A DNA stretch of 41,490 nucleotides from a virus, in the IMG/VR virus record IMGVR_UViG_3300020020_000011, positions 1 to 41,490 of that record; one strand, 5' to 3'. The notes beneath the pieces are model-generated. The model saw nothing but the letters and a program-made list of their open reading frames with translations. It had not been told where the DNA came from and did not search any database. The position numbers were made by a program, and so were the translations under genes. Shown here piece after piece: positions 1 to 41,490 of the stretch (its first letter is position 1; each line of letters begins with the position of its first letter).

Positions 1-127
1 AGAAGCAGCGCAACATCGTTCAGCAGGACATGGACCTGCACGGCTACACAAAATACTTCGACCCCGCCAAGCGGGCTGACATTCCTGCATCCGACTATGG
101 GCCGTTCGCGGACACCGGCACGGCGGC
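1..127. repeat. Exact direct repeat of the window ends (left copy)
   Basis: Bases 1-127 are identical to 41364-41490. The 615-codon gene beginning at 40541 continues in frame across the join, so the two ends are one locus. The length of 127 equals a common assembly word size, so the repeat most simply marks a closed circular contig (a circular or circularly permuted, terminally redundant phage) and is probably not a packaged terminal repeat. Confidence 0.97.
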
Positions 128-1025
128 GGCACCAGCCACAGCCAAGACCGATGCGGAGTGGACGAAGAAGTACGGCACCGAGGAGGCGCGCGCGCGGCTG
201 CAGGAGGGCTACGCGAAGGGCCAGTCGCTCGGCAACGCCGAGAACTGGTACTACATGAAGCAGCTGCAGGACAAATACGTCGAGGTGCTGGGCGAGAAGG
301 CCGGCAAGGAGGCGTTCAAGAAAGAGTTTAGCGGCATGATGGCCGCGACCACCGGCGGCGCCAGCCCCTACAACAATTTCCTGATGTCGCACTACGCCGG
401 GTATCTCAACAAGCTGGGGCAGCGCGTCGACCAGCGCGCCTATGAAATGCCGTTCCCGATCGGCGGTCGCTTCGCATCCGGCAACATGGAGCAGGCACAG
501 AAATACATCGACAACGGCATGCAGCCGTTCGATCCGGCAAAGAACCCGAAGCGATATGATTTTGACAACGCGCTGGCGGGCGACCGGAATGCCGGCGTCA
601 TCGATGAGCAGATGTCGGGTGCATTCATCCCAGGCATGACCATCCCGGACTGGTACGGCCCCGCGACGCGCATCCTGCGCGAGGAGGCGGCCAAGGCAGG
701 CACCGACCCGCGCGCCTTCCAGGACGTCGGATGGGCCGGGCTGAAGGCGCTCAAGACCGAGGAGGCGGCGGCGAAGAAGGCTGCGAAGAAGCCGGGCATC
801 GGACACAATAGCGAGCCATTCGAGTACGAAGGGCCGATGATCGATCAGATCAACCGCTCGATCGAGACGACGCACCGCCTGACCGGCATGCCGATCGAGG
901 AGATTGTGGTGCGCGGCCTTATCAAGAAAGAAATTCCGATGTACGGCCTCGGTGCTGTTGGCGCCACGGGTGTCATGGGGAGCCTAGCCCGACAAGACAG
1001 ATATCAACCCCAGGAGAGGATGTAA
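1..1025 (+). CDS. Large phage protein of unknown function, 3' part of the gene starting at 40541
   Basis: This is the continuation of the gene that starts at 40541. Joined through the 127-base end overlap, the protein is 615 residues. The part here contains the end-repeat sequence, a helical middle region rich in Lys, Glu and Ala, and a conserved-looking stretch with PIGGRF and FQDVGWAGLK. The linker carries the short motif GIGHNSEP at bases 795-818, and a small hydrophobic Gly/Ala segment lies near the C-terminus. The gene ends 1 base before the ATG of the next gene, and lies between two adhesin-like genes and two Ig-like genes in the late block. A virion-associated or ejected role fits the position, but I do not recognise a catalytic domain. 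Confidence 0.85.
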   Translation, partial: KQRNIVQQDMDLHGYTKYFDPAKRADIPASDYGPFADTGTAAAPATAKTDAEWTKKYGTEEARARLQEGYAKGQSLGNAENWYYMKQLQDKYVEVLGEKAGKEAFKKEFSGMMAATTGGASPYNNFLMSHYAGYLNKLGQRVDQRAYEMPFPIGGRFASGNMEQAQKYIDNGMQPFDPAKNPKRYDFDNALAGDRNAGVIDEQMSGAFIPGMTIPDWYGPATRILREEAAKAGTDPRAFQDVGWAGLKALKTEEAAAKKAAKKPGIGHNSEPFEYEGPMIDQINRSIETTHRLTGMPIEEIVVRGLIKKEIPMYGLGAVGATGVMGSLARQDRYQPQERM

Positions 1026-1026
1026 C

Positions 1027-1605
1027 ATGGCCCAATCTGCAATCACTGTCACCGTCCCGAGCCCGACCCCGCCGACGAATATGTCGTTCGTAGGCCAGAC
1101 GCCGCCAAATGCACCGACCCAGCTGGTGGTCGATGACGGCGTCGCCGGCACACTGACGGTGTTCGCCGTCAAGACGGCCAGCGCCGACAACGCCAATTTC
1201 CCGTCGATCGAACATGAGGGCAAGGGCACCGAGACGGTGGTGGTGGCGCCAGGCTCCCGCGTCGAGGCGCCGACAGTGTCGTTCTCGGATCTCGGCGCCT
1301 ACACCACCCAGCCGAACCGCGACCATGCCTCGAGCATGTCGCCGGCGACCAACCCGACGCTGACCGCGGCCCTCCAGTCTCCGACAGGCTCGGGCACAGG
1401 CACGGCGGTGCTGACCTGCACCGGTACCGGCTTCACGCCGGCTTGCCGGATCTGGGCCAACAATGTCGAGCAGAATACCACTTACGTCAGCGCCACCTCG
1501 CTGACCTCGACCATCCAGAAGAAGCGCGAGGCGGGGACGTGGCTGGTCGACGTTAAACTGGGCGGTGTTCCGGTTGCGTCGCAGAAGACAATTACTTGGA
1601 CGTAA
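1027..1605 (+). CDS. Virion surface protein with an IPT/TIG-like Ig fold
   Basis: 192 residues. The N-terminal half is Thr/Pro-rich beta sequence. The C-terminal half (about 118-192) resembles an IPT/TIG immunoglobulin-like domain: it has a GTGF turn, a short strand ending in ANNVEQNTTY, then a SATSLTSTI strand. Such domains decorate capsids and tails of many phages and usually bind carbohydrate or stabilise the particle. There is no signal peptide. The start is an ATG with a strong AGGAGAGG ribosome site. It lies in the late block upstream of the scaffold and capsid genes, next to a second Ig-like gene. The decoration role is inferred from fold and position. Confidence 0.75.
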   Translation: MAQSAITVTVPSPTPPTNMSFVGQTPPNAPTQLVVDDGVAGTLTVFAVKTASADNANFPSIEHEGKGTETVVVAPGSRVEAPTVSFSDLGAYTTQPNRDHASSMSPATNPTLTAALQSPTGSGTGTAVLTCTGTGFTPACRIWANNVEQNTTYVSATSLTSTIQKKREAGTWLVDVKLGGVPVASQKTITWT

Positions 1606-1661
1606 ATGGCGGTTCGCGCGTTTAAGGAAAGCAAGGCTTAGGAGACCATAAGGAGACGACG

Positions 1662-2630
1662 ATGGCGCATCCGAAAAACCAAGGCTCCGACGAGCCCAAC
1701 AGCAAGAACCTGGTCAAGCCAGGCTCGACCATGGACCCCAGGGCCGGCATCCCGCCGTCCCAGCAAGGCCAGCCAAAGGATCCGCCGGCGGCAGGGCGGG
1801 GGCTTACGGAGGAGGACCGCGAAGCCGGCCGGCAGCGCCAGCAGGAGGCCTGGGACGAGGCTAGCCGGCGCAGCAAGGACAACAACCCGGTAACCCAGAA
1901 AATGCGGCAATACGACCCGCACGCGCCTGGCATGGATCCGGCCAACCAGCCGGACCCGCAGACCAAGCTCAACAAGGCAACCAGGCTCGACCTCGAGGAC
2001 ATCACCGGCAACCCCGGGCACCGCGGGGTCAACCCCGACGCGCCGGCTAACAGCATCAATCCTGCGGGGGTCGATCGCACGGGGCGGATGGACAGCATCA
2101 ACGAGCCCGGCCATATCGACCAGAACCGGCCCACACCGGAGCAGCGGGCAGAGATGGCGGGCGGTAGCCCCTACAGCATCAACGAGCCCCCAGGCAGCCA
2201 GGTAATCCCTCCTGGAGCCGGTGCAGGCACTGGTGAGGAGGTCGAGCATGGGCCTGGCAGCCAGCCGCCTGGCGTGGCGGGGGGCCAGGGCGAGGCCCCG
2301 ACGATCGAGGCGCTGGAGCCCGACGAGGCCGAGGTCGGCAGCGCCGATTTCGTTCTGGAGGTTTCCGGGACCGGCTTCGTCCAGGGCAGTGTGATCCAGT
2401 TCGGCCCTGACAACGATCTGCAAACCACCTTCATCAGCGAGACGGAGCTGACTGCTCCGGTCAAGCCATCGGAGTGGGGTGACGGCGTGATCGATGTGCG
2501 GGTGAAGAACGCGGACGGCGGGCAGAAGAGCGAGCCGGTCGAGTTTGAGTTCATCCCGGCCGAGGCGCCGGCCGGTCGGCAGAGCAAGCGAACCAAGCCC
2601 AAGCCCCAGGGCAAGAAGGGCAAGAGGTAG
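1662..2630 (+). CDS. Disordered Pro/Gly/Asn-rich protein with C-terminal IPT/TIG-like domain
   Basis: 322 residues. Residues 1-205 are low-complexity and hydrophilic (Pro, Gly, Asn, Gln), with a repeated SINEP/SINPAG-type element (about 128, 144, 170). Residues about 208-295 form an IPT/TIG-like Ig domain (IEALEPDEAEVGS, then VSGTGFVQGS), followed by a very basic tail rich in Lys. The layout suggests an Ig domain displayed on a flexible stalk. The start ATG has an AAGGAG ribosome site. The next gene begins 2 bases after the stop. A head decoration or surface-binding role is inferred; the first 200 residues have no recognisable fold. Confidence 0.7.
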   Translation: MAHPKNQGSDEPNSKNLVKPGSTMDPRAGIPPSQQGQPKDPPAAGRGLTEEDREAGRQRQQEAWDEASRRSKDNNPVTQKMRQYDPHAPGMDPANQPDPQTKLNKATRLDLEDITGNPGHRGVNPDAPANSINPAGVDRTGRMDSINEPGHIDQNRPTPEQRAEMAGGSPYSINEPPGSQVIPPGAGAGTGEEVEHGPGSQPPGVAGGQGEAPTIEALEPDEAEVGSADFVLEVSGTGFVQGSVIQFGPDNDLQTTFISETELTAPVKPSEWGDGVIDVRVKNADGGQKSEPVEFEFIPAEAPAGRQSKRTKPKPQGKKGKR

Positions 2631-2632
2631 GC

Positions 2633-2944
2633 GTGGTTGAACTAGAGGAAATCGAACCGGGCCGTTGGCGGGTGCGTAAGGTACGACCCACGGCGGCCCG
2701 GTCAAGTCTGCCCATACCCTACGTCATCAGTGACACCATGGACGCGACCGAGCAGGTCGACGGCAAGTTCTACACCTCGAAACGTAAATTCCGGGAGGTC
2801 GGCAGGGCCCTCGGCCTGGTCGAGGTAGGCAATGAGAAATTCAAGCCGAAACAGCGCACTAGCTCGACGGCGACTGAGAAGCAGAAACGGCGCGACGCCG
2901 TAAAGATGGCGATCGCAAAAACCAAGGCCGGACATCGGCCGTAA
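2633..2944 (+). CDS. Small conserved podophage-type protein upstream of the scaffold
   Basis: 103 residues, GTG start 2 bases after the previous stop, with an AAGAGG ribosome site inside that gene's end. The middle contains PYVISDTMDATEQVDGKFYT followed by SKRKFREVGRALGLVEVGNE. I recognise this arrangement (Ile-x-Asp, a TSK-type Ser/Lys, then a GxxEVGNE turn) as common in small proteins coded beside the portal and scaffold genes of short-tailed phages. Their function is unknown to me. The C-terminal 30 residues are strongly basic. A role in head assembly is inferred from position. Confidence 0.65.
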   Translation: MVELEEIEPGRWRVRKVRPTAARSSLPIPYVISDTMDATEQVDGKFYTSKRKFREVGRALGLVEVGNEKFKPKQRTSSTATEKQKRRDAVKMAIAKTKAGHRP

Positions 2945-2962
2945 CCTTAAAAGGAAAGCATC

Positions 2963-4273
2963 ATGACAGACGTTCCCGTCTCTCCCGCCGGGGGCGCTCC
3001 GTCCTCGGCCGCGCCATCCACGCCGGCACCCAACCAGGTGCCGATCAACCCTAACCCGGTATCCATCCCCAACCCGATCGGCTCCCAGGCGCCACCGGCG
3101 CCGGAAGGCGACCTGAAGGGGTCGGATCATCGCCCCAAGAGCCGTTCGGAGACGGTGCGGGACAGCCTGCAGGAGGCATTCAAGCGGGCGGAAGATAAGA
3201 CCGGCAAGCCTGTCCCGCCCAAGGCCAAGCCGGCCGAGGCCAAGGCGGGCCACAATAACCCGCCGGAAGAGACGCCTAAGCTGAACCTGAAGAAGCGGCC
3301 GGATGACCAGACGCCGCCCGAGCAGCCGCGGGACAAGGGGCGGTTCGCGCCGCGCCAGCCGGATGGTGTCAAGGACGAACAGCCGTTCACCACGGTCACT
3401 GCTGCTGGTCAGCCTGGTCAACCTGGTCAACCTGACCAGCAGCCCCACCCCCCGCTTCCCAAGCACGCTCCGTTCGCCGAGCCGCTGCCCTGGATGGCGG
3501 AAAGCGCCAAGCGGGACTGGGCGGTGACCCCGGAGACGGTGCGCGGCGACATCCACCGCAGGCACAGCGAGTTCAACAGGGCTGCACAGCACTACCAGGG
3601 CATGGCGGAAGCCTACCGTCCGATCGAGCCCTACCGCCAGATGGCACAGCAGCACGGCACCACGCTGGAGCAGGCGCTGCATAACTACACCAGCATCGAG
3701 GCCAAGCTGCGGTCGGATCCGATCGCCGGCCTGGACCAGATCGTCAATAACCTGGGCCTGACGGATCCGCAGACCGGCCAGTCGATCGGGCTGCGGGATA
3801 TTGCCTACTATGTGCTGAACCGCAGCCCCGAGCAGCTGCAGCAGGTGCAGCAGGGCAATATGCAGTCTGCCGCCCAGCAGCAAATTGGGGCCCTCTACCA
3901 GGAAGTTAATGGCTTGAAACAGGCCCTACAACAGTGGCAGAATGCCCAGCAGTTCACCTATGCGCGGTCGGCGGTCGATCACTTTGCTGAAACGCACCCG
4001 CGCCTTGATGAGCTAGGAGTGCTGATCGAGAACGAAATCAAACTCGGTTTCGATATCGAGACAGCATATCGAAGGGCAGAACTACTCCAACCTGCCACGC
4101 ACGCGGCTCAGACCCGCACCACATCGGCTCAGACCCGGCCTACGGATAAAAGCATCTACGGCGCACCCGACGTGGCTCCCTCAAACGGAGCGTCGCGGCG
4201 ACCCAAAGAAGCCAGTCCGACCCCGCGTGCAGCTGTTCAGAATGCTTTGCATCGTCTGAACGGCGCGCACTAA
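2963..4273 (+). CDS. Probable head scaffolding protein
   Basis: 436 residues, directly upstream of the major capsid gene, the classic scaffold position. Residues 1-155 are Pro/Ala/Gln-rich and disordered. Residues about 165-345 are helical and Gln-rich with likely coiled coil. The C-terminus is short and basic, as in scaffolds that bind the capsid shell through a basic helix. The linker contains the motif GHNNPPEE (bases 3248-3271), also found in variant form in the gene at 40541/1. The start ATG has an AAGGAAA ribosome site. A scaffold is expected to guide procapsid assembly and then leave; no protease motif is visible in it. Confidence 0.75.
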   Translation: MTDVPVSPAGGAPSSAAPSTPAPNQVPINPNPVSIPNPIGSQAPPAPEGDLKGSDHRPKSRSETVRDSLQEAFKRAEDKTGKPVPPKAKPAEAKAGHNNPPEETPKLNLKKRPDDQTPPEQPRDKGRFAPRQPDGVKDEQPFTTVTAAGQPGQPGQPDQQPHPPLPKHAPFAEPLPWMAESAKRDWAVTPETVRGDIHRRHSEFNRAAQHYQGMAEAYRPIEPYRQMAQQHGTTLEQALHNYTSIEAKLRSDPIAGLDQIVNNLGLTDPQTGQSIGLRDIAYYVLNRSPEQLQQVQQGNMQSAAQQQIGALYQEVNGLKQALQQWQNAQQFTYARSAVDHFAETHPRLDELGVLIENEIKLGFDIETAYRRAELLQPATHAAQTRTTSAQTRPTDKSIYGAPDVAPSNGASRRPKEASPTPRAAVQNALHRLNGAH

Positions 4274-4300
4274 TCCTGAACCCCGTGTGGAGAGGCAATC

Positions 4301-5323
4301 ATGCCCAATATTAACTCCGTCTCGTTCTATCAGCAGACGCTGTCGATGGCGGTCGAAGATCGATCGTCCGGTTATCAAGATCTCGTTTCCAACAACAACG
4401 CATTGTTGGCCGTTATGAAGCGCAAGGGTCTGTGGAAGACCTATAGCGGGCCGTACATCCGCGAGACGCTGCAGATCAGCAAGCAAGTGGTACAATGGTA
4501 CTCCGGGTACGATCAATTATTGAACCCGGCCATTGATTTATTCAATGACGCGGTGTGGTCGCCCAAGATGGTGGTGGTGCCTATCATCCTGTCGCTGCAG
4601 GAAATCCTGAACAACGAGGGTGAAGCACAGATCCTCGATGTGTTTGAAAATTATATATCCGCCGCGGAGCGATCCCTGGAAGACGCCATGGACGCCGGCA
4701 TCTATTCGGACGGCACTGCGAACGGCAACAAGCAGATCACCGGCCTTGCCACTGCTATCCCGGTGACGGTGAACAACGGCGTCTACGGCGGCATCGATCG
4801 CAGCAACGCGATCTGGCAGACCAAGACCTACAACATCAATGCGGGCACTCTTCTGCCCGGCAAGACCCAGCTCGACGCGACCACCATTCGCCCGGCGTTG
4901 AACTCCATCATGACCAAGCATTCGCGTGGCCGTGATTACGCCGACCTCCTCATCATGAGCCCCGAGCATTACGCGGCCTATGATGCGGCGACGGTGGCGA
5001 TCCAGCGTCAGCAGAGCAATACGTCACTCGGCACGCTCGGGTTCTCGGCGCTGGAATATATCGGCGGCGGCAAGCGCGCGGAGATCGTGCTGGACGGTGG
5101 CTTCGGATCCAACATGCCGGCCGACACAACCTTCGGTATCAACACCGACAGCCTCCGACTGCGCTATCACCCGAACAGAAACTTCGACAAACTTTTCGAG
5201 GGTGATGGTCAAATGCCTATAGACAAGGACGCCATCGCGCAGTTCATCGGGTGGATGGGTGAGCTAACCATGGTGAACCCGATGTTTAACTGGCGGCTGT
5301 ACGACAGCGTTCCTGGAACGTAG
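4301..5323 (+). CDS. Major capsid protein
   Basis: 340 residues. Its placement after the scaffold, its length, lack of low-complexity sequence and ending (FIGWMGELTMVNPMFNWRLY) match major capsid proteins of short-tailed phages of Proteobacteria, expected to have the HK97 fold. An N-arm (1-60) is followed by a long helix region (about 95-135, ending AAERSLEDAMDAGIYSDG) that would correspond to the spine helix. No cleavage site is obvious. The start has a GGAGAGG ribosome site. A 146-base intergenic region with an 11-bp hairpin follows, fitting differential expression of this very abundant protein. Confidence 0.85.
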   Translation: MPNINSVSFYQQTLSMAVEDRSSGYQDLVSNNNALLAVMKRKGLWKTYSGPYIRETLQISKQVVQWYSGYDQLLNPAIDLFNDAVWSPKMVVVPIILSLQEILNNEGEAQILDVFENYISAAERSLEDAMDAGIYSDGTANGNKQITGLATAIPVTVNNGVYGGIDRSNAIWQTKTYNINAGTLLPGKTQLDATTIRPALNSIMTKHSRGRDYADLLIMSPEHYAAYDAATVAIQRQQSNTSLGTLGFSALEYIGGGKRAEIVLDGGFGSNMPADTTFGINTDSLRLRYHPNRNFDKLFEGDGQMPIDKDAIAQFIGWMGELTMVNPMFNWRLYDSVPGT

Positions 5324-5344
5324 TCAACCGGACGTTGCAACGAT

Positions 5345-5383
5345 CCTGCTGCCATTTAACACCCCTAACCCCATGGCAGCAGG
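5345..5383 (+). terminator. Hairpin downstream of the capsid gene
   Basis: CCTGCTGCCAT (5345-5355) pairs perfectly with ATGGCAGCAGG (5373-5383) around a 17-base loop. There is no T-run after it, so it is not a classical intrinsic terminator. It could stabilise the capsid mRNA 3' end or partly terminate. A smaller GCCTTC/GAAGGC hairpin follows at 5415-5434. Confidence 0.45.
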
Positions 5384-5393
5384 GGAAGCCGGG

Positions 5394-5426
5394 GCCGTTG
5401 ACGTGTAGGTAAAAGCCTTCCCTTCC
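5394..5426 (+). promoter_or_regulatory. Candidate internal late promoter (-35-like box)
   Basis: TTGACG at 5398-5403 sits in the 146-base gap after the capsid gene. The surrounding 13-mer GCCGTTGACGTGT (5394-5406) is identical to the -35 region of the leftward early promoter (minus strand, 21813-21801). The -10 position at 17-base spacing (CCTTCC) is poor, so this is a weak call resting mainly on the shared 13-mer and the gap. Confidence 0.3.
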
Positions 5427-5469
5427 ACGAAGGCGGCTCCGGTGATCTCAAACAAGGAAGGAAACCTAT

Positions 5470-6207
5470 ATGCTGCGAGCCGTACAAGATCCAGACGCTG
5501 GCCTCGTTGTCACTTTCAAGCACATGGCAGAGCTAGACGAGGCCGCGACCCTCAAGGCTGGCCGCCCGATTTATGAAGACAATGAGTTCTGCGAAATCCG
5601 ATCCGGCGGGACCAAGGACGTTAAAGTATTTCCCGCGCTGTTTTTCGCGCGCTGGGTCGAAGATCCGCTTAACGGCCAGATGCGTAAGCAAACCTATGCC
5701 GAGCGGTTCTCGCATCAGTACCAGCAGTTCAAACAATCTGCACAGCAAACCAAGGTGGGCACACCATTGGATCATGCGCCGTTCCTTACCGAAGGACGCC
5801 GCGCCGAGCTGCGCGCGCAGAACGTCTACACTGTCGAGCAGCTCGCACTGATCGACGGCGCAGAGCTGAAGAACCTCGGTCCCAACGGTCGCGAGTTCAA
5901 GAATGCTGCGGAGGCTTACATCCAAGAGAGCCTTAGCGCCGCCCCCAACAAGTATATGGTGATCGAGCTGGAGGCACTGAAGGCGCGCAATGCCGTCCTG
6001 GAAGAGGATATGCAGGCGGCGCGTCTTAATCAGCGCATCGAGGCGATGCCTGATGATGGCGAGGGCGAGTTCAAGGGAATGGATCTCGACCAGATCCGCG
6101 AGTTCATCAAGGTCCACGCCGGCCAGGAGCCGATCGGCTACAAGACGATGAACCGCAAGACGCTGGTTCGCATGGCGCAAAGCGTGCGACCGGACAAGGT
6201 AGCCTGA
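5470..6207 (+). CDS. Head-associated protein of unknown function
   Basis: 245 residues, between the capsid and adaptor genes. The N-terminal 90 residues include a charged Arg/Trp segment (FFARWVEDPL) and a Gln-rich helix. Residues about 98-160 contain TPLDHAPFL followed by AELRAQNVYTVEQLALI and a helix, resembling a helix-hairpin-helix or SAM-like unit seen in capsid-adjacent proteins of related phages. Residues 165-200 are likely coiled coil. The ribosome site is a strong AAGGAAGG. The next gene starts 1 base after the stop. A head stabilisation or completion role is inferred from position only. Confidence 0.65.
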   Translation: MLRAVQDPDAGLVVTFKHMAELDEAATLKAGRPIYEDNEFCEIRSGGTKDVKVFPALFFARWVEDPLNGQMRKQTYAERFSHQYQQFKQSAQQTKVGTPLDHAPFLTEGRRAELRAQNVYTVEQLALIDGAELKNLGPNGREFKNAAEAYIQESLSAAPNKYMVIELEALKARNAVLEEDMQAARLNQRIEAMPDDGEGEFKGMDLDQIREFIKVHAGQEPIGYKTMNRKTLVRMAQSVRPDKVA

Positions 6208-6208
6208 C

Positions 6209-6901
6209 ATGACGATATTGTCGGTGGTGCGAGACGTTTGTACGACGGTCGGTGTAGTCCAACCAACGTCTGTCTTCGCAGGCATCACCGGCAACCGCAC
6301 CATGCAGGAGATGGTGACGCTGGCTAACGAGATGGCGCAGCGCATCGCCTACGACGCACGCGACTGGACCAAACTTCGGGCCCAGGGGGAGCTGATCGGC
6401 GACGGCGTCACTACGGCATTCAACCTGCCGGCTAACTACAAGAGGATGCTGCTAACCAGCAATCTGTGGCGCTCGGGTACGCCCGAGTCCCACATGCGGT
6501 TTGTGTCAGACATGGACCAATGGATGCAGAGCCGCATTTCCGACTACAACAATGCCTGGGGCGAATGGACGATGTTTGGCGGCAAGATCCATATTTACCC
6601 CGCGCTAGCGGTCGATGAGATCGCCACCTTCATCTATCACGACAAAAACTGCATCGACCTGGTGGGCGGCGGTCGCGGTGATGTGTTTCAGAACGACCTC
6701 GATGTATTCACGATCGATGAGCGCCTATTAAAACTTGGCATGATCGCGCAGTGGAAAGCGCAGAAAGGCTCGCCGTATGCCGAGGACATGGGGACGTTTG
6801 GCGATGCGCTAACGAGGGCAATGGGGAGCGATCAACCGGCGCCTATCATCCTCCAAGGCCGACGACTGGCGGGAATGGGGGCGTGGTATGCCCCACACTA
6901 G
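6209..6901 (+). CDS. Head-to-tail adaptor protein
   Basis: 230 residues. It opens with a helix (SVVRDVCTTVGV), a TMQEMVTLANEMAQRIAYDA helix, then DWTKLRAQGELIGDGVTTAF, the layout of the head-tail adaptor of short-tailed phages (phage SU10 adaptor / P22 gp4-like role). The ring of adaptors sits under the portal and carries the nozzle. The next gene, the candidate nozzle, follows at once, the usual order. The ribosome site is weak (AAGG within the previous gene). The adaptor call rests on the N-terminal pattern, size and neighbours. Confidence 0.7.
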   Translation: MTILSVVRDVCTTVGVVQPTSVFAGITGNRTMQEMVTLANEMAQRIAYDARDWTKLRAQGELIGDGVTTAFNLPANYKRMLLTSNLWRSGTPESHMRFVSDMDQWMQSRISDYNNAWGEWTMFGGKIHIYPALAVDEIATFIYHDKNCIDLVGGGRGDVFQNDLDVFTIDERLLKLGMIAQWKAQKGSPYAEDMGTFGDALTRAMGSDQPAPIILQGRRLAGMGAWYAPH

Positions 6902-6913
6902 GAAGGCGTGGTC

Positions 6914-8566
6914 ATGAGCCAGTATCAAGCCTTCCGCCGAGTTGCTGTGCCGCAGCCGATGGCACAAAAGCTAGAGACGGTGACGATACCGGCGCCAACC
7001 CGCGGCCTGATCTTGAGCGAGAGCGAAGCGTTCATGCAGCCTGGCGCGGCGCTGATCTGTGACAACTGGAAGCCCACCATGCGCGGCGTCAGCCTGCGCG
7101 GTGGCTGCGAGGAATGGTCTGACCTGCATGCAGGGCTCGCGTTGGATGACGAGGCACGAAAACCGATCATCTCAACCTTCAACTATATCAGCGGCAACAA
7201 TCACCAGATGTTTGTCGCCAACGTCAACAAGGTTTGTAACGTCACGTCGAGTACCCCGGTGACGGTCGCGACCGGCCGAACGTCAGGCAATTACGCCGCG
7301 TCCCAGATGGCGAACGCGGCCGGCGATTATCTGGTCGCGGTCAACGACGCCGGCGAGGCGCCATTGCGTTATGACGGGGTGAGCTGGGAGGTGTTGGTCC
7401 CAGGCTATGTGCCGCCTGGAGGCAAGCCGACGATGATCACGGGCATCCCGGCCTCGGGCTTGTCTTACGTCTGTAAGTATCGCAACCGACTGTTTTTCAT
7501 CGAACGCAATTCGATGAACGCATGGTATCTCGGCATCAACAGCGTCGGCGGTGCATTGTCGATGATCCCGCTATCGGGCGCCGCGACCAGGGGCGGGCGC
7601 TTGCTTTTTTGCGCGACTTGGTCGCTCGACGCCGGCGACGGCATTGATGACAAGCTGGTGTTCTGCACCGACCTCGGTGAGTTGATCATCTTTACAGGCA
7701 GCGACCCTGGCAACGCCGCCAACTGGCGACAAGAGGGCCGCTATGACATGAGCCCGCCGATGGGGATGAACGCTCACATCCTCGTTGGCGGCGATCTATT
7801 GATCGCGACGATCGACGGCATCCTGGCGACATCGGGCGCCATCACCAAGGACAAGGCCTTGCTGGAGCTGTCTTCGATCACACGCAACATCAAGCCCATG
7901 TGGCGCGAAGAGGTTCTCGACAAGCGCGAGTGGGCCTGGACCATGTGCAAATGGGACGAATTTGGCGGCATGTTTGTGACCTGGCCGGGCGGCAAGCCAG
8001 GCAGGCGGCTATGCGCCGTTGTCAACCAGGGCACGGGGGCGTGGGCCAGGTTTACCGGCTGGGACGCGACATGTTTTGTTAAGCTGCGCGGGACCATGTA
8101 TTTCGGCACGCAAGACGGCCGCGTCATGGAGGCCGATCGCACTGGCCTCGATGATGGCGCGCCGTATGTTGCGACGTTGGTTGGCGGATGGGAGATGTTT
8201 TCCTCGCCGTCGCAGACTATCACCTGGCGGCAGTCGCGCGCTATTTTCGCAGCTCGCCCGAACGAGACATTCATTCCGCAGATCTCGGCCACAACGGACT
8301 ACGTCATCACCGTGCCGACGCCGCCGCTAGCTGGCGAGGATCCCGATGTCGATGATCTCTGGGACGAGGGTGTCTGGGACACGGCAAAATGGGACAATGG
8401 TGTGACGCCGGTTATTAGCGCACGCAATACTGGGTGGATATCGATCGGCAGCACCGGCTTCACCCATGCGCCGATCGTGCAGATAACCGTGGCGCAGCGG
8501 GTGCGCCCGATCGTGGATTTGATCAGCATTACGGCAACCTTTGAACGCGCGGGCGTCAACGTCTAG
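6914..8566 (+). CDS. Tail nozzle/hub protein (P22 gp10-like role)
   Basis: 550 residues. After APTRGLI and a DNWKPTMRGVSLRGG segment, the protein is mostly beta strands with repeated blade-like units (GDYLVAVNDAGEAPLRYDG, YRNRLFFIERNSMNAWYLG), as in the propeller-containing tail hub/nozzle proteins of short-tailed phages that close the portal channel. Two starts are possible: GTG at 6908 lies only 2 bases after AGGAAGG, whereas ATG at 6914 has a normal 8-base spacing and is chosen. The C-terminal region is a beta-sandwich-like stretch (about 470-550). The call rests on pattern and on position after the adaptor. Confidence 0.7.
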   Translation: MSQYQAFRRVAVPQPMAQKLETVTIPAPTRGLILSESEAFMQPGAALICDNWKPTMRGVSLRGGCEEWSDLHAGLALDDEARKPIISTFNYISGNNHQMFVANVNKVCNVTSSTPVTVATGRTSGNYAASQMANAAGDYLVAVNDAGEAPLRYDGVSWEVLVPGYVPPGGKPTMITGIPASGLSYVCKYRNRLFFIERNSMNAWYLGINSVGGALSMIPLSGAATRGGRLLFCATWSLDAGDGIDDKLVFCTDLGELIIFTGSDPGNAANWRQEGRYDMSPPMGMNAHILVGGDLLIATIDGILATSGAITKDKALLELSSITRNIKPMWREEVLDKREWAWTMCKWDEFGGMFVTWPGGKPGRRLCAVVNQGTGAWARFTGWDATCFVKLRGTMYFGTQDGRVMEADRTGLDDGAPYVATLVGGWEMFSSPSQTITWRQSRAIFAARPNETFIPQISATTDYVITVPTPPLAGEDPDVDDLWDEGVWDTAKWDNGVTPVISARNTGWISIGSTGFTHAPIVQITVAQRVRPIVDLISITATFERAGVNV

Positions 8567-8575
8567 GAGCAGACC

Positions 8576-9520
8576 ATGTCGATGCAGGGTTTTGGCGGCT
8601 GGTCCGCAGACCAGATCAACAACTCGATGGGCATGGGGCCTGGCGGCGCCGGCAGTTTTAATCAGGGCGTATTCGACGCAGCCATTGGCGGCATGAACCC
8701 CGCCTATACCCCGTATGTCGGCGGCTACCCGTCCTTCGGTGCCCTCGCGGCTCCCGGCACCTACAGCCCCGGCAACGCTGGCGGCCTAAGCTCGTTCAGC
8801 GGCCAGCCGCTGCCCGGCGGCAGCAAGACTGGCTACGTCGGTAGCAAGGGAGCTGACAGCGGCATCGCTGCGTGGGGTTCGCAACCAATAACCCCGCCGG
8901 CCGCGCCGGCATACACGCCGCCGCCCGCGCCGCAAGGTGGTGGCGGCTGGGACACCAGCGATCAGTGGGGCCGGCCCTACGTGCCGCCGGCAGCGCCCGC
9001 ACCGGCACCGTCGCCGTCACCATGGCCGGGCTGGATTGATGCCGCCAACAATCAAGGCAGCCCGCAGGGCGGCTACGACCCCGAGGATCCGTCGACGTGG
9101 GGCGCTATCGGCTGGTCACCGGAGGCCATCGGCGGCTCAAAAGGCGGCCTCTCAAAAGCCGGCGGTGGCTGGTCCACCTTCGATCAGTTCGGGCGGCCCT
9201 ACGCGCCGCCGGCTGCGCCGGGAGGAGGCTCATCCTCCTACCCGGTAACCCCGCCTCCCCAAAACTACCCGACACCTGGAGCCGACATGTGGGGCGGTCG
9301 GGTTAATCTGCCGCAGCCCAATGCGCAGCGAGATAACATCGCCCGGCAGATGATGCCGGCATTTAACCCTTACTTCGGTGTCGGCGGCCTTGTGCCCAGC
9401 AACGGCTATGATCCGGCGGGCGAGAGAGGCACCGGATATATAGACGCAACTGGCGACGCATACGGAAACCGGTTTTTCCAGCCGTATGAAACATTTGGTC
9501 AGATGCAAGGAGGCGGCTAG
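8576..9520 (+). CDS. Gly/Pro-rich virion-region protein with an internal repeat
   Basis: 314 residues, dominated by Gly, Pro, Ala and Tyr and predicted to be disordered. A unit of about 25 residues occurs twice: GGGWDTSDQWGRPYVPPAAP (near base 8940) and GGGWSTFDQFGRPYAPPAAP (near 9164), separated by a linker. There are no transmembrane segments or catalytic motifs. It lies between the nozzle and the GNAT-like gene. The ribosome site is AGGAGC. Its end supplies the AAGGAGG ribosome site of the next gene. It may be a tail or ejection accessory; the function is unknown. Confidence 0.65.
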   Translation: MSMQGFGGWSADQINNSMGMGPGGAGSFNQGVFDAAIGGMNPAYTPYVGGYPSFGALAAPGTYSPGNAGGLSSFSGQPLPGGSKTGYVGSKGADSGIAAWGSQPITPPAAPAYTPPPAPQGGGGWDTSDQWGRPYVPPAAPAPAPSPSPWPGWIDAANNQGSPQGGYDPEDPSTWGAIGWSPEAIGGSKGGLSKAGGGWSTFDQFGRPYAPPAAPGGGSSSYPVTPPPQNYPTPGADMWGGRVNLPQPNAQRDNIARQMMPAFNPYFGVGGLVPSNGYDPAGERGTGYIDATGDAYGNRFFQPYETFGQMQGGG

Positions 9521-9997
9521 GTGATCCTCGGCTACGTCTACGGTCATGACGAGACGATCTCGCAATTTGTTGCGGAGCTGATCCCGACTGTCCGCGGGCG
9601 TGGCTTTGGCAATTGCAAGACGATCGGCATCGTGGAGGGTGGCCTGCTGATCGCCGGCCTGGTCTATCACAATTGGGATCCCGGCGCCGGCGTGATCGAG
9701 ATGTCTGGTGCGGCGCTGCCAGGCCATTTTTGGCTGACCAGGGAAACCATCCGCCACATGTACCAGTACCCGTTTATCGGGTGTAGCTGCCAGATGGTGG
9801 TGCAGCGAACGCCGGCCGAGGACGAGCGACTGCTCTACATGCTGCTGCGCTATGACTACACGCTGCACAAAATCCCGAGACTATTCGGATATGACAAGGA
9901 CGGCGTGATATGCTGCCTCACCCGCGAGGCGTGGGAGGCGAACCGATTTAACAAGAGGCTCAGACACCATGAGCCGCAATTGACCGAGGCCGCCTGA
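9521..9997 (+). CDS. GNAT-fold acetyltransferase-like virion protein
   Basis: 158 residues, GTG start directly after the previous stop, with a consensus AAGGAGG at 9507-9513. Strand-rich sequence IGIVEGGLLIAGLVYHNWDP, then IEMSGAALPGHFWLTRETIRHMYQYPF, matches the GNAT-like small proteins common in the tail/ejection region of short-tailed phages, comparable in placement to T7 gp13. The GNAT core strand and the Trp-(Leu/x)-Thr-Arg step are visible, but a clear acetyl-CoA pyrophosphate loop (RxxGxG/A) is not, so it may be structural and not an active enzyme. Confidence 0.7.
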   Translation: MILGYVYGHDETISQFVAELIPTVRGRGFGNCKTIGIVEGGLLIAGLVYHNWDPGAGVIEMSGAALPGHFWLTRETIRHMYQYPFIGCSCQMVVQRTPAEDERLLYMLLRYDYTLHKIPRLFGYDKDGVICCLTREAWEANRFNKRLRHHEPQLTEAA

Positions 9998-10314
9998 TGC
10001 CCGTCCCTTACAATCCTCAACCAGGGGGCCGCGACGCAATCACACGCGCCCTCATGAATATTGCCGCGCCACCGCCGCAGATGCAGATGCCGCAGATGTC
10101 GCAGATGCCGCAGCAGCCACAACCTGGGCCGCCGCAGGGCACGCCGATCGGTCAGCCAATGCCGCCACAGGCCCCGCCGATGCAGGCGCCGCCGATGCCC
10201 CAGGCGCCACCGATGACGGCACCGCCGATGCCGCAGGGCGGCATGGGCATGCAGCCACAGCAACCACAGCCGCAGCTGCCGCCGCAGGGCATGCCGCAAA
10301 TGCCGCAAGGGTAA
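9997..10314 (+). CDS. Small Pro/Gln/Met-rich low-complexity protein
   Basis: 105 residues, overlapping the previous stop by 1 base (TGATG). After about 22 ordinary residues (GRDAITRALMNIA) it is almost entirely Pro, Gln and Met, in repeats such as QAPPM and PQM. No fold can be assigned. The operon position between the GNAT-like and S74-domain genes argues that it is translated. Such linkers occur in ejected or internal virion proteins, which is only a guess here. Confidence 0.6.
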   Translation: MPVPYNPQPGGRDAITRALMNIAAPPPQMQMPQMSQMPQQPQPGPPQGTPIGQPMPPQAPPMQAPPMPQAPPMTAPPMPQGGMGMQPQQPQPQLPPQGMPQMPQG

Positions 10315-10318
10315 GGCC

Positions 10319-11776
10319 ATGGGTAAACCCGACGCACCGACACCGCCCGACCCGATGCGGACTGCCGCCGCGCAGACCGGTACCAACGTCTCGACGGCGG
10401 TTGCCAACGCCTACCTGAACAACACCAACCAGAACACGCCTGACGGCTCGCTGCGCTATGACGCGACCGGCAGCCATTCGTGGACCGATCCGTCGACCGG
10501 GACCACCTACCAGATCCCGACGTTCACCTCGACACAGACGTTGTCGGAGGCGGGGCAGAAGCTAAAAGGTACGACTGACCAGACCAAGCAGGGCCTGGCC
10601 GACATGGCGCTGTCGCAGACCGGCCGCGTCAGCAATCTGCTGGGAACGGAGTTCACGCCGGGCACGAACGCGCCTGCCGCCGGCAGCGCGGCCGGCATTA
10701 TGGGGATACCTGGCGCGGCGACCTCATACGACGCCGGCGGCCAGATCCAGAGCAGCCTCGGCGACTACGGCCAACAGCAAACCACCTTCGGCGACGCCGG
10801 CCAGATCCAGGGCGCGGATGATTTCAGCGCCGATCGGCAGCGGGTTGAAGACAGCCTGATGGCGCGCATGAACCCGCAGCTGCAGCGCGAGCGCAGCAAC
10901 GTCGAGCAGCGCCTGGCCGACCAGGGCATCCGGTACGGAAGCCAAGCCTATGCCAGCGCGATGGATGATTATAACAGGCAGGCCACCGATACCAGGTTCG
11001 GCGCCATCAACCAGGCCGGCCAAGAGCAGCAGCGCATGGTCGGCATGTCGCAGGCCGCGCAAAAGCAGATGTACGAGCAGGCGCTGGGCCGCGGCCAATT
11101 CGGCAACGAGGCGCAGCAGGCCAACTACAACCAGGCGCTCGGCGCCGGATCGTTCGCCAACTCGGCGCAGGCACAGCAAAACTCGCAGAACGCCGCGCTG
11201 GCCGGCTTTGGCAATGCCGGCCTGGCGCAGCAGATGGCGCAGCAGCAGGCTGGCTTCAACGCCTCCAACTCGGCGCGCAATCAGTACATGCAGGAGCAGT
11301 ATCAGCAGCGCAATCAGCCGCTGAACGAGATCTCGGCGCTGATGTCGGGCAGCCAGGTGCAGCAGCCTAATTGGCTGAACTCGCCGACCTCGCAGATCCC
11401 AACGACCGATTTCGCCGGGATCATGAACCAGAACTTTGCCCAAAACCAACAGAACTACCAGACCGCGCAAAGCGGCTGGAACGCGACGATGGGCGGCCTA
11501 CTGGGGATGGGTGCAGGCCTGATCAAGTCCGACGAGCGTGCCAAGCAGAACATCGTGCCGATGGGCACTGTGTTCGCCGCAACCGAGGACGGCGAGCGTA
11601 AGAAGCTGCCGGTCTACGAGTGGGAATATAAGCCGGGCGAGGGTGAGCCTGGCCGGCATGTCGGCCCGATGGCGCAAGGCGTCGAGAAGATCGACAAGAA
11701 GGCGGTCAAGACCATTGACGGCACCAAGCACATCGATCCCCGGCGTGTCATGGGCAATATCATGAGGGCGGCATAA
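10319..11776 (+). CDS. Internal virion-type protein with C-terminal S74 self-cleaving chaperone domain
   Basis: 485 residues. The N-terminal region is polar. Residues about 165-360 are Gln/Ala/Asn-rich and helical (RMNPQLQRERSNVEQRLADQ and similar), typical of podovirus proteins coded before the ejection proteins. The last 82 residues form a Peptidase_S74 / intramolecular chaperone domain: SDERAKQNI at 404-412, VYEWEYKPG, HVGPMAQGVE, then DPRRVMGNI. In known S74 proteins the chain is cut just before the Ser of this SDxRxK motif, here Ser404, after trimer folding. The stop overlaps the next ATG by 1 base (TAATG). The tail fibre gene downstream lacks this domain, so the chaperone sits on an unexpected partner. 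Confidence 0.75.
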   Translation: MGKPDAPTPPDPMRTAAAQTGTNVSTAVANAYLNNTNQNTPDGSLRYDATGSHSWTDPSTGTTYQIPTFTSTQTLSEAGQKLKGTTDQTKQGLADMALSQTGRVSNLLGTEFTPGTNAPAAGSAAGIMGIPGAATSYDAGGQIQSSLGDYGQQQTTFGDAGQIQGADDFSADRQRVEDSLMARMNPQLQRERSNVEQRLADQGIRYGSQAYASAMDDYNRQATDTRFGAINQAGQEQQRMVGMSQAAQKQMYEQALGRGQFGNEAQQANYNQALGAGSFANSAQAQQNSQNAALAGFGNAGLAQQMAQQQAGFNASNSARNQYMQEQYQQRNQPLNEISALMSGSQVQQPNWLNSPTSQIPTTDFAGIMNQNFAQNQQNYQTAQSGWNATMGGLLGMGAGLIKSDERAKQNIVPMGTVFAATEDGERKKLPVYEWEYKPGEGEPGRHVGPMAQGVEKIDKKAVKTIDGTKHIDPRRVMGNIMRAA

Positions 11777-13614
11777 TGGCTGACGACGCATTAGAGCAGT
11801 TCAGGGGGTTCTTCTGGCCCCAGGCGCTCGGCCTCGACCCCAAGGCCAACCTGAAGATGCGCGAGAAGATCGCGCTGGCGCAGATGATGCAGAAACGCGC
11901 CATGCCGAAAAACCTTGGCGAGGGGCTGACCGCGATCGGCGAGGCGCTGGGCGAGCGCCGGCTGGCGATCGAGCTGGAGAAGCAGGACCGGCTTTCGCAG
12001 GAGGCGGGTGCGCTGCTTGGCGCCACACCGGCCGCAGCGTCGCCTGTCGTAACCCCCACCATCCGGTCTTCCTACGCGCCGACCACCGACGTTGAGACTG
12101 AAGAGCCCACCGAGCCGCCACCGCTGGCCACGCAGGTGCCGCCGCAGCAGGTGCCTACGCCGGCGCCGGTGGTGGTGAGGCCGCCGGCCCCGGTGCCGCC
12201 ACCTGTACAGCCGCCGGTGGTGCCGCCGCAGGCGCTGCCGCCCGACCAGCAGCAGACCTATGGGCCGGGTGACCCCGTCCGCATGCCGGCGCGGCCGTAC
12301 CGCCCAGGCGGGCCACAGCCGGGCGCAGGCGCACCAATGGCCCAGCCGCCGCCGCAGGCCGCCGCACCGCCGCCCCCCGCTGGGCCGGCTCCGCTGCCGC
12401 CTGGCGATATCCCCGCGCCTACCTTCAACGATCGCATGGCTCCGGCGGGGCCTGCCGCTGGCCCGCGGGCGGAAGGGGGCGACCCGCGCGCGGCGATCGC
12501 CATGGCGTGGTTGCAGCAGCAGGGGACATCCCCGGAAAACCCTACGACGCCGGCGGGTGGTGGCCCGCCGGGTAACGGCATTACGGACTTCAGCGCCCAG
12601 AGCCGCATCAGAAGCGCCCCGCAGCCTGCGGCCACTCCCGGCTATGTGCCGCCAGAGGCGGCCGACCCGGAAGGCGTACCGTTGGCCCGGCCAAGCCGGC
12701 GGGAGATGGAGCTACGCACCCTCCTGCGCCAGCACCAGGGCAACCCCTATGCGGCGACCTCGCCGGCCGCGGTCGAGCTGCAGCAGCTGGAGGCCGCCCG
12801 CGCGAGACAAGACCTTGAGGCGCAGGAGATCTACAAGGCCAAGATCCTCCGCACCACAACAGCAAAAGAGCTGCGCGAACGGGCGCTGATGGATCAGCAA
12901 AAGCGCATTGACGATGCCGATGCGGCGGCAGAGGCGCTTAGAAAAGCCAGGATCCCGGAGGTCAAAAAGGACATCGAGGAGGGGCACTGGTTCAACCCGG
13001 CGACCAACGAATGGGAGGTGCCACGCATTGCCGGCACCGACCCCAACAAGAAGCCGAAATTCACGGGCACCGAGTTCCAGGGCAAGACCATGATCAATTA
13101 TGGTCGCGCCGCGATCGCGGAGGAAGGGCTGCGGAAGAAGCCGGAAGGCAGCGATGAAACTTACGAAGAAGTTCTCGCCAACAGTCCTTTTTCATCCCTT
13201 GGCGGCTCTGTCCCGTTAGTGGGGCGAACATTACGCAGCAGCGCCTACAAGGAAGCCGACACCCACGCGGAGAACTTTGTGCAGTCCTTCATCCGCCAGC
13301 AATCCGGCGCCGGCTTTGGCGTCGCAGAACTGGAGGCCGAGGCGCGTTCGATGCTGCCCCGTTACGGCGACACTAAAAAACAACTGGAAACCAAGCGCGA
13401 GCAGCGCGAGCAGTTCATCAATGGCACCTATGCTGTCGTCGGCACCAGCGGCCAGAAAGGTCTTGATATCGACGCCCGCAACCGCGCAGCCGGGCGCGCC
13501 GTGCCAGAGTTCAAGACCGAAGCCGAGGCGGCGGTGGCTGCAAGACATCTCCCGAGAAATGCTAATGGCAAAGTTGTCGTTCGCATTGGTGGCCGGCTTG
13601 CGGAGATGGATTGA
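11776..13614 (+). CDS. Probable ejection (internal virion) protein with Pro-rich centre
   Basis: 612 residues. A helical N-terminus (FWPQALGLDPKANLKMREKI and a following helix), a long Pro/Ala/Gln-rich disordered region (about 90-310), and helical/coiled sequence from about 330. The C-terminal 180 residues contain NFVQSFIRQQSGAGFGVAEL and EARSMLPRYGDTKKQLETKR. I recognise this pattern from C-terminal parts of virion proteins in alphaproteobacterial short-tailed phages. It overlaps the upstream gene by 1 base and its TGA overlaps the next ATG. An ejection role is inferred from its place between the S74-domain protein and the Gly/Ala-rich protein. Confidence 0.6.
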   Translation: MADDALEQFRGFFWPQALGLDPKANLKMREKIALAQMMQKRAMPKNLGEGLTAIGEALGERRLAIELEKQDRLSQEAGALLGATPAAASPVVTPTIRSSYAPTTDVETEEPTEPPPLATQVPPQQVPTPAPVVVRPPAPVPPPVQPPVVPPQALPPDQQQTYGPGDPVRMPARPYRPGGPQPGAGAPMAQPPPQAAAPPPPAGPAPLPPGDIPAPTFNDRMAPAGPAAGPRAEGGDPRAAIAMAWLQQQGTSPENPTTPAGGGPPGNGITDFSAQSRIRSAPQPAATPGYVPPEAADPEGVPLARPSRREMELRTLLRQHQGNPYAATSPAAVELQQLEAARARQDLEAQEIYKAKILRTTTAKELRERALMDQQKRIDDADAAAEALRKARIPEVKKDIEEGHWFNPATNEWEVPRIAGTDPNKKPKFTGTEFQGKTMINYGRAAIAEEGLRKKPEGSDETYEEVLANSPFSSLGGSVPLVGRTLRSSAYKEADTHAENFVQSFIRQQSGAGFGVAELEAEARSMLPRYGDTKKQLETKREQREQFINGTYAVVGTSGQKGLDIDARNRAAGRAVPEFKTEAEAAVAARHLPRNANGKVVVRIGGRLAEMD

Positions 13615-15653
13615 TGGGCATCAAATACCTTGAGGAAGCGCCATTCTCGTCCGGCACGTCCGCCATCAAGTATCTTGATCCGGATAAGCCACCGCCGGAC
13701 CAGTACCGCGCCGCCGCCGAGGCCGAGTACGCGCGCAACCCGGCCATGCAGGCCAGGACATCCGGCACGGGGGGCTACGCCGCCAGGATCGGCCTGGGCA
13801 TCCCGTGGTCGGACGAGATCATGGCCGCCGCACTGACGCCGATCGAGATGGCGCGGCGGGGCACCTTGAAGGATCTAAACCCGTTAAATCCGGGGGCACT
13901 CGATACGCTGGCCGCCGATAGCTACCGCTACGCCAAGGCCCGCGAAAACCTGATGAACGAAAAGGCCCGCGAGAACACCGCCGGGGTCGGCGGCACGCTG
14001 GCCGAACTCAGCGGCGGGCTGGCGACCGGCGCTGGCGTGCTGGGGTCCGGCACCCGTGCCGCCGCCGTCACGATCGGCGGCAAGACCATCCCGGCCGGTG
14101 CAGTCAATTACGGGGGCAATGTCGTCAAGGCGGCGGGGCTGGGCACGTTTGCCGGGGCCGGCGAAGGCGACAGTCTGGAGGAGCGTGGCAAGCATGCCCT
14201 CATCGGCGGCGCGCTCGGCGGCGCTCTGGGGGCCGCGCTACCGCCTGTGCTGGGTGGCGCGCAGTGGGCTGCCCGCGCAGCCCAGCTACCGCGGCTGCGC
14301 GACCCCGAGAGGATCGCCACCGAGCATACCGCCAAGCTGATGCGCGACGCCGGCGTTACGGCGGAAGAGGTGGCCAACCAGATGGGCGCCGCTCGAGCCG
14401 CCGGCCAGGTCGACTACACGGTGGCGGATGCGATCGGCCACGCCGCCGAGCGCAAGTTGGATGCCCTCCACAAGGTGCCCGGCCCGGCGCGAGAGAACAT
14501 CATTGAGACGCTGTCGGGGCGCGACCTCAACATGCCCGACCGCGTCGGGGAGATGGTGGGCCGCAAGCTGAATGCCCCCCGCACCGCGCTGGAAGAGAGC
14601 GAGGCGCTGATTGAGCGGGCCAGCACGTCGGCTGCGCCATTGTATCGGCAGGCCGAACAGATACCGACCTGGAACCAGACCATCCAACGCATTATCGAGG
14701 ATCCGATCTCGCAAGCCGGTCTACGGCAAGGTGTCGAGCTGCAACGGCTGCGATCGCTCGGCACCGACCGACCGTTCCGCCCGACCGACGCGCAGATCAC
14801 CGGCTTCAACGAGGCCGGCGATGCGATCATCACCGGCGTGCCGAACGCGCAGACGCTGCACACCCTGAAAGTCGGTCTCGACCGCATGATCGAGGGCGAG
14901 ATGAACCCGGTTACCCGCCGGCTGACGGCTCGAGGTAATGCGATCGACGGCGTGCGGCGGCGGCTACTGGCACAGATGGACGCCGAAAACCCGGTCTACC
15001 GCCAGGCGCGAGCAGCCTATTCCGGCCCGATGCAGGTCGAGAACGCCGTGCGGTTCGGGCAGGGGATGCCGACCCAAGGCCGCGCCGCGGATAACATCCG
15101 TCAATATGCAGAGCGGCCTCCTGTGGCGCAGCAGGGGATCCGCATCGGCGTCGCCGACCGTGTGCGGGGCGACCTCGAGCGCACCGGCAACATCCCGACC
15201 TATCTGCGTGCCAAATCGCAGAAGGGTCAGCAGGAGCTGGAGGCCATTTCGCCTTATGGCCCGGCGACGCTACGCGAGATGCTGGAGCGCGAGGAGGCGA
15301 TGCAGAGGATGTCGCGCGGCATCCTGGGCGGCTCGCAGACCGCCGGCCGGCTGGCTGACGTGGCCCAGGGGCCGGGCGCCGCCGAGGCGTTTGGTGTCGC
15401 CGGGCAGGCCCTCACCGGAAATTTCATGGGCGCCCTACGCAGCGGCGGCGATGTACTGAAGCGGATAGCGCAGGGCGAGAGCGAGGCGCAGCGCACCGCG
15501 ATCGCCAGGGCTCTGCTGGCGCGGGCAGGCGACCCCGCGGCGGTGGCGGCGCTGCGCCGAAGGCTGGAATTGCACGAACTGCAGCGGCAGGGCCAGAACC
15601 CGAATTTCTCGCTGACGCGCAACCGCGCACCGCGCTACCCGACAAGACAGTAG
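13614..15653 (+). CDS. Large Gly/Ala-rich ejection-type protein
   Basis: 679 residues from ATG 13614, which overlaps the previous TGA (TGATG); an in-frame TTG 3 bases earlier is less likely. Residues about 120-225 contain Gly/Ala-rich amphipathic or membrane-active stretches (GGLATGAGVLGSGTRAAAVT, ALIGGALGGALGAALPPVLG), as in proteins ejected with the DNA that form a conduit through the cell envelope. The rest is helical and charged (residues about 240-560), ending in an Arg-rich tail. No lytic transglycosylase or lysozyme motif is visible. Confidence 0.65.
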   Translation: MGIKYLEEAPFSSGTSAIKYLDPDKPPPDQYRAAAEAEYARNPAMQARTSGTGGYAARIGLGIPWSDEIMAAALTPIEMARRGTLKDLNPLNPGALDTLAADSYRYAKARENLMNEKARENTAGVGGTLAELSGGLATGAGVLGSGTRAAAVTIGGKTIPAGAVNYGGNVVKAAGLGTFAGAGEGDSLEERGKHALIGGALGGALGAALPPVLGGAQWAARAAQLPRLRDPERIATEHTAKLMRDAGVTAEEVANQMGAARAAGQVDYTVADAIGHAAERKLDALHKVPGPARENIIETLSGRDLNMPDRVGEMVGRKLNAPRTALEESEALIERASTSAAPLYRQAEQIPTWNQTIQRIIEDPISQAGLRQGVELQRLRSLGTDRPFRPTDAQITGFNEAGDAIITGVPNAQTLHTLKVGLDRMIEGEMNPVTRRLTARGNAIDGVRRRLLAQMDAENPVYRQARAAYSGPMQVENAVRFGQGMPTQGRAADNIRQYAERPPVAQQGIRIGVADRVRGDLERTGNIPTYLRAKSQKGQQELEAISPYGPATLREMLEREEAMQRMSRGILGGSQTAGRLADVAQGPGAAEAFGVAGQALTGNFMGALRSGGDVLKRIAQGESEAQRTAIARALLARAGDPAAVAALRRRLELHELQRQGQNPNFSLTRNRAPRYPTRQ

Positions 15654-15662
15654 GAGACAGCA

Positions 15663-17141
15663 ATGCCGCGCGATGGAACAGGAAACTACACCCAGCCCGA
15701 GCCGGTTGTGGCGCCTGGCACCACGATCGAGAGTGCCGTCTACAACAATTTCACCCGAGACGTTGCCGTCGATCTCAATACGCCGCGCCCGATCGTGGCC
15801 GGCGGCACCGGGGCTACCAATGCCGCCGACGCGCGCGCCGCGATGGGTGCCGAGACGGCGATGCAGACCGTCACCAATTACGACAGCCACATTTGGCAGA
15901 ACGGCTCGTTCTGGGCCGGCAATGGTGCTACTGCCGCGCCGGCTGCCGGCACCTATTCGGGCATTGTCTACATCGCCAACAATGACCCCAACTACATCAC
16001 GGTAGAGGCGCGAGAGACCACCACCGGGAAATTATGGGTCCGGCAGAAAGCGGTCACTTGGGGCGCCTGGGTGGCGAACGACGGCATGATACCGCTGGCA
16101 GGCGGCGTGCCTATCACTGGGCCGATGACGATCACCAACACCACGGTATCGACATCACCTGATACCGGCGCGCTGACCGTCGACGGTGGCGTCGGTATCA
16201 ACGGTTCGATCAATGTCGGAGGTTCCGGATATTTTACAGGTGATGTTTTCGTCGGCTACGGCGCGACGCAGGGTGTTGTCCGCTTCGGCAACAACCCAAG
16301 CAACAACTACCTGCACTGGAACGGCGCCGCCTACATCCTGAACGGCGGCCCTCTGGCCATCAACGGTGGACTATCGTTCACGGGGGCGATGACCGCAACC
16401 GGCGGCTCTTTCTCAAGCAACGTCACTATCGGCGGTACGCTGGGCGTTAGCGGCGCCACCACGCTGTCCAGCCTTACCGTTAACGGCACGTCGAACTATA
16501 TTGGCGCAGCCAGTTTTGGGTCCATCACCACCACCGCGATAACCAGCAGCAGCGGATCTACGGGCGATCTCAACAATGGCGCCGGATCTGCCGCGCTGGA
16601 GATCAGGGGCGCCGGCGGCGGCGCCCACTCCTATCTGTCGTTTCATCGCCCCGGCGCATTCGCCGTTAATTTCGGTCTGGCGGATGACGGCAATCTCTGG
16701 ATTGGTGGATGGTCGAAGGGCGCGGGTAACAGGTCTAGATTATGGACCACCGCTGACTTCAATTACACGCCGCAGCCCGCGGGCAGCTACCAAGCCAACC
16801 TCGGCTACACGCCGGTGCGGCAGGGCGGCGGCGCGTTTCAGGGAAACAACACGGTCTATATTGGCTGGGACGGCGGCGGTTTGCGCGCCCAGGTCGACGG
16901 CTCTGACCAGGGCAAGTTCCTGTTTGAGAATTCTCCCGGCCCGGCCCTCTCCAACGGCCGCACGGCATATGCGGGAGACCATACATTCGCGGGGGCGGTA
17001 GCAGCTGGTTGGCACGAATTTGCGAACGCTGTCATCTCTGGCTACTACGGGAATAACTCCGATGCGTGGGTAGGCGGTTTTCGGTTCCGTTACGTTCAGG
17101 GTTACTGGAGCGGCGCGTGGCGCACGTTTAATCACGCATAG
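15663..17141 (+). CDS. Tail fibre protein
   Basis: 492 residues. The N-terminus (MPRDGTGNYTQPEP, then PGTTIESAVYNNFTRDVAVD, then IVAGGTGATNAADARAAMG) is the standard virion-attachment head of many fibre proteins of proteobacterial phages. The middle is a Gly/Ser/Thr-rich beta-helical shaft with repeats such as GALTVDGGVGINGSINVGGS. The end contains the fibre motif NLGYTPV and Tyr/Trp-rich strands, likely the receptor-binding tip. No C-terminal S74 domain is present. The ribosome site is AGGAGA. It should bind the host surface. Confidence 0.8.
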   Translation: MPRDGTGNYTQPEPVVAPGTTIESAVYNNFTRDVAVDLNTPRPIVAGGTGATNAADARAAMGAETAMQTVTNYDSHIWQNGSFWAGNGATAAPAAGTYSGIVYIANNDPNYITVEARETTTGKLWVRQKAVTWGAWVANDGMIPLAGGVPITGPMTITNTTVSTSPDTGALTVDGGVGINGSINVGGSGYFTGDVFVGYGATQGVVRFGNNPSNNYLHWNGAAYILNGGPLAINGGLSFTGAMTATGGSFSSNVTIGGTLGVSGATTLSSLTVNGTSNYIGAASFGSITTTAITSSSGSTGDLNNGAGSAALEIRGAGGGAHSYLSFHRPGAFAVNFGLADDGNLWIGGWSKGAGNRSRLWTTADFNYTPQPAGSYQANLGYTPVRQGGGAFQGNNTVYIGWDGGGLRAQVDGSDQGKFLFENSPGPALSNGRTAYAGDHTFAGAVAAGWHEFANAVISGYYGNNSDAWVGGFRFRYVQGYWSGAWRTFNHA

Positions 17142-17149
17142 GGGCGACA

Positions 17150-17593
17150 ATGGCAATCAAGGATCACGGGTTCTGGGATGTCTACACCCCGAAGCCATAC
17201 CCAAAAGGCGCCCCGGCGGGGATGGCGTTCTGCCGCCGAGACGGCGACGGCGTCGACTGGTACGAGTACATCAAAAAAGGCTTCGCACCTGATACCGTCA
17301 AGCTGGTGGTCGAGGTCGACGGGCCCCGAACCGCCGATGGTCCAATCATCCGGGTGCCGGCGATTGAGCCCGACCGGATGTTTCCACAGGGTTGCCGCGT
17401 GGTTGAGCTTACCGGCGTCAAGCGCGAGCAGAACGAGGCGGCGCTAATCGAGGAGTTTGCCAACCGCCACATTGATCTCCGCACCGGCACGGTTGGCGAG
17501 GTCTGGCGCGCGCCGGTGCCGCCGGTCGACAGCCGCATCATGAAGGTGCTGGACCGCATCATGGACCGGCTCGATCGGCTCGAGGCCAAATGA
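17150..17593 (+). CDS. Unknown protein after the tail fibre
   Basis: 147 residues. The beginning (GFWDVYTPKPYPKGAPAGMA) and a beta-rich middle lead to a helical C-terminus (RIMKVLDRIMDRLDRLEAK), a likely short coiled coil. It starts 8 bases after the fibre gene and overlaps the next gene by 4 bases (ATGA). Placement suggests a fibre accessory or assembly factor, but I recognise no family. No cell-wall hydrolase motif is seen although the next two genes look lysis-related. Confidence 0.6.
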   Translation: MAIKDHGFWDVYTPKPYPKGAPAGMAFCRRDGDGVDWYEYIKKGFAPDTVKLVVEVDGPRTADGPIIRVPAIEPDRMFPQGCRVVELTGVKREQNEAALIEEFANRHIDLRTGTVGEVWRAPVPPVDSRIMKVLDRIMDRLDRLEAK

Positions 17594-17844
17594 CCGAGGT
17601 CGCCAAAACCTGGTTCAAGGAAAATCAGGCGCTAGTGATTGGGCTGGCGGCGCAGGCGGTCATCGCCGGCATCTACATGGTCAACCTGGAGGCGCGTGTC
17701 TCAACGCTCGAGATCCGTGGCTCACCGCACCTGGAGAAGATCGACGCCAGGCTGACTGTGCTGGAGGCCGTCACGGCAGAGAATAAGGCTCGGCTCGAGA
17801 AGGTAACAGACGTGATGACGCGGAGACTGAACATCAACCCGTAG
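17590..17844 (+). CDS. Single-pass membrane protein with coiled coil; candidate inner-membrane spanin
   Basis: 84 residues. One membrane segment (about 14-31, ALVIGLAAQAVIAGIYMV) is followed by a heptad-like coiled coil (about 33-80). This N-terminal anchor plus periplasmic coiled coil is the layout of i-spanins (Rz-like), and the next gene is a tiny lipoprotein, the o-spanin layout. A small holin is an alternative. It overlaps the upstream gene by ATGA. Spanins fuse the inner and outer membranes in the last step of lysis of Gram-negative cells. Confidence 0.55.
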   Translation: MTEVAKTWFKENQALVIGLAAQAVIAGIYMVNLEARVSTLEIRGSPHLEKIDARLTVLEAVTAENKARLEKVTDVMTRRLNINP

Positions 17845-17853
17845 GAGGCTACC

Positions 17854-18024
17854 ATGAGGCTCATCTTGCTGGGAATGCTGGCGCTGACACTCAGCGGATG
17901 CGTGATCACCGATCGGGAGCAATTGTACTACACGCGGGCGGATGTCGACGCCATTAACGCGCGATCCGAGTGTCGCATGCTGGCTCGGACCCTCGTCCAG
18001 ATTTCACGCTGCGACGGTAGATAA
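17854..18024 (+). CDS. Small lipoprotein; candidate outer-membrane spanin
   Basis: 56 residues. ATG at 17854 has a TAGGAGG ribosome site. The N-terminus is a short lipoprotein signal, MRLILLGMLALTLSGC, with a perfect lipobox Leu-Ser-Gly-Cys16; lipidation would leave a 41-residue mature protein. It has two further Cys residues near the end. Size, signal and position 9 bases after a membrane/coiled-coil protein fit a two-gene spanin pair. It lacks the high proline content of many Rz1 proteins, so the pairing remains an inference. Confidence 0.55.
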   Translation: MRLILLGMLALTLSGCVITDREQLYYTRADVDAINARSECRMLARTLVQISRCDGR

Positions 18025-18030
18025 AGCGAA

Positions 18031-18059
18031 GGGCGCGGCCCCTGACAAGAACCGCGCCC
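18031..18059 (+). terminator. GC-rich hairpin at the end of the late operon
   Basis: GGGCGCGG (18031-18038) pairs with CCGCGCCC (18052-18059) around a 13-base loop, 6 bases after the last rightward late gene and facing the convergent leftward operon. No T-run follows on either strand, so termination efficiency is uncertain. Confidence 0.45.
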
Positions 18060-18116
18060 CCGCCTTCCCGGCTGGTCGGAGGGTGACTTGGGGACAACAT
18101 CAAGCCAGCCGAAAAC

Positions 18117-18206
18117 CTACCATTCGTCCCACATCCACGCGATGATATAGCCTAGCAAAAAAGAAGCGAGGCACGCACCGATCATGTAATATGCCCATGT
18201 CGGCAT
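18117..18206 (-). CDS. 29-residue membrane peptide
   Basis: ATG at 18206 (minus), stop at 18117, preceded by a GAGG-type ribosome site. The sequence MPTWAYYMIGACLASFLLGY then IIAWMWDEW is one hydrophobic segment flanked by aromatic residues with an acidic end, typical of a genuine single-pass peptide. It lies 31 bases downstream of the PEP-CTERM gene on the same strand. Its reading frame overlaps a hairpin plus T-run (18207-18215 with 18166-18174), so it could instead be a chance frame across a terminator. Function unknown. Confidence 0.45.
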   Translation of the reverse strand: MPTWAYYMIGACLASFLLGYIIAWMWDEW

Positions 18207-18215
18207 GTGCCTCGC
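18157..18215 (-). terminator. Possible intrinsic terminator of the leftward operon
   Basis: On the minus strand GCGAGGCAC (18215-18207) pairs perfectly with GTGCCTCGC (18174-18166) and is followed at once by TTCTTTTTTG. The loop is long (32 bases) but contains a smaller TGCC/GGCA-type hairpin. The upstream arm also carries the ribosome site of the 29-residue gene, so the fold could hide that site. Confidence 0.45.
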
Positions 18216-18237
18216 CCCCCCTCATCGCGCAGTACAG

Positions 18238-18996
18238 CTACGCGAAACGGAAGCTAGACCTGCGATAGCCCATGAGGCCCACCCCGGCAAAGCCGAGGAT
18301 CATCATGAACCAGGTCGACAGTTCTGGCACCGCCGCGGTCGGCGTCGGGATCAGGAAGAAGCTGTCCGGTCCATCGTTCGCACCGCTGATGCGAGCGTAG
18401 AAGATCAGCCGGTCACCAGCTTGGATGTCGGTGCCCAAGTTGATGTTGAAGCCTTCCAGAGTATAGTCAGGAAAGCCGGTGCCGTTGTTCTTTGACAAGA
18501 TAGGTGTCCCACCGGGCTCGAACAGCGAATACTGCGCCAGTACGGTGTGCTGTGTCAGGTTCAGCAGCGCAAAGCTCTCCAGCGTCTGCGCCACCCCGGT
18601 ATCGTTGACATCGATGCCGACAGAGAACGTCAGGTTCGGATCGCCATTGGCCGCCAAGTAAGCCCGCAGGAACGAGCCATCATAGGCCGTGCCCACGGTG
18701 TCGAAGCCGGGGTTGCCGCCGCCCGCCACGTTAGTGGAGAAGTAGATCAGGCTGTCGGCGCTGCCGGTGTTCTTGAAGTCGGTGTAGCCGAAGTCTGGTG
18801 CCTGTTGGGGCTGGTTGGCGCCGCAGATGATGCACTGGACGTTGCGCGGCTGGTTGCCACCCGGAACGGTCGGGGTCAGTGACAACGGGGTGCCGGTCGA
18901 GGTCCAAGTCTGGCCGCCGAGGACAACATCGGCGTTGGCGGGTACAACCGCCGCTAATCCAAGTAAAACGGTGGTCGCCAAAAGTAGTTTTCTCAT
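18238..18996 (-). CDS. Secreted PEP-CTERM sorting-domain protein
   Basis: 252 residues. ATG 18996 has an AGGAGA ribosome site at 7-base spacing; an upstream in-frame ATG lacks one. A Sec signal (MRKLLLATTVLLGLAAVVPANA) precedes a beta-rich secreted domain with a CxxC (Cys55, Cys58). Residues about 223-252 form a PEP-CTERM tail: VPELSTW, a hydrophobic helix (FMMILGFAGVGLMGY) and an Arg-Arg end. In bacteria such tails are recognised and cleaved by exosortase, putting the protein at the cell surface or in exopolysaccharide. The VPELSTW variant is familiar from Bradyrhizobium and relatives. No exosortase is coded here, so host exosortase would be needed. It ends the leftward operon, a typical place for a moron gene altering the infected cell surface. 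Confidence 0.85.
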   Translation of the reverse strand: MRKLLLATTVLLGLAAVVPANADVVLGGQTWTSTGTPLSLTPTVPGGNQPRNVQCIICGANQPQQAPDFGYTDFKNTGSADSLIYFSTNVAGGGNPGFDTVGTAYDGSFLRAYLAANGDPNLTFSVGIDVNDTGVAQTLESFALLNLTQHTVLAQYSLFEPGGTPILSKNNGTGFPDYTLEGFNINLGTDIQAGDRLIFYARISGANDGPDSFFLIPTPTAAVPELSTWFMMILGFAGVGLMGYRRSSFRFA

Positions 18997-19032
18997 AATA
19001 GTCTCCTGATCAGGGATTGGTGCGGGATGCAC

Positions 19033-19060
19033 CGCGGAGCGTCATCGCTGGCGCTCCGCG
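19033..19060 (-). promoter_or_regulatory. Hairpin between the small-gene cluster and the PEP-CTERM gene
   Basis: CGCGGAGCG (19033-19041) pairs perfectly with CGCTCCGCG (19052-19060) with a 10-base loop, inside the 70-base gap between the 93-residue gene and the PEP-CTERM gene. There is no T-run after it. It may be an attenuator or RNA-processing site separating expression of the two parts of the operon. Confidence 0.4.
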
Positions 19061-19066
19061 CTACAT

Positions 19067-19348
19067 TCAATTGTACCACTCGGATTTTCGTTTCTTCTCA
19101 AAGCCATCAAACGTCTTCTTTGTCTTACGATAGGCGCCCTGGCAAATTCTCATAAACTCCTCTTCCTTCACGTCGAAGGACCATGCCCCGCAGGTCAGCT
19201 CGGCTAGCAAGCAGGCCATGATCATCTCGACGGTGTCCCGTGGCGGTATTTCGGCTATCTCGCCGAGGTTAATGCCCTCCACGATGTGCTTGTGCAGGCG
19301 ATCCAGGAAATGCTTGGTCAGATCCCGGTGTATGCTTATCTGGCTCAT
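19067..19348 (-). CDS. Small unknown protein
   Basis: 93 residues from ATG 19348, which overlaps the upstream stop (ATGA) and has an AGGAAACA ribosome site; longer in-frame starts read through the neighbouring gene and are not favoured. The sequence is mixed helical (SIHRDLTKHFLDRLHKHIVE, then DTVEMIMACLLAELTCGAW) with a basic end. It resembles small cytosolic phage proteins that appear beside the 66-residue gene, but no function is known to me. Confidence 0.65.
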   Translation of the reverse strand: MSQISIHRDLTKHFLDRLHKHIVEGINLGEIAEIPPRDTVEMIMACLLAELTCGAWSFDVKEEEFMRICQGAYRKTKKTFDGFEKKRKSEWYN

Positions 19349-19545
19349 TGCACTGTTTCCTGTTTTTCCCGGATCCGCATCAAAATAAACGAGACCCGGT
19401 TCCGAACATCCCACAACTCGCCTTCCTGGGCGGCGACCTCTGGGTAGGTTTTCTCGTCCACCGTCAGCCCGACGATGATTTTGAGGGCGTAATTGATGGC
19501 TTGGATGGCATCCCCGACCTGACGGTCTACCGGCGGCAGCGCCAT
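19345..19545 (-). CDS. Small unknown helical protein
   Basis: 66 residues from ATG 19545, with a GGAAAGGGAAA ribosome site. It begins MALPPVDRQVGDAIQAINYA and ends in a helical, charged stretch. It overlaps the upstream signal-peptide gene by 19 bases and the downstream gene by 4 bases, so translation is probably coupled. Function unknown. Confidence 0.6.
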   Translation of the reverse strand: MALPPVDRQVGDAIQAINYALKIIVGLTVDEKTYPEVAAQEGELWDVRNRVSFILMRIREKQETVQ

Positions 19546-19877
19546 GATTTCCCTTTCCTCGTCAAGACCTTCCTCAACCCTTTTCGGGTGCAAACGTTGC
19601 TTTCCGGCGCCGGCTCGGGGGCTATGGCGGCGGTCTTTACCGGCTTTGGCGGCGGCGGCTCCCCGAACGGCCTTGGTTCGATGCACAGTTGTAGCTCCTC
19701 TCTTGACCAGCCCGACAGGTCGATCGACCGCAGTTCCCTCGAGCCGTCATTGAGGACGTAGGCGCAACGCAGGTACAGCGCCTTATCCTCGCGGGTGAGG
19801 GTGTCGGGGTCGGCCGCCGCGGCCGGCGTGACAAGTAATGTGACACTAAAAAAACAGCGTTTCATTAGGCGTTTCAT
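19527..19877 (-). CDS. Small secreted/periplasmic Cys-rich basic protein
   Basis: 116 residues. The N-terminus is a Sec signal (MKRLMKRCFFSVTLLVTPAAAA) with cleavage expected near Ala-Asp at about 22. The mature part has four Cys residues, a Pro-rich linker (EPPPPKPVKTAAIAPEPAPE), and a basic end NVCTRKGLRKVLTRKGKSWR then Cys-Arg-Arg. A Cys pair around a basic core with a Trp-Arg-Cys end resembles small exported proteins of rhizobia and their phages. ATG 19877 overlaps the upstream stop (ATGA). It could act in the periplasm, for example against competing phages, but that is a guess. Confidence 0.65.
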   Translation of the reverse strand: MKRLMKRCFFSVTLLVTPAAAADPDTLTREDKALYLRCAYVLNDGSRELRSIDLSGWSREELQLCIEPRPFGEPPPPKPVKTAAIAPEPAPESNVCTRKGLRKVLTRKGKSWRCRR

Positions 19878-20065
19878 TTATCCTGCTCCGGTGCGAGGGC
19901 GGCGCGGGCGATAGCACGCATTTGTAGGATGAGATCAATATCCCGCTCTGGTTCGTCCAGCGTCGATGGCGGGTCTAGAATGTCTCGCAGCGCCGCCTCC
20001 AGCGCCTCGATGCGGGATATGAGTTCGCGTTTTTCACAGGCATCTACCGGACAATTTTCGATCAT
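19874..20065 (-). CDS. Small protein carrying the shared RIEALEAALR/ARAALAPEQDK module (copy 3)
   Basis: 63 residues from ATG 20065, overlapping the upstream stop (ATGA). It contains RIEALEAALRDIL and ends AIARAALAPEQDK. The same two elements, with variable spacing, form the C-termini of the two genes upstream. The copies are also nearly identical at DNA level, so this looks like tandem duplication with divergence of the N-termini. The module is predicted to be a helical hairpin; function unknown. Confidence 0.65.
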   Translation of the reverse strand: MIENCPVDACEKRELISRIEALEAALRDILDPPSTLDEPERDIDLILQMRAIARAALAPEQDK

Positions 20066-20554
20066 TTGTCCTGCTCCGGCGCGAGGGCGGCGCGGGCGAT
20101 GTCTCCTATAGGCGCGTTGGCGGGATGCCATGATCGTTCAGCAATCTCCCGCAGCGCCGCCTCCAGTGTCTCGATACGGCCCGGCGGTGTCGCCGCTTCA
20201 GCGGGGAAGCGCGGCGCTAAGATATCGACTATCTGTTCGCTGATCGATTTGGCGAGGTTCTGGTTTCGCACACTGAATACCTTCGCCAGCGCCTCGACGG
20301 TTGGGCTGTCGATGGCGTTAGCCAAGGCATCCCTACTGACAGGAGAGGATTGGGCAGGTGGATCGGCGTAATGGATCGAGCCATCGGCGCGGGTGTGGCG
20401 GCGGAAGCTCTTCGGATTGTCGTCGTTGTTCATTTCTCCTCCTCCGGTGCGAGGGCGGCGCGGGCGATGGCTTGCATGGATACGGCAGCCACGGCGTCCA
20501 TCTTGCGTTTGTCGGCGATCTCCCGCAGCGCCGCCTCCAGCGCCTCGATGCGGG
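19875..20554 (-). repeat. Three-copy imperfect DNA repeat in adjacent small genes
   Basis: Block A (gene ends) occurs at 20431-20470, 20063-20102 and 19875-19914 with only a few differences in 40 bases. Block B (the RIEALEAALR segment) occurs at 20515-20554, 20141-20179 and 19980-20016. The spacing between blocks varies (from about 39 to 65 bases). Block A includes the overlapping stop/start (ATGA), so each duplication carried the translational coupling with it. Confidence 0.8.
20062..20433 (-). CDS. 123-residue protein carrying the shared module (copy 2)
   Basis: Starts at ATG 20433, overlapping the upstream stop (ATGA). Residues 1-85 are unique: a polar, basic N-terminus (NPKSFRRHTRADGSIHYADP) and a helix (SPTVEALAKVFSVRNQNLAK). 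Residues about 86-123 are the shared module: RIETLEAALREIA, then DIARAALAPEQDK. The unique part could bind nucleic acid given its basic beginning, but no motif is certain. Confidence 0.65.
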   Translation of the reverse strand: MNNDDNPKSFRRHTRADGSIHYADPPAQSSPVSRDALANAIDSPTVEALAKVFSVRNQNLAKSISEQIVDILAPRFPAEAATPPGRIETLEAALREIAERSWHPANAPIGDIARAALAPEQDK

Positions 20555-20645
20555 CGGCGGTCTGCTTGGCGGTTTCCACACTGCGCCACAGGCGGGCCTC
20601 CAGTTCATGGATATAGGCGGCGTCCTTGTCAGCAATCGCGGTCAT
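20430..20645 (-). CDS. 71-residue protein carrying the shared module (copy 1)
   Basis: ATG 20645, AGGAG ribosome site about 10 bases upstream, 17-base overlap with the upstream gene. It is helical and begins MTAIADKDAAYIHELEARLW. The C-terminal module reads RIEALEAALREIA, then AIARAALAPEEEK. It is the first of three consecutive genes sharing this end. Confidence 0.65.
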   Translation of the reverse strand: MTAIADKDAAYIHELEARLWRSVETAKQTAARIEALEAALREIADKRKMDAVAAVSMQAIARAALAPEEEK

Positions 20646-20844
20646 AATCGTGCCACTCCTGCTGTTCGTCGGGCTGACCGTCATCGTAACGGTGCAGGGC
20701 GAGCGTGGTCAGCTCATCGGCGTAGGCTTGCGCCGCCTTCTTCGTGGGGTAGCGACGCACCCATTCCTGGGTGCTGCCGTCGATCACGTTCCACCAAGTC
20801 TCGGGGCCGCTCGTGTAGATCGCGATGTGGTAAAGCGGTTTCAT
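20629..20844 (-). CDS. Small unknown protein (71 residues)
   Basis: ATG 20844 with an AAAGGATGGG ribosome site; it overlaps the upstream stop by 4 bases (ATGA). It begins MKPLYHIAIYTSGPETWWNV, followed by WVRRYPTKKAAQAYADEL and an acidic/aromatic end (EEWHDYD-type). The pattern of a short beta hairpin plus a KKAAQAYADEL helix occurs in many tiny phage proteins; role unknown. Confidence 0.65.
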   Translation of the reverse strand: MKPLYHIAIYTSGPETWWNVIDGSTQEWVRRYPTKKAAQAYADELTTLALHRYDDGQPDEQQEWHDYDRDC

Positions 20845-21197
20845 AGTCCCATCCTTTCGTCGCGGCGGTACTCGGCCTGCTGTTCGCGGGCGTCGACGCG
20901 GTCCTGCTCGCGCTGCTCGCTGACAGCCTCGCAGACGCGGGCGTGCCATTCGTTGTTCAGATATTTGTCGATGATGGCGGCGACGGGCGCCGGCGCGTCG
21001 ACCTGCGGATACACTCGCTTGCCGTTTACGAGGCGACTTGCCCCCTCGAGCGTGATGTTAATCACCATCCACTCGCCATCGCTCTCGTACTCCAGCTCGG
21101 CCTCGCCGCTGACGAAGCCGGCCTCGACGCCGGCGGCTGATGTGACGAGCGGCAGTTCATCGAAGCGGTAGATCATAGATTTTGCACGGTAGGTCAT
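20841..21197 (-). CDS. Unknown protein, 118 residues
   Basis: ATG 21197 with an AAAGGA site about 10 bases upstream, overlapping the upstream small gene's stop (ATGA). The N-terminal 60 residues look like beta strands (ELEYESDGEWMVINITLEGA) and the C-terminal 45 are charged helix (EAVSEQREQDRVDAREQQAE). A second Met at residue 8 has no ribosome site. No family recognised. Confidence 0.65.
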   Translation of the reverse strand: MTYRAKSMIYRFDELPLVTSAAGVEAGFVSGEAELEYESDGEWMVINITLEGASRLVNGKRVYPQVDAPAPVAAIIDKYLNNEWHARVCEAVSEQREQDRVDAREQQAEYRRDERMGL

Positions 21198-21292
21198 AGC
21201 GGGGGTGTCCTTTCGGTGATGATGGCGGCGTAGATAACGACCATGCCGATGACGGTGATGGCGGCGGCGAGGATGGCGATGAGGTCGGTCAT
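21194..21292 (-). CDS. 32-residue membrane peptide
   Basis: ATG 21292 (minus) follows GGAGGAGTG and overlaps the previous stop by 1 base (TGATG); its own stop overlaps the next start (ATGA). The sequence MTDLIAILAAAITVIGMVVI then YAAIITERTPPL is a single hydrophobic helix. Coupling on both sides and a strong ribosome site support translation. Small phage membrane peptides of this type can be holin-like, exclusion or anti-defence factors; nothing here decides. Confidence 0.6.
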   Translation of the reverse strand: MTDLIAILAAAITVIGMVVIYAAIITERTPPL

Positions 21293-21465
21293 CACTCCTC
21301 CTCCGCCGTGTAGATCACGGGGCTGTCGTAGCGGCTGCGCCAGCCGGCCTTGCGGACCTGCGCGATGGCTTCGCGCTTGTTGCGGGCCTTAACCCACACT
21401 TGGGAGGGGCGCTCGCCGGCGGCGGGATACTTGTCGGTGATGGTGACGGTGTATTCCTTGATCAT
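21292..21465 (-). CDS. Small unknown protein, 57 residues
   Basis: ATG 21465, stop TGA at 21294-21292 overlapping the next gene's start by 1 base. It begins MIKEYTVTITDKYPAAGERP, continues QVWVKARNKREAIAQVRKAG and ends in three Glu. Strand, basic helix, strand: a small alpha/beta fold common in phage early proteins. Its leader, AACCCTGACAAGGACCAAG, nearly repeats that of the 63-residue gene upstream. Confidence 0.6.
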   Translation of the reverse strand: MIKEYTVTITDKYPAAGERPSQVWVKARNKREAIAQVRKAGWRSRYDSPVIYTAEEE

Positions 21466-21487
21466 CTGCTTGGTCCTTGTCAGGGTT
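21466..21487 (-). repeat. Repeated gene leader (copy 2; copy 1 at 21740-21758)
   Basis: On the minus strand the bases before the 57-residue gene (AACCCTGACAAGGACCAAG plus CAG) nearly match those before the 63-residue gene (AACCCTGACAGGAACCAAG). Both include the ribosome site. The conservation beyond the ribosome site suggests a duplicated gene-plus-leader or a regulatory RNA target. Confidence 0.5.
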
Positions 21488-21547
21488 TTACTACTGCCTC
21501 AAGCCCGGTAGCCTTTCGGCGCCGGGCGTGAGAGCGATGGGGTGGGG

Positions 21548-21739
21548 TTAGATGCCGGCTGCCTCGCTGTTGATGTATTCTTCAAAGCCGTTGAGCATAC
21601 GCTCTGCTTCGGCGAGGGTGGCGATGCCAGCGGCGTCGAGGAAGCACAGCACGAAGGAGTGCTTGCGGGCGTAGGCTACCAGCCTCTCGGCATTGTTGAG
21701 GCAGGGGAAGGCGCGGTAGGCGGCGAGGAGCTTGGTCAT
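21548..21739 (-). CDS. First gene of the leftward operon; small unknown protein
   Basis: 63 residues from ATG 21739, with an AGGAA ribosome site. Sequence MTKLLAAYRAFPCLNNAERL, then VAYARKHSFVLCFLDAAGIA, is helical. I recognise this as similar to small early proteins common in phages of Rhizobiales and other bacteria (Asn-Ala-x-Lys/Arg-Leu, then Tyr-Ala-x-Lys-His-x-Phe), without known function. An 82-base gap with a GCCCGG/CCGGGC hairpin (21503-21527) separates it from the next gene. Confidence 0.65.
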   Translation of the reverse strand: MTKLLAAYRAFPCLNNAERLVAYARKHSFVLCFLDAAGIATLAEAERMLNGFEEYINSEAAGI

Positions 21740-21780
21740 CTTGGTTCCTGTCAGGGTTGGTGTTCGTTTGGTGTGATCAG

Positions 21781-21809
21781 ACCATGTCACCGTTCTGGTG
21801 ACACGTCAA
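21781..21809 (-). promoter_or_regulatory. Leftward early promoter with operator O1 in its spacer
   Basis: On the minus strand TTGACG (21809-21804) is followed 17 bases later by CATGGT (21786-21781). The spacer contains a perfect inverted repeat TGTCACC-N5-GGTGACA (21785-21803). A repressor dimer there would block RNA polymerase. Predicted start about 21774, about 35 bases before the first leftward gene. The -10 match is weak; the -35 and operator are clear. Confidence 0.6.
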
Positions 21810-21843
21810 CGGCTATCTTCGCAAAGCTGTGGAAAACTTATCG

Positions 21844-21872
21844 TTGACACGTCCCCGATTTGGTGACAGCCT
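21844..21872 (+). promoter_or_regulatory. Rightward early promoter with operator O2; probable leaderless start
   Basis: TTGACA (21844-21849) is followed directly by operator CGTCCCC-N5-GGTGACA (21850-21868), two mismatches from O1. At 17-base spacing the -10 would be CAGCCT (weak). The predicted start point coincides with the ATG at 21879, which has no ribosome site, so the regulator may be made from a leaderless mRNA and repress itself. Between O1 and O2 lies TGTGGAAAA (21829-21837), one base from a reverse DnaA box. Confidence 0.55.
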
Positions 21873-21878
21873 TTCCGG

Positions 21879-22097
21879 ATGAAACTTGCATCGTATCTAG
21901 ACATCAACGACATGACCGACGCCGAGTTCGCGCGCCGGCTCGGTGTCAGTCGCCACACGGTCGGCCGCTATCGCCTCGGCGAGCGGTTCCCCCATCCGGC
22001 CGTGTTAACCAAGATCCACCGAGCAACAAACGGCCAGGTGACGGCGAATGATTTCGCCGACCTACCCACGGCCCGAAGGCAATCGTCGGAGGCATAG
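21879..22097 (+). CDS. Cro/CI-type HTH transcriptional regulator
   Basis: 72 residues. Helix-turn-helix: MTDAEFARRLGVSRHTVGRY at residues 12-31, followed by RLGERFPHPAVLTKIHRATN, the typical XRE-type continuation. It is only a DNA-binding domain, with no CI-like dimerisation or autocleavage domain, so Cro-like. It lies immediately downstream of O2 and diverges from the leftward operon, so it is the natural ligand for the GGTGACA operators. The start at ATG 21879 has no ribosome site and sits at the predicted transcription start. No second repressor gene is seen, so a lysogeny switch of lambda type is not evident. Confidence 0.85.
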   Translation: MKLASYLDINDMTDAEFARRLGVSRHTVGRYRLGERFPHPAVLTKIHRATNGQVTANDFADLPTARRQSSEA

Positions 22098-22098
22098 C

Positions 22099-23097
22099 AT
22101 GCAGCCGCCATTCTATACGCCATCGTTTTCCAAGCACCTGCATTCGCTGGCGATCAGTGGCTTCTATGGGCGTTCCATCGATGCCGACGACCTCGAGTTC
22201 ATCGAGTACGTCCGCAAAACCGGCAGCGCCAACAGCTCGCTGCCCAACACCAGCGCGGTGCTGCTCGAGGAGCTGGAATTTTGGCACCTGCCCTACACCC
22301 TGGCGCCGGGCATTGAGAGGCATGTCGGCAAAAGGGCCAAGGCGGCAGAGCCCGTCGATAGCCTGAGACAAGCCCGCTCGGAGGCGCACCATGCCCGGCG
22401 GGTTATTAAGGAACAGGAAAACAAGATCGCCGAGGCGGAACTGGAGCGCGAGCGCCGCGCGTGGAAGGAAGCCGAGCTGAAGCGAATGCGCGCCCGAACC
22501 GTTTCCGATGCAGAGTGGGAGGCGCATGCGCCGAACCGCATCACGATCGGCGCAGTGGTTAAGCGACACTACATCCCGCAATGGCAGCTGGACGAAATCA
22601 AGGAAGCCAAAACCAGCGCAAAGGTACGCCGGATACTGGAACGCCCCGGCCCTGGCGTGGCCAAGGCGTTGCGGAAAGAACAGGCGCTGGAGCGAGAACG
22701 GCAGGAGCAAGAACGCAAGCAGGTAGAGGCCGAGCGCATCATCGAGGAAGCCCGCGAGACGCTCGCTCGAGCCGAGCGGGCAGAGCGTTGGCGAAGACAG
22801 CAGGATCAGGAGGCCGACCGCCTTACCGTCGAAGCCCGCAAGACCGTTGCTCGGGCCGACGCGCTGGGGCGCGAGCGGAGGGCTAGCGAGATGCTCCCCA
22901 CAAGAGAGGTAACCTTCCCGACATCCTACAGCGTCGCAACTTTGAAAGAGGCCATCGTCACCCTGCTCAACCGCACCATGGGGGTTAGCTGGAAGGTCTA
23001 CGATGTCATGCGCGCGCTCGGCTGTGTCGATAAAGACCTGATGGATTTTTGCCTGACAGAGCTGGCGAAAGAGGGCCGGCTGCGGGGGTACAAATGA
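22099..23097 (+). CDS. Coiled-coil protein with a C-terminal winged-helix-like domain
   Basis: 332 residues from ATG 22099 (CGGAGG ribosome site 6 bases upstream). Residues 1-85 are globular. Residues about 90-270 are extremely rich in Glu, Arg, Ala and Gln, with long predicted coiled coils (ERERQEQERKQVEAERIIEE). Residues about 275-332 (ATLKEAIVTLLNRTMGVSWK, VYDVMRALGCVDKDLMDFCL, then TELAKEGRLRGYK) look like a winged helix. A DNA-binding, dimeric early protein is plausible: an origin or transcription factor. It overlaps the next gene by ATGA. Confidence 0.65.
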   Translation: MQPPFYTPSFSKHLHSLAISGFYGRSIDADDLEFIEYVRKTGSANSSLPNTSAVLLEELEFWHLPYTLAPGIERHVGKRAKAAEPVDSLRQARSEAHHARRVIKEQENKIAEAELERERRAWKEAELKRMRARTVSDAEWEAHAPNRITIGAVVKRHYIPQWQLDEIKEAKTSAKVRRILERPGPGVAKALRKEQALERERQEQERKQVEAERIIEEARETLARAERAERWRRQQDQEADRLTVEARKTVARADALGRERRASEMLPTREVTFPTSYSVATLKEAIVTLLNRTMGVSWKVYDVMRALGCVDKDLMDFCLTELAKEGRLRGYK

Positions 23098-23288
23098 AAC
23101 GCATCAAGTCGGAGAGCCGAGAGCCGGGGATGCAAAGCACCCGGCAATGGCAGCGGCCGGAATTGAGCGACCAGGCCAGGGCTATCGGCGAGGCGCGGCG
23201 TGCCGATCGTGAGATGCTCGAAAAGGCAAGGCGCCATTTGGATAGCCTGGAACGGTTTATCAGGAAGATGAACAGGAGGATTGAATGA
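23094..23288 (+). CDS. Small basic helical protein
   Basis: 64 residues, ATG overlapping the previous stop (ATGA). It is rich in Arg, Glu and Gln, with a predicted long helix (AIGEARRADREMLEKARRHL). It ends RFIRKMNRRIE and overlaps the next start by ATGA. Possibly DNA- or RNA-binding from charge alone; function unknown. Confidence 0.6.
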   Translation: MKRIKSESREPGMQSTRQWQRPELSDQARAIGEARRADREMLEKARRHLDSLERFIRKMNRRIE

Positions 23289-23530
23289 GTATCCCGGCAA
23301 CGGTCCTAAAAGACACCGCGGACATCCGCACCAAGCTCTTGGATATCTGGAAGCAGATCGACAAAAAGGAAATCTCATCAAGCGAGGCGCGACTGCACAT
23401 CAGTGTCGCCCGCGCCATCCTCGACACTCTGAAGGTCGAGATGGCGGCGGCGCACCTGGCGCAGAGCAACATCCCCTCAGTGCCGATCCTCTCCAACAGC
23501 GGAGTGCCGATACGATCACCAAAAAACTAA
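23285..23530 (+). CDS. Small helical protein of unknown function
   Basis: 81 residues, ATGA-coupled to the gene before it, with an AGGAGG-like site (GAACAGGAGGATTGA). It contains DTADIRTKLLDIWKQIDKKE, then ISSSEARLHISVARAILDTL and a polar tail. The order of a helical core and a SEAR-type turn occurs in small phage early proteins that bind DNA or partner proteins; no firm assignment. Confidence 0.6.
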   Translation: MSIPATVLKDTADIRTKLLDIWKQIDKKEISSSEARLHISVARAILDTLKVEMAAAHLAQSNIPSVPILSNSGVPIRSPKN

Positions 23531-23558
23531 CCCTAACCTCCAACCAACGAAGGCAAAC

Positions 23559-23816
23559 ATGACCAAGCATACATTCAACGACATCGGCGAGCAGCTGATC
23601 GCCTCACTGATCAAGGCCGCCGACGACAACGTCACCGAGGCCAAAAACCTGCAGGCAAGCGTCAAGGTACTAACCGAGGAGATCAACAGCCATCTCCAGG
23701 AACACGCCAAGCTGCTCAACGACATGGACGCCAGGCTTCGCATCTTCGGCGAAGGCGTGCTGACGGCACACAAGCAGTTCATTAACGGCCAGGCTCATGA
23801 GAACCCGACGCCATGA
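23559..23816 (+). CDS. Small coiled-coil protein
   Basis: 85 residues with a GAAGG ribosome site. Sequence is helical throughout (IASLIKAADDNVTEAKNLQA, then VKVLTEEINSHLQEHAKLLN) with heptad spacing of Leu/Ile/Val. The stop overlaps the GcrA-like gene start (ATGATG). Function unknown. Confidence 0.6.
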   Translation: MTKHTFNDIGEQLIASLIKAADDNVTEAKNLQASVKVLTEEINSHLQEHAKLLNDMDARLRIFGEGVLTAHKQFINGQAHENPTP

Positions 23817-24235
23817 TGTCACTGTGGAACGACACGCCGGGCCTGACCCAACGCCTCCAGCAATTGCTGGAGGCGCCGGAGAACCACACCTTCGACGTGA
23901 TTGCCAGGATGCTGTCGGCCGAGTTCAACATCACCCTCACCCGAAATTCCTGTATCGGCAAAAGCAGGAGGCTCGCCATGCCCCCGCGAAAAGTACGGCC
24001 GCGAAAGATCAGGGAGTATATCTACAAACCGCGGCCCAAGCCTAAGCCCAAGCCTACACGTCACCCGGATGGTCTGATCACGATCTATCAGTTGCGGGAT
24101 TACGTCGACTGCAAGTGGCCGATCGGGCAGTGGCCCGACATCCTGTATTGCGGTCAGCAGCAGGAGGAGGGCAAGCCTTACTGCACCAAGCACTGCGACA
24201 TGGCCTATCACCCCGCGAGGAAGCAGTTCGCATGA
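23813..24235 (+). CDS. GcrA-family transcription regulator
   Basis: 140 residues; ATG 23813 or 23816 both overlap the previous stop. The N-terminal part has the GcrA plan: a Trp near the start (SLWND), helices, then TRNSCIGKSRRL at 43-54, matching the TRNAVIGKVHRL signature of GcrA. A Lys/Pro/Arg linker (55-85) follows. The C-terminal part CKWPIGQWPDILYCGQQQEE, then GKPYCTKHCDMAYHP, matches the conserved GcrA end (CRWPxG...FCG...GxPYCxxHxxxAY). In Alphaproteobacteria GcrA is a cell-cycle regulator that binds sigma-70 and activates promoters carrying methylated GANTC. A phage copy could redirect host RNA polymerase, for example to late genes. It overlaps the nuclease gene by ATGA. Confidence 0.85.
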   Translation: MMSLWNDTPGLTQRLQQLLEAPENHTFDVIARMLSAEFNITLTRNSCIGKSRRLAMPPRKVRPRKIREYIYKPRPKPKPKPTRHPDGLITIYQLRDYVDCKWPIGQWPDILYCGQQQEEGKPYCTKHCDMAYHPARKQFA

Positions 24236-24582
24236 AGCGCGGCGACGAGGAGCACAAGCTGCAGGTGCTGGTGATCGACTATCTCACCGTCGCGGCCAAG
24301 AAGGATGTCTACTGGTTTGCCATCCCCAACGCCGGCATCCGAACGCCTCGGATGGGCGCCAGGATGAAGCGCGAGGGTATGCGCTCTGGCCTGGCAGATC
24401 TCTGTGTCATGCTGCCTGGCGGGCGCGTCGGCTGGTTGGAAATGAAAACCAAAACCGGCCGGCAGTCGGTCGAGCAGAAAAACTTTCAGTTGATATGTCT
24501 TGCGTTGAACCATCCATACGCCATTGCCCGATCGTTCGATGAGGCAGGGAAAATTCTGAAACTTTGGGGAGCGTTGAAATGA
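24232..24582 (+). CDS. VRR-NUC nuclease
   Basis: 116 residues, ATG overlapping the previous stop. Motifs of the VRR-NUC branch of the PD-(D/E)XK nucleases: Glu7 in EEHKLQ, then AIPNAGIRTPRMGARMKREG, Gly-Leu-Ala-Asp at 53-56, the core LEMK (Glu70, Lys72), and the GRQSVEQKNF helix with Gln82. Phage stand-alone VRR-NUC proteins of this size cut branched DNA (Holliday-junction-like) and are thought to clear recombination or replication intermediates before packaging. It sits with another nuclease and an SSB-like protein. Confidence 0.85.
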   Translation: MKRGDEEHKLQVLVIDYLTVAAKKDVYWFAIPNAGIRTPRMGARMKREGMRSGLADLCVMLPGGRVGWLEMKTKTGRQSVEQKNFQLICLALNHPYAIARSFDEAGKILKLWGALK

Positions 24583-24785
24583 AAACGTTTATGCTGTTGC
24601 ACACCGACGAACAGCCGCACGGCCGTCGAGAGGTTTTAGTTAACATCAGTAATGTTTTATTCATCCAGCCAAATCACACCAGAGTAGGCGGCAGTGTTTT
24701 TTCCTTTCATGCCGTCGAGGGGCATGTCGCCGGCGATCTCTGGGTTGTCGAAGAATTTGAAAATCTCAAAGAGAGGTTAGGTTAA
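24579..24785 (+). CDS. Small FlbD-like unknown protein
   Basis: 68 residues, ATGA overlap with the nuclease gene. Sequence VLVNISNVLFIQPNHTRVGG, then LWVVEEFENLKERL, resembles the compact beta fold of FlbD-like and similar small proteins (strand, turn, Ile-x-Pro, strand, final helix with Val-x-Glu). That likeness is weak and does not imply a flagellar role. Confidence 0.6.
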   Translation: MKTFMLLHTDEQPHGRREVLVNISNVLFIQPNHTRVGGSVFSFHAVEGHVAGDLWVVEEFENLKERLG

Positions 24786-24789
24786 AATC

Positions 24790-25518
24790 ATGATCAACTA
24801 CGAACGCCACTCGCCGTCATCGCTCAACCTGTTTGCGGCGTCGCAGGCGATGTTTGTCCTGGAGAAGATACTTGGCCTCAAACAGCCGGTCGGCGCGGTG
24901 GCGCACAGGGGCTCGGCGGTCGAGGCCGGCCTCGCCTACGGCCTCGGCGACCCGGAAGCAGCCGAGAAGGACTGCATAAGGCTTGCGCTGGCCCGCTACG
25001 ACCTGCTGACGGCGATGTCGGGCGATGTCCGCCGCGAAAAGTATCGTGACGATATCCCCGACATGGTCAGCCAGGCGCTCGATGAGCTGGCGCCCTACGG
25101 CGTGCCGAGCGACAGTCAGGGGTTCGTCACCTGGCATCCCGAGGGCCTGCGGCTGCCGATCATCGGCTACTTCGATTTCAAATGGGAGCAGCACGGCATC
25201 ATTGTCGACCTCAAGACCACCGACAAGATGCCGTCGAAGATCAAGGCCGCCCACGCCCGGCAGGTGTCGATGTATTCCGGGGATAACCACCAGGGACGGC
25301 TGACCTACTGCACGCCGAAAAAGTGTCAGACGCTGGAGTTGGAAAATATCAGGCAACATCGCCAGGCGTTGTATAATATCGCGGTCAAGGTCGAAAACTT
25401 CCTGGCGCTGAGTGAAGATCCGAACTTCTTCCCCGGCATTACCGCGCCCGACCTCGATAGTTTTTACTGGGGCTCGCCGGCCGCACGGGCGCTTGCATTT
25501 GAGATATGGGGTGTGTGA
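24790..25518 (+). CDS. PD-(D/E)XK exonuclease-like protein (RecB/Cas4 type)
   Basis: 242 residues. An N-terminal SPSSLNLFAAS start and HRGSAVEAG (His39, Glu45) correspond to the first motif of RecB/Cas4-type nucleases. The core is IIGYFDF (Asp129), IIVDLKT (Asp140, Lys142), then QVSMYS (Gln158, Tyr162), the QxxxY motif. There are no four-Cys iron-sulphur residues, so it is closer to plain RecB-domain phage exonucleases. A likely role is 5'-3' resection for recombination with the SSB-like protein. It overlaps the next gene by 1 base. Confidence 0.8.
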   Translation: MINYERHSPSSLNLFAASQAMFVLEKILGLKQPVGAVAHRGSAVEAGLAYGLGDPEAAEKDCIRLALARYDLLTAMSGDVRREKYRDDIPDMVSQALDELAPYGVPSDSQGFVTWHPEGLRLPIIGYFDFKWEQHGIIVDLKTTDKMPSKIKAAHARQVSMYSGDNHQGRLTYCTPKKCQTLELENIRQHRQALYNIAVKVENFLALSEDPNFFPGITAPDLDSFYWGSPAARALAFEIWGV

Positions 25519-25778
25519 TGGATATTGAATTACCTGACGAAGAAGAGACAAAACAGATGATGTATGCGCTGATAGCCTGGTTCAAAAGCCAGGATATCCA
25601 TCCCTCCACGGCTAGCATCGTCATGGCGAATATGATTGCGCTGGACCTGGTGCATACTGCCAACTCAAGAGAAGACCTTGAAGAAGGTTTTGATCTCTTT
25701 GGCGCAATGGTTGCAGAACGGATTAACGCAAACTGGAAGCGCTTCCACAAGATGAAGCGACAATCGAAGAAGAGCTGA
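25518..25778 (+). CDS. Small acidic unknown protein
   Basis: 86 residues, TGATG overlap with the exonuclease gene. Helical sequence MYALIAWFKSQDIHPSTASI, then VMANMIALDLVHTANSREDL, with a basic end (KRFHKMKRQSKKS). No known motif. An 80-base gap follows with a short ACCGG/CCGGT hairpin (25797-25813). Confidence 0.6.
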   Translation: MDIELPDEEETKQMMYALIAWFKSQDIHPSTASIVMANMIALDLVHTANSREDLEEGFDLFGAMVAERINANWKRFHKMKRQSKKS

Positions 25779-25858
25779 ACAGAGTTTTATCCAATACCGG
25801 GATAATCCGGTGTGGCGCCGCGGCTGGCCTTACAGCTGCACTAAAGGAAGATACTGAC

Positions 25859-26551
25859 ATGGCAAGATTTGGCTTTAGCACTGAGACATCCGCCGGCGGG
25901 GAGTTTACGCCGATCGTCAAATACGATGCGCGTTCGGGCCGCATGTTTCGCATCGATCGCATCCAGGACGCCAACGGCTTCGACAACGACCAGGTCGACA
26001 TCACCTCCACCTTCAAGGCCTGCTTTGATTTCGAGAATGTCGAGACGGGCTGGATGTTGTTCTCGCCCGGCGCGCCGCCGAGCCTGCGGCTGACTACGTT
26101 GGCGGCACTGGACGCGGGCGGTGCCTACCCGGAGAAACCTTCACCGGACCACAAGAACGGCGTCCGCTTCATGCTGAAGCTGACCAAGGCCTGCGGCGGC
26201 GACAAGCCGGTGCGGGAGATCGCGGGGCAGTCGAAGGCGTTCCTGTCGGCGATTGAGGAGCTGTACGCCGAGTACGAGCGGCAGAAGGCACAGTACCCCG
26301 GTCAGTTGCCGGTGGTGGAGTTGGTGCGGACTGTGCCGGTCAAGTCGGCGCAATCGACCAACTACAAGCCCGAGTTTCGGATCTCGGGCTGGGCCCAGCG
26401 CCCGGCGGATCTGACCCCGCGGGAGCCCTCCAGGGCTCCGGTGGAGCCGTTGCGGCCGACCCCGCCGTCGACCGGGTCGCAGACCGTGCCGCCGCCGAAC
26501 CAGTACCGGCGTGTCGAGCCGGTGCAAATGGCTGATGACGACTTCGGCTAA
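25859..26551 (+). CDS. Probable single-stranded DNA-binding or recombination accessory protein
   Basis: 230 residues, AAAGGAAG ribosome site. Residues 1-165 are beta-rich (FTPIVKYDARSGRMFRIDRI, then DITSTFKACFDFENVETGWM) and could form an OB-like fold. Residues about 175-220 are Pro-rich and disordered. The end is acidic, ADDDFG, like the acidic C-terminal tip of SSB and T7 gp2.5 proteins that recruits partners. Position between the exonuclease and primase genes fits. The OB fold is not proven by sequence alone. Confidence 0.55.
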   Translation: MARFGFSTETSAGGEFTPIVKYDARSGRMFRIDRIQDANGFDNDQVDITSTFKACFDFENVETGWMLFSPGAPPSLRLTTLAALDAGGAYPEKPSPDHKNGVRFMLKLTKACGGDKPVREIAGQSKAFLSAIEELYAEYERQKAQYPGQLPVVELVRTVPVKSAQSTNYKPEFRISGWAQRPADLTPREPSRAPVEPLRPTPPSTGSQTVPPPNQYRRVEPVQMADDDFG

Positions 26552-26570
26552 ACGAGCGTAGGGTAAAAAA

Positions 26571-26601
26571 GGCGGGAGGGGGCGTCCGATCCCCTCCCGC
26601 C
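26571..26601 (-). terminator. Strong intrinsic terminator oriented leftward
   Basis: GGCGGGAGGGG (26571-26581) pairs perfectly with CCCCTCCCGCC (26591-26601), an 11-bp GC stem with a 9-base loop. The run of six A at 26565-26570 becomes a T-run after the stem on the minus strand, so it terminates leftward transcription best. Rightward it lacks a T-run but may still pause RNA polymerase after the SSB-like gene. Confidence 0.65.
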
Positions 26602-26644
26602 TACCTGCAATTTCCGTCATCACCCAGCAATCACAGGCATTCCC

Positions 26645-26704
26645 ATGGATATAGCCTATCAGCCCGTCATTACAAAGCCGGCAAACCGTCCGGTGTTCCC
26701 ATGA
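26645..26704 (+). CDS. Possible 19-residue leader peptide coupled to the primase gene
   Basis: ATG 26645 opens a frame (MDIAYQPVITKPANRPVFP) whose TGA overlaps the primase ATG (ATGA at 26701-26704). The primase gene has no visible ribosome site of its own, so translation of this mini-gene could deliver ribosomes to it. Its own ribosome site is poor (CAGG), so the call is tentative. Confidence 0.35.
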   Translation: MDIAYQPVITKPANRPVFP

Positions 26705-28797
26705 TCGATCCCGAGTTCGCCTCCGCGGCCGAATGGGCCCGGCTCTACCGCACCAAGGCCATCCAGGTGGTGCCGGCCTGCTCGCATGTCGAGGTTAAGC
26801 CAGGCGCGGCCTGGAAGCGCCCGCTGTTCAAGAGCTGGACCGAGTTCCAGGAGGCGCTGATCCCCGACGAGATGTTTGACCGTTGGTATGGCCCTCATGG
26901 GCAATATGTCGCCCGGCTGCAGATGGGTACGATCTGCGGGCGCGCTTCCAATAACCTGTTCGTGATCGACCTCGACACCCACAAGAACCCGGCCGCCGCG
27001 GCATGGTGGGGGGTCTTGTTGACCCTCCACAACAACGACATGCCCCTCGAAACGCCCGAGCAGCGCACCGGCGGCGGTGGCCTGCAGAAGCTATTCCGCG
27101 CCCCGCCAGGATGGACCCCGCCGACCTGCAAGACCTCGATCGGCGTCGACATCCGCGGCCAGGGTGGCTTCGCCATGCTCGCCCCGTCGATGCATGAGAG
27201 CGGGCGGGCCTATGAGTGGCTGGAGGGGCTGTCGCCCGACGAGGTCGAGATTGCCCTGGCGCCGGACTGGCTGCTCGAGGCGATCGATACCCTGGTGCTG
27301 GCCCATGGCGGTGGTAGCGCAACCAGGACCATCGACGGAAATCCGACGAAAACATTTTCGTCGGTGGGCACCTATGACGGGTTCGGTCACCAGACGGACG
27401 GCCGCGAGGAGTTCATGCGCGACCTGATCTGGGCCGCGGTGGTGGATTGGCGGCGGGAGTGCCCGATCAAGCCCAGCGTCGATGAGCAATTCGCCAAGAT
27501 GGCTGAGAAGTATGCCGTCTATGCGCGGGAGGTGTCTCCGCGGGCATCCGGCGCCGGCATGACCAAGGACGAGCTGCTCGACCTGGAGGGCCGCGGACCC
27601 CGCGAGTTTCATGTGAAATGGCTCGCCGCGATGCGGCACTGGGACGACAAGGTGGCCGAGGAGGCCAGGCAGCCCGGTAATTCGGGTAATTACCGGGCCA
27701 CACTAGAACAAAACGAGGTCAAGGTCGACCCCGCCACCGGGCAGCCGGTGCCGCTAATTCTGACCGATCTCGAGTTTCTGAAAGGGTATCGGCCGCCCGA
27801 CTACCTGGTCGATGGGCTGGTGCAGAAGGGCTATCTGTACAGCCTCACCGGGCCTACCGGGCACGGCAAGACGCCGATCAGCATGCTGATGGGGTGCAAG
27901 GTGGCCCGGGGGCTGCCGTACCATGACCACCCGGTGAGCCAGGGCGGCGTGCTGTTCCTGGCCGGCGAGAACAGCGACGACATCCGCGCGCGCTACATTG
28001 CGATGGCCGACCATGAGGGGTTCGCGGTTGGTTCCATCCCGTTCTACTTCATCGATGGCGTGGTCGACATCGGCGCCAGCATGGCCCGCATCGAGGCCGG
28101 GGCTGCCCTGATCCCCAACCTGTCCCTGGTCATCATCGACACCGACCAGGCCTATTTCCTGGGGGATGAGGGCAACAGCAACGAGCAGCGCAAGGCGTTC
28201 GCCCAGATCCTGCGCCGGCTGCTGCGGCTGCCCGGCAACCCGACCGTGCTGGTCAACTGCCACCCGGTCAAGAACGCCAGCCAGGACAATCTGGTGCCGA
28301 TGGGCGGGTCAGCCTTCCTCAACGAGGTCGATGGCAACATCACCTGCTGGACCGAGGACCGCACCTGTACGATCCGGCCGCACTCCAGCAAGTGGCGCGG
28401 GGTGGCGTTTGAGAGCCTGTCCTTTGAGCTGAAAACCATCACCAGCGACAACCTGGTCGACAGCAAGGGGCGGCACCTCCCCAGCGTGATAGCGGTGCCT
28501 ATCAGTGACGCCGGCGCCGAGCGGCGGGCGCAGGTCGCCGAGGCCGACGAGGACACGGTGCTGCGGCTGATGAACGCCAGCAAGAATATCTCGATGACGG
28601 CGACCGCCAAGATGTGTGGCTTCGTGCTGCCAGATGGCAGTCCAGCCAAGGCCAAGGTGCAGCGCATCATGGAGCGGCTGAAACGGGCGAAATTGATCTA
28701 CAACCACAGAGGGACCAAATACAGGTTAACTAAAAAGGGTTGCAAGGCGATCGGGGTTAAGTGGCACGCCGACAGTGACGCCGATGATGATGATTAG
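26701..28797 (+). CDS. Prim-pol primase fused to RecA-fold helicase-like ATPase
   Basis: 698 residues. An N-terminal bifunctional primase-polymerase domain (about 15-200): motif I LFVIDLDTHK (Asp90, Asp92), motif II region TGGGGLQKLF (124-132), motif III IGVDIRGQGG (Asp150). Motif II normally ends in His (GLHLYF-like), but Gln129 is here. A RepA/RecA-like ATPase follows: Walker A GPTGHGKT (384-391), Walker B LSLVIID (Asp480), then VLVNCHPVKN and a sensor region. Residues about 610-685 are winged-helix-like (AKVQRIMERLKRAKLIYNHR, then GTKYRLTKKG), followed by an Asp-rich tail. It probably primes and unwinds phage DNA while the host polymerase extends. The origin-like iterons follow directly. 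Confidence 0.85.
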   Translation: MIDPEFASAAEWARLYRTKAIQVVPACSHVEVKPGAAWKRPLFKSWTEFQEALIPDEMFDRWYGPHGQYVARLQMGTICGRASNNLFVIDLDTHKNPAAAAWWGVLLTLHNNDMPLETPEQRTGGGGLQKLFRAPPGWTPPTCKTSIGVDIRGQGGFAMLAPSMHESGRAYEWLEGLSPDEVEIALAPDWLLEAIDTLVLAHGGGSATRTIDGNPTKTFSSVGTYDGFGHQTDGREEFMRDLIWAAVVDWRRECPIKPSVDEQFAKMAEKYAVYAREVSPRASGAGMTKDELLDLEGRGPREFHVKWLAAMRHWDDKVAEEARQPGNSGNYRATLEQNEVKVDPATGQPVPLILTDLEFLKGYRPPDYLVDGLVQKGYLYSLTGPTGHGKTPISMLMGCKVARGLPYHDHPVSQGGVLFLAGENSDDIRARYIAMADHEGFAVGSIPFYFIDGVVDIGASMARIEAGAALIPNLSLVIIDTDQAYFLGDEGNSNEQRKAFAQILRRLLRLPGNPTVLVNCHPVKNASQDNLVPMGGSAFLNEVDGNITCWTEDRTCTIRPHSSKWRGVAFESLSFELKTITSDNLVDSKGRHLPSVIAVPISDAGAERRAQVAEADEDTVLRLMNASKNISMTATAKMCGFVLPDGSPAKAKVQRIMERLKRAKLIYNHRGTKYRLTKKGCKAIGVKWHADSDADDDD

Positions 28798-28831
28798 CGG
28801 TGCCTAATTACCAAACACTACCATTATACTA

Positions 28832-29035
28832 CCGATACGATTTGACCCACCGTATCGGGCCGATACGAGGCCAATACGGTGCCGATACGAACATGGGTTA
28901 CCTTATTGATAATTCTAAATAATCAATACCGATACGACGCCGATACGATGAGCCAAGTTCCATCGTATCGTATCGGCACCTCTCTCCTTTAGGGAGAGGT
29001 GCCGCAAAACGAATATACGGTAGCAGCCGATACGG
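28832..29035. other. Iteron cluster, probable replication origin
   Basis: About ten copies of CCGATACG(A/G) occur in 204 bases. Plus-strand copies: 28832-28840, 28860-28868, 28871-28879 (one mismatch), 28882-28890, 28929-28937, 28940-28948 and 29027-29035. Minus-strand copies: 28851-28858, 28963-28970 and 28968-28976. An AT-rich segment (28898-28928, including TTATTGATAATTCTAAATAA) splits the cluster, as a DNA unwinding element would. A 10-bp hairpin (28975-29003) follows. The position just after the primase-helicase gene supports an origin. Confidence 0.75.
28975..29003. other. Hairpin within the origin region
   Basis: GGCACCTCTC (28975-28984) pairs with GAGAGGTGCC (28994-29003) around a 9-base loop. 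No T-run follows on the plus strand. It could be a single-strand priming or primosome site or a structural origin element. Confidence 0.5.
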
Positions 29036-29044
29036 AGGGCAAAA

Positions 29045-29431
29045 ATGGACCTGGAAGAATGCGAGAGGGAAATCGATCGGGTCGGGGATCTGGTCGATGT
29101 CACCGAGGCGGAATTGAACGCGCTGCGCCAGCTGCTCAAGCCATACTATTTCGAGCGGGACGATATCTACCACAGCGTCAAGCGAACCCACGATCGGCGC
29201 AGCGACGGCGCCGTGCTGTTCCGCCCCGAGGGAGCAGCCGATCGGGTTCCGTTGTTCACGGCGCTCGATAACCTGAACGCAGCCTGGCTGGAGCCAAGGC
29301 GGGACTGGACCGCGGTGAAGGCTCGCCGCTCCAACTACGAACGCGCCCTGAAGAAGCTCAAGACTGAGCTGAAACACCTCAAACGGAAGGAAGGCAAAAA
29401 TGGCAAGGATCAAGGAAACCTATTCCACTGA
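29045..29431 (+). CDS. Unknown helical protein next to the origin
   Basis: 128 residues, GGAGGG ribosome site. The N-terminal half is helical and acidic (MDLEECEREIDRVGDLVDVT), then PYYFERDDIYHSVKRTHDRR, and a strongly basic coiled end (ALKKLKTELKHLKRKEGKNG). It overlaps the next gene by 32 bases. It may bind DNA through its basic tail, but there is no known domain. Confidence 0.6.
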   Translation: MDLEECEREIDRVGDLVDVTEAELNALRQLLKPYYFERDDIYHSVKRTHDRRSDGAVLFRPEGAADRVPLFTALDNLNAAWLEPRRDWTAVKARRSNYERALKKLKTELKHLKRKEGKNGKDQGNLFH

Positions 29432-30005
29432 TCGGCGCTGGAACGCGACCTATGGAACCTACCTCTCGGGCCAGGCCGCGATCGACGGCGCCGACGCCAC
29501 GGCAATCGAAATGGAACAGCGATGGGGTGCCGGAAGGCTGCGCCTCCTGGTCGACACCCCGCTCCGGGAAAAGTTCGACCGCCAGCGGTTCCTCTACAAC
29601 TCAGCCATCCATCACGGCGACCTCGAGGAGGTCCAGCGCCAGGCCGCCCGCATGACCGCGGCGTGGCAGGCGCTAGACAAGGCAGCCGAGGCCGCGGGTG
29701 CGTCAAGGCTCGCCCCCGAGGTCTGGGAGGTGCCCCTCAAGGATGGTACCGTGGCAGCCCTCGTCCGCGACGAGATCGATGCCTACAACGTCTCCCGCGA
29801 AGGCCGCCGGGTCGTAACCTATACCCTGGAAGAGATCGGCCGCATGCTCGAAAACTACCGCGAGGTGGTCGACACCAAGATCATCTTCCCAGGCGCCGAG
29901 GTGGTCGCCATCCGCCGCATCAGCATCCAGGATCCCCTCGACGCCATCCGCGACGGCGTCAGCCTCGATGATCCCCTCGATGACATCCAAGACTTCAATC
30001 AGTAG
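29400..30005 (+). CDS. Unknown protein, 201 residues
   Basis: ATG 29400 with a GGAAGG ribosome site inside the previous gene. The N-terminal half is helical (SGQAAIDGADATAIEMEQRW, then GAGRLRLLVDTPLREKFDRQ); the C-terminal half contains PEVWEVPLKDGTVAALVRDE and an acidic end (DPLDDIQDFNQ). I recognise no function. It is probably the last gene of the early block, since a candidate promoter follows. Confidence 0.6.
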   Translation: MARIKETYSTDRRWNATYGTYLSGQAAIDGADATAIEMEQRWGAGRLRLLVDTPLREKFDRQRFLYNSAIHHGDLEEVQRQAARMTAAWQALDKAAEAAGASRLAPEVWEVPLKDGTVAALVRDEIDAYNVSREGRRVVTYTLEEIGRMLENYREVVDTKIIFPGAEVVAIRRISIQDPLDAIRDGVSLDDPLDDIQDFNQ

Positions 30006-30021
30006 AGGCCACCATAAACCC

Positions 30022-30050
30022 TTGACGCCATATCTGGCATCAGCGCATGG
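30022..30050 (+). promoter_or_regulatory. Candidate late promoter
   Basis: TTGACG (30022-30027), 17-base spacer, then GCATGG (30045-30050), in the 51-base gap between the early block and the packaging genes. The next ATG (30057) lies exactly 35 bases from the start of TTGACG, the same distance as in the HTH regulator gene, and lacks a ribosome site. The -10 is weak, so an activator such as the GcrA-like protein may be needed. Confidence 0.45.
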
Positions 30051-30056
30051 TTCCGC

Positions 30057-30248
30057 ATGGCAAATATGAAGATCATCAGCATGCTCGACGCCAAGGTCAG
30101 CGAGGCCCAGCAAACCGCGCGCGAGGATCTCGCGCTCGCCATCAACATCATCGAAGATGAAATAAACAAAATCGGTGAGGAAATGCAGCAGGTTAGGCAG
30201 CGCGTCAGTAAACTAGAGGAGGGGGTGCCTCCCAAGCTAAATGGCTGA
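30057..30248 (+). CDS. Small coiled-coil protein at the start of the late block
   Basis: 63 residues. Sequence KIISMLDAKVSEAQQTARED, then LALAINIIEDEINKIGEEMQ, is one long amphipathic helix. There is no ribosome site; the ATG coincides with the predicted transcription start of the candidate late promoter (leaderless). A second ATG lies 9 bases in. It overlaps the next gene by 8 bases. Function unknown; packaging-related by position. Confidence 0.55.
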   Translation: MANMKIISMLDAKVSEAQQTAREDLALAINIIEDEINKIGEEMQQVRQRVSKLEEGVPPKLNG

Positions 30249-30480
30249 GATTAAAGACCTAACATGGCTCAAATCGCTCTGCCGATCGCATACGGAAGCT
30301 AACATCCGGATGATCGCTGGCTATGCCAATAGCGAGGAGATCGAGCCCGAACTCAGGATGCGCGCGGCGTCTATCCTGCTCGAGCGCGGATGGGGCAAGC
30401 CACAGCAAGACACGACACACGAGGTCAAAGGCGAAATCAAAGTGGTGCTGCGACAGATGCTCGAGGACGACGATGAGTAG
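30241..30480 (+). CDS. Candidate small terminase-like protein
   Basis: 79 residues. It contains SHTEANIRMIAGYANSEEIE, then AASILLERGWGKPQQDT. The (I/L)LERG(W/Y)GKPxQ phrase is familiar from small proteins coded just before the large terminase in alphaproteobacterial phages, probably small terminase subunits or related DNA-recognition factors. No helix-turn-helix can be fixed by eye. It overlaps the next gene by 8 bases. Confidence 0.5.
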   Translation: MAEIKDLTWLKSLCRSHTEANIRMIAGYANSEEIEPELRMRAASILLERGWGKPQQDTTHEVKGEIKVVLRQMLEDDDE

Positions 30481-30616
30481 CGAGAAAGAACTACTCGCGA
30501 TCGCAGACAAGTTCGCAGCCGCCGGCGATAAAACGTTCGCGCGCATCTTCCGTTCACTGGCCGAAACCGCGAGGCTTGACGAACAGCAGCGCGCTACCGA
30601 ATACGCTGGGGGCTAG
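30473..30616 (+). CDS. 47-residue protein before the large terminase
   Basis: ATG 30473 inside the previous gene's end, stop at 30614-30616, 4 bases before the terminase ATG. Sequence SEKELLAIADKFAAAGDKTF, then ARIFRSLAETARLDEQQRAT, is helical and charged. A longer frame starting further upstream would overlap the previous gene almost entirely and is not favoured. It may work with the 79-residue protein in packaging; unproven. Confidence 0.5.
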   Translation: MSSEKELLAIADKFAAAGDKTFARIFRSLAETARLDEQQRATEYAGG

Positions 30617-30620
30617 AGCG

Positions 30621-32003
30621 ATGAACGACCTCGGCACCATCCGCTTGCCAACAGACGGATGGAAGCCGCGCCCCCATCAAAAAAACCTATGGCGCTATCT
30701 GTTGCGCGGCGGCAAGCGCGCCGTCGCTGTCTGGCATCGCCGAGCCGGCAAAGACGAGGTGGCGCTGCACGCTACAGCGCAAGCGATGATCAAGCGGCCG
30801 GCCAACTACTGGCATATGTTTCCGCGGTTCACCGATGCGCGAGGCGCGATATGGAATGCAGTCAACCCACATACAGGACGGAGGCGCATCGATGAAGCGT
30901 TCCCACACGAGCTGCGAGCTAACACCCGAGACGACATCATGCAAATCCGTTTCCACAACGGATCAACCTGGGCAGTTGCCGGCAGTGACGCAGTCACCCA
31001 AGGCGGTGGCATTGGTTCGTCGGTCGCTGGTATTGTCTTCTCGGAGTGGGCATTGGCGAACCCATCAGCATGGGCCTACTACCGGCCGATCTTGGAGGAA
31101 AACGCCGGATGGGCGACGTGGATCTCTACTCCCCGAGGACGCAATCATCTACTTCAACTATACCGACATGCTGAACGAACCCCTGGATGGTTCGCAGAAC
31201 TCCTCCCAGCAACAGAAACTGCTGCCCTCTCCCCAGCTGCGCTTGCCGAAACCCGAGCAGAGCTAATCACGCTCTACGGCGAGGATCACGGCCGAGCGAT
31301 GTATGAGCAAGAGATGCTCTGCTCGTTCAACGCTGCGATCATGGGCTCGTTCTATTCGATCGAATGCGCCCAGGTGCGCGCCGAAGGGCGCATCACCGAG
31401 GAGGCGATCGCCCACTACGACAAGCCGGTGAATTACGCATGGGATATTGGCGTCGGAGACGACACATCAATATGGGGCTACCAAAATCAGGGGGCCCAGC
31501 TGGTGGTGCTTTGGCATTACGCCTCATCTGGCGTTGGTGTCGAACACTATCGCGACGTTATCGAAAAGAACGAGCGTGAGCATGGCTGGATCCACGGCAT
31601 CGACTACGTCCCGCATGACGCCAAAGTGAAGGAATGGGGATCCGGCCGGACGCGCGTTGAGACCATGACGACGCTCGGGCTCAAGCCAATGTTGGTGCCG
31701 TTGGCAACGCTCGATGACGGCATCAACGCGGTGCGGCGCACGCTGCCGCTATGCGTGTTTCATCCGCGCGTGGAAGAGGGTGGCTTCTCCGCGCTCGAGC
31801 AATACAGGCGCGAGTGGGATGACGATAAAAAAGCCTTCCGCGCATCGGCCGTTCACGATTGGACATCGCACCCTGCTGACGCCTTCCGCTACCTCGCACA
31901 AGCCTGGAAGCCGGCGCCGCGGCTGATCACCAAGCAACCGAAGCTGGAGGGCTGGCGCATTCCGCCGCCCGCGGCGCCGAAGCGGGGAGGGATCATATTT
32001 TGA
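30621..32003 (+). CDS. terL: Large terminase subunit
   Basis: 460 residues. ATP-driven DNA packaging motor and nuclease. Motifs: an adenine/Q-type region KPRPHQKNLW, Walker A WHRRAGKD (38-45), Walker B with catalytic Glu in GIVFSEW (about 137-143), coupling motif WISTPRG (168-173), then the RNase H-like nuclease with Asp275 (AWDIGVGDDT), Asp333 (YVPHDAKVKEWG) and Asp420 (HPADAFRY). ATG 30621 is preferred to the upstream in-frame TTG because motif spacing and the short gap to the previous gene fit. It starts the portal-head gene order; the next gene overlaps its stop. Confidence 0.92.
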   Translation: MNDLGTIRLPTDGWKPRPHQKNLWRYLLRGGKRAVAVWHRRAGKDEVALHATAQAMIKRPANYWHMFPRFTDARGAIWNAVNPHTGRRRIDEAFPHELRANTRDDIMQIRFHNGSTWAVAGSDAVTQGGGIGSSVAGIVFSEWALANPSAWAYYRPILEENAGWATWISTPRGRNHLLQLYRHAERTPGWFAELLPATETAALSPAALAETRAELITLYGEDHGRAMYEQEMLCSFNAAIMGSFYSIECAQVRAEGRITEEAIAHYDKPVNYAWDIGVGDDTSIWGYQNQGAQLVVLWHYASSGVGVEHYRDVIEKNEREHGWIHGIDYVPHDAKVKEWGSGRTRVETMTTLGLKPMLVPLATLDDGINAVRRTLPLCVFHPRVEEGGFSALEQYRREWDDDKKAFRASAVHDWTSHPADAFRYLAQAWKPAPRLITKQPKLEGWRIPPPAAPKRGGIIF

Positions 32004-32230
32004 GTGAGCCGGCAGACATTTTCACAATACACGCAGTGTCGGGCAAGATGATCCGCGACACTGGCAAGCGCCTGGAAGAGGCGCTGGTGCCGTTTGTAGG
32101 CAAGCTAGACTTCGAGCTGCTGCTCGAGGTGATGGAAGATTTGATGGCGGCTAAGTTCACAACAGGCGACATCGCAGCGGTGTATTCCTATCGACTAGCA
32201 AAGCGGGTGCGTGATGGCGGACAAGGATAG
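32000..32230 (+). CDS. Small protein between terminase and portal
   Basis: 76 residues from a TTG start (32000) that overlaps the terminase stop, with a GGAGGG ribosome site 10 bases upstream. Sequence GKMIRDTGKRLEEALVPFVG, then DFELLLEVMEDLMAAKFTTG, is helical. It overlaps the portal start by 17 bases. A TTG start is unusual but there is no ATG/GTG alternative in frame. Function unknown. Confidence 0.55.
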   Translation: MSEPADIFTIHAVSGKMIRDTGKRLEEALVPFVGKLDFELLLEVMEDLMAAKFTTGDIAAVYSYRLAKRVRDGGQG

Positions 32231-34553
32231 GGTCTCGGACTATCGGCGCGAATACGACACCAAGCCGCACGAAGAGGATCTGCGCTCGGAGGATCATGAG
32301 TACAACCCGACGATCGAGCCCAAGTCGGCCAAGGCCTGGCTGAACCTGCTCGAGGAGAGCGAGGATGCATTCGAGCAGTGGAACGATCACTGCGACAAGA
32401 TCGATCGGCAATATGCCAGCCTCGATCGGCTCGCCTTTGAGGGGCGTAACCGCGAATTTCAAATGTTTTGGGCGAATTGCGAGGTCTTGAAACCCTCGAT
32501 CTATGCCAAGGCTCCGATCCCTGTTGTGGTGCCGAAGTTCAAGGACAGGCGCCCGATCCCGCAGCAGGCCAGCGAGATAATGGAGCGATGCACGAACGTC
32601 GCGTTCGACCTGACCCGCATCAATGACCTGATGCTGCTGGTGCGCGATGACCTCTCAATGAACAGCCGCGGCGTGGCCTGGTGCCGCTATGAGAGCGGCG
32701 GCGACGGTGACTATGACCATGAGAAGGTGTGCATAGACTTCAAGGCGCGGCGCGACTTTCTGCATTCGATCTCACGCAATTGGCGCGAGGTGACATGGGT
32801 TGCCGGCGCCAGCTACCTGACGCGATCGCAGGCCCGCAAGCGGTTTAGCAAGCATTCGGGCGATGCCTACCAGGAGGCCGAGTACAAGGTCGACAAGGAC
32901 AGCAAGGAGGTCGGCGGTGCCGATAATCGCGAGCGGGCGAAGTTCTGGGAAATCTGGGACAAGGGCTCAAGACGTGTCGTATGGGTTGCCGAGGGCGTCG
33001 AGGACATACTTGACGAGGACGATGCCCACCTCGACCTGCAAAATTTCTTCCCCTGCCCAAAACCTGCCTACGGCACAGTACAACGAGGATCCCTCGTACC
33101 TGTACCAGACGCACTACAGTATCGCGACCAGCTGCAGGAGGTGAATATCCTCACCGGCCGCATCCACGCGCTGTCGGACGCCGTCACGGTGAAGGGGTTT
33201 TACCCGGCCGGCGGCGGTGAGATTGCCGACGCGATCCAAACCGCGGTCGACATCAATACGCCAGGCACGGTGATGGTGCCGATCAGCAATTGGGCGGCAT
33301 TCGGTGGCTCGAAAGAGATCATCATATGGATGCCGATCGACATGATCGCGACGACCATCACCCAGCTGGTGGCGCTGCGAAAGCAGATTATCGAGGACAT
33401 CTACCAGATCATGGGATTGTCCGACATCATGCGCGGCGCGACTGACCCTAATGAGACGCTCGGCGCCCAACAATTGAAGACGCAGTATGGGTCGACGCGC
33501 ATCCGCGACAAGCAGCAAGAGCTGGCGCGCCTGGCGCGCGACCTGGTCGAGATCACCAGCGAGATCATCACCGAAAAGTTCGCGGACGACACCATTGTCG
33601 AGATGAGCCAGACCCAGCTGCCGACCAAAAAGTCCCAGGAGCAGAAGGCGGCGCAGATGCAGCAGCGGCTGATGCAGCTGCAGCAACAGATGGCGCAGGC
33701 CCCGCCGCAGCCGCAGCAACCGCAGCCCGGCCAGACGCCGCAGCCGGATCCGAAGCAGGAGCTGCAGAAGCAATTTCAGGCGCAGCTGCAGGAGCTGCAG
33801 AACCTGCCGCAGGAGCCGACGATCGACCAGGTGCTGAAGTTCCTGAAGGATAACAGGGCCAAGTCTTTTGTCCTCGACATCGAGACCGACAGCACCATCA
33901 TGCCGGATGAGCAGCGCGAGAAGCAGCAGCGCACCGAGTTCATTACGGCGATGAGCGGCATGCTGCAGCAGATGGCGCAGATGGTGGCGGCGGCGCCAGA
34001 GGCGGCTACGTTCTGCGGCGAAGTGCTGAAGTTCTCCCTGGCGCCGTACCGCGTCGGCCGCACCATGGACGGCGCAATCGATGACATGATTGAGCAGGCC
34101 CAGAGCAAGGCCGGCCAGGCCAAGGGCGACGACCCGACCACGGCCGCGGGCAAGATTGCGCTGCAGATCGAGCAGATGAAGCAGATCACGGCGAAGGAAA
34201 AGAACAACCAGGATGCAGCATTGAAGGCTGCCGAGCTGAAGCAGAAAGACACCCACAAGCAGTGGGAGCTGCAGAACGAGATAAAGATCAAGCAGGCCGA
34301 GCTGCAGGCCAAGATGCACGATGGTGAGGGCAAGATAGCGGTTCAGAACCAGAAGGCTGCGACCGATCGCGAGGCGCATCAGATGCACATCATTGAGAAA
34401 ACGCAGGACATGGATCTGGCGCGGCAGAAGGCGCAGATGGCGATGCAGACGGCCTCGCAGCAGGCGGTTGCTAAGCAGAACGACATGGCGGCTCGAGCGC
34501 ATGAGCGGCAGGTCGCGGCGATGAACAAACCAACCATTCCCAGGGGGAGATAG
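32214..34553 (+). CDS. Portal protein (P22 type)
   Basis: 779 residues from ATG 32214 (a GTG 3 bases before it is also in frame). N-terminal region AKAWLNLLEESEDAFEQWND and RQYASLDRLAFEGRNREFQM, then KPSIYAKAPIPVVVPKFKDR, is characteristic of P22-like portals of short-tailed phages. The centre has the beta wing and long stem helices (IIEDIYQIMGLSDIMRGATD). The C-terminal 300 residues are Gln/Ala/Lys-rich helix, consistent with the barrel seen in P22 portal. It forms the dodecameric DNA entry ring at one head vertex and docks the terminase. Confidence 0.88.
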   Translation: MADKDRVSDYRREYDTKPHEEDLRSEDHEYNPTIEPKSAKAWLNLLEESEDAFEQWNDHCDKIDRQYASLDRLAFEGRNREFQMFWANCEVLKPSIYAKAPIPVVVPKFKDRRPIPQQASEIMERCTNVAFDLTRINDLMLLVRDDLSMNSRGVAWCRYESGGDGDYDHEKVCIDFKARRDFLHSISRNWREVTWVAGASYLTRSQARKRFSKHSGDAYQEAEYKVDKDSKEVGGADNRERAKFWEIWDKGSRRVVWVAEGVEDILDEDDAHLDLQNFFPCPKPAYGTVQRGSLVPVPDALQYRDQLQEVNILTGRIHALSDAVTVKGFYPAGGGEIADAIQTAVDINTPGTVMVPISNWAAFGGSKEIIIWMPIDMIATTITQLVALRKQIIEDIYQIMGLSDIMRGATDPNETLGAQQLKTQYGSTRIRDKQQELARLARDLVEITSEIITEKFADDTIVEMSQTQLPTKKSQEQKAAQMQQRLMQLQQQMAQAPPQPQQPQPGQTPQPDPKQELQKQFQAQLQELQNLPQEPTIDQVLKFLKDNRAKSFVLDIETDSTIMPDEQREKQQRTEFITAMSGMLQQMAQMVAAAPEAATFCGEVLKFSLAPYRVGRTMDGAIDDMIEQAQSKAGQAKGDDPTTAAGKIALQIEQMKQITAKEKNNQDAALKAAELKQKDTHKQWELQNEIKIKQAELQAKMHDGEGKIAVQNQKAATDREAHQMHIIEKTQDMDLARQKAQMAMQTASQQAVAKQNDMAARAHERQVAAMNKPTIPRGR

Positions 34554-34556
34554 ACC

Positions 34557-34991
34557 ATGGCTACCGCAGCATTCGTCAAATACAATTCATTCATCGATGA
34601 GATCAGCAAGGGCGGGCACAACCTGCAGACCCCGCCGACGCTGAAGCTGGCGCTGACCAATACTGCGCCGAACGCCGCGTCGGACACGGTCTGGAACACC
34701 ACGGTGGCGCCGGCGCCGGCAGCCGCCGCGGGCTATACCGCAGGCGGCAATACGCTGACCGGCGTGACCGGCACCACCACAGCGGGCGTGTTCAAGCTGG
34801 TGGTGGCCGACAGTGTGTTCACGGCGAGCGGCGGCTCGATCGGGCCGTTCCGCTATGCCATCCTGTACAACACGACGGCGTCCAGCAAGCTGCTCGGCTA
34901 CTACGATTATGCTTCGTCCATCACCTTGGCCGACACCGAGACCTTCACGTTCGACGCCGATCCGACCAACGGCATCCTGACGATTACCTGA
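34557..34991 (+). CDS. Virion structural protein, conserved small beta-sandwich type
   Basis: 144 residues. The beginning (FVKYNSFIDEISKGGHNLQT, then TLKLALTNTAPNAASDTVWN) and end (FRYAILYNT, YYDYASSITLADTETFTF) match a family of small phage structural proteins often coded beside tail or head surface genes. It is all beta with no signal peptide. The ribosome site is GGGGGAGA. It begins the set of surface genes inserted between portal and scaffold. Confidence 0.75.
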   Translation: MATAAFVKYNSFIDEISKGGHNLQTPPTLKLALTNTAPNAASDTVWNTTVAPAPAAAAGYTAGGNTLTGVTGTTTAGVFKLVVADSVFTASGGSIGPFRYAILYNTTASSKLLGYYDYASSITLADTETFTFDADPTNGILTIT

Positions 34992-35002
34992 TGGGTGTCT
35001 GA

Positions 35003-38000
35003 ATGGCTCTCCCGGTCACGATCACCGGCATAAGCACGGCGGTCGCGCCGGTTGGGCCGTTCAAGGTGGCGGCGGGGAATTATGCTCAGGTCGCGATTGA
35101 TACCCAAGCTACGCCAGCGAGTGGGAACAATGTTTATGGCGGTGCTGGTAGCGATGCCGCGCAGGGGCAATCTCTTACTAATGGTGCCAGTTCACTTACG
35201 ATAGCAAGCGTTGTCCTGAATATATACAAGGCCGGCACACCGACAGATGATTTTTATATCGAGGTTACATCGACTGATCCTAGGGGATCAGTGCTTGCAA
35301 CAAGCTACCAGATTTCCGCAACGACTATAACTGCAACCTTAGTCGGTTCGGCACAAGCGATTACATTTACATTTGCGTCACCACCAACGATTTCTGCCGG
35401 CGCAACATTTGGCGTTACGATCCGGCGCACGGGCGGTCGCGATGTCTCAAATTTCATACGAATAGGCGCGCAGGCCAGCAGTAGTTATGCAGGCGGCTCG
35501 ACGTGGACTTATGATGGTACTTCATGGCTTGCTGGCAGTGTCGATCTAAAGGTTGTTGTCAACATCGCCGTCACCATCGCCGCCGACTACTATTATTTCT
35601 TCGGGCGCGACGGCACCACGGCGACCACGCTGCAAGCGTATAAGTCGGGTGCTGGTGCAACGATCTATTCAATTCCATCGGGTTATTCTGGGGCGCTAAC
35701 CTTTGGAGACAATGCCACTCGCGCTCGCAGCTATCAGACATTCACGACCGACGCGGACGCGCAGTCGATCACATCCATTGCTTTTGGCCTGCGCAAGGTT
35801 GGAAGCCCGACCGACAATCTTGTTGTCGATATTTATCTGTTCGACACTGGCACAAGCAGGCCGATCGGGTCGTCTCTCGGTACATCGGCAACGCTGGCCG
35901 GGTCCGGCCTGACAACGGCTGCTGTAAAATACACGCTTACGTTTTCAACGCCGGTCGCCGTCAGTCCAGGCACTCGATATGCAGTCGCTGTCAGTCGAAG
36001 CGGGGCGATAGACACCGTCAATTACTATGCAGCCTATTCGGGAGCCACTGCAAATTTTGATGCCGCGCAGGGCAGCGCTAATTACAATTCGACAACAGCC
36101 GTATGGGGCGCAGTTAGTACCACTGATCTGGATCTGCTCGTAGTCGGAACGACAGCTGCCGATCCGACAGTTTCGTGGGGCAGCATCGCCACCAAGACCG
36201 GCTTCACGACCGCCATCCTGAACATCGCGGCCTATCAGGTCGGCAGCGTCATCCATCTGCTGGTGAATGACGGCACGGCGTCGACCAGCGTCGCGACGAA
36301 ATATCTGTCGTTCGACGCGGCCACCGATACGTTCTTGGCGACGACTGAGACGGTTGCGGCGGCGGCAGCGGTCGCAGGACAGATGGGTGCTACGGTATTC
36401 CACAGCTCGCTCGTCGTCCGCTCGACCGGCGTTGTGGTCGCGCTCTACAACGGCTTGCAGACCAATACGTCAGGCACACCACGCGCCCGGATGTACTATG
36501 CGACACGCAGTACGGCTGGCGTTTGGACGGTGGGCGGCAGCAGGGTCGATGCCAATACGGCGACGGACAATACAAACCCGGAAGCAATTCTTGGTGTATC
36601 AGATAGTGTTCATTTCATTTTCTCAGAAGGCGTTGCGTTCAGACAACGGACATTAAGCGCGGCCAATGCCTTGCAGACTGTTTCCGCAATCGCCGGTAAT
36701 GGCCCATATGCTGCTGTGTCGTATGATGATGCAGGCGTTACCAGATGTGTTTCCACATACTCTGGAACTGGTGCAGTATATTTTAATAGCGGCAACACGC
36801 CGACGCTAACTGCCAGTGCAGTTTACAGCAGCGTATCAACCGATCCAAAAGGCTTGTTTAGTGATCAGGGAGATGTCTGGGTCATCTACCGTAACAGCTC
36901 AGATAGTGACCTTTACGCCGCTAGAAGCACGACAGACGGATCAACTTGGTTAACGCCGGTCAATATTTTTACGGCAACAATTGCATCAGCGGCTGTAAAT
37001 CTATCTGTCGACGCCACCATCTACCAGCGCGGCAACAATGTCGTCATCCCCTACATCGTCAACGATGCAGGAACGCTGAAGTACAACGAGTACACGGTAC
37101 GCACGACCACACCGCCGGCGGCGGTGCTGACTGCGCTCCCCGGTGCCGTCACTCTCGCTGGTCCAAGCGTCAAGCTGGCGCGAGCGCATGATTTCAACGT
37201 CACCGCAGGTGCGGTTGCGCTGGCAGGCCAGAACGTCACGCTGCGCTACGGGCACAAATTTCAGGCGGGCGTGAAGGCCTTTGCCGTTGCCGGAAAGCCT
37301 GCCAGCCTCGTTCCTTACGGCTACCTGCTGGATTATCCTGCCGGCGTCGCTATCCTTCAGGTTGGAGGAACAGGCGGCCATCAGAAGGTCGCGCAGGAGA
37401 TCACCGTCCCTGCGGGCAAGCGGTGGACCATCACCGATTACACCGGCAAGTATGAGACGTTTGGCGCTACCGATCAGATCATGATGGAGATCCGCCAGGG
37501 CGCACCTGACGGAGCCTTGATAGCGACGGCGACCAATACAGGATCAACGTCGACCATCCAAAGCAGCATCTGGGGCGGCACATGGTTCTCGTTCAGGTTC
37601 AACAATCCCGAGTTGGACCCCGGCACTTATTTCTTTGTCATCTCTCGCACAGGCGCCCTGAACGATCTCGCCTATTGGCACGTCTGGTTCAACTACAATA
37701 ATTACAGCGGCGGCACGGCATATTCCTGCGTCGGTGGGGTCTGGTCGCTTGATTACGTTGCTGGCATCGACCTGACGACGCAGGTTGTCGGCAAGGAAAG
37801 TGTCTTTACCTCCAATAAGGTTCTTATTGCCGAGACGGGCGCCGTCGCGCTGGCGGGCCAGAACGTCACGCTGACCAAGGCAGGCGCGATTGCGTATTTG
37901 AGGCCTGATGGCGATGTGGCGACGGATGGCTGGACCGATCAGGCGGGTGGCACCAGCAACATCTATCAGTCGATTGACGAAGCCACGGCTGACGATCTCG

Positions 38001-38872
38001 ACTATGTGCAGTCGCCTGACCTTGTCAGTACGAGCCTTGCGGTTCGGCTGTTTGAAGGTTCGACGCAGATTGCAACGTGGAGCCATCCATCTCCAGGTAC
38101 GACGTTCGCGACTGCCGAGCAGACACTGACCGGGCCAGAGTTTGCCGCGATCGGCAATTTCTCAAATCTGTTTGTCGAGTTTGATGACGGCAGCAGCAAC
38201 GTCTACCGCGCGCCGTTGAGCAACCCGCCAGCGGGCGCAGCGGCACCGGCAATCCTACGCTATCGCTACAAGAAGCTGGTCACCGGCTCGGCGACGACAA
38301 CCTGGAACCCGAGCGACAAAGCACCGGGTATTACGGTCGACGGGACCAACCTGATTGTCGGCTCTCTGGGGGCTGGCGGTTATCCAGGGATACGCGCTAT
38401 CGCCAGCCACACCGGCAGTGGGTTGTATTTCTGCTCTATAAAAATGGATGCCTACACTTGGCCGAACGCCGTTGTCTTTGGCATTGCTAACGGTACCGGC
38501 AGTCTGCTTGGCAGCGGAAGCCCGTTCTACAGCAACAACATGATGGGCATGAATGTCGACGGGGCTGTTTGGCTGAACGGCGCTCAGATCGGGACCAGCA
38601 CTGGTCACTATTACGCCAATGCCGTCGCCGATATGTGCGTCGACATAGGCTTGAAGCTGGTTTGGTGGCGGCTGGATGGCGGCCCGTGGAATGCTAACGC
38701 TTCAAACAATCCGGTGACGGGTGTGGGCGGCATCAGCTACGCCGGAATGGCTGGCGATACCGGTGCGATCTACCCCTACATTGCGGTCGAGGCGACTTCG
38801 TCCACCGTAAGAACCAATTTCGGCGCGACCACCTACACCTATGCCAAGCCAGCGGGGGCGTCGGACTGGTGA
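35003..38872 (+). CDS. Very large modular adhesin-like virion protein
   Basis: 1289 residues. Modules in order: two copies of a beta-sandwich-like domain (about 55-190 and 238-382, signatures GTPTDD/GSPTDN and RTGGRD/RSGAID); a strand-rich region resembling BNR/sialidase-type propeller blades (390-700, with STTDGSTW); three 22-residue repeats (707-772); a third beta-sandwich copy (783-930, RTGALND); one more 22-residue repeat (938-960); an Ig-like segment beginning RPDGDVATDGW (967-1072); and a C-terminal SPRY-like domain (1085-1280, CVDIGLKLVWWRLDGG and TNFGATTYTYAKPAG). No signal peptide. It is probably a receptor- or glycan-binding surface protein on head or tail. The ribosome site is weak. 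Confidence 0.75.
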   Translation: MALPVTITGISTAVAPVGPFKVAAGNYAQVAIDTQATPASGNNVYGGAGSDAAQGQSLTNGASSLTIASVVLNIYKAGTPTDDFYIEVTSTDPRGSVLATSYQISATTITATLVGSAQAITFTFASPPTISAGATFGVTIRRTGGRDVSNFIRIGAQASSSYAGGSTWTYDGTSWLAGSVDLKVVVNIAVTIAADYYYFFGRDGTTATTLQAYKSGAGATIYSIPSGYSGALTFGDNATRARSYQTFTTDADAQSITSIAFGLRKVGSPTDNLVVDIYLFDTGTSRPIGSSLGTSATLAGSGLTTAAVKYTLTFSTPVAVSPGTRYAVAVSRSGAIDTVNYYAAYSGATANFDAAQGSANYNSTTAVWGAVSTTDLDLLVVGTTAADPTVSWGSIATKTGFTTAILNIAAYQVGSVIHLLVNDGTASTSVATKYLSFDAATDTFLATTETVAAAAAVAGQMGATVFHSSLVVRSTGVVVALYNGLQTNTSGTPRARMYYATRSTAGVWTVGGSRVDANTATDNTNPEAILGVSDSVHFIFSEGVAFRQRTLSAANALQTVSAIAGNGPYAAVSYDDAGVTRCVSTYSGTGAVYFNSGNTPTLTASAVYSSVSTDPKGLFSDQGDVWVIYRNSSDSDLYAARSTTDGSTWLTPVNIFTATIASAAVNLSVDATIYQRGNNVVIPYIVNDAGTLKYNEYTVRTTTPPAAVLTALPGAVTLAGPSVKLARAHDFNVTAGAVALAGQNVTLRYGHKFQAGVKAFAVAGKPASLVPYGYLLDYPAGVAILQVGGTGGHQKVAQEITVPAGKRWTITDYTGKYETFGATDQIMMEIRQGAPDGALIATATNTGSTSTIQSSIWGGTWFSFRFNNPELDPGTYFFVISRTGALNDLAYWHVWFNYNNYSGGTAYSCVGGVWSLDYVAGIDLTTQVVGKESVFTSNKVLIAETGAVALAGQNVTLTKAGAIAYLRPDGDVATDGWTDQAGGTSNIYQSIDEATADDLDYVQSPDLVSTSLAVRLFEGSTQIATWSHPSPGTTFATAEQTLTGPEFAAIGNFSNLFVEFDDGSSNVYRAPLSNPPAGAAAPAILRYRYKKLVTGSATTTWNPSDKAPGITVDGTNLIVGSLGAGGYPGIRAIASHTGSGLYFCSIKMDAYTWPNAVVFGIANGTGSLLGSGSPFYSNNMMGMNVDGAVWLNGAQIGTSTGHYYANAVADMCVDIGLKLVWWRLDGGPWNANASNNPVTGVGGISYAGMAGDTGAIYPYIAVEATSSTVRTNFGATTYTYAKPAGASDW

Positions 38873-40433
38873 CATGACAGAGCGCATCCAAGTCTCATGG
38901 GTTGAGCTGCAGTTTGCGCCTGCGGCAGCAGGCGCGGCCTATGAGCTGCAGGCGCTCCCCGGCGCGGTAACGCTCGCGGGTACGTCGGTCTCGCTGCGGG
39001 TCGGACGTAAGCTGCAAGTCACGGCAGGCGCGATCGTCCTGGCCGGTCAGAACGTCACGCTACGCCCCACCCGCAAGATGCAGGCGGGCGCCGGCGCCGT
39101 TGTCTTGAGCGGCAAGAACGTCAACCTGCGCTATTCTGGCGAAGGGTACATACTGCAGCCAGGCGGCGATCCCGTCAGCATTATCATCAGCGGCGCGTCG
39201 GCGGAAACCGACTGGGGCAACGCCACTTTCGGGCAGGAGCGCATCGGACAAACCTTCCTGTCAGTCGGAACACGCGTCGACAAGATCTCCGCTCTGGTAG
39301 GCAAGCTCGGCACCCCCGTCGATGGTGTGTGCATAAAACTCTATACGACAGATGCACAGCATCTTCCGGCCACGCTGCTCGGCACGTCGAACGTGGTGGT
39401 GGGAAACACCCTGCTCGACAACGATACGGCAATGGTCGAGTTCACGTTCACGCCGCAAATCGCGGTGGCGAGCGGAGTTGAGTATGCGTGGGCGTTTGAG
39501 CGCACTGGGGCGCTGAACGATTTCAACGAATACATGACGAAGATGACCGATCTGCCAACCTACGCAGGCGGATCTTCTATCTATTACGGCTCTGGCGCGT
39601 GGGGAAACTACTCAGGCAACTACGATACACCATGTACGATTACTCAGTATGTGGCGGGCGGGACGATAAGCCTGTCTGGCAAGAGCGTCACGCTGCGCCG
39701 CACTCACAAGCTGACGGCGACCGCCGGTGCAGTTGCGCTGTCTGGCAAGAACGTCACCTTGCGTCCCACCCGCAAGATGCAGGCCGGGACCGGCGCGATC
39801 GCGGTAGCCGGCCAAACGGTGACGTTGCGCGCCACCCGCAAGATGCCGGTAGGCACGGGCGCTGTTGTCCTGGCCGGCAAGAGCGCTGTCCTAAAGTGGT
39901 CCCGCGAAGGCGCAAGCCTCTCGGCGCAGCCTGGCGCGGTCACGCTCGCCGGTCAGTCCGTCACGTTGCGCTATGCGCGCAAGCTGGTGGTGACCAAGGG
40001 CATATTCACCCTTGCGGGGCAGTCGGTAACGCTACGCACCGATCGCAAGCTGGTCATGACGTTCCCGCCGAATATCCTTATCGGCTCGCAGAACGTCAAC
40101 CTGATCCACGGCATTTCCAAAACGCTGACGGCTCTACCTGGCGCGATCATCCTGTCGGGCAAGAGCGTCAATCTTGCCCACAAGACCCCCGCCAGGATGA
40201 CGGCGCAGCCCGGGGCGATCGTCCTGGCCGGCTCCAGCGTCAACCTGATCCCGGCGGTTAACTACAAGCTGACCGTCCTGCCAGGCGGCATTGTCCTGCA
40301 GGGCGAGCCGATCATGCTGCGGCGGGGCAAGTCCCTGGCGGCCGGCACCGGCGCGATTGTCATATCCGGCGAGACCGCGGCGCGCACCGGCTACGTCTTG
40401 AGGGTCGCCGCCGGCGCGGTCAAGGTCACCCCC
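37121..40433 (+). repeat. 22-residue coding repeats spread over two genes
   Basis: Repeat-coding blocks: 37121-37318 (three), 37814-37882 (one), 38943-39143 (three) and 39651-40433 (about twelve). DNA similarity is high between some copies: GGCCAGAACGTCACGCTG occurs at about 37227 and 37856 with near copies at 39046 and 39746, and CCACCCGCAAGATGCAGGC at about 39068 and 39768. Such identity favours recombination that adds or removes units. Confidence 0.85.
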
Positions 40434-40532
40434 CATGTAGCCTACACCAACTATTTCAAGAAATTCACCGAGCAACCGGGTAGGCTGGTGTTCGGTCGGC
40501 CCGGCTTCAAATACATCGCTAATCGGTGGTAG
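38874..40532 (+). CDS. Tandem-repeat adhesin-like virion protein
   Basis: 552 residues from ATG 38874, 1 base after the previous stop. About fifteen copies of a 20-23 residue repeat with consensus KLxAxPGAVxLAGxxVTLRx: three at 24-90, then a beta-sandwich-like domain (100-258, signatures GTPVDG and RTGALND), then about twelve at 260-520. Each repeat reads as strand-turn-strand, so the whole likely forms a beta solenoid or pleated rod. The same repeat and the same inserted domain occur in the 1289-residue neighbour, so the two genes share ancestry by module shuffling. Probably a fibre or spike shaft; exact location on the virion is unknown. Confidence 0.75.
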   Translation: MTERIQVSWVELQFAPAAAGAAYELQALPGAVTLAGTSVSLRVGRKLQVTAGAIVLAGQNVTLRPTRKMQAGAGAVVLSGKNVNLRYSGEGYILQPGGDPVSIIISGASAETDWGNATFGQERIGQTFLSVGTRVDKISALVGKLGTPVDGVCIKLYTTDAQHLPATLLGTSNVVVGNTLLDNDTAMVEFTFTPQIAVASGVEYAWAFERTGALNDFNEYMTKMTDLPTYAGGSSIYYGSGAWGNYSGNYDTPCTITQYVAGGTISLSGKSVTLRRTHKLTATAGAVALSGKNVTLRPTRKMQAGTGAIAVAGQTVTLRATRKMPVGTGAVVLAGKSAVLKWSREGASLSAQPGAVTLAGQSVTLRYARKLVVTKGIFTLAGQSVTLRTDRKLVMTFPPNILIGSQNVNLIHGISKTLTALPGAIILSGKSVNLAHKTPARMTAQPGAIVLAGSSVNLIPAVNYKLTVLPGGIVLQGEPIMLRRGKSLAAGTGAIVISGETAARTGYVLRVAAGAVKVTPHVAYTNYFKKFTEQPGRLVFGRPGFKYIANRW

Positions 40533-40540
40533 GAGGGGAA

Positions 40541-41490
40541 ATGAGCATCGAGGACACCTACTACGATCCGATGACGGGGCTGCCGATCGGCGCGCCGCAG
40601 GTTGGCCCGCCGCCCGAGCTGCCGCCGGATGCACGGTTCGCAATGGGTGCGCTGGCGGCGCAGGACCGTTACCGGCCGTTCGTGCCGTCGCGCGCCGGCG
40701 GCGCCACCCCCTGGAAGAGGATGGAGATTGAAGCCGCGCAAGCGGACACGCCGCGGGATCTGACCGGCGGCGACCCGGCCACCACCAAGTGGCTGGCGGA
40801 TAACGTGGCTGGCGCGTTCGTGCCGACCGAGCCGTGGGAATATGGCCTGATGGCGGCCGGCCCCGCGGGGCGCGTCGCGGGCATGGCAGGCAAGGTCGGC
40901 GCCGCCGCTGCGGGCATGTATGGCAGCATGGTGGACGAGGCCTTTGCGGATCCCCTCAGCAAGATCAGCAAGAAGGGCAGCAGCATCATGGGGGACATCC
41001 TCAAGGCTGCCAGCGTCACCCGCGGCGCCCCGCGGGGTGTGCTGACCCTGGAGGACTTCTCGCCGCCGGCGATGCAGTCTGCGATCGCGCCGAGCGCCCT
41101 GCAGAACACCTACCGCGACCCCAGGCTGAAGGCGAAGGCAGAGGCCATCTGGCACACCTACCCGCAATACGGCGAGGCGTATCCTGCCATCGGGCCGCCG
41201 GCGCTGAAGGAGAAAGCGCCCGACCCCAAGAACCCCGGCAAATTCCTGATCGCGCCGAAGAAGGGGGAAATCCCCTACGCCTCGATGGAAGAGGCATTGG
41301 CGAAGGCTGAAGAGCCTAACTTCTTCCTGGAGAAGAAGCTGACGCCGGAAGCTAAGATATTCCAGAAGCAGCGCAACATCGTTCAGCAGGACATGGACCT
41401 GCACGGCTACACAAAATACTTCGACCCCGCCAAGCGGGCTGACATTCCTGCATCCGACTATGGGCCGTTCGCGGACACCGGCACGGCGGC
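40541..41490 (+). CDS. Large phage protein of unknown function, 5' part (continues at base 128)
   Basis: ATG 40541 with an AGGAGGGG ribosome site, 8 bases after the adhesin gene. The frame runs to the window end and continues in frame at base 128 (through the end repeat), giving 615 residues in all. The N-terminus is Pro-rich (DPMTGLPIGAPQVGPPPELP), followed by a Gly/Ala-rich hydrophobic stretch (YGLMAAGPAGRVAGMAGKVG) that could insert in a membrane, and then helical sequence (YRDPRLKAKAEAIWHTYPQY). The Gly/Ala-rich part resembles ejected internal proteins; alternatively it is a multi-domain protein delivered with the DNA. No enzyme motif recognised. Confidence 0.8.
   Translation, partial: MSIEDTYYDPMTGLPIGAPQVGPPPELPPDARFAMGALAAQDRYRPFVPSRAGGATPWKRMEIEAAQADTPRDLTGGDPATTKWLADNVAGAFVPTEPWEYGLMAAGPAGRVAGMAGKVGAAAAGMYGSMVDEAFADPLSKISKKGSSIMGDILKAASVTRGAPRGVLTLEDFSPPAMQSAIAPSALQNTYRDPRLKAKAEAIWHTYPQYGEAYPAIGPPALKEKAPDPKNPGKFLIAPKKGEIPYASMEEALAKAEEPNFFLEKKLTPEAKIFQKQRNIVQQDMDLHGYTKYFDPAKRADIPASDYGPFADTGTA
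41364..41490. repeat. Exact direct repeat of the window ends (right copy)
   Basis: Identical to bases 1-127; see the left copy. It falls inside the 615-codon gene. Confidence 0.97.

Follow-up and report, generated by a model that had tools for sequence, protein, structure and literature searches.

The closest described system is the PEP-CTERM/exosortase (EpsH) pathway of Gram-negative bacteria (Haft 2006, PMC1569441). Bacterial PEP-CTERM proteins have been linked with exopolysaccharide and with adhesion at the surface, and in Nostoc they disappear from the exoproteome when the exosortase is lost (PMC1569441, PMC12188702). The protein studied here is encoded in a soil-phage stretch of 41,490 nucleotides (IMG/VR record IMGVR_UViG_3300020020_000011, the whole of which is hereafter called the window). 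It resembles the PEPxxWA subclass of this system (model NF035944; exosortase model XrtV, NF035943) in having a signal peptide and the full C-terminal set of PEP-CTERM proteins, i.e., motif, helix and basic cluster, and its ectodomain, too, is without a Pfam match. Unlike bacterial PEP-CTERM proteins, it is encoded by a phage without an exosortase, PEL replaces PEP in its motif, its ectodomain is found in viral contigs only, and its homologues vary in tail class. Exosortases have been defined through genome comparison, and to our knowledge the reading of tails by each exosortase is poorly known.

Two further groups are related to the locus. VPLPA-CTERM (TIGR03370; exosortase model TIGR04152, exosort_VPLPA) covers the tails of homologues L039 and L055, which lie over its cut-off, whereas these two proteins share their ectodomain with the PEPxxWA-tailed window protein and no exosortase was found in the 12 records searched for this comparison. 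The FxDxF family (NF038126) has another ectodomain and is found as a second substrate in related phages, with a GAGFP tail in L058. Among phage-borne genes, sasX encodes an LPXTG surface protein on a phiSP-beta-like prophage of Staphylococcus (PMC6048232). Its product is likewise a phage-borne surface protein that would depend on a host sorting enzyme, and differs in that the enzyme is a Gram-positive sortase and the protein a bacterial-colonisation factor. We know of no tail exchange in SasX. In the open-licence literature, the single mention that turned up of exosortase-interaction domains in viral proteins concerns 13 TIGR03118 proteins from Yellowstone viromes, listed as cell-acquired (PMC11003980); this is a passing mention, without analysis of tail exchange or host matching, and no description of phage-encoded exosortase substrates as a system was found in that literature. 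In addition, gp179 of the cultured isolate Tunturi_5, whose host is Tunturiibacter psychrotolerans X4BP1, is annotated only as hypothetical (XOB77622.1; PP885688.1 125878-126516; L316 967-1605). It has a signal peptide and a PTPEPGSL...YRR tail, matches TIGR02595 at 19.2 bits (cut-off 16), and carries an ectodomain unrelated to that of the window protein.

The window gene (18238-18996, minus strand) is a real open reading frame of 252 codons by ORF listing and translation, starting with ATG at 18996 behind an AGGAGA ribosome-binding site (19002-19007, minus strand), so that the predicted complete and well-translated copy is confirmed. Its product is a secreted, tail-anchored protein, and probably an exosortase-substrate moron. 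All of its parts lie on the minus strand. The Sec-type signal peptide (residues 1-22, MRK...VPANA; 18931-18996) reads MRKLLLATTVLLGLAAVVPANA and ends in ANA ahead of DVV. It is followed by a beta-sandwich ectodomain (residues 23-217; 18346-18930), the putative recognition motif VPELSTW (residues 223-229; 18310-18330), the hydrophobic helix FMMILGFAGVGLMGY (residues 230-244; 18265-18309) and Arg245-Arg246 (18259-18264), which form the predicted cytoplasmic basic end of the tail. An AlphaFold model (mean pLDDT 84.3, pTM 0.78) places a helix at residues 3-14 in the signal peptide, strands between 24 and 217, and a lone helix at 226-247. Within the ectodomain, C55 and C58 (CxxCG) are invariant, and the motifs NGTGFPDY and NDGPDSFF are present (alignments A1-A3).

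The expectation that the tail would match a PEP-CTERM model stood in part: NF035944 matches residues 223-242 with an E-value of 2.3e-5, and the score of 24.2 bits stays under the curated cut-off of 35 because the motif reads PEL, not PEP. Judged on this score, the window protein is thus a sub-threshold PEPxxWA-CTERM member. The Pfam model PF07589 gave no significant match (E 0.12, 13 bits against a cut-off of 20.7). Assignment to the FxDxF family was rejected, since NF038126 has no match over the ectodomain and meets the window protein only in the model's last 28 positions (20.4 bits against a cut-off of 50).

Among 113 distinct complete members, one and the same ectodomain is joined to four tail classes, assigned by our own motif rules: GAGLP (51 members), VPLPA (39), classic PEP (12) and PEPxxWA (11). 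Model scores, which cover part of the 113, place several homologues above curated cut-offs. NF035944 (cut-off 35) is passed by L061 (41.5 bits), L019 (39.7) and L035 (38.9), and TIGR02595 (cut-off 16) by L061 (24.0), L063 (20.7), L078 (20.7) and L081 (20.0), while TIGR03370 (cut-off 25.35) is passed by L039 (28.1) and L055 (26.5), with L079 below it at 20.5. The commonest tail, of the form VPGPxxGAGLPG...RRRR, i.e., VPGPIVGAGLPGL...RRRR, matches no model; a search for this tail in phages and plasmids returned nothing, although the low-complexity filter of BLAST may have masked matches. The ectodomain tree requires no fewer than 13 changes of tail class, against a minimum possible of 3, and strongly supported sister pairs (L061/L062 and L022/L063) carry different tails. 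The window's nearest ectodomains on this tree bear GAGLP tails. As a separate observation, L026 (8342-9004), L027 and L028 encode a secreted protein of 220 aa, in which an unrelated ectodomain is joined to a tail almost the same as that of the window protein.

Tail class also follows the phage backbone to some degree. The late-gene tree unites the window with G032 (100/100 on 3021 columns), and both are WA-tailed with ectodomains only 58% identical; G005 and G006, with ectodomains 76-78% identical to the window's, yet have GAGLP tails. In 49 dereplicated phages, the frequency of sharing a tail goes up with backbone similarity, from 0.39 through 0.52 to 0.76. The backbone effect, with the ectodomain allowed for, is a partial r of 0.14 (p 0.003), and the ectodomain effect is equal (0.135, p 0.0095). 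Nearest backbone neighbours share a tail in 16 of 26 cases against 12 expected, which is unconvincing alone, and the WA-tail phages do not form one group on the early-gene tree. The association of backbone and tail is modest and backs a host-fitted tail in a supportive, not decisive, manner.

Moreover, nine phage types, found in a scan of the family loci and of some 30 records retrieved for the most part, encode a second, non-homologous tailed secreted protein, and in all nine its tail class is that of the family member: GAGLP in L029, L047, L058, L076 and L086, VPLPA in L039, WA in L063, and PEP in L085 and L091. The label-permutation probability of this agreement, calculated by hand, is 5!2!/9! 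= 6.6e-4. L173 agrees as well and was left out of the nine, having been found via a WA-tail search. The second-substrate families change tails in their turn: the FxDxF proteins end in GAGFP in L058 and in WA in L173, L174 and L180 (NF038126 scores of 76 bits for L173 and 78 for L180), and the family shared by L039 and L091 (29-30% identity) has VPLPA in the one and PEP in the other. Second substrates mostly adjoin the family member, and local tail copying within a phage may contribute to the agreement; such copying would still spread one class per phage. As well, two PEPxxWA-tailed secreted proteins each were seen in viral contigs L174, L180, L181, L193, L236 and L238, and L195 (contig 2751185896_000001, classed viral) has four PEPxxWA proteins within 8 kb; the latter contig may be host DNA.

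Since tails are exchanged and unrelated substrates of a phage share one class, the tail appears fitted to a putative host enzyme, and the window gene is probably a phage moron that makes use of a host exosortase. An unlikely alternative is that the tail serves as a membrane anchor only, the protein acting in the periplasm, e.g., in superinfection exclusion, with no exosortase step. A signal peptide, a single C-terminal helix and an Arg cluster would suffice for this, and the window tail scores below curated cut-offs, with the GAGLP tail lacking a model. However, simple anchoring would not require VPE-x-x-TW, PEP or VPLPA to be retained, yet the residues of these motifs are invariant within their class (ten-row alignment A4); homologues pass three curated sorting models, and a shared class among unrelated substrates of one phage is not what mere anchoring asks for.

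The genomic setting is that of a moron. An exact 127-bp direct terminal repeat (1-127 and 41364-41490) identifies the window as a complete phage genome, not a chimera, and together with the neighbouring phage genes it answers the objection, raised with the original prediction, that host DNA had been joined to the phage contig. The late genes, among them those for an SU10-like capsid, a portal and an amidase, point rightward as far as 18024, and the window gene ends a leftward row facing them. In the related phage L016 (capsid 76%, portal 56%), the gene lies at another place, and among related phages both place and orientation vary, as supposed for a moron. Between the converging late (plus) and leftward (minus) genes sits a 15-pair hairpin with a T-rich tail (18029-18061, minus strand), a possible terminator from a consensus scan in which 4 hairpin-type sites were found against 3.8 expected.

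The same leftward row encodes a 116-aa secreted protein ending in ...KSWRCRR (19527-19877, minus strand), homologues of which occur in the WA-tail phages G034 (59%) and G010 (54%), and it is possibly a partner of the tailed protein. Similar endings were noticed in proteins adjoining the gene in several VPLPA phages. A fixed secreted partner ending in WRC was rejected, since just 8 of the 53 loci with sufficient flanking sequence had one near the gene. Where the late row ends (17590-18024, plus strand), a short membrane protein is followed by a 56-aa lipoprotein-like ORF (LSGC), which are perhaps a spanin pair, and two proteins at 1027-2630 (plus strand) with weak TIG-domain matches are possible capsid decorations. 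A tyrosine integrase over the cut-off was detected in 11 of 50 records and not in the window, so the family occurs both in phages where an integrase was detected and in others where none was.

Among 100 members with neighbours called, the family gene often lies in the late region, immediately after the large terminase gene in 17 and after a portal gene in 4, which would suit a virion or lysis component with a gene that is only moron-like. This reading is quite improbable, as the signal peptide and C-terminal anchor would remove the protein from the cytoplasm, where virions are assembled, the gene varies in position, in the window it forms part of a separate leftward row, and the protein has no PHROG match.

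Beyond the original prediction, what emerges is a large ectodomain family that is carried by viruses and has sorting tails that can be interchanged. The ectodomain is encoded by at least 226 IMG/VR contigs, two pattern scans having given overlapping sets of 226 and 230 confirmed relatives. Two pattern scans of 84,980 bacterial and archaeal genomes, one per species, found none, and neither did a search of 50,697 phage records; isolated phages are likewise without it. Pfam, PHROGs and PDB have no matching entry, and Foldseek against PDB and viral models gave nothing at E 1e-3 or better. Matches in plasmids, mainly of Sphingomonadales, were at tail level only. The window gene (dN/dS 0.15-0.19 against close homologues) and the ectodomain family (0.01-0.26) are under purifying selection. 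A passenger host gene, transduced or misassembled and functionless in the phage, is scarcely credible and already contradicted: bacterial PEP-CTERM proteins are common and the accompanying FxDxF proteins are a bacterial family, but the terminal repeat marks a complete phage genome, the ectodomain occurs in more than 220 viral contigs and in none of the bacterial and archaeal genomes, with the second genome-scan pattern set fitting 108 of 114 distinct known members, and its dN/dS is low.

No exosortase was found by PF09721 in the window, in line with the claim that the phage lacks one, nor in 90 viral records (40 + 50, many of them fragments); in the control for this model, only Methanocaldococcus jannaschii was over the cut-off. 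The XrtV model had no match in the window, a weak negative given that control genomes were also silent. The absence is thus an absence from the sequences examined, many of which are fragmentary. A rhizobial host for the window phage is no more than a guess: the isolated phage nearest to it in portal protein (51% identity) infects Rhizobium phaseoli and lacks the window gene, and tail matches in a Rhizobium phage (H37) were rejected as spurious, being antisense.

For a moron of this kind, we infer exosortase cleavage and surface display from the sequence. The protein would be exported by Sec, followed by signal-peptide removal, and its C-terminal helix would anchor it in the inner membrane with VPELSTW on the periplasmic side. 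An exosortase belonging to the infected host would then cut at this motif, and the beta-sandwich domain would be handed to the cell surface or exopolysaccharide. The tail would act as an exchangeable module, the same ectodomain being joined to a PEPxxWA, classic PEP, VPLPA or GAGLP-type ending. By analogy with bacterial PEP-CTERM proteins, the displayed domain may reside in the matrix or at the cell surface. As a tentative guess, it might mask sugars or receptors there, which would hinder competing phages or spare progeny from being lost to cells that are infected already; a role in altering the matrix to help release or spread is about as plausible.

The joining of one ectodomain to several tail classes amounts to a natural domain-swap experiment on exosortase specificity, and the family indicates a fourth tail class, GAGLP, for which there is no model. 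Tail class is, moreover, a host clue for uncultivated phages, and gp179 of Tunturi_5, carried by a cultured phage, makes the idea testable at once. The chances seem evenly balanced that phages of soil bacteria hold a virus-only repertoire of surface proteins, in which an address label, the last 30 residues, is recombined to suit the exosortase class of the host, so that the class predicts the host enzyme and each phage keeps to one class. The findings suggest that soil bacteria which make exopolysaccharide have phages that gain access to the host surface by a route new for phages in the open-licence literature, and that these phages borrow, and retune to, the surface-sorting machine of their hosts.
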